A stretch of 64,000 nucleotides of DNA from Mesorhizobium sp. AR02 (lineage in GTDB: Bacteria; Pseudomonadota; Alphaproteobacteria; Rhizobiales; Rhizobiaceae): positions 5,352,001-5,416,000 of the forward strand of contig NZ_CP080531.1 of the NCBI RefSeq assembly GCF_024746835.1, written 5' to 3'. The notes beneath the pieces were generated by a model that saw only the letters and a program-made list of their open reading frames with translations, was not told the origin of the DNA and made no database searches. Below, one piece after another: positions 1 to 64,000 of the stretch. How positions within the stretch are numbered: the first letter of the stretch is position 1; each line of letters starts with the position of its first letter. The position numbers and the translations under genes are program-made.

Positions 1-1461
1 GGAAGAATTGTTGGTCCAAACCGAGCCGATACCGTCGACCGTGACCGAGCCGCTGGCACCCACGTCGACGCCGACAACGCCTCCCTGGCTGACGACGCTG
101 CCGCCGTTGCTGATTGCCAGCGTGCCCGTACCAAGATTGCCGACGGTGAGATTGCCGCTGTTGGTCCAGGTCGAGCCGGCGCCGTCGACAAAGACCGTGC
201 CGGTCGAGGCGGCACCATAGCCAACATAGGTCGAACCGCTGCTGACCGCGCCGCCGTTCGAGATCGACAGCGTGCCCGTGCTGAGGCCGCCGACATACAT
301 GTCCGCGCTGGTCCAGGTCGAGCCGGCATTGGCGACCGACACCATGCCGCTCGAGCCAATCGAATTGCCGATATAGGCCGTGTCGTTGCTGACCGCGCCG
401 CCATTGGTGATCGCCAAGGTGCCGGCGCCGAAATCGCCAATGGCCAGGTTGGAACTGTTGGTCCAGGTCGAACCGGCACCGTCGACGAACACCATGCCGG
501 TCGAGCCTGCGATCGCACCGACAACTCCCCCGCCATTGCTGACGGCGCCGCCATGGCTGATCGCCAGCGTGCCGGTGCCGAGATCGCCGACAGACAGCGA
601 TCCGCTGCTGGTCCAGGTCGAGCCGGCGCCATCGACGAACACCATGCCGGTCGAGCCCGCCAAGTGGCCGATATGGGCCGAGGCGTTGCTGACGGCGCCG
701 CCGTTCGAGACCGTCAACGTTCCCGCGCCTTGATCGCCGACGAACAGATTGGAACTGTTTGTCCAGCTCGAGCCCGCACCGTCGACCGTCACCATGCCGT
801 TGGAACCTACATGCCAACCGATGGTGCCCGTGGCATTGCTGACCGCGCCGCCCTTGGTGACAACAAGCGTGCCCGTGCCATGTTCGGCGATGTAAAGGTC
901 GCCGCTGTTGGTCCAGGTTGAGCCGCTCCCGTCGACGGTCGCTGTGCCGGTGCCACCGTAACCGACATGACCCACGGTGTCGCTGACAGCGCCGCCGTTC
1001 GAGATCGTCAAGGTGCCGGTGCTGTTCGTACTCGACGCAAGGAAAAGGTCCGAACTGTTGTTCCAGGCCGAGCCTGCTCCCGTAACGGTCACGACCCCGC
1101 TGGCGTTCGAAAGATAGCCGACATAGCCGGCGGTGCTGGCGAGCGTGCCGCCGTTTTTGATCGTCAGCGAGCCTGTGTAGCTCGCAATGGTGCCAAGAAA
1201 CAGATAATGCGCGGTCGCGTTTGTCCCGCTTATCACGGTCGGATTCGGGAACGTCGGATTGAGCAAGACGTCGTCACCCGACGTGGGAACAGTGCTGTTT
1301 TTCCAGTTTCCGGCGGTGAACCAGTCCGTGGAGGTGGCGCCGGTCCATATCTCGTCAGCCGAGGCAGTGATTGGCTGGCCAAGACAGGCCAGCGCGGTCG
1401 ACGTCAGCGCCAGATACTTCAACGCCTTCGCCTTGCGGCTTCCAAATTCGTGCTGCGGCAT
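1..1461 (-). CDS. Repeat-rich secreted surface protein, autotransporter-type passenger (partial)
   Basis: Only the first 487 codons are in the window; the 3' end lies beyond base 1. The ATG at 1459-1461 follows an AGGGGA ribosome site. The N-terminus is basic (SRKAKALK), then hydrophobic (LALTSTALACLG), with a plausible signal peptidase site after residue 35 (ASA/DE). After a W-rich entry segment (IWTGATSTDWFTAGNW) come eight visible imperfect repeats of about 50 residues, with a core like GTGTLxISNGGAVSN and VDGAGSTWTNSxxLxVG. This is the pattern of the T5SS/PEP-CTERM-associated repeat, which forms a beta-helix. In rhizobia such passengers usually end in an outer-membrane beta-barrel; that end is not visible, so secretion by autotransport is inference. 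Probable role: adhesion or surface coat. Confidence 0.8.
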   Translation of the reverse strand, partial: MPQHEFGSRKAKALKYLALTSTALACLGQPITASADEIWTGATSTDWFTAGNWKNSTVPTSGDDVLLNPTFPNPTVISGTNATAHYLFLGTIASYTGSLTIKNGGTLASTAGYVGYLSNASGVVTVTGAGSAWNNSSDLFLASSTNSTGTLTISNGGAVSDTVGHVGYGGTGTATVDGSGSTWTNSGDLYIAEHGTGTLVVTKGGAVSNATGTIGWHVGSNGMVTVDGAGSSWTNSSNLFVGDQGAGTLTVSNGGAVSNASAHIGHLAGSTGMVFVDGAGSTWTSSGSLSVGDLGTGTLAISHGGAVSNGGGVVGAIAGSTGMVFVDGAGSTWTNSSNLAIGDFGAGTLAITNGGAVSNDTAYIGNSIGSSGMVSVANAGSTWTSADMYVGGLSTGTLSISNGGAVSSGSTYVGYGAASTGTVFVDGAGSTWTNSGNLTVGNLGTGTLAISNGGSVVSQGGVVGVDVGASGSVTVDGIGSVWTNNSS

Positions 1462-1681
1462 TCAATCCCCTGACGTGGCAGTCGTTTCACCCTGAGCTGA
1501 CATGTCACCGGCGTCAGGCTGTTGTCTTGGGCAGGGCCGCACTGGAATTGGACTGGAGCGAAGTGCGGTGGCTTTTCCGCGCACTGTGATGGTTTGGCAC
1601 TATCGCCGCCTCGGGCGCGGCTGGAGGAGCGGCCTCCGTCTCGGAAGGAAGGGAAATCGCGCCGCCCGTCCGGCAGCGGAA

Positions 1682-2668
1682 CTATCTCACACTCGTTGGC
1701 GTGTAGCCGAAGCGGCGGCGGAAACAGCGGTTGAAGTAGGACACATCGCTGAATCCGCTTATCAGCGCAATTTCGCTGACGCGCAGGGCGTCATTGTGCC
1801 TTTGCGAGAGCATCTTGCGTGCTCCCTGCAAGCGCTGTTCGAGAACACGTTCAGAAAAGCTGATGCCTGTCTCCTGGAGCAGATCCTGGACATAGCGCGC
1901 CGATAGCCCGAGTTCTTTCGCGACGCCTTGCGCGGAGATGCCGGGGTTGGCGAAATTGTCGGTGATCTTGGCCAGAATTGCCTGCAGTCTCGCCGCCCGC
2001 AGGCCGCGCAGGCCGGCGAGTTCGGCGGCCTCGCCCTTCGCGCCGGTCACCAGTCCGATCAGATCGACGATCGTTTCCGTGGCATGGGTTACGAGATCGG
2101 GCGAGGCGAGAGGGGGGCCGGTCTCGAGCAATTGGCAATAGCGTTTGAGGAAATCGAGCGCTTCGTTTTCGGCGCCGATCTTCAACGCCAGCCTGGCATC
2201 GATCTGCGGGAAGGCCTGGGTGAGGATTGCGCGTGGCACGACCACGTTCGTCCACACATTCCAGTCGGCGCCGGTCATTTTCAGCGCTTCCGCCGCGGTG
2301 ACCAGGACGGCTTCCCCCTGACCGACGCCGTATTCGCGGCCGGCCTGCGCCCCGCTCAACACGGTGTCGGCCTTGTTAATCAGCAACAGATAGCCGTCAT
2401 TGCCGTCATCGGCGATGTTGCTCGCCTTCCGCGTCGCTTGCCGGATTGTCCCGGCCATCTGGCCAAGCACCAGCGACCCGACGGCCGTGGCTTCGATCGC
2501 GGCCTGGAAAGGCAGTTTTTCCGATATGCCGTATTCGACCGACCAGATCTCGGCGACATGGATATCCTGCCAGAGGGAAAAGCGATCGCGTTCGCCAAGG
2601 TGCTCGGGCAATTGAGCCGATGAAAATACTGTTTTTCGTGACAAGGAAGCGCCCCCGCTAAACCCCAA
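1682..2668 (-). CDS. AraC family transcriptional regulator
   Basis: A 328-residue protein with an unassigned N-terminal sensor-like region (about 1-215) and a C-terminal AraC-type double helix-turn-helix (about 225-328). The C-terminus shows the diagnostic pattern ISGFSDVSYFNRCFRRRFGYTP. The N-terminal part resembles the AraC-binding-domain-like proteins (AraC_binding_2), so the ligand is unknown. The annotated start is a TTG with a weak ribosome site. A second in-frame TTG at 2642-2644 (protein starting LSRKTVF) has GGGGG seven bases upstream and may be the true start. The gene is monocistronic and diverges from the LuxR-type gene; its target is not evident. Confidence 0.85.
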   Translation of the reverse strand: MGFSGGASLSRKTVFSSAQLPEHLGERDRFSLWQDIHVAEIWSVEYGISEKLPFQAAIEATAVGSLVLGQMAGTIRQATRKASNIADDGNDGYLLLINKADTVLSGAQAGREYGVGQGEAVLVTAAEALKMTGADWNVWTNVVVPRAILTQAFPQIDARLALKIGAENEALDFLKRYCQLLETGPPLASPDLVTHATETIVDLIGLVTGAKGEAAELAGLRGLRAARLQAILAKITDNFANPGISAQGVAKELGLSARYVQDLLQETGISFSERVLEQRLQGARKMLSQRHNDALRVSEIALISGFSDVSYFNRCFRRRFGYTPTSVR

Positions 2669-3012
2669 ACTTCAAAATCGTCGAACGTGACGCTTTCCAT
2701 TCCTGGAATGGCGAGCAACATTGACGGCCAGAGCCGGACTGACCTGAAATCTGAATCCATCTCCAAGTCGAAGAGAGCGAGCATGATGTCGCCAGAAGAC
2801 CGCTTCACACTTTTCGGCACCGTACTCTGGTGTTCAACCGATTGAACTCTTAATCGAGCTCAACTGCGCCTGGCGTCACCCGAAAGTATGACGCCAGCGA
2901 AATCCGCCAGCGGGACCGGCTTCTTTGCACCGGGCCGCTGTCAATGTTGCTGGTTCATTTTGCCCGCCATTCGTCATGCGAGGCTGGTCATATCGGGAGC
3001 TTAGGAGAAGCG
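2669..3012. other. Divergent intergenic region
   Basis: This stretch separates the divergent AraC and LuxR-type regulators and should hold both promoters. I see no convincing gene or strong inverted repeat in it. An upstream in-frame ATG at 2944 would extend the LuxR protein by 23 residues but has no ribosome site. Confidence 0.4.
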
Positions 3013-4158
3013 GTGGAGAGGCTGGGCAGCGAACTTCTTTGTTCGATTATCGGTGATATCTACGACTGCGCTTTGAATCCGGAAGGCTGGGAAGGGGTCA
3101 TGACCCGGATCACCGAAGCCGTCGATGCGGCCTATTCCACCATCGCGCTTGCCAGCACCGGTGACAATTACGGCCGTTTCGCGGCTCAATCGCCCTGGGA
3201 TCCCGTGCGGATGCGCACGCTCCAGGAGGATTACGACTTTGACGGTATCCCCGGTCTGAAGGCGGCGGTCGTCGGCGACGTCGACACGCCTGTCGCGACG
3301 CTGTCGCTGATGAGCGAAGCCGAACTCCAGCAGACGGCCTTTTTTCAGGATTGGGCCAGGCCACAGGGACTGCGCGAAGGTTGCATTGTCAAATTCGTCC
3401 ACACGCCGGACCGGATCGGCCTGATGGGCTGCACCACGCGGGCCAACCGGGGCATCATAACTCTCGAAGAGCAGCGTTTCCTGGCATTACTGTCGCCGCA
3501 TCTGCGCCGTGCGTCGCTGATCGGCGATCTGCTCGATCAGGCCCGCGTGGCCGCCAATCTTTATCGCGCGGCACTCGACCATCTCGCCGTACCTGTCGTT
3601 CTGACCGGCGCCAACGGCGTGATCCTCCATGCCAATGAAGCCGCCGATCTGATGCTCTCAGGCCATGGTCCCATTCTTTCCAGGAACGGCGTGCTGCAGA
3701 CGGAGAACCCGGCGGGTGCCCGTGCCCTGCTGGACGCGATCGCCGGCGCCGCGGGCGCCGATGGCTCGCTTGGTTCGCGCGGCATAGGCCTGCCCATTTC
3801 GGCCCCGGGTCAGCCGCCCGCCGTCGCCTATGTGCTGCCGTTGACCGAAGGCACCGCGCGCGCGGCGTTCCGGCCAGCTTGTGCCGCTGTCTTCGTCTCG
3901 ACCACGACGTCCTCCTCGCCACTGCCGGAGGCCGTTCTGACCACGCTGTTCGACCTCACGCCGGCGGAGGCGCGGGTTCTGCTGCGCATCGGCAGCGGAT
4001 TGTCCGCGTCCAGAAGCGCCTTGTCGCTTGGCATCGGCGAAAACACGCTGAAGACCCATCTCAACCGTATCTTCGCCAAGACCGGCACGCGCCGCCAGGC
4101 CGATCTGGTCAAACTAATTTCGGATATCGGCACGCCCGTCGCGGCTCCCGGATCATAG
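3013..4158 (+). CDS. LuxR family helix-turn-helix transcriptional regulator
   Basis: The GTG at 3013 follows a strong AGGAGA (3003-3008) and gives a 381-residue protein starting VERLGSELLCSIIGDIYDCAL; this start is preferred to the in-frame ATG at 2944. The C-terminal ~65 residues form a LuxR/GerE DNA-binding domain (LTPAEARVLLRIGSGLSASRSA, then ENTLKTHLNRIFAKTGTRRQADLVK). The N-terminal ~300 residues have a PAS-like stretch (VPVVLTGANGVILHANEAADLML), a typical layout of rhizobial solo LuxR proteins that do not sense acyl-homoserine lactone. No autoinducer synthase is nearby. The signal and targets are unknown. Confidence 0.85.
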   Translation: MERLGSELLCSIIGDIYDCALNPEGWEGVMTRITEAVDAAYSTIALASTGDNYGRFAAQSPWDPVRMRTLQEDYDFDGIPGLKAAVVGDVDTPVATLSLMSEAELQQTAFFQDWARPQGLREGCIVKFVHTPDRIGLMGCTTRANRGIITLEEQRFLALLSPHLRRASLIGDLLDQARVAANLYRAALDHLAVPVVLTGANGVILHANEAADLMLSGHGPILSRNGVLQTENPAGARALLDAIAGAAGADGSLGSRGIGLPISAPGQPPAVAYVLPLTEGTARAAFRPACAAVFVSTTTSSSPLPEAVLTTLFDLTPAEARVLLRIGSGLSASRSALSLGIGENTLKTHLNRIFAKTGTRRQADLVKLISDIGTPVAAPGS

Positions 4159-4395
4159 TGGTGGGCCGGCTGAGGCTGCCGATCGCCCCTTGCCGGGGAA
4201 GCAGCAGCTTCCTGACGCGCCGATCGGCTGCGGCTGATCGGCCACAGTGATCGGGAAAGTGCAGCGGCGCGTTCCAGGACAATTGCGGTGCGGCCCAGCC
4301 CAAGACGTGACCGGCTGACAATGCGACACCGGGTGATCGATCGCCGCGGAGCATTTTCGCGGCGGGGACCACAAATTTGGGGCGGCAGACAAACA

Positions 4396-5085
4396 ATGAA
4401 AACGATTCTTCTCGCTACGGCCTTCATCCTCGCGCCGATCGGCATGGCGTGCGCGGCTGACATCACTGAGGCTTCGCCCGTTTCCGGCTACGACTGGTCT
4501 GGCCTCTATGCCGGCGTCGACGTCGGCTACGTGGCTGGAAAGTCGAATCTTTTTATCGCCGCCGGCGGTATCGGTGGGGCAACCGACCTTAACAGCACCC
4601 TCGATCCGGATGGATTTATCGGCGGCGTCCATATCGGCTTCAATCAGCAAATGGCGAACCGCTTCGTGCTCGGTGCCGAGGCCGACATTGCTTACAATAA
4701 TGTCGATGGACTGACGAACTTCGGTGGCAGCGCTTTGATAAAGAGCGAAATCAAGTGGTCGGGTTCGGCGCGGCTGCGGGCCGGCTATGCGTTCGATCGG
4801 ACCTTGCCTTTCATCACCGCAGGCGTGGCCGCTGCCAAGTATGAAGCGACTCTGATCACCGCCACCCCCACCGGCGACATAGTAATCCACGACGAAGGCT
4901 ATGTTGGCTGGACGGTGGGGGCCGGCGTCGAGCAGGCCTTCACCGACAGGTGGATCGCCCGGGTCGAATATCGCTACACCGACTTCGGCAGCAAGGGTCT
5001 CTCGTTGGCAGAGGGTCTTGCCACGGTGACGAACGTCGACCTCAAGACGCACGATGTCCGGGTCGGGCTCAGCTACAAGTTCTGA
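4396..5085 (+). CDS. Outer-membrane beta-barrel protein (Omp25/Omp31-like)
   Basis: The 229-residue protein starts at ATG 4396. It has a signal peptide (MKTILLATAFILAPIGMACA, cleavage near ACA/AD), then YDWSGLYAGVDVGYVAGKS, a typical opening for the alphaproteobacterial small porin-like family. Alternating glycine/aromatic strands follow, ending in VRVGLSYKF, where the C-terminal phenylalanine is the outer-membrane assembly signal. The WSGxYxGxxxGY motif and the length fit the Omp25/Omp31/RopB group, which contributes to envelope stability in rhizobia. An upstream in-frame ATG at 4288 would bury the signal peptide and is rejected. The 237 bp before it hold small hairpins (for example 4197-4212, GGAAGC/GCTTCC) that could end the LuxR-type transcript. 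Confidence 0.85.
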   Translation: MKTILLATAFILAPIGMACAADITEASPVSGYDWSGLYAGVDVGYVAGKSNLFIAAGGIGGATDLNSTLDPDGFIGGVHIGFNQQMANRFVLGAEADIAYNNVDGLTNFGGSALIKSEIKWSGSARLRAGYAFDRTLPFITAGVAAAKYEATLITATPTGDIVIHDEGYVGWTVGAGVEQAFTDRWIARVEYRYTDFGSKGLSLAEGLATVTNVDLKTHDVRVGLSYKF

Positions 5086-5232
5086 TCCGCCAGGCCGAAC
5101 AATACCCCGCGCTGGCCTTTGCCGCGCGGGGAACCGCAATCCGTCGTCACTTCGGCCTTCGCCGATCGCCGACGTCGGCTCCTCTTGGACTCGCCAAAAT
5201 ACAACCCATATTGAGTCCATGGAGCTTTGAGC

Positions 5233-6618
5233 GTGTCCTTCGCGCGGGTGGCCCTTCTTGCCGCGGCTTTTGTCGTCGTGGCTGCATTTTCTCCCTGCTC
5301 TTCGGCCGGGAGCGAGAAGGTTGCGCTGAGCGTCGCCATTGACGGCGCCATCGGGCCGGCAAGCACCAGGCAGCTCGAAGAAGCGCTTGATGTCGCCGCC
5401 AAGCGGGACGCCGAAGTCCTCATCCTGCAACTCGATACGCCTGGCGGGCTGGTCACCTCGATGCGCGAGATGATCGCCGATATCCTGGCGTCGCCGGTGC
5501 CAGTCATCGGCTATGTCGCGCCGGCCGGCGGCCACGCGGCGAGTGCCGGCACCTACATCCTTTACGCCACCCATGTCGCGGCGATGGCGCCGGGCACCAA
5601 TCTCGGCGCCGCGACGCCGGTCGAGATCGGCGGGCTGCCGTCGCTTCCCGGCGGCGACAAGGGTGACCAGAAGGACCAGGGCGATCAGAAGGGCCAGGGC
5701 GGGCGGCCGGCAGGCGACGCGATGATGGCCAAGGTGACCAATGACGCGGTCGCGCTGATCCGTTCGCTCGCCGAACTGCGCGGACGCAACGGCGACTGGG
5801 GCGAGAAGGCGGTGCGCGAGGCGGCAAGCCTGTCGGCCAATGCGGCGCTGCAGGAGCATGTCATCGACTTCGTCGCTCACGACACCACCGAGCTGCTGCA
5901 ACTGGCCGATGGGCGCACCGTCGATGTGGCAGGCAAAAAGGTGGTTCTGGCGACCAAGGGGCTGCCGGTCGAGACGCTGGAACCCGGCTGGTTCATCCGG
6001 CTGCTTGCCGTCATCACCGACCCGAACACCGCCGTCATCCTGATGCTGGTCGGCGTCTATGGCATCGTCTTCGAGTTCACCAGTCCCGGCGCGGTCGCGC
6101 CCGGCGTCATCGGCACCATCTGCCTCGTGCTCGGCCTCTATGCGCTCAACCTCTTGCCGATCAACTACACCGGCCTTGCGCTGATGCTGCTCGGCATCGC
6201 CTTCCTCGTCGTCGAGGCCTTCAATCCCACCGTCGTGCTTGGGCTAAGCGGCGTGGTTGCCTTTCTGTTTGGCGCCGCCATGCTTCTCCGAGTCGAGGGG
6301 CCGGGCTTTGCCATGTCATGGGCCGTCATCGGTCCCGCCGCCGCGCTGACGCTTGGGCTGGCGCTGCTGACCGCCACCTATGTCTGGGCGGTGCGCAAGA
6401 ACCCGCCGCGCGTCGGCGGCGAGGCGATGCGCGGCCTGCCCGTCGAGATCCTCGACTGGCAGGGCGGCGAGGGCCATGTGCTGGCCTTGGGCGAGCGCTG
6501 GCGGGCAAAGGCCGACGAACCGATCGCGGCCGGCGACAGCGTCGAGGTCACCGACATAAGCGACCTCGTGCTCACCGTGCGGCGGCGCGATGCTGGAAGG
6601 AATGGAGCAAGACAATGA
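5233..6618 (+). CDS. nfeD: NfeD family membrane-bound serine protease (ClpP-class)
   Basis: The protein of about 461 residues is best started at GTG 5233, nine bases after GGAG; a TTG at 5227 is also in frame. It has a signal/anchor segment, a ClpP-fold S49-like protease domain with LQLDTPGG and [10 protein letters not shown] (catalytic serine in the SAG motif) and a conserved lysine in MMAKVTND. Four to six membrane helices and a C-terminal OB-fold NfeD domain ([17 protein letters not shown] to LVLTVRR) follow. This is the long NfeD form, first linked to nodulation efficiency in rhizobia and known elsewhere to cleave the C-terminal hydrophobic tail of its partner slipin. It overlaps the slipin gene by ATGA, so translational coupling is likely. 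The low-complexity [16 protein letters not shown] linker near residue 145 is unusual. Confidence 0.9.
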
Positions 6619-7373
6619 TGATTGGTTATGTGGCCTATCTGGTCGTTGCGCTGGTCGTGATCATGTTCTTGTCCGCGGCCATCCGTATCCTCAGGGAATA
6701 TCAGCGCGGCGTGGTTTTCACACTCGGCCGCTTCACCGGGGTCAAGGGTCCCGGCCTCATCATCCTCGTCCCCTTCGTCCAGCAGATGGTGAAGGTCGAT
6801 CTGCGGGTGGTGGTGCAGGATGTACCGCCGCAGGACGTCATTTCACGCGACAACGTCTCGGTGAAGGTCAACGCGGTGCTCTATTTCCGCATCGTCGACG
6901 CCGAGCGGGCGGTTATCCAAGTCGAGGACTTCATGGCCGCCACCAACCAGCTGGCGCAGACCACGCTGCGCTCGGTGCTTGGCAAGCATGAGTTGGACGA
7001 GATGCTGGCCGAGCGCGACAAGCTCAACAGCGACATCCAAGAGATCCTCGACCAGCGCACCGATGCCTGGGGCATCAAGGTCTCCAATGTCGAGATCAAG
7101 CATGTCGACTTGAACGAGAACATGGTCCGCGCCATCGCCAAGCAGGCCGAAGCCGAGCGGCTGCGGCGCGCCAAGGTGATCAACGCCGAAGGCGAGCAGC
7201 AGGCGGCGGCGAAACTGGTCGAGGCGGGCCGGATGCTGGCGGCCGAGCCGCAGGCCATGCAATTGCGCTATTTCGAGGCCTTGCACGACATCGCCGGCGA
7301 GCGCTCGTCCACGGTGGTGTTCCCGCTGCCGGTGGATCTGCTCAGCCAGTTCATGAAGGGGCAGGGGAAGTGA
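6615..7373 (+). CDS. Slipin/stomatin-like SPFH membrane protein
   Basis: A 252-residue SPFH (stomatin/prohibitin/flotillin/HflK) protein starting at ATG 6615, which overlaps the nfeD stop by four bases. An N-terminal membrane hairpin ([21 protein letters not shown]) precedes the SPFH domain ([32 protein letters not shown]). An alanine/glutamate-rich coiled coil ([21 protein letters not shown]) and a short hydrophobic C-terminus ([13 protein letters not shown]) follow; the latter is the region NfeD proteases are known to cut in other organisms. The two genes form the standard nfeD-slipin operon, thought to control membrane microdomains or quality. Confidence 0.92.
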
Positions 7374-7387
7374 GGGCGGAGCGCGTA

Positions 7388-7410
7388 ATCTCCCCCTCGA
7401 GGGGGGAGAT
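7388..7410. terminator. Bidirectional hairpin between convergent genes
   Basis: The sequence ATCTCCCC-CTCGAG-GGGGAGAT (with one extra G) forms a nearly perfect GC-rich stem between the slipin stop and the stop of the convergent molybdenum hydroxylase gene. No T-run follows, so intrinsic termination is inference. The adjoining bases (GGGGAGATCGGCAACTTCACCCT) resemble one arm of the 31859-31917 repeat, suggesting a member of a dispersed palindrome family. Confidence 0.5.
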
Positions 7411-7424
7411 CGGCAACTTCACCC

Positions 7425-9722
7425 TCAGATCAGCTTTTCCAAGGTAATCGGCAGGTCCCTGATCCTTTTGCCTGTCGCGTGGAAGACCGCATTGGCGATC
7501 GCGGGTGCCACGCCGACAATGGCCAGTTCGCCGACACCCTTGCCGCCGAGCACCGAAGAGTGCAGGTCGGGAATGCCGACCGAGATCACCTCGATGTCGG
7601 GAATGTCGGCATTGGTCGGCACGAGATAGTCGGCGAGGTTGTTGTTGACGATGCGGCCGTGGCGGCGGTCCATGATGCCTTCCTCCAGCAGCGCCTGGCC
7701 GATGCCCATGATGATGCCGCCCTTCCACTGGCTTTCGGCGAGTTTCGGATTGTAGAGCCGGCCGGAATCCAGCGCCGACACGACGCGCGAGACGCGCACC
7801 GTGCCGAAATCCTCGTCGACCCGCACCTCGATGAAATGCGCACACCAGGAGTGACGGGAATAGTCGCCCTCGGTGTGCGGCACCGACATGGCGATGGTGG
7901 TGTAGTTCTTGTAGCGATCCTCGGCGGTTGAATTGGCCGGCATGGTGTCGCCGGTCGCCTCGATCTGGTCGCGGCCGACGCTCTTGAGCAGTTCGGCGAT
8001 CGAGACATCGGGGCCGTCGCCGCGTGGCGAGCCGATGCGGCCGTTGGCGACCACCAAAGTGTTCGCCTGCAGCGTGTGGAAAGGCGAGCGCGGATCGCTG
8101 ATGGCGAGCCCCACCAACTGGTCGAGCGCCGAGGTCGCCGCCTTGTAGACCGCGCCCGTCATGACGCCAGCCAACCGCGATCCGCCGGTGACGCCGGCGC
8201 GGGGAAAGCGGGAATCGCCAAGCTTCACCACCACGTCGTCGGCCGGCACGCCGACCGTCTCGGCGGCGGTCTGCGCCAGGATGGTGTAGGTGCCTTGGCC
8301 CATGTCGATCGAGGAGCTTTCGACCTCGACCGAGCCGTTGGCCAGGATGCGCACGATCGCCTCGCCATAGGCGCGCCGCACGGGATAGGTGCCGGCGGCG
8401 ACACCCCAGCCGATCAGCTGGTTGCCGTCGCGCATCGAGCGCGGCTCAGGCGTGCGCCTGGCCCAGCCAAAGCGCTCGGCGCCCGCGGCAAAAGCTTCGC
8501 GCAACTGCCTGGTCGACCAGGCTTTTTTGGCGTGGGGGTCCTGCTCGGCATAGTTCCGCAGCCGGATCTCCAGCGGATCGATGCCGACCTCGTAGGCGAG
8601 CTCGTCGATGGCGCTTTCGATGCCGAAGGCCGAGGGGTTTTCGCCCGGCGCGCGCATGGCGCCCGGCACCACCGAGTTCACCCGCACGACATTCTGCTTG
8701 GAGGAGAAATTCGGCGTCGCGTACATGATCGAGGTGACCGAGCCCAGCGGCTCGACCCACATGCCGTCGATGGATGTTTCATTGACGCCGCGATGCACGA
8801 TCGACTGGATCACGCCGTCACGGTCGGCGCCGATCGTCACTGTCTGCCGCGTTGCGGCGCGGCCGCCATAGCCAGTGAAGGTCTGCGGCCGCGTCATCAC
8901 CAGTTTCACCGGCCGCCCCAGCATTTTGGCGGCACTGGCGGCCACCGCGCCGTGGCTGAGCGCCAGCGCCTTGGAGCCGAAGCCGCCGCCAATATAGGGC
9001 GAGACCAGCCGCACATTCTCGAACGGCACTTCGAACCATTCGGCATAGGTGCGGGCCATGCCGTCGAGCCACTGGCTCGGCTCCCAGACGGTGAGCTGAT
9101 CGCCTTCCCAGCGGGCGATCAGGCCGTGCGGCTCCATCGGCGCCTGGTACTCGCGCGGCGTGTTGTAGGCGGCACAGATCCGCACCGGCGCCGAGGCGAA
9201 GGCGGCGGGCGCATCGCCCCATTCCTTGGTCATGGCGTCGATCGGAATGCCGTCGCCGGCCTTGCCGTCGCTGAGGTCGACGATGGCCGGCGTCTCGTCA
9301 TAGCTGACCTTGACGAGCGCGGCTGCAGCGACGGCCTGCTCGAAGGTTTCGGCCACGACTGCGGCGACATGCTGGCCCGAGAAGGTGATGTCGCGCGCCA
9401 GCGGGCAGTAGGGCTTGTCGGGCGGCGGCGTGCCGAACCAGTCCGCTGCGGTCCTCAGGCTGATGATGGTGTCTGGGGTGAGCACTTGCAGCACGCCCGG
9501 TGCTGCCTGAGCCTCTGTGGTGTCGATCGCGCGCACCTTACCTGACGCAATCGTGCTTTCGACCAGCACGGCATAGGCGAGGCCTTCGAGCTGCTGCTCG
9601 ACGGCATATTTGGCGGCACCCGTGATCTTGGCCGGGCCGTCGACGCGCGACAGACGTCCGCCGACGGCTTCCGCCAGCGCGCCATCGGAAGCGTCACCAT
9701 GTCTGATGTTGTGAACGGTCAT
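7425..9722 (-). CDS. Xanthine dehydrogenase family, molybdopterin-binding subunit (operon 1)
   Basis: A 765-residue large subunit of a three-part molybdenum hydroxylase of the PaoC/YagR type. The N-terminal hammerhead domain (GRLSRVDGPAKITGAAKYA) and the molybdopterin domain (YIGGGFGSKALALSHGAVAA, GAMRAPGENPSAFGIESAIDE, SSSIDMGQGTYTILAQ) are intact. The catalytic glutamate is E732 in KGVGELAIVG near the C-terminus. The enzyme would hydroxylate or oxidise an aldehyde or N-heterocycle at the Mo-cytosine-dinucleotide centre; the substrate cannot be read from sequence. It overlaps the upstream FAD gene by four bases. A paralogue lies in operon 2 (11322-13580). Confidence 0.9.
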   Translation of the reverse strand: MTVHNIRHGDASDGALAEAVGGRLSRVDGPAKITGAAKYAVEQQLEGLAYAVLVESTIASGKVRAIDTTEAQAAPGVLQVLTPDTIISLRTAADWFGTPPPDKPYCPLARDITFSGQHVAAVVAETFEQAVAAAALVKVSYDETPAIVDLSDGKAGDGIPIDAMTKEWGDAPAAFASAPVRICAAYNTPREYQAPMEPHGLIARWEGDQLTVWEPSQWLDGMARTYAEWFEVPFENVRLVSPYIGGGFGSKALALSHGAVAASAAKMLGRPVKLVMTRPQTFTGYGGRAATRQTVTIGADRDGVIQSIVHRGVNETSIDGMWVEPLGSVTSIMYATPNFSSKQNVVRVNSVVPGAMRAPGENPSAFGIESAIDELAYEVGIDPLEIRLRNYAEQDPHAKKAWSTRQLREAFAAGAERFGWARRTPEPRSMRDGNQLIGWGVAAGTYPVRRAYGEAIVRILANGSVEVESSSIDMGQGTYTILAQTAAETVGVPADDVVVKLGDSRFPRAGVTGGSRLAGVMTGAVYKAATSALDQLVGLAISDPRSPFHTLQANTLVVANGRIGSPRGDGPDVSIAELLKSVGRDQIEATGDTMPANSTAEDRYKNYTTIAMSVPHTEGDYSRHSWCAHFIEVRVDEDFGTVRVSRVVSALDSGRLYNPKLAESQWKGGIIMGIGQALLEEGIMDRRHGRIVNNNLADYLVPTNADIPDIEVISVGIPDLHSSVLGGKGVGELAIVGVAPAIANAVFHATGKRIRDLPITLEKLI

Positions 9723-10702
9723 GCCGTCTCTCCCAATTTGAGGATGGCCCTGGCGACGACGCGCGGCGCGAGCTCGATCTTGTAGCGGTTGGCGCCATGG
9801 TCAACCGCGCCTTCGACGGCGAGCCGGCTGGCGGCACGGACGGTTTCCGGCTCCAGCACCTTGCCTTTCAGCGCGTCTTCCACGGCGCATGCCCGCCACG
9901 GTTTTGTCGCCACGCCGCCAAGCGCCACGCGCAGGTCGCGGATGGTGCGGCCATCAGCTTCGAATTCGATGCCGACCGCCGCGCTTGCCGCCGCAAATTC
10001 ATAGGATTGCCGGTCGCGGATCTTCAGATAGGTCGAGCGGCGGGCAGCGGCGGAGCTGGGGATTTCGATGGCGGTGATCATCTCGCCCGGCTCGATCGCG
10101 TGTTCCCTGTCGGGCGTGGCGCCGGGCAGCAGGAAAAAGTCGTCGACCAAAAGTTGGCGATCGCCGAGATGGACTGTCGCGTCGAAGGCGACCAGCGCGG
10201 TGGCGAGGTCGCCGGGATACATGGCGATGCAGGCCTCGCTGGTGCCAAGCACGGCATGTCCCCTGGTGACGCCGCCGATGGCCGAACAGCCGCTGCCGGG
10301 GTTACGCTTGTTGCAGGCGGAAAAATTCGCGGGATCGCGGAAATAGGGGCAGCGCGTGCGCTGCATCAGATTGCCGCCGATGGTCGCCATATTGCGGATC
10401 TGCGCCGAGGCCGCCTGCCAGAGCGCTTCGGAGATTGCGGGGAAGCGGCTTTTGATGTCGGCGTGGTCGGCGACGTGACCCATTCTGGCGAGCGCGCCGA
10501 TTGTGGCGCCGCGCTCATTCACCTCGATCCGGTCGAGCCCCTTGAGATGGGTGATGTCGACCAGGCTGTCGGGCTCGGCGACGCCGCATTTGGCGAGATC
10601 GATCAGCGTGGTGCCGCCAGCCAGCAGCATGGCGCCGGGCAGGGCGGCCGCCTGGCGTGCCGCATCGACCGAGCCGGCGCGTAGGTATGAAAAGTCCCTC
10701 AT
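9719..10702 (-). CDS. Xanthine dehydrogenase family, FAD-binding subunit with extra Fe-S motif (operon 1)
   Basis: A 327-residue FAD subunit of PaoB/YagS type. The FAD-binding motifs (LLAGGTTLIDL near residue 27 and MATIGGNLMQRTRC near 105) are present. Unlike ordinary CoxM-type subunits it has an inserted cysteine cluster: C118 (TRCPYF), C130, C139 (PGSGC) and C158. In the E. coli PaoABC aldehyde oxidoreductase the equivalent insert binds an additional [4Fe-4S] cluster, so electrons probably run Mo, 2x[2Fe-2S], [4Fe-4S], FAD. It sits between the other two subunit genes with ATGA overlaps on both sides. Confidence 0.9.
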   Translation of the reverse strand: MRDFSYLRAGSVDAARQAAALPGAMLLAGGTTLIDLAKCGVAEPDSLVDITHLKGLDRIEVNERGATIGALARMGHVADHADIKSRFPAISEALWQAASAQIRNMATIGGNLMQRTRCPYFRDPANFSACNKRNPGSGCSAIGGVTRGHAVLGTSEACIAMYPGDLATALVAFDATVHLGDRQLLVDDFFLLPGATPDREHAIEPGEMITAIEIPSSAAARRSTYLKIRDRQSYEFAAASAAVGIEFEADGRTIRDLRVALGGVATKPWRACAVEDALKGKVLEPETVRAASRLAVEGAVDHGANRYKIELAPRVVARAILKLGETA

Positions 10703-11172
10703 GATGCGACCTCCAGGGCTGCCTGGCGGACAGCGGCGACAATGTGCGGATAGGCGCCGCAGCGGCAGAGATTGCCGGCCATGTATTCGCGGATTTCCTC
10801 ATCCGAACCGGCATGGCCTTCGCGGATGCAGGCCACCGCCGACATGATCTGGCCCGGCGTGCAATAGCCGCACTGGAAGGCGTCCTGCTCGAGGAAGGCC
10901 GCCTGCACGGGATGCAGTTCGCCCTCCCGTGCAAGCCCCTCTATGGTGGTGATGCTACGGCCCTCGGCTTGCGCCGCCAGTGTCAGACACGCCAGCACAC
11001 GCTCGCCGTCGATGTGCACGGTGCAGGCACCGCATTGGCCATGGTCGCAGCCCTTCTTGGTGCCGGTCAGGCCGAGCCGCTCGCGCAAGGCATCGAGCAG
11101 CGTGACGCGCGGCTCGAGCTCCAGGTGATGATGGGTGCCGTTAATGTCGAGATGTACGGGGATTTTCGTCAT
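10699..11172 (-). CDS. Xanthine dehydrogenase family, [2Fe-2S] subunit (operon 1)
   Basis: A 157-residue iron-sulfur subunit from ATG 11172 (MTKIPVHLDINGTHH). The plant-type ferredoxin cluster motif [12 protein letters not shown] with a later C (LACL) is followed by the four-helix second cluster (FQCGYCTPGQ and NLCRCGAY). Although related to PaoA/YagT, it has no twin-arginine signal, so the complex should stay in the cytoplasm. It is the promoter-proximal gene of operon 1. The 50 bp before its start match the leader of the second operon, evidence of tandem duplication. Confidence 0.9.
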   Translation of the reverse strand: MTKIPVHLDINGTHHHLELEPRVTLLDALRERLGLTGTKKGCDHGQCGACTVHIDGERVLACLTLAAQAEGRSITTIEGLAREGELHPVQAAFLEQDAFQCGYCTPGQIMSAVACIREGHAGSDEEIREYMAGNLCRCGAYPHIVAAVRQAALEVAS

Positions 11173-11321
11173 GGGCGTCGGGCTCCAGTTGCTTGAAGCT
11201 GGTGGGATTATTTCATGTTGGACAGGTGGAGGCCCACCTGTCCGTCCGGCGCTTTCGCTCCGGGCGTTCGTCATTTGGGAAGCCACGTAATCGGCCTCCC
11301 GTCCGCTACGCGGACCACTCC

Positions 11322-13580
11322 TCACCCCAGCAGATCCTCGATGCGGATCGGAAAGCGGCGGGGCCGCACACCGGTCGCATGCCAGACCGCGTTGGCAACC
11401 GCGCCGGCCGTGCCGGTGATGCCGATTTCGCCGACGCCCTTGATGCCGAGCGCGTTGACGTAGGGGTCGTCCTCGTGGACCAGCAGCGCCTCGACCGACG
11501 GCACGTCGGCATTCACCGGGACATGGTATTCGGCGAGGTTGGCATTCTGGATCCGGCCCGAGCGCCGGTCGGCGACGGCTTCCTCATGCAGCGCGAAGGA
11601 GACGCCCCAGATCATGCCGCCATAATACTGGCTGCGCACAAGCCTGGGATTGATGACCCGCCCGGCGGCGAAGGCGCCGACCAGCCTTGTGACGCGGATC
11701 TGCCCGAAATCGGGATCGACCTTGACCTCGGCGAAGACGGCGCCATGCGCGTGCTTGGCATAGGTCTCCTGGGACGCCGGGTCTGGAGCGCCCTTGCCAT
11801 GGCCTTCGATCTCCGTCAGGCCGGCGCGAGAAAGGATCTCGCCATAGCTTTCGCTGCGATTTTCGTCGTCGCGGCGATACAGCCGGCCGCCGCGCGCCAG
11901 CACGCCTTCATTGCCGGCGCCGAACAGCGGCGAGGCCTCGTTGCCGGTGGCGAGATCGGCGAGCCTGGCGATCACGGCGGCACCGGCATTGTGGATCGCC
12001 ATGCCGGCCGTCGCCGTATGGCCGGAGCCGCCGGCAATGCCCGCATTGGGCAGGTCGGAGCTGCCGGCCCTGAAATCGACCTGGTCGATGTCGAGCCCCA
12101 ACCCATCGGCTGCGATCTGGGCGAAGGCGGTCCAGGCGCCTTGCCCCATGTCCTGCGCGCCGGTCTCCATAAGGCCGCTGCCATCGGCCTTCAGCACCGC
12201 TCGCGCTTCGGCCTGGAACATGATGGCCGGGAAGGTCGCGGTGCCCACGCCCCAACCGGTAAGGAAACCGTCGGCGTCGCGCATCAGCCGCGGCTGCAGT
12301 GGGCGGCTCGCCCAGCCAAACGCCTCGGCCGCTTGTCTGTAGCATTCGCGCAGCGCCTTGGAGGAAAACGGCTTGCCGGTCATCGGCTCGACCTCGGCAT
12401 AATTCCGCAGCCGGAATTCCAGCGGGTCCATGCCACAGGCGTGAGCCGCCTCATCGATGGCGCTTTCGAGCGCGATCGAGCCGGTGGCTTCGCCGGGCGC
12501 GCGCATGAACAGCGGCGTGCCGGTGTCGAGCCGCACCGCCTCGTGCGAGGTTGTGATGGCAGGGCTGGCATAGAGCGTGTGCGAGGCGTCCGCCGCCGGT
12601 TCGAAGAAATCGTCGAAGGTGCTCGACGTGGTCTTGGCGTGATGGCCGATGGCCATCAGCCGCCCCTCGCCATCCATGCCCATGCGCAAGGTCTGGCGCG
12701 TTGGCGCGCGGTGACCGACCGGCCCATACATCTGCTCGCGCCGCAACACCAGCTTGACGGGACGGCCGACGAGACGCGCCGCCAGGATGCCCAGCACCTG
12801 CGGCCCGGAAATCATGCCTTTCGACCCGAAGCCGCCGCCGAGGAAAGGGCTGCGGATGTGGATGTTTTGCGGCGCGATGCCGAACAGGCCGGCGATGCGG
12901 CCCTGCGCCATGGCCAGGCCCTGGCTCGGCGTGTCGATCGACAGCCGGTCGCCATCCCAGGCGGCGACGATCGCGTGCGGCTCCATGGCGTTGTGGTACT
13001 GGGCCGGCGTCTCGTAGGTGGCCTCGATCCGCGTCCTTGCCGATTTGAGGCCGGCCTCGACGTCGCCCTTGTGCTGAACGGCCGGATTGCCGACGCCGAC
13101 CCCGCGCGGCACGAAGCTTTCGACATCGTCGAGACCGACGCGCGCCGGCAGCACTTCATAGCGCGGCGAGAGCAGCGCCGCCCCCTCGGTCGCCGCCTCC
13201 AGCGTTTCGGCGATCACCACGGCGATGCTCTGGTTGGGGTAGCGGACCTGATCGTTCTGCAGCAGGTCGAGCCGGAACATGAAGGGATGGTCCTTGGCAT
13301 CCGGGTCGGCGGCGAGCGTCGGCCGGTTCTTGGGCGTCATCACCTCGACCACGCCCTTGTGCGCCTTGGCTGCCTCGACATCCAGCGAGGCAACGCGGCC
13401 GCGCGCGATGCTGGAGACAGCGAGCACGGCGTAGAGCATGCCGGGCGGATGGTTGTCGGCCGCGTAGCGGGCTGCACCGGTGACTTTCAGAAAACCGTCG
13501 CGGCGGGTCAGTGGCTGGCCGATGCTGGAGCCCTGCCGGGCATGGGCGGGTTGCTGGTTGAGGCTGAGTTCAAGCGTCAT
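11322..13580 (-). CDS. Xanthine dehydrogenase family, molybdopterin-binding subunit (operon 2)
   Basis: A 752-residue paralogue of the 7425-9722 product with the same domain order: hammerhead (PLTRRDGFLKVTGAARYAAD), Mo-binding (FLGGGFGSKG, FMRAPGEATGSIALESAIDE, GAQDMGQGAWTAFAQ) and catalytic E718 in KGVGEIGITG. The two copies are clearly diverged, so the duplication is old and the substrates may differ. Its start ATG (13578-13580) overlaps the upstream FAD gene by 11 bases, while the other junctions in both operons are four-base overlaps. Confidence 0.9.
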   Translation of the reverse strand: MTLELSLNQQPAHARQGSSIGQPLTRRDGFLKVTGAARYAADNHPPGMLYAVLAVSSIARGRVASLDVEAAKAHKGVVEVMTPKNRPTLAADPDAKDHPFMFRLDLLQNDQVRYPNQSIAVVIAETLEAATEGAALLSPRYEVLPARVGLDDVESFVPRGVGVGNPAVQHKGDVEAGLKSARTRIEATYETPAQYHNAMEPHAIVAAWDGDRLSIDTPSQGLAMAQGRIAGLFGIAPQNIHIRSPFLGGGFGSKGMISGPQVLGILAARLVGRPVKLVLRREQMYGPVGHRAPTRQTLRMGMDGEGRLMAIGHHAKTTSSTFDDFFEPAADASHTLYASPAITTSHEAVRLDTGTPLFMRAPGEATGSIALESAIDEAAHACGMDPLEFRLRNYAEVEPMTGKPFSSKALRECYRQAAEAFGWASRPLQPRLMRDADGFLTGWGVGTATFPAIMFQAEARAVLKADGSGLMETGAQDMGQGAWTAFAQIAADGLGLDIDQVDFRAGSSDLPNAGIAGGSGHTATAGMAIHNAGAAVIARLADLATGNEASPLFGAGNEGVLARGGRLYRRDDENRSESYGEILSRAGLTEIEGHGKGAPDPASQETYAKHAHGAVFAEVKVDPDFGQIRVTRLVGAFAAGRVINPRLVRSQYYGGMIWGVSFALHEEAVADRRSGRIQNANLAEYHVPVNADVPSVEALLVHEDDPYVNALGIKGVGEIGITGTAGAVANAVWHATGVRPRRFPIRIEDLLG

Positions 13581-14628
13581 GGCGCGCTCCGGGACTGTTT
13601 GAGAACGGGGAGGCAGGAAGGGCCGGCAGCCGCTCGGGCGTTCCCGCCAAGGCAGACGTCAGCGCCCTGACCACGATGCGGCGGGCGAGTTCGATCTTGA
13701 ACGCATTGCCGCCGGAGGGGCTGGCATCGGCCAAGGCGGCGTCCGCCGCACTGGCGAAGGTCGCCGCGTTGGCATCGGCGCCAAGCAGGACGGCTTCCGC
13801 CGAGCGCGCCCGCCACGGCTTGGCCGCGACGCCGCCGAGCGCCAGCCTCGCGGCGCGGATCTTGCCGCCATCGACGACAAGTGCCGCGGCGGCCGAGACG
13901 ACGGCGAAAGCATAGGAGGTGCGCTCGCGGACTTTCAGGTAACGGGCATTGGCGGCGAAGGAGGCGGCCTCCGCCGGCAGGCGCACCGCCACGATCAGGT
14001 CGCCGGGCTCCAGCGCATTCTCCCGCTGCGGCGTTTCGCCGGGAAGCCGGTGGAATTCCGCCAGCGTGACGTGGCGCCGGCCCTCCTTGCCCTCGATCTC
14101 GACGACGGCGTCGAGTGCCACCAGCGGCACACAGAAGTCCGACGGATGGGTGGCGATGCAGGCCTCGCTCCAGCCGAGTACCGCGTGCAGGCGGTTCTCG
14201 CCACCCAGTGCATCGCAGCCGGCGCCGGGCTCGCGCTTGTTGCAGGCGCTGGCGGTGTCGTAGAAATAGCTGCAGCGCGTGCGCTGCAGGAGATTGCCGC
14301 CGACAGTGGCGGCGTTGCGAAGCTGCGCCGAGGCACCCGACAGCAGCGCTTCGGCCACCGCCGGATAGGTCCTGGCGAACGCCGCGTCGTGGGCGAGATC
14401 GGCATTGCGGACCAGCGCGCCGATGCGCAGGCCGCCATCGTCCAGCCGTTCGATGCGGTTGAGTTCCGGCAGCCGCGAGATGTCGACGATGCGCTCGGGG
14501 CTGGTGATGCCGCCCTTCATCAGGTCGAGCAGATTGGTGCCGCCGGCCAGGTAGGCCGAAGCCGGCTCGGCCGCCGCCGCGATGGCGTCGGGAATGGTGG
14601 CGGGTCTGATATAGTCGAAGTCTCTCAT
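13570..14628 (-). CDS. Xanthine dehydrogenase family, FAD-binding subunit with extra Fe-S motif (operon 2)
   Basis: A 352-residue FAD subunit starting at ATG 14628 ([16 protein letters not shown]), which overlaps the Fe-S gene by ATGA. It has the FAD motifs (YLAGGTNLLDL, AATVGGNLLQRTRC) and the PaoB-type cysteines C119, C129, C138 and C157. Compared with its operon 1 paralogue it carries about 25 extra C-terminal residues (GTPERLPALPASPFSNSPGA) that look unstructured. The upstream in-frame extension to 14823 lies over the Fe-S gene and is not used. Confidence 0.9.
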   Translation of the reverse strand: MRDFDYIRPATIPDAIAAAAEPASAYLAGGTNLLDLMKGGITSPERIVDISRLPELNRIERLDDGGLRIGALVRNADLAHDAAFARTYPAVAEALLSGASAQLRNAATVGGNLLQRTRCSYFYDTASACNKREPGAGCDALGGENRLHAVLGWSEACIATHPSDFCVPLVALDAVVEIEGKEGRRHVTLAEFHRLPGETPQRENALEPGDLIVAVRLPAEAASFAANARYLKVRERTSYAFAVVSAAAALVVDGGKIRAARLALGGVAAKPWRARSAEAVLLGADANAATFASAADAALADASPSGGNAFKIELARRIVVRALTSALAGTPERLPALPASPFSNSPGARHDA

Positions 14629-15122
14629 GCCGCGGCCCTCCGGTCGGCTGTGGCAAGTTTTTCCTGGGCTTCCAGGACGGCCTCGACGATGCCGCCATAG
14701 GCCGCGCAGCGGCATATGTTGCCGCTCAGCCCCTCGCGTATGCGTTCGGGATCGTCGCCGGCCTGTCCCTCGGCGATCAGGCCGAGCGTGCTCATGATCT
14801 GGCCGGGCGTGCAGAAACCGCACTGGAAGCCGTCATGGGCGATGAAGGCGGCCTGAACCGGATGCAGCTCTTCACCGTGGGCCACGCCTTCGATGGTCAA
14901 GACGTTGGCGCCGTCATGGCTGACCGCCAGCGCCAGGCAGGAGTTGATGCGCTTGCCGTCGACCAGCACCGTGCAGGCGCCGCACTGACCGCGGTCGCAG
15001 CCCTTCTTGGTGCCGGTAAGGTCAAGCCGCTCGCGCAAGAGGTCGAGCAGGGTTACGCGCGGATCGACCTCCAGTTCGTGTCGGTGTCCGTTGATGGTGA
15101 GGGTGAGGGGAAGGCTGGTCAT
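14625..15122 (-). CDS. Xanthine dehydrogenase family, [2Fe-2S] subunit (operon 2)
   Basis: A 165-residue two-cluster ferredoxin-like subunit starting at ATG 15122 ([16 protein letters not shown]). Cluster motifs are [12 protein letters not shown] with NSCLAL, then [10 protein letters not shown] and NICRCAAY. No twin-arginine signal is visible. It heads the operon nearest the tetR gene, so the intergenic region to 15401 should carry the promoter; no clear terminator separates this operon from operon 1, so all six genes might be co-transcribed. Confidence 0.9.
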
Positions 15123-15331
15123 GGGCGTCTGGCTCCAGTTTGCTTGACGCGGATCGGAAGTGAACTGGTGCCTTGCCGGAGAAGGGCAAGGTAACCTTAT
15201 GGTCAGGTGCTGGCGGAAGTGGAGATGACAGCGGATCTCCCGGGAGACAGGCGGGCAGGGGAGATGTCGGCTTGCAGGTTCGAAAGACGTGACATACCCG
15301 TTCCCCTTCTTATATGATAAAGGCACTCCAC

Positions 15332-15354
15332 TAAAGCGGAGGCGCCTCCGTTTA
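15332..15354. promoter_or_regulatory. Palindromic operator between Mo-hydroxylase operon and tetR gene
   Basis: The 14-bp perfect palindrome CGGAGGCGCCTCCG (15337-15350) is flanked by TAAAG on the left and TTTA on the right. It lies between the divergent operon 2 start (15122) and the TetR-family gene (15402). Position, symmetry and size fit a TetR dimer site, so autoregulation plus repression of the hydroxylase operon is the natural reading. Binding is inferred, not shown. Confidence 0.65.
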
Positions 15355-15401
15355 TTACGTGGGGGTTGGCCCGACCGGGTTCAAGCCCCCATATTTCGTT
15401 C

Positions 15402-16028
15402 GTGGAGAAAAAATTGGCCGCAGCCGACATCGCCGCAGAGAAGGCCGCAGTGGAAAAACCGCTGCGCGCCGACGCGCAACGCAACCGCGACCGGCTGGTC
15501 GAGGTGGCGGCATCGGTCTTTGCCGAGCGCGGCATCGACGCCTCGCTGGAGGAGATCGCGCGGCGCGCCGGCGTCGGCATCGGCACGCTCTACCGGCATT
15601 TCCCGACGCGCGAGCATCTGGTCGAGGTGGTCTACCGCCGCGAGGTGGAGGCGCTGTGCACGGCCGCCGGCGAGCTTGCGGCAAAACATCCCTCCGATGT
15701 CGCGCTGGAAGAATGGATGCGGCGCTTCGTCGACTACATCGCCACCAAGCGCGGTCTGGCGACCAGCCTGCGCATTCTGCTCACCACCAATTCGACGCTG
15801 TTTTCCGACACGTCGGGCAGGGTGTCGCAGGCCTTGCGGCAACTGGTCGAGGCGGCAGTGGCCGACGGCACCATCCGTGACGACGTCGACGCCTCCGATG
15901 TGCTGCACGCGCTGTCCGGCATCTACTCCGCGCCCGACACGCCGGAGTGGCGCGACCGCTCGCGGCGCTTGGTCAAGCTCTTGATGGATGGGCTGCGGTT
16001 CGGGGCGGGGAAACCCGCCAAGGCCTGA
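15402..16028 (+). CDS. TetR/AcrR family transcriptional regulator
   Basis: A protein of roughly 205-220 residues with an N-terminal TetR helix-turn-helix (RLVEVAASVFAERGIDASLEEIARRAGVG followed by GTLYRHFPTREHLVE) and a C-terminal ligand domain of the SbtR-like type. The start is uncertain: GTG 15402 or TTG 15414 (the latter six bases after GGAG) are both in frame, and TTG 15366 is possible. It is divergent from the PaoABC-like operons and probably their repressor, with the palindrome at 15337-15350 as operator. Confidence 0.88.
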   Translation: MEKKLAAADIAAEKAAVEKPLRADAQRNRDRLVEVAASVFAERGIDASLEEIARRAGVGIGTLYRHFPTREHLVEVVYRREVEALCTAAGELAAKHPSDVALEEWMRRFVDYIATKRGLATSLRILLTTNSTLFSDTSGRVSQALRQLVEAAVADGTIRDDVDASDVLHALSGIYSAPDTPEWRDRSRRLVKLLMDGLRFGAGKPAKA

Positions 16029-16179
16029 CGGTCTCGGCGGCCGGTCCCAGCTAAGCCAAAACCTCCTAAACAGGCGCGTCCGTTAGCCATGGCAGGGCGA
16101 ACCCCGCACACCGGCCTTGCATCTGAATGAGAGCGGTTGTTAAAATCCTCACATTTCAAGGGATGCACAGGCCCAACGC

Positions 16180-16923
16180 ATGACTGCTCGCAAAGCGCAA
16201 CGGACGGCACGGCTGATCGATCTGCTGTCGCAGCGGCGGGTCATCCATCTCAGCGAGGCGGCAACGCTTCTCGGCGTTTCCGAAATGACGGTGCGGCGCG
16301 ACATCGCCACCAACCAGGGACAGATCGCCTATCTCGGCGGACACATACTGGCGGCGGCCGAGATCGAGGCCGATATTCCCTACGAGCTGGCGACCGCGGC
16401 CGACAGCCATGCGGCGGCGAAGCGCGAAGCCTGCGCGCATGCGGTGCGCAAGATACGGCCCGACGAGACGATCTTCATCGACTGCGGCACGACGCTGATC
16501 CATCTGATCGATCTCATTCCCGATAATTATCAAATAACGGCAATATGTTACGCCATGAATGTCGCGGAGCGCCTGAGCCGCAAGGCCAATGTCACGATCA
16601 TCATGCTGGGCGGCGTCTACCATCCGGCGTCGGCGTCTTTCTCGGGCACTCATGATTTCGAGATCTTGAACAGCGTCGGCATCAACGCTGCCTTCCTGTC
16701 GGCCGCCGGCGTCGATGCCAAGCGCGGCGCCACCTGCGAACATTTTCACGAGGCGGTGGTGAAGCAGAAGGTGATGAGCCTGGCGCGCGAAAATTACCTG
16801 GTCATCGACTCAAGCAAGATCGGCAAGCTCAAGCGCGCCTTTTTCTCGGTTATGGACGGCTTCGACGCCATCATCACCGAGCATGGCGAGGTCGGGCCGG
16901 ATTCATTCCGGCCGCCGGCCTGA
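16180..16923 (+). CDS. DeoR/GlpR family transcriptional regulator
   Basis: A 247-residue DeoR-type repressor. The N-terminal helix-turn-helix (RRVIHLSEAATLLGVSEMTVRRDI, residues 19-42) is canonical. The C-terminal sugar-phosphate sensor domain of the phosphosugar-isomerase-like fold shows DETIFIDCGTTLIHL and the downstream SAAGVDAKRGATCEH. It lies 117 bp upstream of, and in the same direction as, the sugar ABC transporter genes 17041-20839 and probably regulates them in response to a sugar phosphate. The effector is unknown. Confidence 0.88.
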   Translation: MTARKAQRTARLIDLLSQRRVIHLSEAATLLGVSEMTVRRDIATNQGQIAYLGGHILAAAEIEADIPYELATAADSHAAAKREACAHAVRKIRPDETIFIDCGTTLIHLIDLIPDNYQITAICYAMNVAERLSRKANVTIIMLGGVYHPASASFSGTHDFEILNSVGINAAFLSAAGVDAKRGATCEHFHEAVVKQKVMSLARENYLVIDSSKIGKLKRAFFSVMDGFDAIITEHGEVGPDSFRPPA

Positions 16924-17040
16924 CTCCGTTTGACATTTCCTCAACGTGATGGAAAAGTCACAAAAAAAGTAAGAGAAGTCTCAAAAGGGACTCTCGACAG
17001 TCTGGAGTAGGGGACGTCAAAGGGAGGAAGTGCGGGCGTC

Positions 17041-18609
17041 ATGATCGAACAGGGTTCGATTGCGTTGATTTCCGAGGCCCCCTTGCTGCGCGTCGAGGGC
17101 GTCAGGAAGCGGTTCGGCGGTGTCAATGCGCTGCGCGGCGTCAGCCTCGAAATCCAGTCCGGTGAAGTGCATGCCCTGCTTGGTGAAAACGGCGCCGGCA
17201 AGTCGACGCTGATCAAGATCCTGAGCGGTGTGCATGTGCATGATGGCGGCTCGATCGAAATTGACGGCAAGCCTGTCTCGTTTTCTTCGCCAGCCCAGTC
17301 GCGCGATGCCGGCGTGGCCGTCGTCTACCAGGATCTGAGCCTGGTCGAGTCGCTCTCGGTCGCCGACAATCTGCTCTTGGGGCGAGAGCCGAAGACGCGG
17401 CTTGGCTTCCTCTGGAAGAGCCAGCTGGTGGCGCAGGCCGAGGCGTTCCTCAAATCGCAGAACATCCCGCTCGATGCCCGCGCCATGGTCGGGTCGCTGC
17501 CCTTCGCCTATCGCCAGATGACCGAGATCGCCAAGGCGCTGATGGGCGACGTCCGCCTGCTCATCCTCGACGAGCCGACCTCGGCGCTGACCGATGACGA
17601 GGAAAAAATCCTGTTCGAGGCGATCCGGGCGGTGGCGGCGCGGGGCGTTGGGGTGATCTACGTCACGCATCGCCTCAACGAAGTGTTCCGGATTTCGAAC
17701 CGGGTGACCGTGTTCCGCGACGGCCAGAACGCCGGGACCTTTGTCACGGCGCAGAGCAATATGCGGCAACTGGTGGGGGCGATCGTCGGGCCGGACCACG
17801 CGGTTCTGAAGGCTGATGGTGCGGTATCCGGGCCGTCATCGGTCCCCGCTGGCTCCTCCCAAAAACCTGTGCTCGAACTGACTGATGTCAGCAACGACAG
17901 GCTCGATCGCGTCAACCTCGAATTGCGCGGCGGCGAGATCCACGGCCTTGCCGGGCTGATCGGCAGCGGGCGTACCGAAATCCTGCAGACCATTTTTGGG
18001 CTGCGGTCCATTCAGTCGGGCGAGGCCAGCCTCGGCGGCGTCTCGTTGAAAGACATCGATCCTGCGGCGGCAATAGGGCTGGGCATCGCGCTGGTGCCGG
18101 AGGACCGGCACGTCCAGGGCCTGGTTCTCGAACATTCGATCGAGCGCAATCTGACCTTGCCCCGCTTGCCGTATTTTTCCCGCCTTGGCTGGCTGCAGCG
18201 CGGTCCGGCGAGCGAACATGCCGATGCCGCGATGCGCCGGCTGTCCGTGAAGGCGCCAGGCGCGTCGACCCTCGTGAAGAACCTGTCCGGCGGCAACCAG
18301 CAGAAGGTGGTGTTCGGCAAATGGAACGAGCCGCGGCCGCGCGTGCTGTTGCTCGACGAGCCGACGGTCGGTGTCGATGTCGGCGCGCGCGAGGAGATTT
18401 ACGGCGTCATTCGTGCCGCGGCGGTGGCCGGCAGCGGGGTGCTGCTGGTGTCTTCGGATCTCTCCGAACTGCTGCAGCTCTGCGACCGCATCTCGATCGT
18501 CGTCGATGGCCGCATCACCAGGACGATTGCGCGGTCGGAATTCGGCAGCGCCGAGGACCTTCATCACCTCATTCAACTTTCGCAGCCATCGGAAGAGCAC
18601 GCGGCATGA
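17041..18609 (+). CDS. Sugar ABC transporter, ATP-binding protein (ribose/CUT2 type)
   Basis: A 522-residue double-domain ATPase of the RbsA/MglA class. The first domain has Walker A GENGAGKSTLIKIL and Walker B LLILDEPTSAL. The second has the degenerate Walker A typical of the class (GLIGSGRTEILQTIFG), signature LSGGNQQKVVFGKW and Walker B VLLLDEPTVGVDV. The start follows GGGAGG about ten bases upstream. It overlaps the permease gene by ATGA. It powers uptake of a monosaccharide or polyol delivered by the binding protein at 19685. Confidence 0.92.
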   Translation: MIEQGSIALISEAPLLRVEGVRKRFGGVNALRGVSLEIQSGEVHALLGENGAGKSTLIKILSGVHVHDGGSIEIDGKPVSFSSPAQSRDAGVAVVYQDLSLVESLSVADNLLLGREPKTRLGFLWKSQLVAQAEAFLKSQNIPLDARAMVGSLPFAYRQMTEIAKALMGDVRLLILDEPTSALTDDEEKILFEAIRAVAARGVGVIYVTHRLNEVFRISNRVTVFRDGQNAGTFVTAQSNMRQLVGAIVGPDHAVLKADGAVSGPSSVPAGSSQKPVLELTDVSNDRLDRVNLELRGGEIHGLAGLIGSGRTEILQTIFGLRSIQSGEASLGGVSLKDIDPAAAIGLGIALVPEDRHVQGLVLEHSIERNLTLPRLPYFSRLGWLQRGPASEHADAAMRRLSVKAPGASTLVKNLSGGNQQKVVFGKWNEPRPRVLLLDEPTVGVDVGAREEIYGVIRAAAVAGSGVLLVSSDLSELLQLCDRISIVVDGRITRTIARSEFGSAEDLHHLIQLSQPSEEHAA

Positions 18610-19607
18610 CCGACACTGAAAGCCCGGCAAAGGCAGCAATGGCAAAGGGCGCCGCGAACCAGCCGGGCGGTCGCTCGGCGTTGCGGCATCTGCTGCAGGG
18701 TGAGCGTCCCTACATGCTCTATGTCGCCTTCGCCATCATGCTGATCGTCTTCAGCCTGGCGTCGCCCTGGTTCCTGTCGATCGACAATTTTCTCAACATC
18801 GGCCGCCAGACGACGCTGGTCTCGATCATTGCGGTGGGCATGACGTTCGTCATCATCTCCAGGCAGATCGACCTGTCGGTCGCCTCGACGCTGGCGCTTT
18901 CGGGGATGAGCGCGTCGCTGGCCATGGCGTTCGTCGCCAACAACTGGGTCGTCGGCGCGGTGGCGGGGCTGGGCACAGGCGCGCTGATCGGGCTGATCAA
19001 CGGTGTCTTGACCACCCGCCTCGAAATCCCGTCCTTCCTGGTGACATTGGGCACGTTGAGCGGCGCGCGCGGGCTGGCGCTGATGGTCACCAACACCAAG
19101 CCGGTCATCATCATCAACGAATATTATTTCGCGATTTTCGGTGAGGGCTCGGTGCTCGGCATCCCGGCGCCGATCCTGTGGACGCTCGGCGTCACCATCG
19201 CCGGTATCTTGCTGCTGCATTACAGCGTCTATGGGCGGCGGGTCTATGCGGCCGGCGGCAATCCGACGGCGGCGCTCTATTCCGGGGTCCATATCAAGCA
19301 GGTCACGACGCTCGCCTTCGTCTTGACCGGGACGCTCGCCGGGCTGGCATCGCTGATCCTGTCGGCGCGTTCGCATGCGGCGCGGCCCGACGTGGTGCAA
19401 GGCATGGAGCTCGACGTCATCGCCTCGGTCATCCTCGGCGGCTGCAGCCTGTTCGGCGGCCGCGGCTTCGTGCTCGGCACGCTGCTCGGCAGCCTGATCA
19501 TCGGCACGCTCAACAACGGACTGGTGCTGCTCGGCGTCAGCTCGTCGCTGCAACTCGTCATCAAGGGAGCAATCATCGTCGCCGCGGTCGCGTTCACGAG
19601 GAGGTAA
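18606..19607 (+). CDS. Sugar ABC transporter, permease (ribose/CUT2 type)
   Basis: A 333-residue RbsC-type permease starting at ATG 18606. A ~30-residue cytoplasmic leader is followed by about eight to ten membrane helices. Family motifs are visible: FVIISRQIDLSVASTLALSG, YAAGGNPTAALYSGV and VIASVILGGCSLFGGRGFVLG. It is translationally coupled to the ATPase gene. This is the only permease of the set, so it probably acts as a homodimer. Confidence 0.92.
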   Translation: MTDTESPAKAAMAKGAANQPGGRSALRHLLQGERPYMLYVAFAIMLIVFSLASPWFLSIDNFLNIGRQTTLVSIIAVGMTFVIISRQIDLSVASTLALSGMSASLAMAFVANNWVVGAVAGLGTGALIGLINGVLTTRLEIPSFLVTLGTLSGARGLALMVTNTKPVIIINEYYFAIFGEGSVLGIPAPILWTLGVTIAGILLLHYSVYGRRVYAAGGNPTAALYSGVHIKQVTTLAFVLTGTLAGLASLILSARSHAARPDVVQGMELDVIASVILGGCSLFGGRGFVLGTLLGSLIIGTLNNGLVLLGVSSSLQLVIKGAIIVAAVAFTRR

Positions 19608-19684
19608 GGCGCGCACGCGGAAATCAGCAGAAAACCGCCGGCTCCAAACGGCAAAACAAACGATAGAGATCAACGGAGGAAGTC

Positions 19685-20839
19685 ATGAAATTGGTAGGAA
19701 TTCACTCGCTTTTCTGCATATTGAGCCTCGCCGCCAGCGCCTTCGCGCTGTCGACATCCCTGAGTTTCGCGCAGACGCCGGACACCTGCGTTACCGGCGT
19801 CGACATGGCGACGCTCGGCCCCAAGGGCATTGTCGGGCAAGGCCCGCATGGCGAAAAGGCAGCCTCGCCTGACGAACTGAAATTGACCGACGACGAGGCC
19901 GCCAAGGTCAAGGCCGGCAAGTTCAAGGTCGGCATTTCCATGCAGACGGTGAACCTCGACTGGTCGCAGCTGCAGGTGCAAGGCATCAGCGAAACGCTGG
20001 CCAAATATGGTGTCACCGTCACCGGCGTCGCCTCGGCTGAATATCAGGTCGACAAGCAGATCGCCGATATCGAGAACACCATCCAGCAGCATCCCGACGG
20101 CATCATCTCCATCCCCGTCGATTTCACCGCGACGGCGCCGACCTACAAGAAGGTGGGCGAAGCCGGCATCAAGCTGGTGTTCATGGACAGCATTCCGGTT
20201 GGCCTCTCATCGCCAAAGGATTTTGCCTCGATGATCTCGGCCGACAGCCAGGGCAATGGCCAGATCGCGGCGACGATCCTGGCGTCCTGCATGCCCAAGG
20301 GCGGCACGATCGGCCTGGTCAATTTCGGCGTCGACTATTTCAGCACCAATGAGCGCACCAAGGGCGTCGGCGAGTGGATGAGGAAGAACCGGCCCGACAT
20401 CGTCATGAAGCAGGTCGACTTCACCGATCCCTCGAAAGTGTCGCAGATCGCCGGCGACTTCCTCACTGGCAACCCCGATGTGAAGGGCCTGTACGCGGTG
20501 TGGGACCAGCCGGCGCTCGACACGCTATCCTCGATGCGGGCGCAAGGCATCGACATTCCGATCACCACGGTCGATCTCGGCCTGCAGTCGGCGATCGAGA
20601 TCGCCAAGGGCGGCCCACTCAAGGCAACCGGCTCGCAGCGCCCCTATGACCAGGGCGTCGCCGAGGCGCTGGCCATGATGAAGGCGCTGATCGGGCAACC
20701 CACGCCCGCCTGGGTCGGCGTGCAGTCGCTGCCGGTGGTGCAGTCCAACGTTCTGGAATCCTTCAAGACCGTCTTCCACAAGGATCCGCCGGCCGAACTG
20801 GTCGACGCCTGCAACAGCGCCAAGCCGAAGTGCAATTGA
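19685..20839 (+). CDS. Sugar ABC transporter, periplasmic binding protein
   Basis: A 384-residue type I periplasmic binding protein. The signal peptide runs to about residue 30 (LSTSLSFAQ/TPD). The mature part begins with a 50-residue insert rich in charged residues (PDELKLTDDEAAKVKAGKFKV), followed by the ribose-binding-like core (VGISMQTVNLDWSQLQVQGI, VDKQIADIENTIQQHPDGIISIPVD, LYAVWDQPALDTLSSM). Paired C-terminal cysteines (DACNSAKPKCN) could form a disulfide. It is third in the ATPase-permease-binding protein operon, 77 bp after the permease with AGGAAG before the ATG. The ligand is unknown; most binding proteins of this class bind sugars or polyols. Confidence 0.9.
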   Translation: MKLVGIHSLFCILSLAASAFALSTSLSFAQTPDTCVTGVDMATLGPKGIVGQGPHGEKAASPDELKLTDDEAAKVKAGKFKVGISMQTVNLDWSQLQVQGISETLAKYGVTVTGVASAEYQVDKQIADIENTIQQHPDGIISIPVDFTATAPTYKKVGEAGIKLVFMDSIPVGLSSPKDFASMISADSQGNGQIAATILASCMPKGGTIGLVNFGVDYFSTNERTKGVGEWMRKNRPDIVMKQVDFTDPSKVSQIAGDFLTGNPDVKGLYAVWDQPALDTLSSMRAQGIDIPITTVDLGLQSAIEIAKGGPLKATGSQRPYDQGVAEALAMMKALIGQPTPAWVGVQSLPVVQSNVLESFKTVFHKDPPAELVDACNSAKPKCN

Positions 20840-20853
20840 GGTAAGGAGACAGT

Positions 20854-20881
20854 CATGGGCACGGGGGACCCTGTGCCCATG
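20854..20881. terminator. Stem-loop after the transporter operon
   Basis: Nine-base perfect arms CATGGGCAC and GTGCCCATG enclose a 10-base loop just after the binding-protein stop. There is no T-run, so it may be an mRNA-stabilising hairpin or an attenuator rather than an intrinsic terminator. A GGAGAC-like ribosome site and an ATG sit in the left arm, but the frame it opens (20855-21058) has no coding character. Confidence 0.45.
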
Positions 20882-20930
20882 GTTGGTCATGCCTCTGAAC
20901 AATCGTGCCAACCCAGGACTGGCGAAGCGA

Positions 20931-21203
20931 CTACGCCTTCGCTTCGACCAGGATCACCAGCGATTCCGGCACCACGCCATCATGCGCCATCGCGTCGGCG
21001 GCCGCCTTGCTCTGCATCAGCGCGGCCATCTTGTCCATGTCCGGAACGTCCATCATGACGGCCACCCGTTTTGGGTTCTGCGGATCGACGAAGGTGCGGA
21101 TGTTGGTGATCCCCAGCGAGCCGAAAAGCTCCTTGCGCTTGGGTGAACCGAGCCAGTGCTTGCTGTCTTTCGTGATGTTGTGATGGCCAATGATTGTTGG
21201 CAT
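20931..21203 (-). CDS. Small conserved-looking protein of unknown function
   Basis: A 90-residue protein starting at ATG 21203, six bases after GGGGAG. The sequence (MPTIIGHHNITKDSKHWLGS, then NPKRVAVMMDVPDMDKMAALMQS and ending in VPESLVILVEAKA) alternates short strands and helices in a way that suggests a dimeric alpha-beta barrel, as in small monooxygenase-like or stress-related proteins. This fold guess is weak. No signal peptide or membrane segment is present. It converges on the sugar transporter operon. Confidence 0.6.
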   Translation of the reverse strand: MPTIIGHHNITKDSKHWLGSPKRKELFGSLGITNIRTFVDPQNPKRVAVMMDVPDMDKMAALMQSKAAADAMAHDGVVPESLVILVEAKA

Positions 21204-21572
21204 GGCATCCTCCCCAGGGGGGACGCCGGCGGCCGAAAATCGCCCGTCTGTTTGCTGCGATCCACCTGTAGGGGCCAGTGAGCGCCGTTTCCGCCGGACT
21301 GTCAATTAGCTGTTGCTGATGGATCGTCGGTGCATTGGGCTGCGGTGAAGGCCGTGCCGCCGTCACCGTCCCAGCGAAACCACTGAAATCGCGCAAAAGC
21401 CCGATCCTCAGTGCCTGTGATCCGCCGGCCGCGGATATTCCGACCCATCCACCAGGGCACCACAAGGCTCGCACAAGCGCCGCGGGCCAGAGTAGAGCCG
21501 CACATCGTGCTGAGGTAGCGGCGTGGAGGCTGAACCGGCCGTAACCACCGCGTGACATAAGGGCTTGAGGGC

Positions 21573-23282
21573 TTGAATAGCGCGGCAGTTCAAATCGATA
21601 CGTTTGAAGATCCCAACCTCATCATGGGCAAAGCGCCCATCGTTCGAGCCGTCTTCGAGGGGCGGGATATTTCCCCCTTGTGGGATGCGCTCTTCGGGCG
21701 CGTTAGCGCCGATGTCACCGATGCCGCGGCGTTTCTGGATGTGTCGATCCTGCTTCATGCGATCGGCGAGGAAGACAAGGCGGTGCTCAGCCAGAAGGCC
21801 GCACTCGAGATCGGTCGCAAATACCGGATCCGCAACGGACGCGGCACAGGACCGAACGTCCTTGTTTTCGTGACCGCCGGCGACTTCATGGCCAACACGC
21901 CGATCGAATTCCTGCTCGAGGCATCCGACGCCAACATTCTGCTCCATTATGTCGACGCCGACACTGCGGACCTCGGGGATGTTCCCGAGCATGATGTAGC
22001 CTTTGTGGCTGTTGGCGAGTCCGCGGCAAATCTCGCCGTGCTGGAGAACCTGGACAGGCTGCTTCGCGATTGGGCAGGCCCGATCATGAACAACGCGCCG
22101 CGTCGCATCATGGCCCTGTCCAGGGACGGCGTCGCGGAAGCCCTCAAGGACGAGCCTTCCATACTAGCCCCGGCCGCTGCCCGCGTTTCGCGAGGCGTGG
22201 TCGAGCAACTGGCTTCCGGCGAGATTGAAGTTGCGTCAATCCTTGAGGCCAACACCTATCCTGTGATCGTCCGTCCGGTCGGCACGCATGCCGGCAAGGG
22301 AATGGAGAAGATCTCGACACGATCGGAGCTATCGGCCTATCTGGAGGCTCAAGCCGAAGGCGAATTCTTTGTCACGCCGTTCATCGACTACAGCGGGACA
22401 GACGCCAAATTCCGCAAGCAACGCGTCGCGTTCATCAACGGGCGACCCTATGCCAGCCATCTCGCTGTATCCGAACATTGGATGGTTCATTACCTGAACG
22501 CCGGCATGACCCAGCACGAAGACAGGCGTGCCGAAGAAGCCTTGTGGATGGCCAACTTCGACAATGACTTCGCGGTGCGTCACGCGCGTTCATTCGACGC
22601 CCTTCATCGACGTCTGGGCCTGGACTACTTCGCCATCGATTGCGCCGAACTCTCCGATGGCCGCCTGCTGGTGTTCGAGGCGGATGTCGCGATGATCGTT
22701 CATTCCATGGATTGGGAGAGCATCTTTCCCTACAAGAAGAGCGCCATGCGCAAACTTTTTGCGGCGTTCGAAAACGCGCTGGCAAGGCGCGTGGCACGGA
22801 TGATGCCAACGCCGGCGATCACATGCGCCCATACGGGTAAACCTGTCGTCTACCAGCGGACCGAGGACGACTGCCTGGTTTGTGTCCTGGCGATGTTCAC
22901 GGGCCGAACCTACGAGGACATCGAGGCCATCGCACGCAGCTGCGATCCGGCATATCCGCTCGGCGGTCCGATGAGCCATTCCATCATGCGCGGCGTTGCC
23001 AACAAATGCGGTTTCGCTCTCCTGAGCAGCATTTACATGCTGTGGGCCAGGCCCGCGATCATCGGCCTGGTTTCGCCGACCATTCCCAACACCGGCCACG
23101 CGGTTCTTTGGGATGGCGAGAAAATCATCGATCCGGGTTCCAGCGAACGTGTCGATCGCCCCTATGTCGACAGATGCGGGCTGGAATTCACACAGCGGGC
23201 AAGCGACCTGCAGCCGCTGATCAGCCATGACATCGAGATCTCCTACCTGGCCGGTGCCGTGGCGGCCAATGAACCGCTTTGA
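21573..23282 (+). CDS. ATP-grasp enzyme fused to a C39-like cysteine peptidase domain
   Basis: A 569-residue protein from TTG 21573 (ATG 21624, residue 18, is an alternative). Residues 30-90 are helical and TPR-like. Residues 95-405 look like an ATP-grasp domain: VLVFVTAGDFMANTPIEFLL, the nucleotide lysine region YPVIVRPVGTHAGKGMEKI (229-247) and the metal region LGLDYFAIDCAE with LLVFEADVAMIV (348-376). Residues 415-569 form a separate papain-like, C39-like domain with a complete candidate set: Q428, C434 (EDDCLVC), H509 (NTGHAVLWDG) and D520 (IIDPGS). ATP-grasp enzymes join a carboxylate to an amine or thiol; a C39-like partner could cleave or transfer the product. The next two genes encode PLP enzymes, close enough to be one operon. 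The pathway is unknown to me. Confidence 0.75.
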   Translation: MNSAAVQIDTFEDPNLIMGKAPIVRAVFEGRDISPLWDALFGRVSADVTDAAAFLDVSILLHAIGEEDKAVLSQKAALEIGRKYRIRNGRGTGPNVLVFVTAGDFMANTPIEFLLEASDANILLHYVDADTADLGDVPEHDVAFVAVGESAANLAVLENLDRLLRDWAGPIMNNAPRRIMALSRDGVAEALKDEPSILAPAAARVSRGVVEQLASGEIEVASILEANTYPVIVRPVGTHAGKGMEKISTRSELSAYLEAQAEGEFFVTPFIDYSGTDAKFRKQRVAFINGRPYASHLAVSEHWMVHYLNAGMTQHEDRRAEEALWMANFDNDFAVRHARSFDALHRRLGLDYFAIDCAELSDGRLLVFEADVAMIVHSMDWESIFPYKKSAMRKLFAAFENALARRVARMMPTPAITCAHTGKPVVYQRTEDDCLVCVLAMFTGRTYEDIEAIARSCDPAYPLGGPMSHSIMRGVANKCGFALLSSIYMLWARPAIIGLVSPTIPNTGHAVLWDGEKIIDPGSSERVDRPYVDRCGLEFTQRASDLQPLISHDIEISYLAGAVAANEPL

Positions 23283-23319
23283 CCACCTCGCCAGCGCCGC
23301 CCTGACCACGGAGACCATC

Positions 23320-24861
23320 ATGCCTGCAATTCAGCGCGGGATCCTGCAGATGCCGAATCCGGTCGCGGAAACGAGCGGCGACGATCAGCCTTCCCATTCG
23401 CCGGCCTCCGTTTCATTCCTGCTCGGGACAGGTGGCGACAGACGCATCTGGCCGGACGCGATCACCCGGCGCAACCGGTATGGAACGCGCTTGACCCCGG
23501 TGGACGATGAGATCTCGTTCTCGTCGACGACGGCGAGCAACATTTCTCGGGAGGGTTTCCTGGCCGCCGGGGTCGAGCTTGGACGTCTTATCGACATGGC
23601 ATCGCCTTCCCCGGTCGCATCCGATCACTGGTTCGCCGACATCCGGGAGCGGATTGCCTGCAGCCTTGGCTGCGCGGGCGCACACGTCATCCTGGCCGCT
23701 TCCGGCACGGATGCGGAGCTTCTTGCCCTCTGCATGATCGCCGGCCTCTCGAGGCGCCCGTTGACCAATGTGCTTGTGGCCCCGGACGAAACGGGAAATG
23801 GCGTGCCACGGGCGGCGGCGGGGCGTCATTACTCGGATCTGACAGCACTTGGCGGCGCTGTCGAGGCCGGATCACCTCTTGAAGGCCTGGCGGCGGACCG
23901 CATCGAGGTGCGCACCATTGCCATCCGCAATGAGACGGGCGAGCCTCGACATCAGCACGAAATCGATGCCGACGTCATCGCGGCCGTCGAGATGGACCTT
24001 CGGCGAGATCGGGATGTCCTTGTTCACGTGCTCGACACCTCGAAAACAGGTTTGCCGGCTGTCACACGAGAGGCAGCGCGCCACGTTGCCGCCCTTGCCC
24101 CCGGACGGGTGCGGGTTGTCGTCGATGCCTGTCAATTCCGCGGCTCGATTTCCCAGCTGAAGCAGGATCTTGCCGATGGCTTCGTGGTGGCCTTGACCGG
24201 GTCCAAATTCATCGCCGGGCCACCTTTTTCCGGCGCCCTTCTCATCCCTTCGGCCCTGGCGGACGATTTCTCGGCAAGGGCCGATATTCCGGCGGGCCTG
24301 GCGGACTATAGCGCGGCCCAGGATTGGCCGGCGGCGCTTCGCCAACGGATGGGCTTCGCGTTCAAGTCGGACCTGAATCTGGGCCTGGGTTTGCGCTGGG
24401 CGGCGGCCTTGGCCAATCTCGAGGGCTATGCCGGGATCGATGCGCCGCGGCATAGCCTCGTCAAGGAACAGTTTGTCCGCCTGGCGCGGTCTCGAATTGA
24501 CGCCGTGACAGGCATCTCTCTTCATCAGGATGATGACGGCGACCATCTCGGCTCGCGTGCAATGGTTCCATTGACGGTCACGAACGGCGCCGGTTCTTTC
24601 GCTTCGTTCGAGGAATGCCAGAACATCCAGGTGCTGATGCGCGGTCCCGGCGGCGGGCCGATCTGCCATGTCGGGCAAGCCGTGCGCCTGGGCTCGCGCA
24701 CGGTTCTGCGCGTTGCCGCTTCCGCGGCCGAAGTGGTCGACGTCTCGGCGAGAATGGCAACCGGCCAGTCGCTGCATCAGGCGTTCAGGCCGATAGAAGC
24801 CGGGCTCGACATTTTCTTCCACAAATTGTCGGCGGTCCTTCATCAGTTCCGAGGTGCCTGA
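23320..24861 (+). CDS. PLP-dependent fold-type-I enzyme (aminotransferase class V-like)
   Basis: A 513-residue protein from ATG 23320, six bases after GGAG. It reads as an aspartate-aminotransferase-fold PLP enzyme: phosphate-loop region LAASGTDAELLAL (126-138), D269 in VRVVVDACQFRGS (ring-nitrogen aspartate) and the likely Schiff-base lysine K296 in ALTGSKFIAGPPFSG. The layout resembles cysteine desulfurase/aminotransferase V proteins, but the N-terminal ~60 residues and the C-terminal ~90 are not typical. It lies 37 bp after the ATP-grasp gene and its stop overlaps the decarboxylase start (TGATG). Likely action is on an amino acid or aminoacyl intermediate; no specific reaction can be assigned. 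Confidence 0.7.
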   Translation: MPAIQRGILQMPNPVAETSGDDQPSHSPASVSFLLGTGGDRRIWPDAITRRNRYGTRLTPVDDEISFSSTTASNISREGFLAAGVELGRLIDMASPSPVASDHWFADIRERIACSLGCAGAHVILAASGTDAELLALCMIAGLSRRPLTNVLVAPDETGNGVPRAAAGRHYSDLTALGGAVEAGSPLEGLAADRIEVRTIAIRNETGEPRHQHEIDADVIAAVEMDLRRDRDVLVHVLDTSKTGLPAVTREAARHVAALAPGRVRVVVDACQFRGSISQLKQDLADGFVVALTGSKFIAGPPFSGALLIPSALADDFSARADIPAGLADYSAAQDWPAALRQRMGFAFKSDLNLGLGLRWAAALANLEGYAGIDAPRHSLVKEQFVRLARSRIDAVTGISLHQDDDGDHLGSRAMVPLTVTNGAGSFASFEECQNIQVLMRGPGGGPICHVGQAVRLGSRTVLRVAASAAEVVDVSARMATGQSLHQAFRPIEAGLDIFFHKLSAVLHQFRGA

Positions 24862-26348
24862 TGGCGCCGGACGTCAAGCAGGGGCGCGCGGCGGCGAGCG
24901 ATGCGGCCGACACGTCCGCCAGTCTCGATCCGGTGAACTGGGATCAGTTTCGCGAGATCGCCCACGGCCTGCTGGACGACATGATCGCCCACATCGAGAC
25001 GATCAGGCAGAGGCCGGTATGGCAGCGACCGACCGATGAAGCGCGTGAACGGTTTACCCGGCCGTTGCCGAACGAACCGCGTGACCTCGACGATGTCCTG
25101 GATGATGTGCGCACGCACATCATGCCTTTCGCAACCGGCAATTTGCATCCGTCGTTCATGGGGTGGGTTCATGGTGCGGGCACGCCGATCGGAATGGTGG
25201 CGGAAATCGTTGCCGGCGGCCTGAACATGAACTGTGGCGGCCGCGACCACGCCGGCCTGGCGGTCGAACAGCAAATCGTCCGCTGGATGAGCGAGGCGCT
25301 CGGCTACCCCGATGGCGCGAGCGGTCTGTTCCTCACCGGCTCTTCAATGGCAAACTTCGCCGCGCTGACGATCGCCAAGACCGAGGCGCTGGGCCAGTCC
25401 GTCCGCGAGACCGGCCTCAGGAACTGCGACCGCGAGCTTGTCGCCTATACTTCCGCCGAGGCCCATTCCTGCATCGCGCAGGCCATGCAGCTGTCCGGTA
25501 TCGGATCGGCAAATCTCAGGACCATCGCGGTCGACGATGCCGGGAGGATGCTGCCTGACACATTGCGTGCGGCCATCGAACAGGACCGCGCCGAGGGATT
25601 TTTGCCGTTCCTGGTCGTGGGCACGGCGGGCACGGTAAACACCGGGGCAATCGACCCGCTTGCGGAAATCGCTGAAATCGCATCTAGGGAAAGTCTCTGG
25701 TTTCATGTCGATGGCGCGATCGGAGCCCTCGCGGTGTTGTCCGGCTCCTTGCGTGAATTGTTCAAAGGCATTGAACGGTCGGCGTCGGTGGCGCTCGATT
25801 TTCACAAATGGGGCCAGGTTCCCTACGATGCCGGGTTCCTGCTGGTGCGGGATGGCGATGCCCACAAGCGCGCATTCGCGCAGCCGGCCGCCTATCTGCA
25901 GCGAGCGGATCGCGGACTTGCCGCCGGCGAAACCTGGCCTTGCGATCTCGGCCCGGACCTGTCGCGCGGCTTCCGCGCCTTGAAGACATGGATGACGATC
26001 GAGGCGCTCGGAACGGATCGCATCGGCGGCTCGATCGCCCATACATGCATGCTGGCCCGTCATCTCGCCGAACGACTGGAACGCCATCCGGAATTTCAGC
26101 TGAAAGCGCCTGTCGCCCTCAACATCGTCTGTTTCGGCATTCGGGGGGCGAACTCGGAATTTGTGCGGACCCTGGTGTCGGACCTCCAGGAATCCGGTTT
26201 GGCGGCGCCCTCCTGGACGACCCTCAACGGAGAGCTGGTCGTTCGCTGTGCTATCGTCAACCATCGCACGACAGTGGCCGACATCGACAGCTTCGTGGGC
26301 ACTCTCGACCGGTATCTGGACGACAGGGCGGCAGAGGGAAACGCCTAA
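24861..26348 (+). CDS. Group II PLP-dependent decarboxylase
   Basis: A 495-residue protein starting at ATG 24861. It matches the aromatic-L-amino-acid/glutamate decarboxylase superfamily: HPSFMGWVHGAGTPIGMVAE (96-115), LTGSSMANFAAL (159-170), the ring-stacking histidine H202 (SAEAHSC), D284 (FHVDGAIGA) and PLP lysine K316 in DFHKWGQVPYDAG. The family releases CO2 from aromatic amino acids, glutamate, aspartate or diaminobutyrate; some members make aldehydes. The substrate is not readable here. Its TAA overlaps the stop of the convergent dehydrogenase gene. Confidence 0.88.
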   Translation: MAPDVKQGRAAASDAADTSASLDPVNWDQFREIAHGLLDDMIAHIETIRQRPVWQRPTDEARERFTRPLPNEPRDLDDVLDDVRTHIMPFATGNLHPSFMGWVHGAGTPIGMVAEIVAGGLNMNCGGRDHAGLAVEQQIVRWMSEALGYPDGASGLFLTGSSMANFAALTIAKTEALGQSVRETGLRNCDRELVAYTSAEAHSCIAQAMQLSGIGSANLRTIAVDDAGRMLPDTLRAAIEQDRAEGFLPFLVVGTAGTVNTGAIDPLAEIAEIASRESLWFHVDGAIGALAVLSGSLRELFKGIERSASVALDFHKWGQVPYDAGFLLVRDGDAHKRAFAQPAAYLQRADRGLAAGETWPCDLGPDLSRGFRALKTWMTIEALGTDRIGGSIAHTCMLARHLAERLERHPEFQLKAPVALNIVCFGIRGANSEFVRTLVSDLQESGLAAPSWTTLNGELVVRCAIVNHRTTVADIDSFVGTLDRYLDDRAAEGNA

Positions 26349-27349
26349 AGCTCCAGGCAAACCTTGCCGAAATGCTTCCGGGCTGCGTAGTGCGTGAAGG
26401 CGGCGGCTATGTCGCGAAGCGGGAAGCGTCGGTCGATAACGGGTTTCAGGCCGATAACCTCGATCGCGCGGATCATGTCCTCCTGATCCGCCCGGCTGCC
26501 GATCGAAATGCCGCTGATGCGGATCTGGTTCGAAAACACAGCCGGTATGGACACTTCCGCCGCAAAGCCTGTCAGCACGCCGACCAGGGCGATGTGGCCG
26601 CCTGTCCGGCAGGCGGCTATGGATTGCGCCAGCGTGGCGGGGCCGCCGACCTCGATCACGTGATCGACGCCGCGTCCGTCCGTCAACTCCCTGACCTTGC
26701 GGCCCCACTCCGGCACGGCCTTGTAGTTGATGACGGCGTCGGCGCCGAGGCTTTTGAGCCTTTCCAGCTTTTCCTCGTCGGACGAGGTGGCGATGACCCG
26801 GGCGCCGGCGGCCTTGGCGAATTGCAGCGCGAACAGCGACACACTGCCGGTGCCGAGGACCAGCACCGTGTCGCCGGGCTTCACCTTGCCGCACACAACC
26901 AGACCTCGCCAGGCGGTGACACCGGTGCAGGTCAGCGTTGCGGCTTCCACATGGGTGTAGCCCCGAGGGGCCTTGGTGAAGGCATGCGCCGGCATGCACA
27001 CATACTCGCTGGCCACGCCATCGAAACTTTCCCCCGGGATGTCGCGCCTGGTGGCGGGCGTCATGTCGCCGTCCAGCCACCAGGGATAGAAGGTGCTGAC
27101 GACGCTGTCGCCGGGCTTGAGCGCATCGACACCGCTGCCGACGGCAATCACTTCGCCCGCGCCGTCGGACAGCGGCACGCGGCCATCGGCGAGCGGTGTC
27201 TTGCCCTGCACCGCGAAATCGTCGCGCATGTTCAACGAGCAGGCACGGATCCTGACCATCACGTGGTCAGGCCCTGGCTGGGGTGGATCTTCCTCGACCA
27301 GGTCGAGTCTGTCCAAGCCACCCGGCGCTCTCAGCCTGACGAGCTTCAT
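26345..27349 (-). CDS. Zinc-free MDR alcohol dehydrogenase/quinone reductase-like oxidoreductase
   Basis: A 334-residue medium-chain dehydrogenase starting at ATG 27349 (MKLVRLRAPGGLDRLDLVEE), after GGAG. The N-terminal GroES-like domain (SLNMRDDFAVQG, SDGAGEVIAVGSGV) lacks the cysteine that binds catalytic zinc, and the Rossmann motif is VLVLGTGSVSLFALQFAKAAGA (169-190 region), so it belongs to the zinc-independent quinone-oxidoreductase-like branch. It uses NAD(P)H on an unknown carbonyl or enone. It converges on the PLP cluster; a functional link is possible but not shown. Confidence 0.85.
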   Translation of the reverse strand: MKLVRLRAPGGLDRLDLVEEDPPQPGPDHVMVRIRACSLNMRDDFAVQGKTPLADGRVPLSDGAGEVIAVGSGVDALKPGDSVVSTFYPWWLDGDMTPATRRDIPGESFDGVASEYVCMPAHAFTKAPRGYTHVEAATLTCTGVTAWRGLVVCGKVKPGDTVLVLGTGSVSLFALQFAKAAGARVIATSSDEEKLERLKSLGADAVINYKAVPEWGRKVRELTDGRGVDHVIEVGGPATLAQSIAACRTGGHIALVGVLTGFAAEVSIPAVFSNQIRISGISIGSRADQEDMIRAIEVIGLKPVIDRRFPLRDIAAAFTHYAARKHFGKVCLEL

Positions 27350-27402
27350 TGTCTGTCTCCGACGTGTGGGATGTTTCGATACGGGCCGGCGGCGGGCTGG
27401 CT

Positions 27403-27690
27403 CTATCGGATCTGGCGGCCGGAAATCACCCGCAGCCAGGGTGCCAGGTGGAAGGCGCTCATCAAGAGATACATGGCCGGCATCCCGGTCAAAGACGGGC
27501 CGGTTAAAGACGGGCCGGTCAGCGGCGAGGCGCCCATGCACAGCATGGCCGCTTCGCCGCCCTGCATGCAGGAGAGCAGGGCCATCAGGGCGAAGGTGGG
27601 TGCCGCGGCGAGGCAGAGCCAGTCGGCAATGCCAAGGGTGGTGGTGTCTTCGGGAGTCGCGCGGCCGATGTCAGAATGGATATCGCTCAT
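27403..27690 (-). CDS. Small membrane protein with a 15-bp tandem duplication
   Basis: A 95-residue protein starting at ATG 27690 (MSDIHSDIGRATPEDTTTLG) after AAGGGA. It has two predicted membrane helices (IADWLCLAAAPTFALMALL and the segment around GMPAMYLLMSAFHLAPWL). Between them the repeat LTGPS-LTGPS-LTGMP reflects a tandem 15-bp unit (27487-27516). It is short and of unknown function; position suggests co-expression with the DUF899 gene upstream, though a palindromic repeat separates them. Confidence 0.65.
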   Translation of the reverse strand: MSDIHSDIGRATPEDTTTLGIADWLCLAAAPTFALMALLSCMQGGEAAMLCMGASPLTGPSLTGPSLTGMPAMYLLMSAFHLAPWLRVISGRQIR

Positions 27691-27719
27691 GATCTTAATC
27701 CCTTGATGGTTGCGGCCCG

Positions 27720-27875
27720 CCAGAACTTGGGTTCCTCGCCCCCGCCAAAGGCGGGGGAGAGGTGTCCGCGAAGCGGACGGAGAGGGGGCCTTCGTAGGGC
27801 GCAGCCCCCTCTCCGTCTCGGCTTCGCCGAGCCACCTCTCCCCCACTTCGTGGGGGCGAGGAACCCGGGCTGGAC
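27720..27875. repeat. Dispersed palindromic intergenic repeat, family A
   Basis: A compound inverted repeat: the left part carries TTCCTCGCCCCCGCCAAAGG and the GGGGGAGAGGTG element, the right part the reverse, CACCTCTCCCCCACTTCGTG and GGGGCGAGGAAC, with an inner CTCGGCTTCGCCGAG hairpin. The same modules recur at 63684-63893, so this is a mobile or RIME/BIME-like family, not a gene. It sits between two minus-strand genes and would form strong RNA hairpins. Confidence 0.75.
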
Positions 27876-27901
27876 AGGGGCTTGGCTCTCGCCAGTCCCA
27901 G

Positions 27902-28651
27902 CTACTCGCCCTTGTCGCGAAACGCGGCTTCGCCTGCAGCCGACACTTCGGCCCATTTCTTGTCGGCCCCGGCTTCGTAATTGTCGTGCCAGTTCCACCA
28001 GCTGTAGAGCGGCGTCTGGGGATAGCCTTCGGGCGAGTCCTCCCAGATCTCCTGGCGGCCGAGTGGGGTGGCGTCGAGATAGCTCCAGACCGTGCCCATC
28101 GCTTCGTCGCCGCGGCTGTTGATGAAATAGGTGCGGAAGATGCGGTCGCCGTCATGGATGAAGACGTTGTGGCCGTGCCATTCGTCGACGCCGAAATCCT
28201 TGTCGAAGCTGTCGGTGATCGTATACCACGGTATCTCCCAGCCCATCCGCGTCTTCAGCCGCGCAATGTCGGCCTGTGGCGCACGCGAGGCGTAGGCAAG
28301 CGTGGTGTTGCGGGCGTTGAGATGGGCGAGGTGGCCGACCTGGTCGGCGCCGAGCGAGCAGCCGCGGCAGGCATGATCAGGCCAGCCATAGACGCCCGGC
28401 TCGAAGAAGGCGCGGTAGACGATCAGCTGGCGGCGGCCTTCGAACAGGTCGAGCAGGCTCGCCTTGCCGTTGGGGCCCTCGAACACATAGGCCTTGTCCA
28501 CTTCCATCCACGGCATGCGCCGGCGTTCGGCGGCGAGCGCGTCCTTGGCGCGCAGCGTCGCCTTCTCCTTCACCAGCATCTTTTCGCGCGCGGCGTCCCA
28601 ATCCTGCCTGGAAACGATCGGCGGGGTCTGCATCGTCATGTGCTTGGTCAT
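27902..28651 (-). CDS. DUF899 family thioredoxin-like protein
   Basis: A 249-residue protein from ATG 28651, with AAGGAG seven bases upstream. It has the DUF899 hallmarks: IVSRQDWDAAREKMLVKEKA near the start, LFEGRRQLIVYRAFFEPGVY, the cysteine pair CRGCSLGADQVGHLAHLNAR, the TTLAYASRAPQADI strand, and the C-terminal YPQTPLYSWWNWHDNY. The fold is thioredoxin-like, with CxxC where the redox pair would be. The biochemical role is unsettled. It is divergent from a TPR/HTH regulator and shares a repeated element with it. Confidence 0.88.
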   Translation of the reverse strand: MTKHMTMQTPPIVSRQDWDAAREKMLVKEKATLRAKDALAAERRRMPWMEVDKAYVFEGPNGKASLLDLFEGRRQLIVYRAFFEPGVYGWPDHACRGCSLGADQVGHLAHLNARNTTLAYASRAPQADIARLKTRMGWEIPWYTITDSFDKDFGVDEWHGHNVFIHDGDRIFRTYFINSRGDEAMGTVWSYLDATPLGRQEIWEDSPEGYPQTPLYSWWNWHDNYEAGADKKWAEVSAAGEAAFRDKGE

Positions 28652-28724
28652 TGGTCTTCTCCTTTGCCAGTGGTGCGGCCTGTTGTTGCCTGGGGATCCA
28701 GGCTAGGGCGATAAGGCGGGGCGG

Positions 28725-28754
28725 GGTGAGTTACATCTGCGACGGGATTTGAAT
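28725..28754. promoter_or_regulatory. Direct-repeat element, copy 1
   Basis: The element GAGTTACATCTGCGACGGGA plus TTTGAAT recurs at 28954-28985. It lies 74 bp upstream of the DUF899 start in the divergent region. Its centre has partial dyad symmetry of the form GTnAC-N4-nnnAC. Confidence 0.4.
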
Positions 28755-28953
28755 CATCCGGCCCGGCGCAGCATGAGTGGCGGGGCCGTGCGGTGTGTTC
28801 GAGATCTTCGGTTGCAGGCATTTTCAACTACCTCTAATGAGATGCTTAATATGAATACCTGAGATGCTCAGGCTAACCAGTGCCGGAATTGGCGTCAATC
28901 GTGCGGCTTGCTGACCGGCGGTGGTGATTTAAGTTAGGGCGGTGTGCCGCTGG

Positions 28954-28985
28954 GGTGGGAGTTACAAGTGTGACGGGATTTGAAT
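28954..28985. promoter_or_regulatory. Direct-repeat element, copy 2
   Basis: The second copy (GAGTTACAAGTGTGACGGGA plus TTTGAAT) runs into the ATG of the TPR/HTH gene. GTTACAAGTGTGAC matches its reverse complement at 10 of 14 positions. Repetition in the shared regulatory region suggests an autoregulatory site; alternatively the gene's 5' end was duplicated. Confidence 0.4.
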
Positions 28986-30204
28986 GGACTCGCTGATCAC
29001 CGCGGCAGCGCTCGCGCTGGCGGCGGGCGATCCGCTCGGCGCGCTCGACCGCGTCGCCCTGCGCGAGGATGCGCCGGCGCTGGCGCTGCGCGGCATCGCC
29101 ATGGCGCAGCTCGGCGATTTCGATCGCGCCAAGCTTTTGTTGCGGCGGGCCGCGCGCGCCTTCAGCCCGAAAGAGGCCGTCGCGCGCGCCAGATGCGTCG
29201 TTGCCGAGGCCGAGATCGCGCTGGTCTCGCGTGATCTGGGCTGGCCGGCCAAGGCGCTCGACGCGGCGCGCACGACGCTGGAAAAGCATGGTGACCGGCT
29301 GAACGCGGCGCATGCCGGCCACCTCAAGGTGCGGCGCCTGCTGCTGATCGGCCGGCTCGACGAGGCCGAGCATGTGCTGGCCGGGCTCGACCCGACGCCG
29401 TTGCCGCCGGCCGCGCGGGCCGCGCATGAGCTTGCCGTCGCCGGCATCGCCATGCGGCGGCTGCGGACCCGACCGGCGCGTGCGGCGCTGGAATGGGCAC
29501 GCCATGCCGCCCGCCAGGCCGGCATTCCCGGCCTGATGGCGGAGGTCGACAGCGCATCGCTGGCATTGGAAACACCCGCGGCGCGGCTGATCACGCAAGG
29601 CACGGAGCGGCCGCTGCTGCTCGAAGAGGTCGAGGCGCTGCAGGCATCGCCGGCGCTGGTCGTCGATGCGTTTCGCTATGCCGTACGCGCCGGGGACAAA
29701 ACGGTCTCGCTGGCGAGCCGGCCGGTGCTGTTTTCGCTGGCGCGTGCGCTTGCCGAAGCGTGGCCCGGCGATGTGTCGCGCGAGGAGCTGGTGGCGCGGG
29801 CCTTTGGCGGCAAGCATGCCGATGAATCGCATCGCGCGCGGCTGCGCGTCGAGATCGGCCGGCTGCGGGCCGAGCTTGGCGCGCTGGCCGATATCAGCGC
29901 CACCAAGCGCGGTTTCACGCTGGCGCCGCGCCAGGCGCGCGCGGTGATGGTGCTGGCGCGGCCGATCGAGGAGCGGCACGCAGCCGTACTGGCCTTGCTG
30001 GCCGACGGCGAGGCCTGGTCGAGCTCGGCCCTGGCGCTGGCGCTCGCAACCGGCCAGCGCAGCGTGCAGCGGGCGCTCGAGCCGCTTGCCGAGGCCGGCA
30101 AGGTGCAGTCTTTCGGCCACGGCCGGGCGCGCCGCTGGATGACGCCGCCGGTGGCCGGATTCACGACCACCTTGTTACTCCCGGCACCGCTCCCGAATGG
30201 TTAG
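28984..30204 (+). CDS. TPR-like protein with C-terminal winged-helix domains (putative regulator)
   Basis: A 406-residue protein. Residues 1-200 are alanine-rich paired helices of TPR character (ALALRGIAMAQLGDFDRAKLLLRRAARAF). Residues 225-310 resemble an OmpR/SARP-like winged helix (VSLASRPVLFSLARALAEAW, DESHRARLRVEIGRLRAELG, ISATKRGFTLAPR). Residues 320-390 look like a second winged helix (VLALLADGEAWSSSALALAL, RSVQRALEPLAEAGKVQSFG). I infer a transcription factor. It is divergent from the DUF899 gene and followed 37 bp later by a beta-propeller gene in the same direction. No known family name can be given with confidence. Confidence 0.75.
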   Translation: MDSLITAAALALAAGDPLGALDRVALREDAPALALRGIAMAQLGDFDRAKLLLRRAARAFSPKEAVARARCVVAEAEIALVSRDLGWPAKALDAARTTLEKHGDRLNAAHAGHLKVRRLLLIGRLDEAEHVLAGLDPTPLPPAARAAHELAVAGIAMRRLRTRPARAALEWARHAARQAGIPGLMAEVDSASLALETPAARLITQGTERPLLLEEVEALQASPALVVDAFRYAVRAGDKTVSLASRPVLFSLARALAEAWPGDVSREELVARAFGGKHADESHRARLRVEIGRLRAELGALADISATKRGFTLAPRQARAVMVLARPIEERHAAVLALLADGEAWSSSALALALATGQRSVQRALEPLAEAGKVQSFGHGRARRWMTPPVAGFTTTLLLPAPLPNG

Positions 30205-30241
30205 GAATAGATCATTCGATCATCTTGGCGAGGACAAACAC

Positions 30242-30874
30242 ATGAAACATTCACCGGCCGAAATCCTGCGCGAATACGGACCCTTTCCGGGTGTGGAGCG
30301 GATCCATGGGGTGAGCTTCGACGGCGAGAACGTCTGGTTTGCCTCGGGCGACAGACTGAATGCTTTCGATCCTCAGAGCGGGCAGAAGCTGCGTTCGATC
30401 GATGTCGCTGCGCATGCCGGTACCGCCTTTGATGGCCGGCATTTCTTCCAGCTCGCCAATGATCGCATCCAGAAGATCGATCCCGATACCGGCGCGGTGC
30501 TCTCCACCATCCCGGCGCCCGGCGGCGGCCGCGACTCCGGGCTGACCTGGGCCGAAGGCACGCTCTGGGTGGGGCAGTACCGAGAGCGCAAGATCCACCA
30601 GATCGATCCCGAGACCGGAAAAATCCTGCGCACCATCGAATCCAGCCGCTTCGTCACCGGGGTGACCTGGGTGGATGGCGAGCTGTGGCACGCCACCTGG
30701 GAAGGCGACGAGAGCGATCTGCGCCGCGTCGACCCGAAAACCGGCAAGCTCTTGGAGCGGCTCGACATGCCGGCCGGCATGAGCATCTCGGGACTGGAAT
30801 CCGATGGCGGCGACCGCCTCTATTGCGGCAGCACATCCACCGCGGTGGTGAGGGCGGTGCGCCGGCCAAAATGA
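30242..30874 (+). CDS. Beta-propeller protein, glutamine cyclotransferase-like
   Basis: A 210-residue protein starting at ATG 30242, after a GAGGAC site. At least four blades are visible, each with a motif like (V/L)TWxxGxLW followed by KIxxIDPxTGxxL (for example LTWAEGTLWVGQYRERKIHQ, VTWVDGELWHATWEGDES). This matches the glutamine cyclotransferase/Vgb-like family, but no signal peptide is present and the catalytic glutamate typical of QC enzymes cannot be placed, so enzymatic activity is unproven. It is probably co-transcribed with the upstream regulator. Confidence 0.75.
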   Translation: MKHSPAEILREYGPFPGVERIHGVSFDGENVWFASGDRLNAFDPQSGQKLRSIDVAAHAGTAFDGRHFFQLANDRIQKIDPDTGAVLSTIPAPGGGRDSGLTWAEGTLWVGQYRERKIHQIDPETGKILRTIESSRFVTGVTWVDGELWHATWEGDESDLRRVDPKTGKLLERLDMPAGMSISGLESDGGDRLYCGSTSTAVVRAVRRPK

Positions 30875-31017
30875 GCCGGTTCCTCTGACGAAGACATCAG
30901 GGGCTGCAGGTCGAGCCTTGCGAATTTGTCCGCCGGCGACTGGTCGTCGCCGCAGTGCATGCCTAGATAGGCTGCGTTGGGCGACCGCCCGGACATCTCT
31001 TCGCAAAGGACCCGACC

Positions 31018-31848
31018 ATGCCCGAACAGATCACGCTGAACGATGGCGCCACCATTCCCCAGCTTGGCCTTGGCGTGTGGCAGGTCGATCATGGCATCAC
31101 GGCTGATGTGGTGGGCTGGGCGATCAAGGCCGGCTACCGGCTGATCGACACCGCCGAAGGCTACCAGAACGAGGAGGGCGTCGGCGAAGCGATCCGCGCT
31201 TCCGATGTGGCGAGAAGCGAGCTGTTCATCACCTCGAAGCTGCGCAATGGCGCGCACCAGCGTGACGCGGCTCTGCGCGCTTTCGACGAGACGATGGAAA
31301 AACTCGGCGTCGAGCAGATCGACCTGTTCCTGATCCACTGGCCGGTGCCCAGCCGGGACAAATATGTCGAGGCCTGGAAGACCCTTGTCGAACTGAAGCA
31401 GGCTGGCCGCATCAAGTCGATCGGCGTTTCGAATTTCAACCAGGACCATCTGGAGCGGATCATCGGCGAGACCGGCGCGGTCCCCGTGGTCAACCAGATC
31501 GAGCTGCATCCCCGCTTCCAGCAGCGCGACCTCAGGCATTTCCATGCCCGGTACGGCATCCACGCCGAAAGCTGGAGCCCGCTGGGCAGCGGCAGACTGC
31601 TGAGCGACCCGACCATAGCTGGCATCGCTGGGAAGCACGGCAAGTCCGCCGCACAAACTATCATCCGCTGGCATCTTCAGGAGGGCTTGATCGTCATCCC
31701 GAAGTCGGTCCGCCAGGACCGCATCGCCGCCAATTTCGACGTCTTCGACTTCGAACTGGACGCGCAGGACCTGGAGACGATCGCGGGCATGGATTCGGCC
31801 GATGGCCGCGACGGACCGAACCCGGCTACGGCGTCGTTTTTGTTTTAA
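31018..31848 (+). CDS. Aldo/keto reductase (2,5-diketo-D-gluconate reductase-like)
   Basis: A 276-residue NADPH-dependent (alpha/beta)8 barrel of the AKR family. The catalytic tetrad is intact: D44 and Y49 (LIDTAEGYQNE), K74 (ITSKLRN) and H107 (LFLIHWPVP). The signature IKSIGVSNFNQDHLERI and the coenzyme-binding VIPKSVRQDRIAANFDVFDF are present. Length and motifs place it among the AKR5-type reductases that act on diketogluconate or methylglyoxal. It appears monocistronic and ends before a strong palindrome. Confidence 0.92.
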   Translation: MPEQITLNDGATIPQLGLGVWQVDHGITADVVGWAIKAGYRLIDTAEGYQNEEGVGEAIRASDVARSELFITSKLRNGAHQRDAALRAFDETMEKLGVEQIDLFLIHWPVPSRDKYVEAWKTLVELKQAGRIKSIGVSNFNQDHLERIIGETGAVPVVNQIELHPRFQQRDLRHFHARYGIHAESWSPLGSGRLLSDPTIAGIAGKHGKSAAQTIIRWHLQEGLIVIPKSVRQDRIAANFDVFDFELDAQDLETIAGMDSADGRDGPNPATASFLF

Positions 31849-31858
31849 AGGAGCCGGC

Positions 31859-31917
31859 GGCGAAGCTGCCGATCTCCCCTCGTGGGGTTGAGGAGTGGGG
31901 AGATTGGCAGCTTCGCC
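31859..31917. terminator. 21-bp inverted repeat between convergent genes
   Basis: The left arm begins GGCGAAGCTGCCGATCTCCC and the right arm ends GGCAGCTTCGCC; the arms pair at 20 of 21 positions around a 17-base loop. It separates the aldo/keto reductase gene from the convergent gene at 31929 and could terminate both. One arm is similar to bases next to 7410, so it is also a dispersed repeat. Confidence 0.65.
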
Positions 31918-31928
31918 CTTGGCGCCTG

Positions 31929-32237
31929 CTAAATCCCCGACCCATCGAGCTGCTGCGCGTCGTCGCCGTCCCAAGGCGCCGGCATCGAGCCGCCGCGGCT
32001 GAGGTTGGCCGAGGGCAGGGGCATCCAGCACTTCAGTTCTGGGTCGGCGTATTCGACGACGCGCCCCGGCGAGGAGTCCGACGCGCGCCAGCCTTCGCCA
32101 GCGAACTGGTCGGCGCGCGACCAGTAGGCAAGGTCGACTTCCGCCGGCCCTTGTTCGGAGGGACGGACCGTGACCAGGATCCGGCTGCCGTCCTTGGGCG
32201 CCGTCGACATGTGGCGCCACCGTTCGGGCTCGTCCAT
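31929..32237 (-). CDS. Small tryptophan-rich protein of unknown function
   Basis: A 102-residue protein starting at ATG 32237 with AGGAGGAAATTGCG upstream. It opens MDEPERWRHMSTAPKDGSRI and continues with a strand-rich, aromatic sequence (VDLAYWSRADQFAGEGWRAS, LKCWMPLP). The W-xPMxTAPKDG pattern is shared with small phage and plasmid-type DUF551-like proteins in alphaproteobacteria. No catalytic motif or membrane segment is visible. Function unknown. Confidence 0.65.
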   Translation of the reverse strand: MDEPERWRHMSTAPKDGSRILVTVRPSEQGPAEVDLAYWSRADQFAGEGWRASDSSPGRVVEYADPELKCWMPLPSANLSRGGSMPAPWDGDDAQQLDGSGI

Positions 32238-32436
32238 CGCAATTTCCTCCTGCCTGGGTGCGGGGTGAAGTGTCGCCTCGCCATCAGGGGCGGTCAACCC
32301 AAACTTTGCGCAATCCGTCCTGTTTCGACTGGCAGCCAAACGCCTCAGCCGGCCTTGGAATGATTGAAATGTCGGATACCATCGGTTGCTTTCGTCCTTG
32401 CTCTGGCGATGTTCGCCAGGACAAGGAGAGCCATTC

Positions 32437-33117
32437 ATGAGTGACAAGGTCGAGCCGATGCCGGCTGCGGGCGAAATGAAACTGTTCTTCAGCCGCAATC
32501 CCAATCCGCGCCTGGCGGTCGCGGTGGCGCGTCATCTCAAGGCCGAGTTGACTTTCGAATTCGCGTCACCGTTCGCGCCGGGGCAAGCGGAGCGATTCCG
32601 GCCGCTCAATCCCAACCTTTCCCTCCCCATACTGGCGTGGCCGGGCGGCAGTCTTTGGGAAGCGGACGCCATAGCCTGCCGGCTGTCGCGCGACGTCGGA
32701 TCGGATTTCTGGCGCGCCGGTGATGATGAGCCCGAGATGATCCGCTGGCTGAGCTGGGGCAAGGAGAATTTTGCGCGGGCCTGCGACATGGTGCATTTCG
32801 AGCGTGGCACCAAGCAACGCTATCACTTGGGCCCAATCGATCATCTTCTGGTCGAGGAGGGGCTGAGGCTCTTTCACACGACGGCGGCGATCCTGGAGGC
32901 AGCGCTTGGCACCCGGCAATGGCTGCTGGGAGATCGGGTCTCCTATGCCGATTTCCGCATGGCGACCTTCCTGCCCTTCAACGAAGTCGCCGGCCTGCCG
33001 CTCGGCGACTATCCCGTGCTCATCAGCTGGTATCGCCGGCTCGAAGCCATCGATGCCTGGCGCGACCCTTTCGAGGGGCTGGATGCGCCGCATTTGCCGC
33101 CGGTGAAATCCACCTGA
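32437..33117 (+). CDS. Glutathione S-transferase family protein
   Basis: A 226-residue protein starting at ATG 32437 after AAGGAGAG. The N-terminal thioredoxin-like domain (MKLFFSRNPNPRLAVAVARH, NPNLSLPILAWPGGSLWEADAI with the conserved cis-proline and glutathione-binding E/A) is followed by an all-helical domain (WLLGDRVSYADFRMATFLPF, matching the GST N-capping box). Substrate unknown. It converges on the broken caspase gene. Confidence 0.85.
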   Translation: MSDKVEPMPAAGEMKLFFSRNPNPRLAVAVARHLKAELTFEFASPFAPGQAERFRPLNPNLSLPILAWPGGSLWEADAIACRLSRDVGSDFWRAGDDEPEMIRWLSWGKENFARACDMVHFERGTKQRYHLGPIDHLLVEEGLRLFHTTAAILEAALGTRQWLLGDRVSYADFRMATFLPFNEVAGLPLGDYPVLISWYRRLEAIDAWRDPFEGLDAPHLPPVKST

Positions 33118-33171
33118 GGCGCGGCGCGAAGAAGCGTGCTCCGCCAGTGACACAACGCGGTCGATTTGGGC

Positions 33172-35747
33172 CTATTTCGCCTGCGCCAACTGCTGTTCCA
33201 CCAGGCCGAGTTCCTTCGCGTAGAAACCCTCGAAGCCTGAGGAATAATGCTGCTCACGAAAGATGTCGCGGGCGGCGATGAAGGCGTCGCGGGCGGCCAG
33301 CAGGCTGGCCTTGTCGCGGGTTCTGGTGCCGATGGCGAGCAGGATCTCGCCACGCACCGAATGGGTCTTGCCCCAGATGACCGGCGATTTTTCGCGCGTC
33401 AGTTCGGTGAGCGCCAGGTCCATCTGCGCCAGCGCCTTGCGGTAGAGCGGCACGCTGTTTTCGGCGTCACCCATGAAGCGGTAGGCGCGCCCGATATTGT
33501 AGGTGATGGTCGCCCAGGTGAAGGGATCCTGCTTGCGGGTGATCACCTCATGCGCCTGATCGAAAGCTGCGAGTGCTCCTGTGAAACAGTCGGGGCACTT
33601 ACCACGCTGACCGAGCGCCAGCAGCACTGCGCCGAGATTGCTCTGCGTGTTGGCCCAGTCGACCGGCTGGGTTTGGCGGGTGCGCACCTCCAGTACATCC
33701 TGGAAGGCGGCCCGCGATGCCTCCAGTTTCTCCGTGCCGTCCTCGATCTCGCCAAGCTTCTGCAAGGCGACCGCGAGGTTGGCCAGCGCCATCGCCCATT
33801 GTACCATTGTACCGGCACCTTGTCTCGGGTCCAGACAGTCAGCGCGCCATGAAAGGCATCGATCGCGGCGGCGTAGTTCTTCCTCGCATCGCCCGCATCG
33901 CCAAGCGCCGTGAACTCGTTGCCGATGTTGTTTTGCAGCCCTGCCCATTCGTCGGGGCTGGTCTTCTTCGTGTAGACCTTTGTTGCCTGGCGGAAGGCGT
34001 CCATCGCCTTGGCGTAATAGGCCGTGCCGCCGGCGCGCTGGCCCATCAGATCGTAGGCGTTGCCGAGATTGATCAGCACGGTTGCCCATTGTTGCGGCGC
34101 ACGCTTGCGGGTGAACACTTTCAGTGCGTCCTCATAGACGCCGATCGCCTGCTCGATGCGCGCCGTGCCGTTCTCGCGTTCGGCCAGCGCTGTCAGCGTT
34201 ATGCCTTCGTTGATGGCGACGCCGGCCGGACCACCGAAAACGGTGACGCCGGGGAGAAGCTTTGCCGCTTCGTAGACGTCGACCGCCTGCGAAAGGGCCG
34301 CGTTCTCGCCCTTGATCATCCCCTGGTCGGTCAGCGCGTCGGCCTCGAAGATCTTGTAGAGGAAGGCTGCCTTCGGGTCCCAGCGCTCGGCTTGCCGGAA
34401 GGCGTCTTCATAACGCTGTGCGGCTGTGCGGTAGTCGAAGTTCAGGATTGCCGTCCTGGCATGGTCGGCAAAGGTGTCGGCCAGCTCCAGCCGCCTTTGC
34501 TTGATGTTCGCTTCGGCCTCGTCGAGCTCCTTGCTGATCTCCTCGGCACGGGCGCTGGCCTTGGCGCGGAAGGTGAGCGCCAGATTGATCGCGCCCTCGG
34601 ATTGCGCACGGTCGGCAAGGCCGGAAAGACGAATCAATTCCGGGTCCTGCCGGGTTTCGGTGTCGTGCTGGGCGAGGATTTCGCGCAGCTTCTGCGCTCC
34701 CGCCGCGAGCTGCACCCGCAACTCGCCGGGTCCGCGCGATGTGTCGACCTGCAGGGCGCCAAGCATGCCGTAGAGCTGGTCCAGCGGCACCTCGTTCTGC
34801 GCCGCCACGGTCTCGACCATCGAGCGCTGCTCGGCGGGCGTGGCGGCGATGGTCAGCAAGAGCTTGCGCCGCGCCGAACGGATAGAGGCCTCATCGCTGC
34901 CGGTCTCTTCCGGTGCCTGGCCGAAATAGAGCAGGCGCCGCAGGCTGGCATTGGTCCATGGCAGCTGCCGGCCCGCGGTGTTCACATAGACCTCCTCGGC
35001 AACCATGGTCATGACATCGCCAAAGGCGAAGCCGCCGGCCGCGAAATGTTTCAAAAGGGCCGCGGCATAGGGACTGTTGCCACCGGGCTCGCCGTCCAGC
35101 GCCGCGCGTCCAGGCTCGGCGGCAAAGCCGATGACCTCGCCCAGGCTTTGCGGCGCATCGGCGGCATCGGCCAGGGGTGCGGCACCTCGGGCAAGATCGA
35201 GCCCGGCGGCGGCGACCGGTACCGGGCCGGATCGGGCGGTCAGCGTCGCGTCAGGCGGAAACGGATTCGACCGGCAGGCATCGAGCAGCACGATCGCCAC
35301 CGGCACGCTGGCCTTGAGCTCAGCCAGCAGAGCGGAGACCGGCACCAGCCGGTTCGCCGGATCGGCAAGCGAGGAAGCGTCGGCGTCGACCGGCACCAGA
35401 TAATCCTCGCCGCCGGCCTCGATGCCGTGACCGGAATAATAGAGCAGGGCGACGTCGGCGCCGGCCGCGTCCTCGACGAAATGCTTGAGGCCGCGCGCCA
35501 GGCGAGGCCCGTCGCCATCGGGAATGGAGCTGACCTCGAAGCCGAGGCTGGTCAAAAGCTGGGCGACGGCGCGCGCGTCATTGGCCGGGTTGGGAAGCGC
35601 GGGCAGGGAACGGTATTGGGATTCACCGATGACCAATGCTACGCCGCGCAACGGCCTGGCGGCGTCGGCCCGCGCCGGCCATGCCAGCACCGCCTGCAGT
35701 GCCAGCAGCAATGCAGCACAAAGAGCAAAGCGACACCAACCCGCCAT
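33172..35747 (-). pseudogene. Caspase family (peptidase C14)/TPR protein, frameshifted by an 8-bp duplication
   Basis: The 5' part starts at ATG 35747 (MAGWCRFALCAALLLALQAV, signal peptide to ARADA). It has a caspase-like domain with H107 (YYSGHGIEAGGEDYLVPVDA) and C158 (VLLDACRSNPFPP), then TPR-type repeats (LINLGNAYDLMGQ, LQNNIGNEFTALGD). Near residue 645 the frame shifts: after VPVQW it runs to a stop at 33543, while the natural continuation (AMALANLAVALQKLGEIEDG to QQLAQAK) is in the next frame, ending at 33172. The cause is a tandem repeat of eight bases at 33796-33811. Removing one copy restores a single frame of 855 residues. The truncated protein would keep the whole peptidase domain, so it may still be active. 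Alternatively the repeat is a phase-variable switch or a sequencing error. Confidence 0.85.
33796..33811. repeat. 8-bp tandem duplication causing the frameshift
   Basis: Two adjacent copies of CCATTGTA (plus strand). On the coding strand TGG-TAC-AAT-GGG replaces TGG-GCG; deleting either copy rejoins VPVQW to AMALANL in frame. The corrected gene length (2568 bases) is exactly divisible by three. Confidence 0.9.
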
Positions 35748-36124
35748 GCACAACCCCGATAGGCCCAACCCATGCTAACCGGCATAAAGTGGCGGCTCAA
35801 TGACGAATGGAGGTTTGCCGACTGGCGGAGAAACTGACGACCGGCGCATACACAAAAGAAACTTGAAGACGCCGGTCGCCGTTGGGGCGTTGGGGTGCAT
35901 CTCGTTGGGGCGCGATGCAAGGTCAGGCTAAGCGGATGGCCGGCATCTGCAATCGCAACGCCGGCCTATGGTGAACAGGTGGTTACTATCCACAGGCGTC
36001 GGCTGGCGGAGGTCGCTCTTGCCGGCCCGTCCCTCACAACTGTGCGCAACAGCTGCCGGCCGGCCATCGGTGCTCGACGGGCAGCACCTGGGTTGCTAAG
36101 CCCCATGCCGCGCAGGAGACCTTT
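35748..36124. other. Divergent intergenic region
   Basis: This is the 377-bp space between the caspase-type gene (minus) and the ATPase gene (plus). I find no gene, RNA or strong repeat. It must contain both promoters. AGGAGA at 36114-36119 is the ribosome site for the TTG start at 36125. Confidence 0.4.
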
Positions 36125-37639
36125 TTGAGTCGAGACATGACCGTTGCGATCGAGATGGGACACACCACGGCGGGCGCCCCAGCGAACCTCGATCTCGAGG
36201 AGCTGCTGGCGACCCGCCTTCTGGTGCAGGGCAATTCGGGCTCCGGCAAGTCGCATCTGTTGCGCCGGCTGCTCGAACAGAGCGCGCCCTGGGTGCAGCA
36301 GACCATCATCGATCCCGAAGGCGACTTCGTCTCGCTCGGCGAGCGTTACGGTCATCTGGTGATCGATGCCGAGGAGCACACCGAGCGCGGCCTGCAGGCG
36401 GCCGGCGAGCGGGCGCGCATCCACCGGGTGTCCACGGTGCTCAACCTCGAAGGGCTCGACGCCGAGAACCAGATGCGGCGCGCCGCCGCCTTCCTCGGCG
36501 GGCTGTTCGAGGTCGCCCGCGACCACTGGTATCCGATGCTGGTGGTGGTGGACGAGGCGCAGCTGTTCGCACCGGCGGTGGCCGGCGAGGTTTCCGACGA
36601 AGCGCGCAAACTCTCGCTCGGCGCCATGACCAATCTGATGTGCCGTGGCCGCAAGCGCGGGCTGGCCGGCATCATCGCCACGCAGCGGCTGGCCAAGCTC
36701 GCCAAGAATGTCGCGGCGGAAGCCTCCAATTTCCTCATGGGCCGCACCTTCCTCGACATCGACATGGCGCGCGCGGCCGATCTGCTCGGCATGGAACGGC
36801 GCCAGGCGGAAGCTTTTCGCGACCTGGAGCGCGGGCAGTTCATGGCGCTGGGCCCCGCGCTGTCGCGCCGGCCACTGGGCCTGCGCATCGGCCCGACCGA
36901 TACGAGCCCGCGCAACGGCACGCCGCGGCTGATGGCGATGCCGGAAGCAGCCCTTGAGGATGCCCGCGCGATCATCCTGGCCGCGCCGCCGCCCGAGACG
37001 GTGCGCACGCCGCGCCGGGTAGCGTCACCGGACCTGCTCGACCAGCTGATGGCGGCGAAGTCGGCGGCGCTGGAAATCCGCCCCGAACCGGCGGAGCCGC
37101 AAATCAGCGCCGAGGATCTGGCCGAGCGGCGCGAGCGGGTCGACCGCGTGCTGCGCGCCATCCTGGCGCAGCCCGACGCGGGTTTTCGCGTCATCGGCGT
37201 TCTCTACCAGGAATTCGTGGTGCGCTGCCGCATCGAGGGCCTGGCCTCGGTGGTGCCGGACCTCGCCGAATTCCGCCGCATGCTGACGCGTGCCCGCGCC
37301 GGCCTCGGCTCCGAGACGACGCAGGATGACGCCTGGCGGGACGTTTCCGTCCGCGCCTCGCTGCTGCCCGACGACATGCAGGGCGTGTTCATGATGATCG
37401 CGCGGGCGGCGAAGGAGGGCTGGCCGTGCCCGAGCGACGCCGCGATCGCGCGCGCCTATGGCTCGCACTCGCTGCGCCGTGCCCGCCGTCTCCTGACCTA
37501 TATCGAGGAGCAAGGCCTGATTGTCTGCCAGCTCGACGGCACGGGAAAGCGCACCGTGACGCTGGTCGAACTCGCCTGGGCCACGGCGCCCGGCGACCCC
37601 AATGCCGAGGAGGCGGAGCAGGGCAGCCTGGCACTGTGA
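36125..37639 (+). CDS. HerA/DUF87-like ATPase
   Basis: A 504-residue ATPase. TTG 36125 lies five bases after AGGAGA; ATG 36137 is an alternative start without a good site. Walker A is GNSGSGKSHLL (36-46), Walker B VVVDEAQLFAP (140-150), and the arginine-rich segment MCRGRKRGLAGIIATQRLAK matches the HerA/FtsK-like DNA translocase superfamily (DUF87). The C-terminal ~170 residues contain winged-helix-like regions (YGSHSLRRARRLLTYIEEQG). No NurA nuclease or antiphage partner is adjacent; the caspase gene upstream is divergent. A decayed copy of the last ~70 bases is found at 39185-39253. Confidence 0.85.
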   Translation: MSRDMTVAIEMGHTTAGAPANLDLEELLATRLLVQGNSGSGKSHLLRRLLEQSAPWVQQTIIDPEGDFVSLGERYGHLVIDAEEHTERGLQAAGERARIHRVSTVLNLEGLDAENQMRRAAAFLGGLFEVARDHWYPMLVVVDEAQLFAPAVAGEVSDEARKLSLGAMTNLMCRGRKRGLAGIIATQRLAKLAKNVAAEASNFLMGRTFLDIDMARAADLLGMERRQAEAFRDLERGQFMALGPALSRRPLGLRIGPTDTSPRNGTPRLMAMPEAALEDARAIILAAPPPETVRTPRRVASPDLLDQLMAAKSAALEIRPEPAEPQISAEDLAERRERVDRVLRAILAQPDAGFRVIGVLYQEFVVRCRIEGLASVVPDLAEFRRMLTRARAGLGSETTQDDAWRDVSVRASLLPDDMQGVFMMIARAAKEGWPCPSDAAIARAYGSHSLRRARRLLTYIEEQGLIVCQLDGTGKRTVTLVELAWATAPGDPNAEEAEQGSLAL

Positions 37640-37724
37640 GGGAGGGGCATGGTACGACACATGCTCTTCTTGTCGCTACAAGACCTCAACGCAGGGTTCG
37701 ATGCATAGTGCAACGGTGAAGGGG

Positions 37725-38348
37725 ATGCGACGCATGTTGCGCGAAGCCAGCTCTGCGGAAATCTGGAAATCTCTCTGTCGTTGCCTGACAGCGATACTGG
37801 CGTTTGCGGTTGTGACCACAACGGCCCAGGCCCATATCATCCAATCAGGCTCAGCGGGTTTTGGCAGCGGATTCGAGCATCCGTTGACCGGTCTCGATCA
37901 CTTTCTGGCGATGTTCGCCGTCGGTTTGTGGGGCGCACAGATGGGCGGCCGATCAATCTGGACGCTGCCAGTCGCATTCCCGCTGATCATGGTTCTTGGC
38001 GGCGTCGCCGGTATCGCCGGAATCCCGCTGCCCGGCGTGGAAATCGGAATCGCGCTTTCGATGATCGCACTGGGGCTGGCTGTCGCATGTGCCTGGCACC
38101 CTGCGGAATGGATCGCGTTGCTGCTGATCGCGGTCTTTGCGATCTGCCATGGACATGCGCATGGTGCAGAGCTGCCGAACGCAGCTGACCCAGCCGACTA
38201 CGCGATCGGTTTTGTCATCGCCACCGGCCTGATCCATCTTTTCGGCATTGGGGTCGGGCTCGTTCTGGGCAAGCCGTTTGGCGGGCGGTTGTCGCAAGTT
38301 CTGGGCGGGCTGATCGCGGTTGGAGGCGTCTATTTCCTTGTCGCCTGA
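37725..38348 (+). CDS. HupE/UreJ family membrane protein
   Basis: A protein of about 207 residues. The start is uncertain: ATG 37701, 37725 and 37734 are in frame. A signal segment ends near TTTAQA/H. The mature N-terminal histidine and the motif EHPLTGLDHFLAMFAVGLWG are diagnostic of HupE/UreJ, inner-membrane nickel or cobalt permeases; six or seven helices follow, with a HGHAHG metal-ligand stretch in the middle. No hydrogenase or urease gene is in the window, so it probably supplies a metal to another enzyme. It overlaps the next membrane gene. Confidence 0.85.
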   Translation: MRRMLREASSAEIWKSLCRCLTAILAFAVVTTTAQAHIIQSGSAGFGSGFEHPLTGLDHFLAMFAVGLWGAQMGGRSIWTLPVAFPLIMVLGGVAGIAGIPLPGVEIGIALSMIALGLAVACAWHPAEWIALLLIAVFAICHGHAHGAELPNAADPADYAIGFVIATGLIHLFGIGVGLVLGKPFGGRLSQVLGGLIAVGGVYFLVA

Positions 38349-39132
38349 GATAAGCACGGAACGAACAGCCGCCAGCGCCTTGCTGCGCTGGTCCGGTCCC
38401 ATGTTGGCAATCGTGGGCGCCGCTGCGATCTGCGCTCTCGCATTGGAGACGCGGTCCGAACGTACGGTGACGTCATGGTGGATCCTCAACAGCGGCCTTT
38501 CCCCGGAACGCATCATTCCGCTTGCCGGACTGGGTGTGGCGATCGCCCTGGCGCGCGGACGCCATGTCGTTGTCGCACTGGTGACATTTTTCCTGGGCGT
38601 CGCGCTTGGGATGCTCTTTCGAGATCGATATCTCGCGCTCATGGCCGGCGTCCCCGGGGCAACAACGCATCTTTTCCTGACCGGGCCACTTTCGGCGCTC
38701 GCGGCCGGTCTGCTGTTGATCGTGCCAGCCCGCCTCAGACCGTGGGTTCTTCCCTTTGCCGCCGTGCTGATCGGCGCCATGCTTGGTGTCGCTACAACGC
38801 TCACCGACCCTACCTTGAATGATCCGGCAATCTCGCTGATCGCCATGCTTATCGCACTGTGGATCCTGGCCGTCATTGGCCTTAGCGGGCAGGCCTTCTG
38901 GCGGGCCTGGTTTGCGATCGCCGCGCGGATCCTTGGGAGCTGGCTTATTGCGATCGGCCTCCTTCTTGGAGGAGCAGTGATCGCCGCCAGACACCCTGCG
39001 CTTGCGCCGCTGCCCCCGCAGGCACCGTTAACCGACGGCGGAGCGAACGCTCGCCGCTTCGAAACACCGTTTCCCGAAGTCAATCGGCCGCGCGACCTTT
39101 CACGGTCCGGTGCACGGCCCACGCTCCCGTGA
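38338..39132 (+). CDS. Multi-pass membrane protein paired with HupE-like gene
   Basis: A protein of about 264 residues, best started at TTG 38338, which overlaps the HupE stop by 11 bases. It has roughly six to seven hydrophobic helices (MLAIVGAAAICALALET, HVVVALVTFFLGVALGMLF, LLLIVPARLRPWVLPFAAVL, LIAMLIALWILAVIGLSGQA) and a soluble proline-rich C-terminus. I recognise no named family. Coupling to the HupE-like gene suggests a role in metal handling. Confidence 0.7.
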   Translation: MSPEISTERTAASALLRWSGPMLAIVGAAAICALALETRSERTVTSWWILNSGLSPERIIPLAGLGVAIALARGRHVVVALVTFFLGVALGMLFRDRYLALMAGVPGATTHLFLTGPLSALAAGLLLIVPARLRPWVLPFAAVLIGAMLGVATTLTDPTLNDPAISLIAMLIALWILAVIGLSGQAFWRAWFAIAARILGSWLIAIGLLLGGAVIAARHPALAPLPPQAPLTDGGANARRFETPFPEVNRPRDLSRSGARPTLP

Positions 39133-39184
39133 GCAAGCGCTGTCAAGGTGGCCAGGAATTCGGCCTACCGCTCGTGCGGGTCAA

Positions 39185-39253
39185 CTCGCCTGGGTGACGG
39201 CTCCGGCGACCCGGCGCCGAGGAAGTGGCGCAAGGCAGCTTGGCGCTGTGATG
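39185..39253 (+). pseudogene. Relic of the 3' end of the HerA-like ATPase gene
   Basis: CTCGCCTGGGTGACGGCTCC and the following ~50 bases align with the last ~70 bases of the ATPase gene (37571-37640, beginning CTCGCCTGGGCCACGGCGCC) and reach the same TGA-like end (GGCGCTGTGATG against GGCACTGTGAGG). Small indels break the frame. It lies just after the HupE-like pair. Confidence 0.7.
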
Positions 39254-39377
39254 AGGCGGCACGCTCGATCTTAGCGACCGCTGACGAAGTGGCGGCAGTT
39301 GCCATAGGCCAGCCGTCGCGGCGGCTGGCGTTGCCTGTGATGGATTTGCTCCGATGAAGATCCCGTCCTCGAAACAA

Positions 39378-39878
39378 CTACTTCTGTTTTCGGCCCAGCC
39401 CCATGGATTTGGCGAGTTTCGAGCGCGTCTCGGAATAGTTTGGTGCCACCATCGGGTAGTTGGAAGGCAGGTTCCACTTCTTTCGATACTGGTCCGGCGT
39501 CAGGCCATAGTTGGTCTCGATATGCCGCTTCAGCGATTTGAAACGCTTGCCGTCCTCCAGGCAGATGATGAAATCGGGCGTCACGGATTTTTTCACGGGG
39601 ACGGCATATCTGATCTCGTCGGGTCCGCCATCGGCAACGCCATCCGAAATATTTCGGATCGAGGCGTATATCTTTCCGATGAAGTCAGGAAGCTCGGCGG
39701 CGGGAATGGGGTTGTTCGAGACATAGGATGAGACAATGTCGGCGGCTATCAAAATAACGGGATCGATATGCTTTCCATTTCCGGCGTACGTGCTGGCGCC
39801 GTCCGTAACTTCAATAGGCGTTTCTTCGAAAATCCCTCCGGCCCGAACGATGGTTGGTCTGACATAAGGCTTCTTCAA
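39378..39878 (-). CDS. Ros/MucR family transcriptional regulator with unusual N-terminus
   Basis: A 166-residue protein. The best start is TTG 39876-39878, seven bases after AAGGAG. Residues 42-75 match the MucR N-terminal helix (LIAADIVSSYVSNNPIPAAELPDFI). The zinc-finger-like DNA-binding domain is CLEDGKRFKSLKRH (C106, D109, H119), but the second zinc histidine is N123; Mesorhizobium Ros/MucR homologues lacking zinc ligands are known. MucR proteins control exopolysaccharide and motility. Residues 1-37 are extra: Y5-x2-P8-x-I10-x3-G14-x5-T20 equals the lasso-peptide leader consensus. Two GTGGG-N7-CCCAC-type dyads lie upstream, towards the divergent DUF6502 gene. Confidence 0.85.
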   Translation of the reverse strand: MKKPYVRPTIVRAGGIFEETPIEVTDGASTYAGNGKHIDPVILIAADIVSSYVSNNPIPAAELPDFIGKIYASIRNISDGVADGGPDEIRYAVPVKKSVTPDFIICLEDGKRFKSLKRHIETNYGLTPDQYRKKWNLPSNYPMVAPNYSETRSKLAKSMGLGRKQK

Positions 39879-39932
39879 AAGGCTTCTCCTTGACGAGCAT
39901 GGGCTGGCGGTTGCATCTGCCGGATCATAGTT

Positions 39933-39949
39933 GTGGGAAAATTTCACAC
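39933..39949. promoter_or_regulatory. 17-bp dyad GTGGG-N7-CACAC, site 1
   Basis: GTGGGAAAATTTCACAC lies 55 bp upstream of the mucR-like start. Nine of ten arm bases fit GTGGG/CCCAC. See the other copies at 40081, 42539 and 42578. Confidence 0.6.
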
Positions 39950-40080
39950 GTGTCAACTGGCGTGTAACTCGTCGCACGATGATTTCGGCCAAGTCGAAGC
40001 GTTGTTCCCCGTCAGAGTGCGGGGAACTCGACTGACGCGACAGAAGCACCGCCGATGTCGCTTCTTTGGCCAGCGCCCTT

Positions 40081-40097
40081 GTGGAAGCATTTCCCAC
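40081..40097. promoter_or_regulatory. 17-bp dyad GTGGA-N7-CCCAC, site 2
   Basis: GTGGAAGCATTTCCCAC lies 70 bp upstream of the DUF6502 start. Nine of ten arm bases fit the consensus, and the spacing is the same as in the other three copies. Confidence 0.6.
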
Positions 40098-40166
40098 AAG
40101 CTATTTTCGGCAGGAATTTCCGAGGGATGGATGATCGATCTCGCGATTGGCAAGTGAAGGACGACG

Positions 40167-41036
40167 ATGAGCAAATCGGCGGGACAATATCTGGATGCCG
40201 CAGGGGTCCAGAACGCGTTGAACCGGGTTCTTCGCCCGCTGGTGCGGTTGGCCATCAAGTGCGGGGTGACCTTTCCGGCCTTCGTCGATCTGCTGCGCCA
40301 GCTCTACGTCAATGTGGCCGAGCATGAATTCGCATTGCCCGACAAGCAGCAGACCGACTCCAGGGTCAGCCTGCTGACTGGCGTCCACAGGAAGGAAGTC
40401 AGCCGGCTGAGAGGGGCGGGCGCTCCGGTGCGGGCGGTGCCCGATTCCGTTTCCAGGACGAGCGCCATCGTCGCGCGCTGGCTTGCTGATCCGTTGTTCG
40501 TCGACGCCAAGGGCGTGCCATTGCCGCTGGCGCGGACGAGCGAGGCGGGAGAGCCGTCCTTTGCCGGTCTGGTGGAATCGGTGACCCGTGATCTCAGGCC
40601 GCGCGCCGTTCTCGACGACTGGCTCGACCGCAAGCTGGTCGAAATCGACGGCAAGGACCGGATCGTCCTGATGGAAGGGGCAATGGTGCCGCGCGGCGAC
40701 GGCGAGGTCCGGCTCTACTACTTTGCCCGCAATCTCGGGGATCATGCGGCCGCCTCGGTCGAGAACGTTCTGGCCGACGCGCCGCCCTTCCTCGAGCGCG
40801 CCGTCCATTATGACGGGCTGTCGGAAGAGCTTGCCAGGTCGCTCGAGGCCTACAGCCGCGAGATCGCGGTCGAAACGCTGCTGCGCCTGAACAAATACGC
40901 AAACCAGGCCATTCAAAGCGATCCGGGCGGGACCAGCCGGTGGAACTGGGGCGTCTATATCCTCACCTCCGACGGCACGTCGCTCGTTGCCGAGGAATCG
41001 CCTGAAACTGGGGATGCCGGCGGAGAGACGGCATGA
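40167..41036 (+). CDS. DUF6502 family protein
   Basis: A 289-residue soluble protein, mostly helical. The opening (VQNALNRVLRPLVRLAIKCGVTFPAFVDLLRQLYVNVAE) followed by VSLLTGVHRKEVSRLR, which looks like a helix-turn-helix, and the ARWLADPLFVDAKGVPLPL segment fit the DUF6502 family. The N-terminal HTH suggests a regulatory role, which is inference. Its stop overlaps the start of the DUF5666 gene (ATGA), so the two are an operon. Confidence 0.8.
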   Translation: MSKSAGQYLDAAGVQNALNRVLRPLVRLAIKCGVTFPAFVDLLRQLYVNVAEHEFALPDKQQTDSRVSLLTGVHRKEVSRLRGAGAPVRAVPDSVSRTSAIVARWLADPLFVDAKGVPLPLARTSEAGEPSFAGLVESVTRDLRPRAVLDDWLDRKLVEIDGKDRIVLMEGAMVPRGDGEVRLYYFARNLGDHAAASVENVLADAPPFLERAVHYDGLSEELARSLEAYSREIAVETLLRLNKYANQAIQSDPGGTSRWNWGVYILTSDGTSLVAEESPETGDAGGETA

Positions 41037-42094
41037 GCGGGAGGCCGACGAGACGGGATTTCCTGACGCTTGCCGCCGTGCCGACGGTGTTTTTCAGTCT
41101 GCTTGCGCGGGCGACCGAACCGTCGAAAGACCAGGGCATTGGCGGCACCGGCTGGACGGCGGGGACCGACGGTGACCAGGGCATCGGCGGCACCGGCATC
41201 GTCGGAACGATCCAGCGCTTCGGCAGTATTTTCGTCAATGGCGTGCGGGTTCAGTATCAGCCCGATGTGCCGGTCTGGATCGACGGCGTCCGGGTCGCCC
41301 CGAACAGGCTGAAGGTCGGGCATGTCGTCCGCGTCGCGGTGGTCCAAAAAGCCGATCGCGTGATGGCCTCCGCCATCCATGTCACCAGCGAGGTGGTTGG
41401 GCCGGTCGAGCGCAAGACCGCCGGCTCGATGCGGGTGCTGGGGCAGCAGGTCGACATCAGCCAGCTTGCGGAGGAATTGAAGGTCGGGGTGGGCGACATC
41501 GTGGCCGTCCACGGCATTCGCCGGCCCGACGGGAAAATCGTCGCCAGCCTGGTGGAGGCCAGGCCGGATGAAACGCACTATCTGGTGCGCGGCCTGGCGG
41601 TCGCAAGGTCGGGCGCGTTGCTGGTCGGGCGGCTCAAGATCGGACAGGGATCGTCGCCGCTTGCAAACCGGCGCGTTCAGCTGACCCTCACCAAGGCCGT
41701 GGGCGGATACAAGATCGTGCATCTGGAGGCGGAAGCGCCGGTGCCGCAGGCCCATGTCGCCGATGTTCTCTACGAGACGTTTCTGCAGCGCCGCGGACAT
41801 CGGCTGGAATCGGGTCTGGGCATCGCCGTCGACGATCAGAACGGCGATGTGAAATCGACGGCTGCTGTCCGGGCGTTTATCGAGGTCGGGTTCGATCGCG
41901 AGGGCAATGTCGTGTCGGCGTCGCGCGGGCAAGGTGCTGGCGGGCCGTCGCCCAACCAGCCTGGTATGCCGCCGGGTTCGCCTCCCGGCGGACCGACCGG
42001 GCCGGGAGGGCCGGGCGCGCCCGGAGGTGGTCCGGGCGGACCCGGCGGTCCGGGAGGGCCGGGCGGTGGCCCTGGTGGGCCGGGTGGGCCTTAA
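41033..42094 (+). CDS. Tat-exported DUF5666 protein with glycine/proline tail
   Basis: A 353-residue protein with a twin-arginine signal (RRDFLTLAAVPTVFFSLLA). Two GIGGTG repeats follow (DQGIGGTGWTAGTDGDQGIG), then OB-like DUF5666 beta domains (GTIQRFGSIFVNGVRVQYQP, VRVAVVQKADRVMASAIHV, VGDIVAVHGIRRPDGKIVAS). The last ~55 residues are almost pure G and P in a collagen-like GGP/GPG pattern, presumably disordered and surface-exposed. It pairs with the DUF6502 gene by a four-base overlap. Function unknown; the layout suggests an envelope protein under local control. Confidence 0.82.
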   Translation: MSGRPTRRDFLTLAAVPTVFFSLLARATEPSKDQGIGGTGWTAGTDGDQGIGGTGIVGTIQRFGSIFVNGVRVQYQPDVPVWIDGVRVAPNRLKVGHVVRVAVVQKADRVMASAIHVTSEVVGPVERKTAGSMRVLGQQVDISQLAEELKVGVGDIVAVHGIRRPDGKIVASLVEARPDETHYLVRGLAVARSGALLVGRLKIGQGSSPLANRRVQLTLTKAVGGYKIVHLEAEAPVPQAHVADVLYETFLQRRGHRLESGLGIAVDDQNGDVKSTAAVRAFIEVGFDREGNVVSASRGQGAGGPSPNQPGMPPGSPPGGPTGPGGPGAPGGGPGGPGGPGGPGGGPGGPGGP

Positions 42095-42130
42095 AGCCGT
42101 TCATTATTTCCCGGAAGCCGCCCATAACGT

Positions 42131-42322
42131 CGTCATCCCTGGGCGAAGCAGGAGCGAAGCTCCGTCGCGGAGACCCTGGGATCCATTCCGTGACCTTAAC
42201 CGTGGAGTGCAGCGGTGCAGAATTCTGCACCGTAGCAGCGCTTCCGAGTCCCGGCATGGATCCTGGGGTCTGCGCCGCGTCGCTTCGCTCCTTGCTCCGC
42301 CCCAGGATGACGAAGCGATGGA
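42131..42322. repeat. Dispersed palindromic repeat, family B, copy 1
   Basis: The left half (CCTGGGCGAAGCAGGAGCGA, GGAGACCCTGGGATCCAT) and right half (CATGGATCCTGGGGTCTGCG, CTCCGCCCCAGGATGACGAA) are inverted relative to each other around a unique core. The same two halves occur at 62259-62425. The surrounding 42095-42747 region is otherwise non-coding and includes a GC-rich hairpin near 42456-42481 and two regulatory dyads. Confidence 0.75.
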
Positions 42323-42538
42323 TGTACCAGCGTTCTGGCGGGCGCGACGATCCGGCCGGCCCGTCCTTTGCGATAGACGGAACCGGCCGGCACAGCCGTA
42401 CGGGGCTCGTTGGGGTAGGGGCGTGAGCTTTTTTGGTACGGCTGCTTTCCGCGGACCATACGGGGGGCGGACGGTCCGCTGAATCCTATGGAATGTCCTG
42501 GCTTCCTTTCCTCTCACAGTCGCTGACGGGCTCAACAT

Positions 42539-42555
42539 GTGGGAAAATTACCCAC
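42539..42555. promoter_or_regulatory. 17-bp dyad GTGGG-N7-CCCAC, site 3
   Basis: GTGGGAAAATTACCCAC has perfect 5-bp arms. It lies about 190 bp upstream of the glycosyltransferase gene. Confidence 0.7.
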
Positions 42556-42577
42556 AACTCAATCGCGCACTCTTGAC

Positions 42578-42594
42578 GTGGGTAAATTTCCCAC
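42578..42594. promoter_or_regulatory. 17-bp dyad GTGGG-N7-CCCAC, site 4
   Basis: GTGGGTAAATTTCCCAC has perfect 5-bp arms, extended by C and G on the outside. Its centre is 39 bp from that of site 3, so dimers would sit almost four helical turns apart, on nearly the same face of the DNA. Confidence 0.7.
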
Positions 42595-42747
42595 GTAGAT
42601 GAGATCGACACCTGAGGACGATCATTTCCAAACCCTCGGGCCTCGGAACAAGGCAAATCAATCCGAAATAATGCGGCTTTGACCGCCACGGATTCTGTTG
42701 CCTCCGGACTGATTTGATTTCGGTGCAGCAACGTCGAAGGTAAACCA

Positions 42748-44262
42748 TTGAAGACCCTGTATATTGATGCCTCCCTGCCGTTTCGCTGGGGGCCGCATCC
42801 GCCAGTGGGCATCCCGCGCGTCGAAACGGCGCTCATTCGTCAGGCGCTGCGATGGAAGGGCTCGCCGGTCGGCTTCTTCATCGTCGATGCCTGGGGGCAC
42901 GGTCAAAGGCTCGATGAAACGGAACTTCGCTATCTGCGTCGGCTGGTCGATGGCGATCTGCCGCAACCGATTGGCGGTGAGGGAAGCTCGTATCTGGCGC
43001 GGCTGTGGAAAGTGCTGTCGATCATGCGGGAGGCGCCCTTTACCTGTGGGCGCGAGTTCGATCGCGTGGCGGCGATCTTCCTCTCGGGATCCGAGAGGAG
43101 GCGCGGCATCAAGTTTCAGCTGTCCAAGACGGCCATCCGGCTGTTCAAGATCGTGAAGTCGGCGCTGCGCCCAAGCAGGCTCGACACCGGGGATCCGCTG
43201 AAAGACGAAAACGCCATATGCTTTCTGTCCAGCGCAAGCGTGCATGAACTGGCCGCGAAGAAGCTCACGGGAAAAGCCAAAAGTGGCATCTTCACCCTGA
43301 TGCACGACCTCATTCCGATCGACTTCCCGCAATTCGTCGGTCCGCATCACGCGCGCGGATTCGTGCGCAACACGGCATGGCAGCTGGACAATGCGCAGCT
43401 GCTCGTCTGCGTGTCGAAATACACCGCCGACAGGGTGAAATGCCATGCCAAGACCTCCGGCGTTGGCCGGGTTCCGCAGGTCGCGGTGGCATCGCCCGGC
43501 GCTTTTCTCAGGGAAGGCGTCACCGACCGGGAGATGTCCGTCGAAAGGCAAAACCGGGACCGCAAGTTCGTCCTCTACTGCTCGACGATCGAGATCCGGA
43601 AAAACCACATCCTTCTGCTCAAGGTCTGGCACCGGCTTTTGCCGCTGCTGGGTGAGCGGCTGCCGACGCTCGTGCTGTGCGGCCGCTGGGGCTGGATGTA
43701 TGAGGAGCTCACCGCCTTCATGGCGCAGCATCCGGAACTTGCCGAGCATGTCCAGTTCCGCTCCAACCTCAGCGACCGGGAACTGGCGGAACTCTACCGG
43801 GACGCCGAATTCAGCGTCTATCCTTCCGCGGTCGAAGGCTGGGGCCTGGGTGCCGCCGAGTGCCTCGATTTCGGGCTGCCGGTGCTGATTTCGGACGCGC
43901 CGTCGCTGACGGAGGCGACGCAAGGGCTGATGCCGACCATTCCCGCGCGCGACGTCGAAGCCTGGTGCGCCGCGGTCGCCAAGGCCTGCACCGATCCGGT
44001 CTGGCTGGCGGAATTGCGCCACATGATTGCGTCGCGCTACCGCCCGATCCGCGAGCGAGAATTCTTCGCGACCATTGTCGACCACGTCGCGGCAATCGAC
44101 CGTGTCGTGGAAGCCGACCCTATCGCAGAAGCCGACCCTGTCGCAGGGATCAGCTCAGACGATCTCGCGCCGAGGATTTACGGGCCGAATCCGGTGCTGG
44201 CCGGGCCGGCCAGGCAGCCCAGCGCATTGGCAGCCGATCAACCGGTTTTTCGCGGGGCGTGA
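42748..44262 (+). CDS. Glycosyltransferase family 1/4-like (GT-B)
   Basis: A 504-residue protein starting at TTG 42748 after GAAGG. The N-terminal acceptor domain begins MKTLYIDASLPFRWGPHPPV. The donor domain carries RKFVLYCSTIEIRKNHILLL, LVLCGRWGWMYEELTAFM and the sugar-nucleotide motif SAVEGWGLGAAECLDFGLPV (E-x7-E type), as in WbpY/RfaB-like enzymes. The C-terminus contains a short tandem repeat (EADPIA-EADPVA) from an 18-bp duplication and a disordered tail. It should extend an O-antigen, capsule or exopolysaccharide. Its stop overlaps the sulfotransferase start (TGATG). Confidence 0.88.
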   Translation: MKTLYIDASLPFRWGPHPPVGIPRVETALIRQALRWKGSPVGFFIVDAWGHGQRLDETELRYLRRLVDGDLPQPIGGEGSSYLARLWKVLSIMREAPFTCGREFDRVAAIFLSGSERRRGIKFQLSKTAIRLFKIVKSALRPSRLDTGDPLKDENAICFLSSASVHELAAKKLTGKAKSGIFTLMHDLIPIDFPQFVGPHHARGFVRNTAWQLDNAQLLVCVSKYTADRVKCHAKTSGVGRVPQVAVASPGAFLREGVTDREMSVERQNRDRKFVLYCSTIEIRKNHILLLKVWHRLLPLLGERLPTLVLCGRWGWMYEELTAFMAQHPELAEHVQFRSNLSDRELAELYRDAEFSVYPSAVEGWGLGAAECLDFGLPVLISDAPSLTEATQGLMPTIPARDVEAWCAAVAKACTDPVWLAELRHMIASRYRPIREREFFATIVDHVAAIDRVVEADPIAEADPVAGISSDDLAPRIYGPNPVLAGPARQPSALAADQPVFRGA

Positions 44263-45083
44263 TGGGAACCATTGTCGATATGTCGACGCTCGGCGGGGCG
44301 CGGGAGCGCTCCGGCAATATTGCCGTCCGGGTGATGGGGACGCCGCGATCCGGCACCAATCTGGCGAAATATCTGCTCGAACGCTATCTCGGGGTACAAA
44401 TCGTCTTCGATAATGGCTTCTGGAAACACGGGGTCTTTCCGGCGCTCATGAACGGGCGCGACATACAGTATGGCGACCTGCCCATTGTCGTCCTGAGCAA
44501 GGATCCCGTCAGCCAGATCCTGTCGTGGTTCCGTCTTGCCAGGAACGACACGATTTTCAAGCCGAACGGGAATCTCGGTTCGTTTCTCACGCAGCCCTTC
44601 GAAGTCAGGCAGGATTTCACCGAGCCGAAGCGCATGGAATACAGGTTCCACTCGCCGGCCGATTACTGGAACCAGTTCTATTTCGCCATGGATGCGCTTC
44701 GCCGCTCCGGCGCGCCGGTGCATTTCGTGCGCTATGAGCAGCTGGTTTCAGACCCGGCCGACTGTCTGGGTTCGATCTCGCGTTTTCTCGATCTTGCCTC
44801 GTTCTTCGATGCCCGCCGCGTGGTGGCTCTCCCCAGGCACACACTTGGTGCCAGCAATGACTTTGATGCCGCGGAAAGCCCGGCGGATGAAAGGGCCTTC
44901 GATCCGGCGCGCGCCGAGCTTACATCGGCGCTTGTCAGGATGGGATGGCGCAATGCCCGCACCATCCTGCGCGCCATCGACGACGACGTGCTCGATGCCA
45001 CGGGCCGGGCCGGGTTTCGCCAGACCTGCCGCGAGGCGGTTGGCCCGGCCGCCATGCTGAGGTCGCTCGTCGGCTTCTGGTGA
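44262..45083 (+). CDS. Sulfotransferase-like protein (PAPS-type P-loop)
   Basis: A 273-residue protein starting at ATG 44262. The 5'-phosphosulfate loop is MGTPRSGTNLAKYLLERYL (residues 25-43), followed by VVLSKDPVSQILSWFRLAR, which resembles the 3'-phosphate-binding R-x7-S segment, and a C-terminal helical part. With the preceding glycosyltransferase it probably makes or sulfates a cell-surface glycan. Sulfated surface polysaccharides and Nod factors are known in rhizobia, but nod genes are absent here. A true donor specificity cannot be derived from sequence. Confidence 0.8.
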   Translation: MGTIVDMSTLGGARERSGNIAVRVMGTPRSGTNLAKYLLERYLGVQIVFDNGFWKHGVFPALMNGRDIQYGDLPIVVLSKDPVSQILSWFRLARNDTIFKPNGNLGSFLTQPFEVRQDFTEPKRMEYRFHSPADYWNQFYFAMDALRRSGAPVHFVRYEQLVSDPADCLGSISRFLDLASFFDARRVVALPRHTLGASNDFDAAESPADERAFDPARAELTSALVRMGWRNARTILRAIDDDVLDATGRAGFRQTCREAVGPAAMLRSLVGFW

Positions 45084-45103
45084 GGGTGGCCGGCGAAGAC
45101 CGG

Positions 45104-45739
45104 TCAGCCTGTCACCGCGATGCCGGCGTGATGGCTGCCCAACTGCCAGAGGGGCAGGGGAAACCGCCCGTGCTGCACTTCGAGCAGGCGAAAACCCGCC
45201 CCGCCGATCAGGCGCAGCGGATCGCGGTTGAGGTGGCAGCCGCCGGCGATCGATCCCCACAGCCGGTTCAGGCGCTCCTGCCACCGGCGGCAGCGCGGCC
45301 CCTCGGCCTGGCCGTGCTCGATGAAGATCAGCCGGCCCGTCTGCTTCAGGATGCGCCGGATTTCGCTGAGCGCGGCTTGAGGGTCGGGAATGGTGCAGAA
45401 GGCATAGGTGACGACGACCGTGTCGGCGATGCCATCGGCCAAGGGCAGGCTTTCGCCGCTGGCCCGGATGCATTCGACCGCGAAGGGCGAGGCGCGGCTC
45501 TTCGGTGCGGCGAGGCCGAGCATGGTGCCGTCGGGATCGACGCCGATCAGCCGCTCCACCCTGGCGGCGTCGTAATAGGGCAGGTTGAGGCCCGAGCCGA
45601 AGCCGATTTCGACGACGACACCTTCCGCCCGCGGGATGATGCGCCCGCGCATCCGCGAAAAGGCGCCGGCCGAGCAGCCGGCGTGGACGAAATAGGGGGC
45701 GACGCAGCGCGCGTACCAGGAGAGGCAGGTCTGGCACAT
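45104..45739 (-). CDS. Class I SAM-dependent methyltransferase (UbiE-like)
   Basis: A 211-residue methyltransferase. Motif I is VVVEIGFGSGLNLPYYD (41-57), followed by the acidic IGVDPDG (ribose-binding) and motif IV-like VVVTYAFCTIPDP, then LKQTGRLIFIEHGQAEGP. The N-terminal cysteines (MCQTCLSWYARCV) are unusual. The sequence resembles small phospholipid or arsenite-type methyltransferases; the substrate is uncertain. It converges on the sulfotransferase gene. Confidence 0.85.
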   Translation of the reverse strand: MCQTCLSWYARCVAPYFVHAGCSAGAFSRMRGRIIPRAEGVVVEIGFGSGLNLPYYDAARVERLIGVDPDGTMLGLAAPKSRASPFAVECIRASGESLPLADGIADTVVVTYAFCTIPDPQAALSEIRRILKQTGRLIFIEHGQAEGPRCRRWQERLNRLWGSIAGGCHLNRDPLRLIGGAGFRLLEVQHGRFPLPLWQLGSHHAGIAVTG

Positions 45740-45872
45740 GGCTCAGCCTCCATGCCCGGCGGCAGGGACGCCGGCAAGCAGTTCTGATGTGCGGTGGCTT
45801 GATGTATTGACCGGTGACATTTCTCGCTCCAAGGGAGTTGATCGGGCCGGATCGGCTCGAAACCGGGGATAG

Positions 45873-47462
45873 ATGGCCGGCGTCCCCTCAACGTCCTCTG
45901 ACCATCCCCGGGCGGCCGCGTGCGGATCGATGGAGCCGATACAACTCAGACTTCTGGGTTTTCCGGAGTTCCGGCTGAACGGGCGGCCAGTGGAGCTTGC
46001 CTTGCGCAAGGCGGCGGCGCTCGTCATTTACCTGGCCGAGGCCGGCGGGCCGGTGGCGCGCGACGTTGCCGCCACGCTGCTCTGGCCCGAGGCCGACGCG
46101 GAAGCCGCCCGCGCCCGCCTGCGGCGCACGCTCTACAAGATCCACATCGCCTTCGGCGAGGAGGTCATATCAGCCAGCGCGGCATCGCTCAGCCTGCGCC
46201 CGGCGCTCTTGGTCGAGGCCGACGCAAGCGCCTTCGAGCACGCCTGCGATGCCGGTCTTCTCGACGCCGCCGCCGGCCTCTACACCGGCGACTATCTCGC
46301 CGGCTTCTCGCTACCGGATTGTCCCGAATTCGAGGAATGGGTGTTCTTCCGCCGCGAGGCCTTGCGCAGCCGGCTGATGCAGGCGCTGGAGCGGCTGGTG
46401 GAAGCCAAGATCGCCGGGGGCGAACCGCGCGACGCTGTAATGCACGCCACCCGGCTTGCCTCCCTCGACCCGTTGAGCGAAAGCGCGCACCGCCATTTGA
46501 TCCGCGCCCATCTGGCGGCCGGCGACCGGGCGGCGGCCGAGCGCCAGGGCGAGGCCTGCGTGCGGCTGCTGCGCGACGAACTCGGCGTGGCGCCGGACCC
46601 CGCCACGCTCGCTCTGCTGCGCGCGCCGGATGCCGAGGTGCCGAGAACCCGCTATGTCGCGGTGGACGGCATCCATATCGCCTACCAGACCGTCGGCAGC
46701 GGCCCGGCCGATATCGTGCTTGTTCCCGGCTTCATCTCGCATGTCGAGCGCATCTGGGAAGACCGGAGCTGCCGCGCCTGGCTCAATGCTGTGTCGCGGC
46801 TCGGCCGGCTGATCCTGTTCGACCGGCGCGGCATGGGCCTGTCCGACCGCGTTGGCGCCCGCCCGACAGTCGAAGCCACCGCGCGCGACATTCTGGCTGT
46901 CATGGATGCGGCCGGCAGCCGCCGCGCCGTGCTGGTCGGCGCCTCGGAGGGCGGGCCGGGCTGCATCCGCTTTGCCGTCGACCATCCCGACCGCCTGACT
47001 GGCCTCGTTCTCTGGGGCTCGCTGGCCAAGGGCAGCCACGCGCCCGACTATCCCTTCGCGCTCACATCGGCGCAATACGACCTCTGGCAGCAGCGCCTGC
47101 TCGCCGGCTGGGGCGGCCCGGCGGAAATCGAAACTTTTGCGCCCAGCGTCGCCGCCGACCGCCAGGCGCGCGCCTGGTGGGCCGGCCTGCTCAGGGCCGC
47201 CTCCAGCCCCGGCGCGGTCGCCGGCCTGCTGCAGGCGCTGCGCGATGCAGACGTCCGCCCCCTGCTGTCAAAAGTCTCGGCCAAGACGCTGGTCCTGCAC
47301 CGCACCGGCGACCGCGCCGTGCGGGTCGAGGCCGGGCGCTATCTGGCGGCGAGGATACCGGGGGCGAGGTTTGTCGAGGTGGAGGGGGAGGATCACTGGT
47401 TTTGGGTGGGGGAGCAGCGGGCGTTGCTGGAGGGGATTGGGGGGATGGTGAGGGGTGGGTGA
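45873..47462 (+). CDS. BTAD-domain/alpha-beta hydrolase fusion protein
   Basis: A protein of 529 residues from ATG 45873 (or 510 from ATG 45930, MEPIQLRLLGFPEFRLNGRP, the usual start of such proteins). Residues ~20-110 are winged-helix-like and ~110-240 a bacterial transcriptional activator domain (BTAD; ASAFEHACDAGLLDAAAGLY, HRHLIRAHLAAGDRAAAERQ). Residues ~255-525 form an alpha/beta hydrolase: nucleophile S in VGASEGGPG, acid in HRTGDRAV, histidine in GEDHWFW. It belongs to the SARP-like regulators whose sensing unit is a hydrolase fold; the first two halves are often fused to cyclase domains instead. Probable role: regulator that binds or cleaves a small ester or lactone. Confidence 0.85.
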   Translation: MAGVPSTSSDHPRAAACGSMEPIQLRLLGFPEFRLNGRPVELALRKAAALVIYLAEAGGPVARDVAATLLWPEADAEAARARLRRTLYKIHIAFGEEVISASAASLSLRPALLVEADASAFEHACDAGLLDAAAGLYTGDYLAGFSLPDCPEFEEWVFFRREALRSRLMQALERLVEAKIAGGEPRDAVMHATRLASLDPLSESAHRHLIRAHLAAGDRAAAERQGEACVRLLRDELGVAPDPATLALLRAPDAEVPRTRYVAVDGIHIAYQTVGSGPADIVLVPGFISHVERIWEDRSCRAWLNAVSRLGRLILFDRRGMGLSDRVGARPTVEATARDILAVMDAAGSRRAVLVGASEGGPGCIRFAVDHPDRLTGLVLWGSLAKGSHAPDYPFALTSAQYDLWQQRLLAGWGGPAEIETFAPSVAADRQARAWWAGLLRAASSPGAVAGLLQALRDADVRPLLSKVSAKTLVLHRTGDRAVRVEAGRYLAARIPGARFVEVEGEDHWFWVGEQRALLEGIGGMVRGG

Positions 47463-47737
47463 GGGCGTGAGCTGAGCTTGCAGAGACGAACCTTGGCTAT
47501 GGGTGGTTTCCAGGTCCTGATTCCCGACGTAGTTCAACAATTCGAATCCAACTTGGCAGCCAAAGTACTGGCTGCTCCCCTCGATTGATCCATATGCAGC
47601 GCGCCTGAACCTGACTTCCAGAGCTGACGGGAAAGGTCGAGCATGTCAAACACTGCACGGCAACGCGAAGCCGATGTGGGCACACGTCGCGTCATGGCGC
47701 TGCCAGTTCGCCAGCCAGGCTGACGCGCTTGCGGCGT

Positions 47738-48628
47738 TCAGGCCGTGAATGCCTTGAATGTATCCCTGGACGTCAACATCACCTGGCCGTTGAATGAGAT
47801 CGAGAAATCACCGAGCTGGTACTGGCCCTGGCCGTTCTTGACCAGAATGGCACCATCGACCTTGTTTGGGCCGCTCTCGATGCTTCTGACGATCCTGTCG
47901 ACGTAGCGAAGGCTGCTCTTGGCGAAAAGCATATCGTTCTTGGCCACCTGTTGCGCGAGACGTTGTAGCTTCGGGTCGCCGCCGACACTTTGCAAGCGCT
48001 CTTCAACTGCCGTGGGGGTCATGCGCGCGAGCGTGTCATTGAGAGCTGGCAATGCCTTCTGTAGGCTGAACAAGGCATCGGATGCCATCCTGGTGGCGTC
48101 GCCGTAGCTTAGGCCCTGGTTGCCAATCGCCTTGTTCGCCTGCGCCTGCGGGCTGTGGTCGGCGGCGGCCTCCATCTCGTCCTGAATGGCCCACATATAG
48201 TCATGTTCGTCCATGGCCTTCACAGTCTCCTGCGTCTCGCCGGCAGGGATGAAGTAGCGCGCAACAGTGGGGTCCTTATGCTGGCGATCCGCCTCGACCA
48301 TCGAGCTGATGAAGCGCGTATACTCAGCATAGAGTTCGCCATAATTGGCCTTGCCGGCATGCATATAGGGGTCGTCCGCCGTCGTGGTGGAGGGTGCATC
48401 GGCGGACGAAGTCGCCGGCACATCGGTCTTGGAGGTCTGGGCGAAGCCGCCGAACAGGTCGTATTCGGTACCGTCTTCGTTGCCGGTCGCGCCCGGACGA
48501 ATGACCGGAGCCTCGGTCCGCAGCGCTGTGCCCGCTTTGACGAAGGTCGGCTGGCTGGCGCTGGCAAAACCGCTCCTGGCCGATATCAGCTTCTGTATCG
48601 TAACGGTGAGGTCCGAGGTGATCTGCAT
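47738..48628 (-). CDS. Hypothetical protein next to RTX gene
   Basis: A 296-residue protein starting at ATG 48628 (MQITSDLTVTIQKLISARSG). It has no signal peptide or membrane segment. The first 100 residues are low-complexity (SKTDVPATSSADAPSTTTAD), the middle helical (KAMDEHDYMWAIQDEMEAAA, DATRMASDALFSLQKALPAL), and the C-terminus beta-like (VNGQGQYQLGDFSISFNGQV-type pattern). I know no family. Its G+C is lower than its neighbours. It lies downstream of an RTX protein gene in the same direction, so both may be secreted or surface proteins, which is speculation. Confidence 0.65.
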   Translation of the reverse strand: MQITSDLTVTIQKLISARSGFASASQPTFVKAGTALRTEAPVIRPGATGNEDGTEYDLFGGFAQTSKTDVPATSSADAPSTTTADDPYMHAGKANYGELYAEYTRFISSMVEADRQHKDPTVARYFIPAGETQETVKAMDEHDYMWAIQDEMEAAADHSPQAQANKAIGNQGLSYGDATRMASDALFSLQKALPALNDTLARMTPTAVEERLQSVGGDPKLQRLAQQVAKNDMLFAKSSLRYVDRIVRSIESGPNKVDGAILVKNGQGQYQLGDFSISFNGQVMLTSRDTFKAFTA

Positions 48629-48936
48629 CGGGCGGTCCTTGAATTTCACATGCCTTGCATGCGATTCACAGAATGAAGTACGGCAGTTAAGCAATGGTTG
48701 AAGGTGAGTGCCGGGAAAAAATATTTATCCTGGCACCAATAGCGTTTGTCCAATATAATTCAACAATAACTAATATAGTTGGTAAGGTCGCGAAGGCGAC
48801 GAACCTTTAAAATCCGATTCCTTGGCCACTCCATGTTCAGTCATTGGACTGTCGATAGTCCAAGTGATCTGAACACAGAGCGAAGCCTCAGGCCCGCGAC
48901 GGCGCTTCGCCAGTCGCTGTTGAGCGCATTCCCTAA

Positions 48937-50112
48937 TTAGAAGAAGTCGAACTGCGCGGCAGTCAGGTCGGTCGCGGTGATTCCGGTCAGCGTAAGTGTG
49001 TCGCCGCCCCCGAAATCGATGACCGTATCGGCACCGACTTGCGACAGCAGGCCGGCGAGATCGGAGAAATCGTCGACGCCCGCGAAAGCGCCGATGCTGA
49101 CATGCTCGCCCGCCGTGGCCAGCGACAGATCGGTGATCGTGTCGGAGCCATCGCCAAACTGGAAGATAAACGTATCGGCGCCGGCGCCGCCGGTGAGCTG
49201 ATCGCCATTTCCCACGCCGCCGGCAAGCGTATCGTTGCCGTTTTCACCGTTGAGCGTGTCGTTGAGAAAACCGCCATAGACAATGTCGTCGCCGTCTCCG
49301 GCATTGACGAGATCGGCCCGGCCAAGGCCGGGCGCGTCGCCCGTGTTCTTGCCGGCGAGGTAGATGATGTTGTTGTCACTGCCGTAGCCCCGGATTTCGT
49401 CGATGCCGTCCAGGGCGGTCTGTGTGAAATCGAGAGGCGCCGATCCCGCATAGGCTGAAATCTTCACGCCGGTGAAGGTGCCGAACTCCAGGCTGGTGTT
49501 GGTGATCTGCTCAATGCCGGTAATGGATTTGATACCGATCAGGATATTGCTCTGGACCGCGACGATCCTGTCGGTTTCGGTTCCGCCGTCATATTTCGTG
49601 CCGCCAAAGCAGGGCTGCCCGACGAAGAAGTCGTCATAGCCCTGTCCGCCATTGGCGGTCAGATTGCCGCTGTAGCTCAAGTACATATCGTCGTCATCGT
49701 AGCCGCCATCGATGACCGATGCGGCGATCGAACTTCCAATTCCCATCCTGATGACGTCGTTTCCCGTGCCGCCATAGAGGCTGTCAGCGCCACCACCGCC
49801 GTCGATAATGTCGTTCCCGCTTCCACCGTCGATGACGTCGTTGGCGCCGAGCCCCGTGATTTGATCGTTGCCTTGCTCGCCATAAGCATAGTTGGTGATG
49901 TTCGAATTCTGCAGATAAATCTTGTCGTCGCCATCGCCGCCCCAGATGCGGGCGTTGCCGAGATAAAACGATGTGTAGCCGACGCTGTAGGCGTAGATGA
50001 CGTCATTGCCGCCATTGCCGTAGATGATGTCGTTTCCGCCCTTGCCCGAAATGACGTCGGCTACCGACGTGCCGTTCAGCGTTTCACCAGCTGTCGTGCC
50101 ATTGATTACCAT
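48937..50112 (-). CDS. RTX calcium-binding protein, probable type I secretion substrate
   Basis: A 391-residue protein with at least three blocks of GGxGxDxxx nonapeptides (GGDGDDKIYL; GGSGNDIIDGGGGADSLYGG; NAGDGDDIVYGGFLNDTLNG; GGAGADTFIF) that fold into a calcium-loaded parallel beta-roll. The C-terminus is acidic/hydrophobic (LTLTGITATDLTAAQFDFF) like type I secretion signals. No signal peptide and no ABC-HlyD-TolC export genes are in the window, so the exporter must be elsewhere. The protein has no evident catalytic domain. Role: adhesion or matrix, by analogy. Confidence 0.85.
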   Translation of the reverse strand: MVINGTTAGETLNGTSVADVISGKGGNDIIYGNGGNDVIYAYSVGYTSFYLGNARIWGGDGDDKIYLQNSNITNYAYGEQGNDQITGLGANDVIDGGSGNDIIDGGGGADSLYGGTGNDVIRMGIGSSIAASVIDGGYDDDDMYLSYSGNLTANGGQGYDDFFVGQPCFGGTKYDGGTETDRIVAVQSNILIGIKSITGIEQITNTSLEFGTFTGVKISAYAGSAPLDFTQTALDGIDEIRGYGSDNNIIYLAGKNTGDAPGLGRADLVNAGDGDDIVYGGFLNDTLNGENGNDTLAGGVGNGDQLTGGAGADTFIFQFGDGSDTITDLSLATAGEHVSIGAFAGVDDFSDLAGLLSQVGADTVIDFGGGDTLTLTGITATDLTAAQFDFF

Positions 50113-50387
50113 GCCTATTCTCCTCCACTATTCGACGAATTTGCCATGACGTGCGTGTTTCGAGGCATTTTTAGCCCCGCCGCTGCCGAAAATAGGAGAA
50201 GTCTAGCAGGGTTTTATTTGACCGCCAGTAGCCAAGCCCGGATTTTACGACGGAGACGACGTTTTTCCGGGAGATATAGTGTATTTCTAAATTTAGAGGC
50301 TGCTTGTATTGCGATACGATCCGGAGGCAGGGTCGAAGGCTGGACGTGCAGGCAAGAATGTCATGGGCCCGCCGCTCGACGCCCTTG

Positions 50388-50660
50388 TCACCGCTTTTCC
50401 ACAATCCGCAAATAAGCCGCCGTCACGAACAGCACGATCAGGCCGACCAGGATGCGTCTTGCGCCTTCCGGCATCTGCAAAATGGTCAGCAACGTCGTCA
50501 GCACGGTCAGGATCAGCGCGCCGATGATGGTGCCGGTGTAGCCGCCGCGACCGCCGAAGATGGAGGTGCCGCCGACCACGGCGGCGGCCACCGAGGGCAG
50601 TACCAGGGGTTCGGCGGACAGGGAAGGGGCCTTGATCAGGCCGATAACGGCAGGCTGCCG
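50388..50660 (-). pseudogene. Fragment of a sugar ABC transporter permease gene
   Basis: The bases correspond to the last ~85 codons of the permease at 51616-52596 (LIKAPSL to YLRIVE), with AAVVGGTSIFGGRGGYTG and a similar C-terminal tail (GARRILVGLIVLFVTAAYLR). The two differ by scattered substitutions and a 3-bp indel, and homology stops at about 50660. No start codon or upstream part exists, so this is a truncated paralogue left by an old duplication. Confidence 0.85.
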
Positions 50661-50833
50661 GCCAGCATGCCCAAGGTGTATCGAGGGCTGCTATCGCTTG
50701 CTATCAGCGTACGCTGGTCGGGCGCGCTGCACGACCAGCCAATGTCGAGACCATCACCCAGCTATCCTGTTCGGCATGAGGGCGATGAGCATCATGCAGC
50801 ACTTGGGGAAGCCCGGCTCGCGAAGCCTATGGT

Positions 50834-51199
50834 TCAGTCAACCTTCATAGTCATGGTGATTGTCGACTGGCCGTGGTTGACTTGGCTTTTTCCGGTGGCG
50901 GCGAAAACAAAGGTGTCAGTGCCCTTGTAGCCACTTTGCGCCTGATAGGTGACGACCGAGCGGCTGGGGACGGTGACAACACCATGCCGGGGGCGGGAAA
51001 TGATTTTAAGACTGAGGGTACCACTGGCGTGCATGGGAAATACACATTTTTGGCCGCTATGGACCATGGCGCTGCCAGTGGTGTCTACGCCAAGCCAAAA
51101 ACGCAATTGCCACGGACAGTCGTCCGCATGCGCCGATGTTGCAAGGCCCATGCCGAGAAGGCTGGCGAGAGCAAGGGCTGAAAGTCTGGTGGAGATCAT
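50834..51199 (-). CDS. Small secreted protein
   Basis: A 121-residue protein starting at ATG 51199 (MISTRLSALALASLLGMGLA, signal peptide with cleavage near AHA/DD). The mature part is ~95 residues, beta-rich, with two cysteines (DDCPWQLRF, GQKCVFPM) that may form a disulfide, and ends ITMTMKVD. The pattern LKIISRPRHGVVTVPSRSVV and YKGTDTFVFAATG resembles single Ig-like or cadherin-like secreted domains. No known family is recognised. Confidence 0.65.
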   Translation of the reverse strand: MISTRLSALALASLLGMGLATSAHADDCPWQLRFWLGVDTTGSAMVHSGQKCVFPMHASGTLSLKIISRPRHGVVTVPSRSVVTYQAQSGYKGTDTFVFAATGKSQVNHGQSTITMTMKVD

Positions 51200-51615
51200 G
51201 GAATCGTGCTTTCTTGCCAGATGAGATTTTGAATGAAGCATCGGATTGGCAGGGGCAACTACGTTTTCTGGAGACGAGCAGCCTGTATATGGCCAAGGCC
51301 AATCGTTTCGGTCTTGGGCGGAATCAGCAGCTTTTTGAAATTGCCAGTCTAAACAAAACGATAGCATATGACCAATGCCGCGGGACTGCGGAATTGTCTG
51401 AGCCGTGGAAAAAGAGCGCCAGATTTTTTCTTTGGATTTCTCGACATTCCTGATCAGTCCCCGCCTTCAGGCCGGGATTTCTGCATATTGGCGGTATGTC
51501 TCGCAATGGATTTATTTGTTATTTGAAATTGGTGTCATGAATTTGGCCGCGCTTCAGGCTGTCTTGAGCGCCTTGTTTGTGATCTCGATCCGCCGCCATC
51601 GTTGGCTCTTCGGAT
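51200..51615. other. Non-coding gap with lower G+C
   Basis: No convincing gene, RNA or repeat is seen. Composition is clearly more AT-rich than the flanks. It separates the small secreted protein from the end of the sugar operon. Confidence 0.4.
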
Positions 51616-52596
51616 CTACCTTTCCTCCACAATCCGCAAATACGCCGCCGTCACGAACAGCACGATCAGCCCAAACAAAATCCGCCGTGCCCCCTCCGGC
51701 ATCTGCAAAATCGTCAGCAGCGTCGTCAGCACGGTCAGGATCAGGGCGCCGATGATGGTGCCGGTGTAGCCGCCGCGTCCGCCGAAGATGGAGGTGCCGC
51801 CGATGACGGCGGCGGCGACCGAGGGCAGGACAAGGGGTTCGGCTAGCGAGAGCGAAGGGGCCTTGATCAGGCCGATATAGAGCAGGCCGGTGATGCCGGC
51901 GAGCAGGCTCGATGTGACGTAGAGCGCTGATATGACCTGCCAGTATTGCACGCCCGACAGGCGCGTTGCGTGTTCATTGTCGCCGACGGCGTAGAGCAGG
52001 CGGCCGAAGCCGGTGCGGGCCAGCGTGAAGACGATGAGGGTGGCCAGCGGCACGAACAGCAGCAGGGCGTTGGGAAAGCCATAGGTCACTCCGGTGCCGA
52101 GCCAGGCGAGGAAGTCGGGGATTTTCGCGCCGGATGCGATCACCGTGCGCTGGTAGACCTGCAGGCAGCCGGTGCCGATCAGGCTGGTGCCCAGCGTCAT
52201 GATCAGCGGGTGGACGCGGAAGACGCCGACGCCGATGCCGTTGACGAGGCCGATCAGCACCGCCGGCATCATCGCCAGGAGGAAGGCCACCGCCGGGTCC
52301 TGGCTGACGATCTGCGTCGCCATGATGAAGGCGCTCATCGTCGCCACTGTGCCGACCGAGAGGTCGATGCCGCCGGTCAGCATGGTCATGGTCTGGCAGC
52401 CGGCAAGGATCGCCAGCGGAATGGCGAATTTGATGGTGTTGGCGATCCAGCGCTCGTTGACGATGCCGGGGCGCAGGATCTGCAGGATCACCACCAGGAT
52501 GATGAGCAGGATGACGAGCGGGACAAGCGGCCGGTCGGCCATGAAGCGTTTTAGGCGGCGGCCGAAGGGGACGGGGGTGATCGCGGTGGTGCTCAT
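51616..52596 (-). CDS. Sugar ABC transporter permease 2 (RbsC type)
   Basis: A 326-residue permease starting at ATG 52596 (MSTTAITPVPFGRRLKRFMA). About nine helices are visible, with LTGGIDLSVGTVATMSAFIM, LIGTGCLQVYQRTVIASGAK and the conserved IGGTSIFGGRGGYTGTIIGA loop. It is the distal gene of the operon and is preceded by a family-C inverted repeat. With the permease at 52850 it would form a heterodimeric channel, less usual for ribose-type transporters, which often use one permease. Confidence 0.92.
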   Translation of the reverse strand: MSTTAITPVPFGRRLKRFMADRPLVPLVILLIILVVILQILRPGIVNERWIANTIKFAIPLAILAGCQTMTMLTGGIDLSVGTVATMSAFIMATQIVSQDPAVAFLLAMMPAVLIGLVNGIGVGVFRVHPLIMTLGTSLIGTGCLQVYQRTVIASGAKIPDFLAWLGTGVTYGFPNALLLFVPLATLIVFTLARTGFGRLLYAVGDNEHATRLSGVQYWQVISALYVTSSLLAGITGLLYIGLIKAPSLSLAEPLVLPSVAAAVIGGTSIFGGRGGYTGTIIGALILTVLTTLLTILQMPEGARRILFGLIVLFVTAAYLRIVEER

Positions 52597-52652
52597 GGCG
52601 TGGGTCCGGTTCGCGATGGGGCGGGGGCAGAGAGATCGCATCGGCGCAAAGT

Positions 52653-52815
52653 CCCCCTCACCCGGATTGCCAACCGAATTGCGAAGGGCAATTCGGGGCA
52701 ATCCGACCTCTCCCCGAGGGGAGAGGAGGACGCCGGCGTCGATGCCAGCCTCTTCTCCCCCACGGGGAGAAGGTGGACGCGAAGCGGCCGGATGAGGGAG
52801 CCTCTCACACGCGAT
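52653..52815. repeat. Inverted repeat family C, left copy
   Basis: About 160 bp (CCCCTCACCCGGATTGCCAA to GGCCGGATGAGGGAGCCTCT) is repeated in inverted orientation at 55399-55560, with the same inner hairpins (CTCCCCGAGGGGAG, CTCCCCCACGGGGAG). It lies between the two permease genes. Confidence 0.85.
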
Positions 52816-52849
52816 TGCTTTGCCGCAAAGGGCACCATCACCGCCCTCA

Positions 52850-53821
52850 TCATTGCCGCCCCCGCATCGTAATGAACGCGCCGAACATCACCACGGCGAC
52901 CATAATGGCGCCTTCGATGATGGCGGTGACGTTGGGGTCGATGGCGAGCAGCGTCAGGTCGGTGCGCACCAGGCGCAGCACGAAGACGGCGACGATGGGG
53001 CCGAGCAGGCCGCCCTTGCCGCCGCCGAGCGCGACGCCGCCCAGCACCACGGCGGCGACGCTGGCGAGCAGATAGGGGCCGGGGATGGGGGCGCCGATGC
53101 CGGTGCTCATGGTCAGCGCCAAGCCGCCAAAGGCGGCGAACAGGCCCGACAGCGCATAGGCGATGATGCGGGTGCGCTTGACCGGCACGCCTGAGCGGAA
53201 CGCCGCCAGTTCGCTCGAGCCGATGGCGTAGGTGGAAAGGCCAAGGCGCGAGCGCCTGAGCGGTATCCAGATCACGCAGAGACAGACGATCAGCACCAGC
53301 AGGGCCTTGGGCAGCCAGGCGTCGATGGCGTCGGGCAGGCCAGGGATCGGCACGGTGCCGGAGATCAACGCCTTCAGCCATTCGGCGGCAGCGCCGCCCG
53401 GCGCGTCGAGCACCAGAAGGGCGGCACCCTGCAGCACGAACAGCATGGCCAGCGTGACGACGATGTCGGGCACGCGGGTGACGACGATGAGCAAGCCGTT
53501 GAGCGCGCCAAGGACAAAGCCCATGGCGAGCACGAAGGGCACGACGAACAGGGCGTATTCCTCGGAAGCACCCGCCATCATCGAGGCGGCGGTGACGCTG
53601 GTCAGCGCCATCATGGCGGCAACCGACAGGTCGATGCCGCCGGCGATGACCACGACCGTCTGTGCGGCGACGGCGAAGGCATAGGGCAGCACGGCGCGTG
53701 CGAGCGAGCCGAAATCGCCGCTGCCATAGGCCGGCTGGATGATCTTGGTGGCGATGAAGAGCACGACAAGAAGCGCGAGCAGGCCGATGACCCAGCCCTG
53801 GCGGCGCAGGAAATGGCTCAT
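52850..53821 (-). CDS. Sugar ABC transporter permease 1 (RbsC type)
   Basis: A 323-residue permease starting at ATG 53821 (MSHFLRRQGWVIGLLALLVV), four bases into the ATPase gene's end. Motifs AGGIDLSVAAMMALTSVTAA, YAIGSSELAAFRSGV and VVLGGVALGGGKGGLLGPI are present. It is the partner of the downstream permease, though family-C repeat DNA lies between them. Confidence 0.92.
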   Translation of the reverse strand: MSHFLRRQGWVIGLLALLVVLFIATKIIQPAYGSGDFGSLARAVLPYAFAVAAQTVVVIAGGIDLSVAAMMALTSVTAASMMAGASEEYALFVVPFVLAMGFVLGALNGLLIVVTRVPDIVVTLAMLFVLQGAALLVLDAPGGAAAEWLKALISGTVPIPGLPDAIDAWLPKALLVLIVCLCVIWIPLRRSRLGLSTYAIGSSELAAFRSGVPVKRTRIIAYALSGLFAAFGGLALTMSTGIGAPIPGPYLLASVAAVVLGGVALGGGKGGLLGPIVAVFVLRLVRTDLTLLAIDPNVTAIIEGAIMVAVVMFGAFITMRGRQ

Positions 53822-55368
53822 GGCGTCGGCTCCGGTGCATCGGAAGCATTGGCCGTGGGGCCGGCCAATATGCCGATATCGGCCTTGGCGCCGCGCGGCA
53901 GGCCGTAGGCGGCGCGCATCAGCGCCGGCTCGTCGGCTTCCTCGACCGGGAAGATGTCGACGAGGCGGCCGCCGAAGATGACGATGACGCGGTCGCAGAC
54001 GCGCTGCACCTCTTCGAGTTCCGAGGTGTAGAACAGCACCGACTTGCCGTGGCCGGCGAGCTCGCGCAGCAGACGATAGATCTCCTGCTTGGTGCCGACA
54101 TCGATGCCGCGCGTCGGGTCGAAGCACAGGATGGTGCGCGCGTCCGCCGCGATCCAGCGGGCGATGGTCACCTTCTGCTGGTTGCCGCCGGACAGGCGCT
54201 GAACCTCGCCTTGCGCGCGGGTGTCGATCTGCAAGCGCTGAATGGCGCTGAGCACCGTGTCGCGCTCCTTGCGCATGTTGATCGGGCCCCAGTTGCGCAG
54301 CGCGGCACTGAAGGGCAAGGCGATGTTCTCGCGCACCGAGCGCTGCATGGCGAGCGCCTCGGAACGGTCGCCCGGCACATAGGCGATGCCGGCGCGGATG
54401 GCGTCGATCGGGTGCGAGAATTTCACCTGAGAGCCATCGACCTCAATGGTACCGCCCGAGGGCCGGATCGAACCGGCCAGCGCCGCGAACAGCTCGTCCT
54501 GGCCCTGGCCTTCGAGCGCGACGACGCCGGCGACCTCGCCATCCCTGAGATCGAAGGAGACGTCGCTGAGCTTGCTGCCGACGCGCAGGTTGCGCACGGC
54601 CAGACGCGGCCGGGCAGGGGCGGGCGCCGCCTTCTCGGCGGCGCTGCGGGCGGCGACATGGGTCTTGACGATGCGGGTGCCGAGCATCAGCTCGACGATC
54701 TTTTCTTCCACGCCCGGCACGATGTCGACGACGCCGACGGTCTCGCCATCGCGCAGCACGGTGGCGCGGTCGCAGAGCGCCGAGATTTCGACGAAGCGGT
54801 GCGAGATGAAGATCACCGCGCGGCCGGCGTCGCCCTGGCGGCGCACCACTTCCAGCACCTTTTCGGCGAGATTGGCGGGCAGCGCCGCCGTCATCTCGTC
54901 GAGCAGCAGCACGTCGGGCTCGACGGCGAGCGCGCGCGCCAGGTCCAGCACGCGCAGCACGGCCAGCGGGATGTCGCGCGCGGTGTCGCGGATGTCGAGA
55001 TCGGCAATGCCGAGTTCGCGCACCCAGGCGCGGAACGGCTCGACCGGCGTGCCGGTGAGCCTGAGATTGGACAGCACGTCGAGATCGGGGATCAGCGACG
55101 GTTCCTGGTAAACGGGTAGCAGGCCTGCGCGGCGCGCGGCGGCGGGCGAGCGTATGTCGCGCGCCTCGCCCCGGATCAGGATGTGCCCGGCATTGGCCGA
55201 GATCGCCCCGGTCAGGATCTTCACCAGCGTCGACTTGCCGGCACCATTGGCGCCCATCAGCGCATGCACCTCGCCCGGCAGGACGGACAGCGACGCGTTG
55301 CGGAGCGCTGCGACCGCGCCGTAGTTCTTGGCAACGCCTGATGCGTCGAGGAGGGGGCTGGTGGTCAA
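53818..55368 (-). CDS. Sugar ABC transporter ATP-binding protein (two domains)
   Basis: A 516-residue ATPase from TTG 55366-55368 (LTTSPLLDASGVAKNYGAVA). Domain 1 has Walker A GANGAGKSTLVKIL and Walker B VLLLDEMTAAL, in which DEP is replaced by DEM, an unusual change. Domain 2 has the degenerate Walker A ALEGQGQDELFAALAG, signature LSGGNQQKVTIARW and Walker B ILCFDPTRGIDVGTK, with D-P where most have DEP; this may reduce hydrolysis at that site. The operon is typical of polyol or pentose uptake. A family-C repeat lies immediately upstream. Confidence 0.9.
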   Translation of the reverse strand: MTTSPLLDASGVAKNYGAVAALRNASLSVLPGEVHALMGANGAGKSTLVKILTGAISANAGHILIRGEARDIRSPAAARRAGLLPVYQEPSLIPDLDVLSNLRLTGTPVEPFRAWVRELGIADLDIRDTARDIPLAVLRVLDLARALAVEPDVLLLDEMTAALPANLAEKVLEVVRRQGDAGRAVIFISHRFVEISALCDRATVLRDGETVGVVDIVPGVEEKIVELMLGTRIVKTHVAARSAAEKAAPAPARPRLAVRNLRVGSKLSDVSFDLRDGEVAGVVALEGQGQDELFAALAGSIRPSGGTIEVDGSQVKFSHPIDAIRAGIAYVPGDRSEALAMQRSVRENIALPFSAALRNWGPINMRKERDTVLSAIQRLQIDTRAQGEVQRLSGGNQQKVTIARWIAADARTILCFDPTRGIDVGTKQEIYRLLRELAGHGKSVLFYTSELEEVQRVCDRVIVIFGGRLVDIFPVEEADEPALMRAAYGLPRGAKADIGILAGPTANASDAPEPTP

Positions 55369-55398
55369 ATGGTTTGGGTCTCGATTCAGATGGCAGGC

Positions 55399-55560
55399 TA
55401 TCGCGTGTGGAGAGGCCCCCTCATCCGGCCGCTTCGCGTCCACCTTCTCCCCGTGGGGGAGAAGAGGCTGGCGCTCGTGCCGGCTCCTCTCCCCTCGGGG
55501 AGAGGTCGGATTGCCCCGAATTGCCCTTCGCAATTCGGTTGGCAATCCGGGTGAGGGGGC
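55399..55560. repeat. Inverted repeat family C, right copy
   Basis: The reverse complement of 52653-52815 (CCCCCTCATCCGGCCGCTTC to CAATCCGGGTGAGGGGGC), near-identical over about 150 bp. It lies between the ATPase and binding-protein genes. The pair brackets the ATPase and first permease. Confidence 0.85.
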
Positions 55561-55611
55561 CTTTGCCCATATGTGACTTCCCTGCCCTTGTGAGGCAGGG
55601 ATATCGGAGCC

Positions 55612-56646
55612 TTACTCGCCCGGCCCCTTGCAGGCCACGATCTGCTCCTTCGTATACGTCGTCCAATCCGGGATCGAGATCGAGACCGGCCATTCGGGGC
55701 TGAGCGACGGGTCGGCGGCGGCTTTCAGCTTGGCCTTGCCTTCGTCGGTGGCGTTGTCCCACAGCTGCGGGTTGACCAGCACGGTCTGCTGTGCCGGCTT
55801 CTTGCCGTCGAGGATCTGCAGCGCCAGCGTGACGCCCGCACCGCCGATCGAGCCGGGGTTGGTGACGGCCGCACCGACGAGGCCCTTGACCGAGCTCAGC
55901 TGGCCGACGAAGCCGGCATTGTCGGCGCCGACCACCGGCACCAGCGGCGCCTGCGATTCCACCAGCGCGTCGACGATGACGTTGTCGATGCCTGAGGTCC
56001 AGATGCCGTTGAACGGCGTTCCCGTCGACAGGAAGGAGAGGATCTGCTGCTTGGCCTGGTCCTGCTGCCAGCCGGTGAAGACTTCCTGCGCCACCTTCAC
56101 ATTGGGGAATTCGGCCAGCGCCTTCTTGAAGCCTTTGTCGCGATCGGAGTCGGCCGAAGCGCCGGCCGCACCACGCATGTAGAACACCTCGCCCTTGCCG
56201 CCCATCTGGCCGAACAGCCATTTGGCGCCGAGATAGGCATATTGCTCCTGGTTGTTGGAGATGATGTAGGCCGACGGTTCGGTGACCGCCTGGTCGACGG
56301 CGACGACCACGATGCCGGCCTTGGTGGCCTCTTCCAGGCCCGCCTTGATGCCGGCCGGATCGGCGGGGTTGACGACGATGGCGTCGACCTTGGCGCTGAT
56401 CAGGTTGCGGATGTCTTCGAGCTGGCCAGCGGCATCGGTGTTGCGGTGGGCGATGTTGAGTTTTGCGACCTCGCCGGAGGCCAACGCCTGCGCCTTCATG
56501 GCGCACACCATCTCCTCGCGCCAGCCATTGCCCTGGACGGTGTTAGAGATGCCGATCGTGTATTTGCCGGCAGCGGACGAGACGCCCACCGAAGCCAGCA
56601 AGGCAGCGCCCGCCAGCAGCGGGACCATGGTCAGTATTTTCTTCAT
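55612..56646 (-). CDS. Sugar ABC transporter, periplasmic binding protein
   Basis: A 344-residue type I binding protein starting at ATG 56646 (MKKILTMVPLLAGAALLASV, cleavage near SSA/AG). The core is ribose-binding-like (YTIGISNTVQGNGWREEMVC, DAIVVNPADPAGIKAGLEEA, GIVVVAVDQAVTEPSAYIIS, GSIGGAGVTLALQILDGKKP). The NPADPAG loop and aromatic pocket residues suggest a sugar or polyol. It heads the transporter part of the operon. The AGGAGT six bases upstream is a strong ribosome site. Confidence 0.92.
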   Translation of the reverse strand: MKKILTMVPLLAGAALLASVGVSSAAGKYTIGISNTVQGNGWREEMVCAMKAQALASGEVAKLNIAHRNTDAAGQLEDIRNLISAKVDAIVVNPADPAGIKAGLEEATKAGIVVVAVDQAVTEPSAYIISNNQEQYAYLGAKWLFGQMGGKGEVFYMRGAAGASADSDRDKGFKKALAEFPNVKVAQEVFTGWQQDQAKQQILSFLSTGTPFNGIWTSGIDNVIVDALVESQAPLVPVVGADNAGFVGQLSSVKGLVGAAVTNPGSIGGAGVTLALQILDGKKPAQQTVLVNPQLWDNATDEGKAKLKAAADPSLSPEWPVSISIPDWTTYTKEQIVACKGPGE

Positions 56647-56770
56647 TTCAGTACTCCTCCACATTGTTTTTCAGTTTCAGTTCCAAGTCGTTGAGGCATG
56701 CAGTTCAGAAAGAGATTCAGGCGACTCAACTCGTTGTTCTCTCCGCATGTCGTTGCCGACATGCTTCTCC

Positions 56771-57685
56771 TCACTTGACGAAGGGACGCAGCACGTCGCG
56801 GGCGAGCAGGAAACCGCGCTTCACCTGATCGTCGCTGCCCTCAAATCGCCTGTCCTCGTGTTCGATGATGATGGATCCGTCATAGCCGGCGCGGTAGAGG
56901 CCGGAGAAAAAGGCGCTCCAGTCGACATCGCCCAGCCCCGGCATGCGCGGCACCTGCCAGCCTATGCCGGCCGAGAGGATTCCGCGCTCGTACAAACCAT
57001 CATGATCAATCATCAGGTCCTTGGCGTGGACATGCAGCATATAGGGGCCGAATTCCTTGATGAAGCGCGCCTGGTCGATCATCTGCCAGACCAGGTGCGA
57101 GGGGTCGAAATTCATGCCGACCTCGCCGCCCCAGGTCTCCAGGATGCGGCGCCAGACCAGGGGCGAGTAGGCAATGTTGTGCCCGCCTGGCCATTCGTCA
57201 TAGCTGAAGATCATCGGGCAGTTCTCGAAGGCAAGCTTGATGCCGTGGTCGCGTGCAAAAACGACGATTTCGGGCCAGACTTTCAGCGCATCCTGCCAGT
57301 TGACGTCGACGGTCTTGGAGGCATCGCCGCCGCAGAAGGTGTTGACGACGGGTACGCCCATATTGGCGGCCAGCACGATCACCTTCTTCAGATGGCCGAT
57401 GACCGCCTCGCGGTGCGCGGCATCGGGATGCAGCGGGTTGGGGTAGTAGCCGAGGCCGGAGACCGTGAGGTTCTTTTCCGCCAGCGAGGCGACGATTTCT
57501 TTCGCCTGCGTGGGCGAGGTGGAAGCAGCGTCAATATGGCTTGTGCCGGCATAGCGGCGGGTCGCACCAGAGGTTTTCGGCCAGCAGGCGATTTCCAGCG
57601 CCTCGAAACCGGCCGCGCTGGCCCAGCCGGCGACATCGGCAAGCGGCGTCTCCGCGAATGGTGCGGTGAGCAGTCCAAGTTTCAT
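56771..57685 (-). CDS. Sugar phosphate isomerase/epimerase (xylose isomerase-like TIM barrel)
   Basis: A 304-residue TIM-barrel protein of the AP-endonuclease-2/xylose-isomerase-like fold. The metal-binding residues are in IKLAFENCPM (E), MNFDPSHLVWQ (D/H), HVHAKDL (H/D) and IIIEHEDRR (E). It may isomerise or epimerise a keto-sugar from the imported substrate. It lies between the mannitol-dehydrogenase-like gene and the binding protein in a single operon. Confidence 0.88.
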   Translation of the reverse strand: MKLGLLTAPFAETPLADVAGWASAAGFEALEIACWPKTSGATRRYAGTSHIDAASTSPTQAKEIVASLAEKNLTVSGLGYYPNPLHPDAAHREAVIGHLKKVIVLAANMGVPVVNTFCGGDASKTVDVNWQDALKVWPEIVVFARDHGIKLAFENCPMIFSYDEWPGGHNIAYSPLVWRRILETWGGEVGMNFDPSHLVWQMIDQARFIKEFGPYMLHVHAKDLMIDHDGLYERGILSAGIGWQVPRMPGLGDVDWSAFFSGLYRAGYDGSIIIEHEDRRFEGSDDQVKRGFLLARDVLRPFVK

Positions 57686-57720
57686 AGTGCCTCCCCTGGT
57701 CGTGTCTTCACGGCCAGCTC

Positions 57721-59265
57721 CTATAATGCCGATAGTTTGGATCGCTTCAACCTCGCGACCTCATCTTGTTCGAGACTGTGCCGGATCGCCGCCATCGGAT
57801 CGTCCGAGAGCAGCTCATCAAGCGCCGATATGACGGCCGCGCGGAACGTCTCGTTCGCGGCAAGGCCGGGGTCGAAAATCGTGTCGATGGCCAGGATACC
57901 TGAAGCCAACACCGTCGCATCGCGGCCGGTCGCGTCGGCGATCCCGGCAACCTTCCCGGCATAGGGGTCCGACACTGGCCAGCGTTTGCCGAAGTGAGCC
58001 GAGGCCTGGATGAGGTAGGCCATCCAGCCGGCAACCGGCACTGTCAGCAGGCCGATGCCGGCGCCGTGGCTCAAACGATCGCGGATCGGGTTGAGCAGGC
58101 GCTGGACGATCTTCTGCGAGCCATCGGTGGCGATCTGGTGGTTGCGGTGGTGGATCGCCGTGTTCTTCAAGCGGCCGAGACTCTGCTCGACATAGGCTGA
58201 TGGATCCATGCCCGGCACCGGCATCAGCGTCGGCAGCGTTTCCTCGATCAGCATGCGCCTGATAAAGGCCGACAGCAGCGGGTCGGCGATGGCATCGAAA
58301 GTGTGTTCCAGTCCGGCCAGCACGCCAAGCGTGGCGAGCGTCGTCTGGGCGCCGTTCAGCACCCGCATCTTGAGATGCTCGAAGGGCGTGACATCGTCGA
58401 CGAAGGTGGCCCCGACCAGATCCCAGCGCGGCATGCGGCCGGCGAATTTCTGCTCGATCACCCACTGCCGGAACGGTTCGCAGACGGCGACGGCGGCATC
58501 GCGGTAGCCGAACCATTGCTCGACGCTGTCGAGGTCATCCTGCGTCACCGCCGGCGCGATGCGGTCGACCATGGCGGAAGGGAAGGCGGCGTTGGCAGTG
58601 ATCCAATCGGCAAGGCCATTGCCGCGCCGTTCGGCAAAGGTGCGAACGACAGTTTCCAGGATGATGCCATTGGTCGGGATGTTGTCGCAGGAGAGCAGCG
58701 TCAGTGGCCGGCCGTGCGTGGCGCGGCGCAGCTCCAGCGTCCGCGTGAGGATACCGGGCACGCTGCGCGGTGCCTCGGGATTGGCGAGATCATGGACGAT
58801 GTCTGGATGGCCGAGATCGAGCGCGCCGCTCGACGGGATGTGGCAATAGCCCTTTTCGGTGACCGTCATCGTCACCAGTTCGATGTCGGGCGAGGACAGC
58901 ACGCCGAGCGCCGGCGCGGCACTGTCCTGGCTATCGACCACCCGCACGATGCTGCCGATGACGCGTGCCTCGATGTGGCTGTTTTCGCGGATCAGCCTTG
59001 TGTAGAGCCCGCTCTGCCGGCCGAGCGTGTCGGCGAGGCTGGGCGGGCGGATGTTGATGCCGACAATACCCCATCGGTCGAACTGGAGCGCGAGCAAATC
59101 GTCGGTGTATTCGGCCTGGTGGCAGCGGTGGAACGCGCCGACGCCGAGATGCGCCATGCCGGGTTGAAGCGCGGCGCGATCATAGGCCGGTGTCTGGACG
59201 GCGGCCGGGAGCCGATCAAGCAAGGCTGGCCCGAGTGTTTCCGGCGAAGCTGGAGCGGCGTTCAC
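57721..59265 (-). CDS. Mannitol dehydrogenase family protein
   Basis: A 514-residue polyol-specific long-chain dehydrogenase. The start is GTG 59265, which overlaps the SDR stop by GTGA. The N-terminal Rossmann part carries MAHLGVGAFHRCHQAEYTDD; the C-terminal part has the signature FVDDVTPFEHLKMRVLNGAQ with the catalytic lysine of KxxxxN-x3-H (KMRVLNGAQT here, where the usual GxH is altered). It probably oxidises D-mannitol, D-arabitol, or D-sorbitol to a keto-sugar. The local genes form a polyol catabolic pathway. Confidence 0.9.
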   Translation of the reverse strand: MNAAPASPETLGPALLDRLPAAVQTPAYDRAALQPGMAHLGVGAFHRCHQAEYTDDLLALQFDRWGIVGINIRPPSLADTLGRQSGLYTRLIRENSHIEARVIGSIVRVVDSQDSAAPALGVLSSPDIELVTMTVTEKGYCHIPSSGALDLGHPDIVHDLANPEAPRSVPGILTRTLELRRATHGRPLTLLSCDNIPTNGIILETVVRTFAERRGNGLADWITANAAFPSAMVDRIAPAVTQDDLDSVEQWFGYRDAAVAVCEPFRQWVIEQKFAGRMPRWDLVGATFVDDVTPFEHLKMRVLNGAQTTLATLGVLAGLEHTFDAIADPLLSAFIRRMLIEETLPTLMPVPGMDPSAYVEQSLGRLKNTAIHHRNHQIATDGSQKIVQRLLNPIRDRLSHGAGIGLLTVPVAGWMAYLIQASAHFGKRWPVSDPYAGKVAGIADATGRDATVLASGILAIDTIFDPGLAANETFRAAVISALDELLSDDPMAAIRHSLEQDEVARLKRSKLSAL

Positions 59266-60044
59266 CGGTTCGCTCCGATCACCGACTGCTCCTGGTCGAT
59301 CACGGCGCCGGTCATCGGGCCGGCCGCGTCGGAAAGCAGGAAGACGGCGAGGTTGGCGATGTCGTTCGGCGTCAGCAGCCTGCCGAAGGGCTGCGCGGCG
59401 TTGGCGGCGTCGAGCCAGCCGGGACCGTGGCCGAGCGTCTCGGACTGCATCACGCGTTCGGCCGGGGTGTCGGTCCAGCCGACATTGATGCCGTTGACGC
59501 GGATGCGGTCGAAGCGGTGGGCGTTGGCGGCGTTCTTGGTCAGCGTCGCCAGCGCGCCCTTGGTGGCGGAATAGACGGCGAGTTCCGGCGAACCGCAATG
59601 GGCGTTGATCGACAGGATGTTGACGATGGCGCCGCCCTGGCCGCGCTTCTTCATGTCGGCAATCGCCGCCTGCATGAGGAAGAACGGCGCACGCGCATTG
59701 ACCGCGAACAGCGAGGCCCAGTCGTCTAGGTCGGCATCGAGGAAGGAGGCGCGGTCGGTCAGGCCTGCGGCGTTGACCAGGCCATCGATACGGCCGAAGC
59801 GCTCGATGCAGGCTTGCGCCAGAAGGGCAGGGGTTTGCGGGTCTCCAAGGTCGGCGGCGACGAAGATGGTCGGCGTGCCGATGGCCGACAGTTGCGCCGC
59901 CACGGCGTCGCCGCGTTTGCCATCGCGCCCGGTGATCAGCAGCCCGCCGGCGCCGGCACGCGCCAGCGTCTCGGCGATGGCGCGGCCGATGCCTTGCGTC
60001 GCGCCGGTGACCAGCACGACCTTGCCTTGAAGACGAAGCTCCAT
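59262..60044 (-). CDS. SDR family oxidoreductase
   Basis: A 260-residue short-chain dehydrogenase starting at ATG 60044 after GGGAGGAGG. Cofactor motif VTGATQGIGRAIAETLARAG (13-32), NAAG, catalytic serine in NILSINAHCGS, Y-x3-K in YSATKGALA and the C-terminal GAVIDQEQSVIGA. Together with the mannitol-dehydrogenase-like enzyme it should oxidise a sugar alcohol. It is the first catabolic gene after the RpiR regulator. Confidence 0.92.
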   Translation of the reverse strand: MELRLQGKVVLVTGATQGIGRAIAETLARAGAGGLLITGRDGKRGDAVAAQLSAIGTPTIFVAADLGDPQTPALLAQACIERFGRIDGLVNAAGLTDRASFLDADLDDWASLFAVNARAPFFLMQAAIADMKKRGQGGAIVNILSINAHCGSPELAVYSATKGALATLTKNAANAHRFDRIRVNGINVGWTDTPAERVMQSETLGHGPGWLDAANAAQPFGRLLTPNDIANLAVFLLSDAAGPMTGAVIDQEQSVIGANR

Positions 60045-60064
60045 TCCTCCTCCCGGAACAAAGT

Positions 60065-60086
60065 TTCCATTTTTCAAAATATGGAA
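60065..60086. promoter_or_regulatory. Dyad TTCCAT-N10-ATGGAA upstream of SDR
   Basis: Perfect six-base arms with an AT-rich ten-base spacer lie 21 bp upstream of the SDR start and between it and the RpiR gene. ATGGAA also occurs just upstream of the RpiR gene (61051-61058, TATGGAAATTGGAAATT). It is a candidate RpiR operator. Confidence 0.45.
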
Positions 60087-60122
60087 CGGCAATTCCCGAT
60101 AGTCAATTGTGCCAGCAAAACC

Positions 60123-61016
60123 TCATGTGCCACGCTTTGCTGCGACGCCTTGGACCAGTGCCATGCCGACGGCGAGTGAGGCGGCCAGTGAGCGGAAACC
60201 GGCAAAGTCGGATTCCACCACCTCCAGCCAGCTGTCCGACAACGGGATCAGCGGGCTGAAGGTGCTGTCGGTGATGGTGACGATGCGGGCCTTGCGCTCG
60301 TGTGCCACGGCGACGAGGTCGGGCGTAATCGAATTGTAGGGGCTGAAGGAGACGGCCAGCACGGCATCCTGCCTGCCGATGCAGCCGACCTGGTCGAGCG
60401 CCGACGAGCCGACATTGTCGACCAGCACGTTGCGCACGCCCTGCTGCGACAGCGTCAGCGACAGATAGGTGGTGACGGGGAAGGCGCGCTTGGAGCCGAT
60501 GACATAGATCAGGTCGGCAGCGGCGAGCAGCGTCACCATCTTCTCGAAACTCTCGACGTCGAAGCCGGCCTCGATGCGGCCAAGCGAGGCCTGCGAGGCG
60601 CCGACCATGCCGTGCAGGAAATGCATGGCGGCGTTGGGCTCGGTCTCGGTGCGCGGCTCGCCACGCGCTTCGGGCCACGAGCCCTTGACGTGGTCCTTGA
60701 ACAGGCCCTGGAAATCGGAAAAGCCGGAATAGCCGAAGATCTGGGCAAAGCGCACCAGCGTCGAAGGCTGCACGCCCGCCTGTGCCGCCACCTGGGCGAT
60801 GGTGCCGAGCGCGACGTCGCTCGGATGCTGCCACAGGAAGATCGCCACCTGGCGCAGCCGTTTGGGGAAATGCACCGTGCCGGACGACAGCACCGCGCGC
60901 AGTTCCTCATAGGTCTGCGGCTGGATATAGCCCAACGCGGCAAGAGAGCGCCCGCGCTTGCGTGTCGCCGCCTCGTCGGCAAGAGATCGTCCCGAAGATT
61001 TGCCCGCCCCACTCAT
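60123..61016 (-). CDS. MurR/RpiR family transcriptional regulator
   Basis: A 297-residue regulator with an N-terminal HTH_6 (LRQVAIFLWQHPSDVALGTI, QAGVQPSTLVRFAQIFGYSG) and a SIS sugar-phosphate-binding domain (VIGSKRAFPVTTYLSLTLSQ, AVSFSPYNSITPDLVAVAHE, IVTITDSTFSPL). It leads the polyol operon in the same direction and is probably its repressor, sensing a phosphorylated or keto sugar. Confidence 0.92.
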   Translation of the reverse strand: MSGAGKSSGRSLADEAATRKRGRSLAALGYIQPQTYEELRAVLSSGTVHFPKRLRQVAIFLWQHPSDVALGTIAQVAAQAGVQPSTLVRFAQIFGYSGFSDFQGLFKDHVKGSWPEARGEPRTETEPNAAMHFLHGMVGASQASLGRIEAGFDVESFEKMVTLLAAADLIYVIGSKRAFPVTTYLSLTLSQQGVRNVLVDNVGSSALDQVGCIGRQDAVLAVSFSPYNSITPDLVAVAHERKARIVTITDSTFSPLIPLSDSWLEVVESDFAGFRSLAASLAVGMALVQGVAAKRGT

Positions 61017-61100
61017 GGTTTCAGGCTAGCGCGGTACGATCGTATTACAATATGGAAATTGGAAATTGTGTTCGAAAGTGGTAGGCCCTCACCGTCGTCA

Positions 61101-62042
61101 TCAACTCTGAGGAATGGTGGCGTCTCTGAGCCTGGCGTTTAGGGTGACGACGATTTTTCGCATGACTGCAGCGATGGCCACCATTGGCTTTTTGCCGTTG
61201 GCGATGAGGCGTTTGTAGAAGGTGGCGAACTCGCCCCTTCCGGCAGCGGCATGCAGTGCGGGCATGTAGAGCATGCTCCTGATCTCCGGTCGTCCGCCGC
61301 GGATTTTGCGGTAGCCTTGCTTTTGTCCGCTGTCGTTTGGATGAGGCGCGAGCCCTGCAAGGGCTGCAGCCTTTCGGCGTGTCATGGTGCCGAGCTCGGG
61401 CAAGATGGCCAGCAGCTTGGCGGTCACGATCGGGCCGAGACTGTCCATGGCCGTGCAGATGGCGGCTCGATGCTTGAGGGCGCTGCTACCGGCGATCAGC
61501 TCGCGCATGGCTGCATCGATGGCTTGGATCTGACGCTCGACGACTTTGATCACGGCCTCGAAGGAGGCAGCGAGCTCGCGGCCACCAGGTGCCTTGGCGC
61601 GGTTCTTCTCTGCGATCTTGATGGCGATGAGTTCCTGGCGGCGGCGCACCAGGGCGCGCAAGCGGGTCTCGTCGGGGTCCGGGGCTTGCCAAAGGGTCAG
61701 CTTTTCCCAGCGTTCGCGACCGTAGGCTCTCAACATGGCGGCATCGATGGCATCGCTCTTACCGTGCGTGCCGTAGGAGCGGATGAAGCTCTTGACCTTG
61801 AGCGTGTCGGCGCGATGGCAGGCGATGCCGGCGCGCAGGCACTCTTCGAGCAGCAGGCTCTCATGGCCACCGGTCGGTTCGCAGACCACGAGATCGGCCT
61901 GTTTGTGGCTCTTGAGGAAGGCGCGGATCGTGCGTCGCTGGTTGTCGATGACTTGGGTGGTGGTGCCGTCGGCGGCGGTGATGGTGTCCTTGGCGATATC
62001 GAGGCCGAGGCACAGGCTCGGTTGTTGATGCAAGAAGGCCAT
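61101..62042 (-). mobile_element. IS110 family transposase
   Basis: A 313-residue transposase. The N-terminal RuvC-like DEDD domain has GLDIAKDTITAADG, VVCEPTGGHESLLL and SDAIDAAMLRAYG. The C-terminal IS116/IS110/IS902 domain has LAGLAPHPNDSGQKQGYRKI, including the conserved serine region. IS110 elements use a bridge-RNA-guided mechanism: the noncoding part next to the transposase gene (likely 62043-62258, upstream on the minus strand) may encode the bridge RNA. Ends lack inverted repeats, so the limits are uncertain. It separates the polyol regulator from the Gfo/Idh dehydrogenase, and its outer flank meets a family-B repeat. Confidence 0.9.
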
Positions 62043-62258
62043 GCTGGTGGTATCCTTCTAAGGCTTCGGATTGTTTGCGGGCGTGGCGCAAGCCAGCGGC
62101 CAATCAACTCTCCAAGCGATGGCGGACAAAGACGGCAGGGACCATGATGACGTCGGGTGTTGCCCGATCCCAGGGACGGTCGCCTGCCGCCGGGACTGCC
62201 GGTTGTGATGGGCCGCAGTCCCGGCCGCCACACTACCCAATCCTGCTCAAACAATCCT
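62043..62258. other. Non-coding region of the IS110 element, possible bridge-RNA locus
   Basis: The ~215 bp on the 5' side of the transposase gene hold no gene. They contain GC-rich hairpin-like stretches (GGGACTGCCGGTTGTGATGG, GCAGTCCCGGCC), as expected of IS110 left-end noncoding RNA. RNA function is inference from the family. Confidence 0.4.
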
Positions 62259-62425
62259 AGGGCGAAGCAGGAGCGAAGCTCCGTCGCGGAGACCCTGGGA
62301 TCCATGCCGTGACGGTTGCCGAGGAACGCGGCGGAAGGGAAGATTCTGCACCGAAGTCGCGGCATGGATCCTGGGGTCTGCGCCGAGTCGCTGCGCTCCT
62401 TGCTCCGCCCCAGGATAACGAAGTG
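62259..62425. repeat. Dispersed palindromic repeat, family B, copy 2
   Basis: The halves AGGGCGAAGCAGGAGCGAAG and CATGGATCCTGGGGTCTGCG plus CTCCGCCCCAGGATAACGAA match 42131-42322. It sits immediately after the IS110 non-coding region. Confidence 0.75.
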
Positions 62426-62446
62426 ATAGGTGGAGGAATCTCAGAC

Positions 62447-63631
62447 ATGGTCTACGCAACATCGGATGGATCGGCAGGCAAGCGCCTGCGGGTCGGCATG
62501 GTCGGCGGCGGCCGCAACGCCTTCATCGGCGCCGTGCATCGCCTCGCCATGCGCCTTGACGACCAGATCGTGCTGGTGGCCGGCGCGCTGTCGTCGGACC
62601 CGGAGAATGCCGCCGCTTCCGCCGCCGAGATCGGCATCGCGCCGGAGCGCAGCTATGCCGATTATCACGCCATGGCGTTGGCGGAAGCGGCGCGGCCTGA
62701 TGGCATCGAGGCGGTCGTCATCGTCACGCCCAACCATCTGCACGCGCCGATCGCGACCGCCTTCCTCGAAGCCGGCATCGATGTGATCTGCGACAAGCCG
62801 CTGTCGACGACGCTTGATGACGCCGAAGCGCTGGTGGCGCTGGCGCGCGCCAAAAAACGCCGCTTCGTCGTCACGCTCAACAACACCGGCTACGCCATGG
62901 TGCGGCAGGCGCGCGAGATGGTGATGGCGGGCGAGCTTGGGCGGATCGTGTCCGTGCACGGCGCCTACATCCAGGACTGGCTGGCCAAGCCGATCGACGC
63001 CGAGGGCCAGAAGCAGGCGGAGTGGCGCACCGATCCGGCGCGGGCAGGGCAGTCGGCGGTGCTGGCCGATATCGGCGTGCATGCCTTCAACTTGGCGAGC
63101 TACATCTCCGGCTGCGAGGCCGAGGCGGTCTCGGCCGATCTGTTCACCGCCGTGCCTGGGCGCCGGCTCGACGACAATGCGCATGTGATGATGCGCTGGA
63201 CCGGCGGGGCGCGCGGCACCATCCTGGCCAGCCAGACCTCGCCCGGCCACTACAATGATCTGTCCGTCCGCATCTATGGCGACAAGGCTGGCCTCGAATG
63301 GTCGGGCGGGCGGCCGGAGGAACTGCGCTTTTCGCCATATGGCGAGGAAACCCGGACGCTGGTGCGCGGCGGCCATGGCTCGACCGCCGAAAGCCAGCGC
63401 GTATCGCGCATGCCGGCGGCGCATCCGGAAGGCTATATCGAGGCCTTCGCCAATTTCTACCGCGACGCCGCGGATATCATTCGGGCGCATCGCTCTGGTG
63501 GGGTGGTGGATGCGGCGCGCGCGGCGCAGGTGCCGGATGTCGTGGATGGCGCGCGGGGTGTGAAGTTCGTCGCGGCGGCAGTGGAGTCGAATGCGGCTGG
63601 TGGGGCTTGGACGGCGGCACGGTTTGGGTGA
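62447..63631 (+). CDS. Gfo/Idh/MocA family oxidoreductase
   Basis: A 394-residue dehydrogenase starting at ATG 62447 after GGAGGA. The Rossmann motif is VGMVGGGRNAFIGAVHRLAM; the NAD-loop motif is DVICDKPLSTTLDDAEALVA, where the usual EKP is DKP; the C-terminal substrate half includes ADIGVHAFNLASYISG. It oxidises a sugar or inositol at an unknown carbon. It could be part of the same polyol pathway as the minus-strand operon. Confidence 0.9.
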   Translation: MVYATSDGSAGKRLRVGMVGGGRNAFIGAVHRLAMRLDDQIVLVAGALSSDPENAAASAAEIGIAPERSYADYHAMALAEAARPDGIEAVVIVTPNHLHAPIATAFLEAGIDVICDKPLSTTLDDAEALVALARAKKRRFVVTLNNTGYAMVRQAREMVMAGELGRIVSVHGAYIQDWLAKPIDAEGQKQAEWRTDPARAGQSAVLADIGVHAFNLASYISGCEAEAVSADLFTAVPGRRLDDNAHVMMRWTGGARGTILASQTSPGHYNDLSVRIYGDKAGLEWSGGRPEELRFSPYGEETRTLVRGGHGSTAESQRVSRMPAAHPEGYIEAFANFYRDAADIIRAHRSGGVVDAARAAQVPDVVDGARGVKFVAAAVESNAAGGAWTAARFG

Positions 63632-63683
63632 GGGTGGGGCGATGACCTGTTGCGGGTTGTCGTGAGTAGAGCCAATCGCATAT

Positions 63684-63893
63684 GGCGCTCCCCCTCTCCA
63701 TCTCGGCTTCGCCGAGCCACCTTGCCGGGGCGAGCCACGGGTCTCGCCCGTCCTTCGGACCCCCCGCTCCTGCGGGGGCGAGGAACCCAAGCTTTTCAAG
63801 GCCGCAACCTTGGAGATTAGCATTTCCTCGCCCCCATGAAATGGGGGAGAGGTGGCTCGGCGAAGCCGAGACGGAGAGGGGGCTGGCGCTGTC
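63684..63893. repeat. Dispersed palindromic intergenic repeat, family A, copies 2 and 3
   Basis: Two related palindromic units: TCTCGGCTTCGCCGAGCCAC with TGCCGGGGCGAG, and TCCTCGCCCCCATGAAATGG with GAGGTGGCTCGGCGAAGCCG. They match the modules at 27720-27875. Confidence 0.75.
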
Positions 63894-64000
63894 CTACGCG
63901 ATTGCCCTGGGTGCAGCAGCGAACCGATCCGCATTGAAGCCGGCCACCCCCAGCCGCGCCTCAATCGCCGCCGCCATCGACAGCACCTGCTCATCCGCAA
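63894..64000 (-). CDS. C-terminal end of a protein extending beyond the window (partial)
   Basis: The last 34 residues before a TAG at 63894 read ADEQVLSMAAAIEARLGVAG then FNADRFAAAPRAIA, with good coding character (third-position G/C, amphipathic helix). The body lies outside the window. The longer minus-strand frame through 62441 over the Gfo/Idh gene is an antisense shadow. Confidence 0.5.
   Translation of the reverse strand, partial: ADEQVLSMAAAIEARLGVAGFNADRFAAAPRAIA

Follow-up and report, generated by a model that had tools for sequence, protein, structure and literature searches.

A putative TPR–ATP-grasp ligase gene in Mesorhizobium that neighbours a group II decarboxylase and a predicted PLP enzyme, with relatives in flagellar gene clusters

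In glutathionylspermidine synthetase/amidase, an amide ligase of the ATP-grasp type is joined in one protein with a papain-like cysteine amidase, the latter being of the CHAP type and located at the N-terminus. Butirosin assembly employs BtrJ, BtrK and BtrH, an ATP-grasp enzyme, a PLP decarboxylase and a papain-like partner, in a chemistry that is bound to a carrier protein. The available portion of a study on Shewanella oneidensis presents sfmABCDE as a flagellin-modification operon with an ATP-grasp gene, sfmE; deletion of sfmE shifts the flagellin mass, slightly less than the other deletions do, and a section heading names just SO_3261-SO_3264 as required for normal motility (PMC3765264). 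In Caulobacter, FlmG combines a TPR with a glycosyltransferase, and according to the accessible sections of the report, two-hybrid assays show binding between its TPR and flagellin (PMC7591256). Finally, the text at hand on methanofuran/methylofuran biosynthesis describes how MfnA, a PLP tyrosine decarboxylase, feeds the ATP-grasp enzyme MfnD, which joins the amine and glutamate (PMC8141765). As far as their available text goes, the three papers hold the pieces separately, namely an ATP-grasp gene in a flagellin-modification operon, TPR-flagellin docking, and a decarboxylase leading to an ATP-grasp ligase. Their available text does not mention the cassette analysed here, and searching titles and the beginnings of abstracts, we found no description of it or of its flagellar link.

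The cassette lies in a window of 64 kb, by which we mean the whole stretch of Mesorhizobium sp. AR02 DNA that was analysed (contig positions 5352001-5416000), and consists of three genes, termed A, B and C, with the following features:

21573..23282, + strand: gene A, 569 aa from a TTG start, TPR and predicted ATP-grasp ligase fused to a C39-like domain
21624..21842, + strand: TPR-like N-terminus of A (roughly residues 18-90), with weak PDB-profile matches; Pfam TPR_20 in some A1 members
21846..22787, + strand: ATP-grasp region of A, with weak matches and invariant D356, E369 and D371 (21/21)
22809..23279, + strand: C39-like papain-type domain of A, an optional module with Q428, C434, H509 and D520
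23320..24861, + strand: gene B, 513 aa, member of an orphan family, with candidate PLP motifs of fold-type I (SGTD 128-131, D269, K296)
24861..26348, + strand: gene C, group II PLP decarboxylase with H203, D285, H316-K317 and loop Y346 (P0003 numbering)

An earlier note, made from the sequence alone, had described three ORFs, a 37-bp gap between A and B and a TGATG overlap at the B/C junction, and all of these were recovered when the sequence was read again, C and B sharing one base. Purine-rich stretches precede the starts of B (GGAG, 23310-23313) and C (GAGG, 24851-24854). Some homologues share the TTG start used for A (21573); others begin at the ATG at 21624. Within the 64-kb window, RNA families and tRNAs were not detected at the thresholds used, and scans for promoters and terminators stayed at chance level. 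That note did not contain the N-terminal TPR of A, the many A-C and A-only relatives, or the flagellar location of relatives.

For the middle region of A, searches with Pfam, NCBIfam and PDB profiles returned several weak, mutually consistent ATP-grasp matches, those of the Pfam scan staying below threshold (best CPSase_L_D2, 0.0041). Residues D356, E369 and D371 are shared by all full-length A proteins in our alignment, and we take them to be likely Mg ligands. In a profile search of the PDB, TPR proteins matched the first 90 residues weakly, and Pfam TPR_20 is present in 4 of the 21 A1 members (best 5.1e-06). Overall, the TPR-ATP-grasp family comprises 1803 proteins at E <= 0.001 among 8000 candidates scored. 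As a side observation, a table in the Bradyrhizobium literature has an entry from strain DOA9 for an ATP-grasp domain protein associated with an RpoN-type site, which may or may not be A.

The C39-like module spans residues 413-569 of A, which carries the Q...C, H, D set of peptidase C39 (PF03412). This set had been proposed from a single sequence and proved to be conserved in the alignment, with Q428, H509 and D520 invariant in 21/21 full-length proteins and C434 kept in 19/21, the exceptions being P0061 (S) and P0083 (A). In the suggested profile search against C39 and BtrH families, Pfam C39 matched two of the four pieces scanned, below its cut-off (best 13.7 vs 22 bits) and without a match in the piece from the AR02 copy, and BtrH_N matched none of the four at E <= 10, although the filters applied there discard the majority of weak matches. 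The C39-like profile had no match in the PDB. With respect to its distribution, the module is present in 11 of 80 related loci and missing from 69. Within Mesorhizobium, it is missing from L037, which has A, B and C, and from L012 and L013. On the A tree, the C39-like label needs six changes. A metagenome record from Caulobacterales has the domain as an ORF of its own, the ATG of which overlaps the stop codon of A (ATGA), an arrangement that may represent a sequencing frameshift. The C39-like part looks like a detachable partner of A, outside the core, and its absence from 69 loci speaks against the former view of this domain as an essential pathway step.

Gene C belongs to the Pfam family Pyridoxal_deC (PF00282; 9.7e-61, 206 bits vs a cut-off of 27). 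H316-K317 and loop Y346 (P0003 numbering) are invariant in 13/13 C proteins; the PLP lysine, Lys317 of P0003, becomes residue 316 if numbered from the ATG and is the K316 that had been picked out originally. The solved structures that match C best are 4obu (231 bits), a DOPA decarboxylase (199) and a tyrosine decarboxylase (190). The best NCBIfam model, diaminobutyrate decarboxylase, reached 177.5 bits vs a cut-off of 900, and C also differs from MfnA, scoring 73 bits with that model vs a cut-off of 299. Retention of the catalytic-loop tyrosine goes with decarboxylation rather than aldehyde synthesis, so that C, which keeps this residue, would be expected from its sequence to decarboxylate. 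A defence system was considered and discarded, as C gave just cross-family matches of the cysteine-desulfurase type.

Gene B matched no Pfam or NCBIfam family, and its profile retrieved only chance chains from the PDB (E 0.1 or worse). In an alignment of 19 members, however, the SGTD motif, D269 and K296 are invariant in 19/19, the lysine being the one assigned to PLP in the earlier note, and by eye, the motif pattern recalls class V aminotransferases. B is predicted to be a PLP enzyme of fold-type I. We rejected the idea that B is a divergent copy of C, for which a profile comparison gave a probability of 0.3%. In Sinorhizobium and Rhizobium, distantly related B genes overlap with genes of the NRPS or AMP-binding type, and a B relative of 55.6% identity adjoins genes for a D-aminopeptidase and a D-alanine aminotransferase, in a stretch where no A is annotated.

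Synteny was assessed for the best 80 of 420 relatives from named genomes, counting partners within 4.5 kb of A. Within this distance, C is found in 57/80 loci and B in 31/80. The orders A-B-C and C-A occur 27 times each, C-A-B and A-B twice each and A-C once; A stands alone in 21 loci, 6 of which sit near contig ends. The three genes are syntenic elsewhere, as the pathway idea had demanded, with the A-B-C order occurring in Mesorhizobium, Rhizobium, Hyphomicrobium and unclassified relatives. A is the constant member of the cassette, C its usual partner and B the third. Some relatives of A have other PLP enzymes at their side: on a betaproteobacterial plasmid from Paraburkholderia, A and a gene for a class V aminotransferase overlap, with integrases nearby and no flagellar gene annotated in that stretch, and 5 loci of Rhodobacteraceae type have a same-strand gene for a class III aminotransferase upstream of A. 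The distribution of A is patchy, with true A in 14/146 Mesorhizobium genomes after 9 of 23 matches were dropped as weak (24-32% identity). A is found in 2/249 genomes of one order and 64/98 genomes of genus g5, and 19/385 class genomes match it at E <= 1e-30. Seven plasmid records contain an A relative, and transfer between bacteria may have occurred. A phage origin was also considered and dropped, none of 68 pattern matches among viral contigs being confirmed as a relative.

Relatives of A reside in flagellar clusters in at least 5 of 20 genera among 51 A-positive genomes. These linkage counts are lower bounds, since, among the matches listed, neighbourhoods were fetched for part of the 51. 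Flagellin genes surround C-A, or in one case C-A-B, in 22 of the 80 loci, which come from Rhizobium and unclassified Rhizobiales, and in 18 loci, a TPR-GT41-type family is encoded nearby. For one such locus, L064, a Pfam scan confirmed the flagellins and the TPR-GT41 gene, and inspection by eye suggested a MotB-like gene. As portrayed in the accessible sections on FlmG, that protein is an alphaproteobacterial TPR-fused modifying enzyme, as A may be, and in Rhizobium C-A has a TPR-GT41 gene next to it, but the enzyme part is a glycosyltransferase in FlmG and a predicted ATP-grasp ligase in A. Likewise, an ATP-grasp gene is part of the sfm operon for flagellin modification and of the flagellar loci of some relatives of the cassette; the available text on sfm describes no pair of TPR-ATP-grasp and decarboxylase genes, and SfmE and A are likened by enzyme class, not by homology.

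The arrangement in genus g5 is seen in G506, where flagellin genes are followed by those for FlbT, C-A-B, a 277-aa protein, an FlgL-like protein (labelled by eye from sequence; Pfam gave no match) and FlgK. The G506 flagellins measure 759 aa. The genus has a same-strand run flgK-flgL-gt-B-A-C beside flbT and flagellins, and in L190 the gaps between matches range from -80 to 63 bp. All 10 g5 genomes first sampled have A and C together with FlbT and flagellin; B was unmatched in L192 and L195 and the 277-aa gene in L195, and the contig of L191 stops before flgL. In a later sample of 20 of the 64 A-positive genomes, selected for long contigs and overlapping none of the earlier ones, A and C accompany flgK, flgL, flbT and flagellin in 20/20 loci, with B unmatched in two (L231, L232). 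Further genomes have flagellin, FlbT, B, A and C in a cluster (G205), C and A on opposite strands after genes for flagellin, FlbT, FlaF, FlgL-like, FlgK-like and hook-type proteins (G579), or A 123 bp after a gene for a FliI-type ATPase, without C or B and with flagellins about 14 kb off (G629). The AR02 copy itself is not placed in a flagellar cluster, the nearest flagellin being 1.08 Mb away. Neither the TPR-GT41 nor the 277-aa family was matched in the 39 kb that make up the two flagellin stretches of the AR02 genome, and in the tree clade that holds the AR02 copy, 0/25 rows are flagellar-linked.

To judge these counts, we used a null model in which each flagellin gene is its own locus, a conservative choice that yields an upper bound on chance. 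A lies within 10 kb of flagellin in 4/20 genera (P 4e-4), within 16 kb in 5/20 (P 2e-4) and within 50 kb in 6/20 (P 7e-3). Minus the three lineages that prompted the idea, 2/17 genera are linked within 16 kb (P 0.10). Flagellin is present in 51/51 A-positive genomes at E <= 1e-3, in 50 of them above the curated cut-off, the 51 excluding 7 of 19 class genomes with A at E between 1e-30 and 1e-60. In the class sample, where 235/385 genomes have flagellin as background, it accompanies A in 12/12 genomes at E <= 1e-60 (Fisher P 0.002) and in 18/19 at E <= 1e-30 (Fisher P 0.0009), genome size being uncontrolled in both comparisons; G212, with A at E 6e-35, is without flagellin. In Mesorhizobium, flagellin may be general. 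A tree was built from 80 of 126 A rows, leaving out near-copies, duplicates and short distant rows, and it rejected a single clade for the 18 flagellar-linked rows (AU p 2.4e-45); L198 and L199 have long branches and their tree places are unsure. Flagellar linkage may be ancestral, with later loss.

The cassette is observed here as a set of genes with synteny and conserved catalytic residues, an optional C39-like module and relatives in flagellar placement in several lineages. From this point on, we infer every chemical step, as well as the use of PLP by B and, most of all where the Mesorhizobium copy is concerned, any action on flagellin. Our leading, though tentative, reading is that of an amide-forming cassette that would belong to a route for flagellar-filament modification. 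In such a route, C would decarboxylate an amino acid, most likely of aromatic type, to an amine, and B, as a predicted PLP enzyme, would supply or trim a second amino building block. A would convert a carboxylate to an acyl phosphate and join it to the amine, and its TPR may dock a protein partner, by analogy with the FlmG TPR and flagellin. Where present, the C39-like domain might hydrolyse or transfer the amide for editing or removal, as the comparison with glutathionylspermidine synthetase/amidase suggests, although in A the domain is C39-like and C-terminal, not CHAP-type and N-terminal as in that enzyme. The product would then decorate the flagellar filament. A more specific version, which we consider unlikely, is a flagellar protein-aminylation, in which the TPR would dock flagellin, the ATP-grasp part would add the C-made, B-shaped amine to flagellin carboxylates and the C39-like domain would remove it, making writer and eraser one protein.

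It is also quite possible, though doubtful on balance, that the genes form a free small-molecule pathway, in which A would couple the amine made by C to an amino or other acid, the amide being secreted or used as a metabolite and the nearness to flagellar genes reflecting co-regulation or chance. The NRPS and AMP-binding genes overlapped by distant B genes point in this direction, as do the class V (Paraburkholderia) or class III partners of A where C is absent, and a logic of decarboxylase plus ATP-grasp ligase like that of MfnA/MfnD in the available text, MfnD and A being compared by enzyme class alone (PMC8141765). Together with the distance of the AR02 copy from flagellin, the relatives of B and the changing PLP partners of A favour general amide chemistry. 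Also weighing against the filament route are the 21 loci with A alone, the P of 0.10 for genera other than those that prompted it, and the general commonness of flagellin. In its favour are the synteny, the nearness to flagellin in 4/20 genera, the flagellin in 51/51 A-positive genomes and the precedents of FlmG and sfmE. The free pathway, for its part, is at odds with a placement beside flagellar genes that recurs in several lineages outside a single clade, and clustering of neighbours revealed no further family across all lineages; a transporter may be among the neighbours. That A is a RimK-like glutamylating enzyme, or another protein modifier unrelated to flagella, appears distinctly improbable. 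Weak matches to RimK-type models (E 0.0068 and E 0.0023) and a TPR that suggests a protein partner are consistent with it, but A scores 15.8 bits vs the cut-off of 143.4 for the RimK subfamily (TIGR00768), and both the decarboxylase partner and the flagellar placement would be left unexplained. Least credible of all, and in our view hardly tenable, is a butirosin-like side-chain assembly that would use a carrier protein and a BtrH-type transferase. The likeness drawn in the earlier note extends to the enzyme classes and nothing more: BtrH_N was unmatched in the four C39-like pieces, the domain is optional, and the gaps between A, B and C are too small for a carrier gene (neighbouring ORFs were collected at >=80 aa).

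In sum, the original observation is right and the pathway of ATP-grasp, PLP and decarboxylase steps read from it is reasonable, the genes being syntenic, but the C39-like step is not essential to it and the butirosin comparison is weak; the flagellar connection is most worth testing. If the filament-modification reading is true, ATP-grasp/PLP chemistry would be added to the known flagellin decorations in soil and plant-associated bacteria, and the orphan family B and the TPR-ATP-grasp family would gain a testable setting.

Besides its partners in the cassette, gene A, which encodes a TPR and ATP-grasp ligase protein with a fused C39-like domain, adjoins several other genes in the compared loci (L-numbers) and genomes (G-numbers), and B, the gene with fold-type-I PLP motifs, has distant relatives beside other genes; a further ORF lies in the window itself:

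L197 9079-10860, (-): neighbourhood of A and a TPR-sulfotransferase gene
L137 10614-11447 and L069 11193-11984: 277-aa family and relative, adjoining A
L065 9962-14887: A-B, then EutB-EutC
L210 2039-7163: A-like match in two pieces
L207 5974-7509 and L213 7974-9509: distant B relatives
Window 33543-35768, (-): ORF of 741 aa

In G564 (L197), A directly follows the TPR-sulfotransferase gene, which encodes a further TPR-fused modifying enzyme. The 741-aa window ORF carries TPR-like sequence, after an N-terminal start that by eye resembles a caspase-like peptidase.

In genus g5 (probably Bradyrhizobium), A has as its neighbour a member of a 277-aa family that matches nothing in Pfam; a relative with a sub-threshold Anp1 match lies beside A in a Phenylobacterium record. 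At L065, the ethanolamine ammonia-lyase genes EutB-EutC come directly after A-B. The A-like match on the Cupriavidus plasmid (L210) spans two hypothetical genes; upstream of it lie genes for glycosyltransferases and one that carries the annotation flgB.

The flagellar locus of G1427 (L231) holds two copies of A, and G1443, G1452 and G1459 each have two A matches. Within Mesorhizobium, the cassette shows decay: both A and B are broken in G130 (L014, L024), and in G116 (L007) A is followed by the deoR homologue, with no B match in the 1.5-kb flank covered.

The rhizobial plasmid loci L207 and L213 each carry a distant relative of B that overlaps another gene at that gene's end, an NRPS gene in one case and an AMP-binding gene in the other; B therefore represents a wider orphan family.
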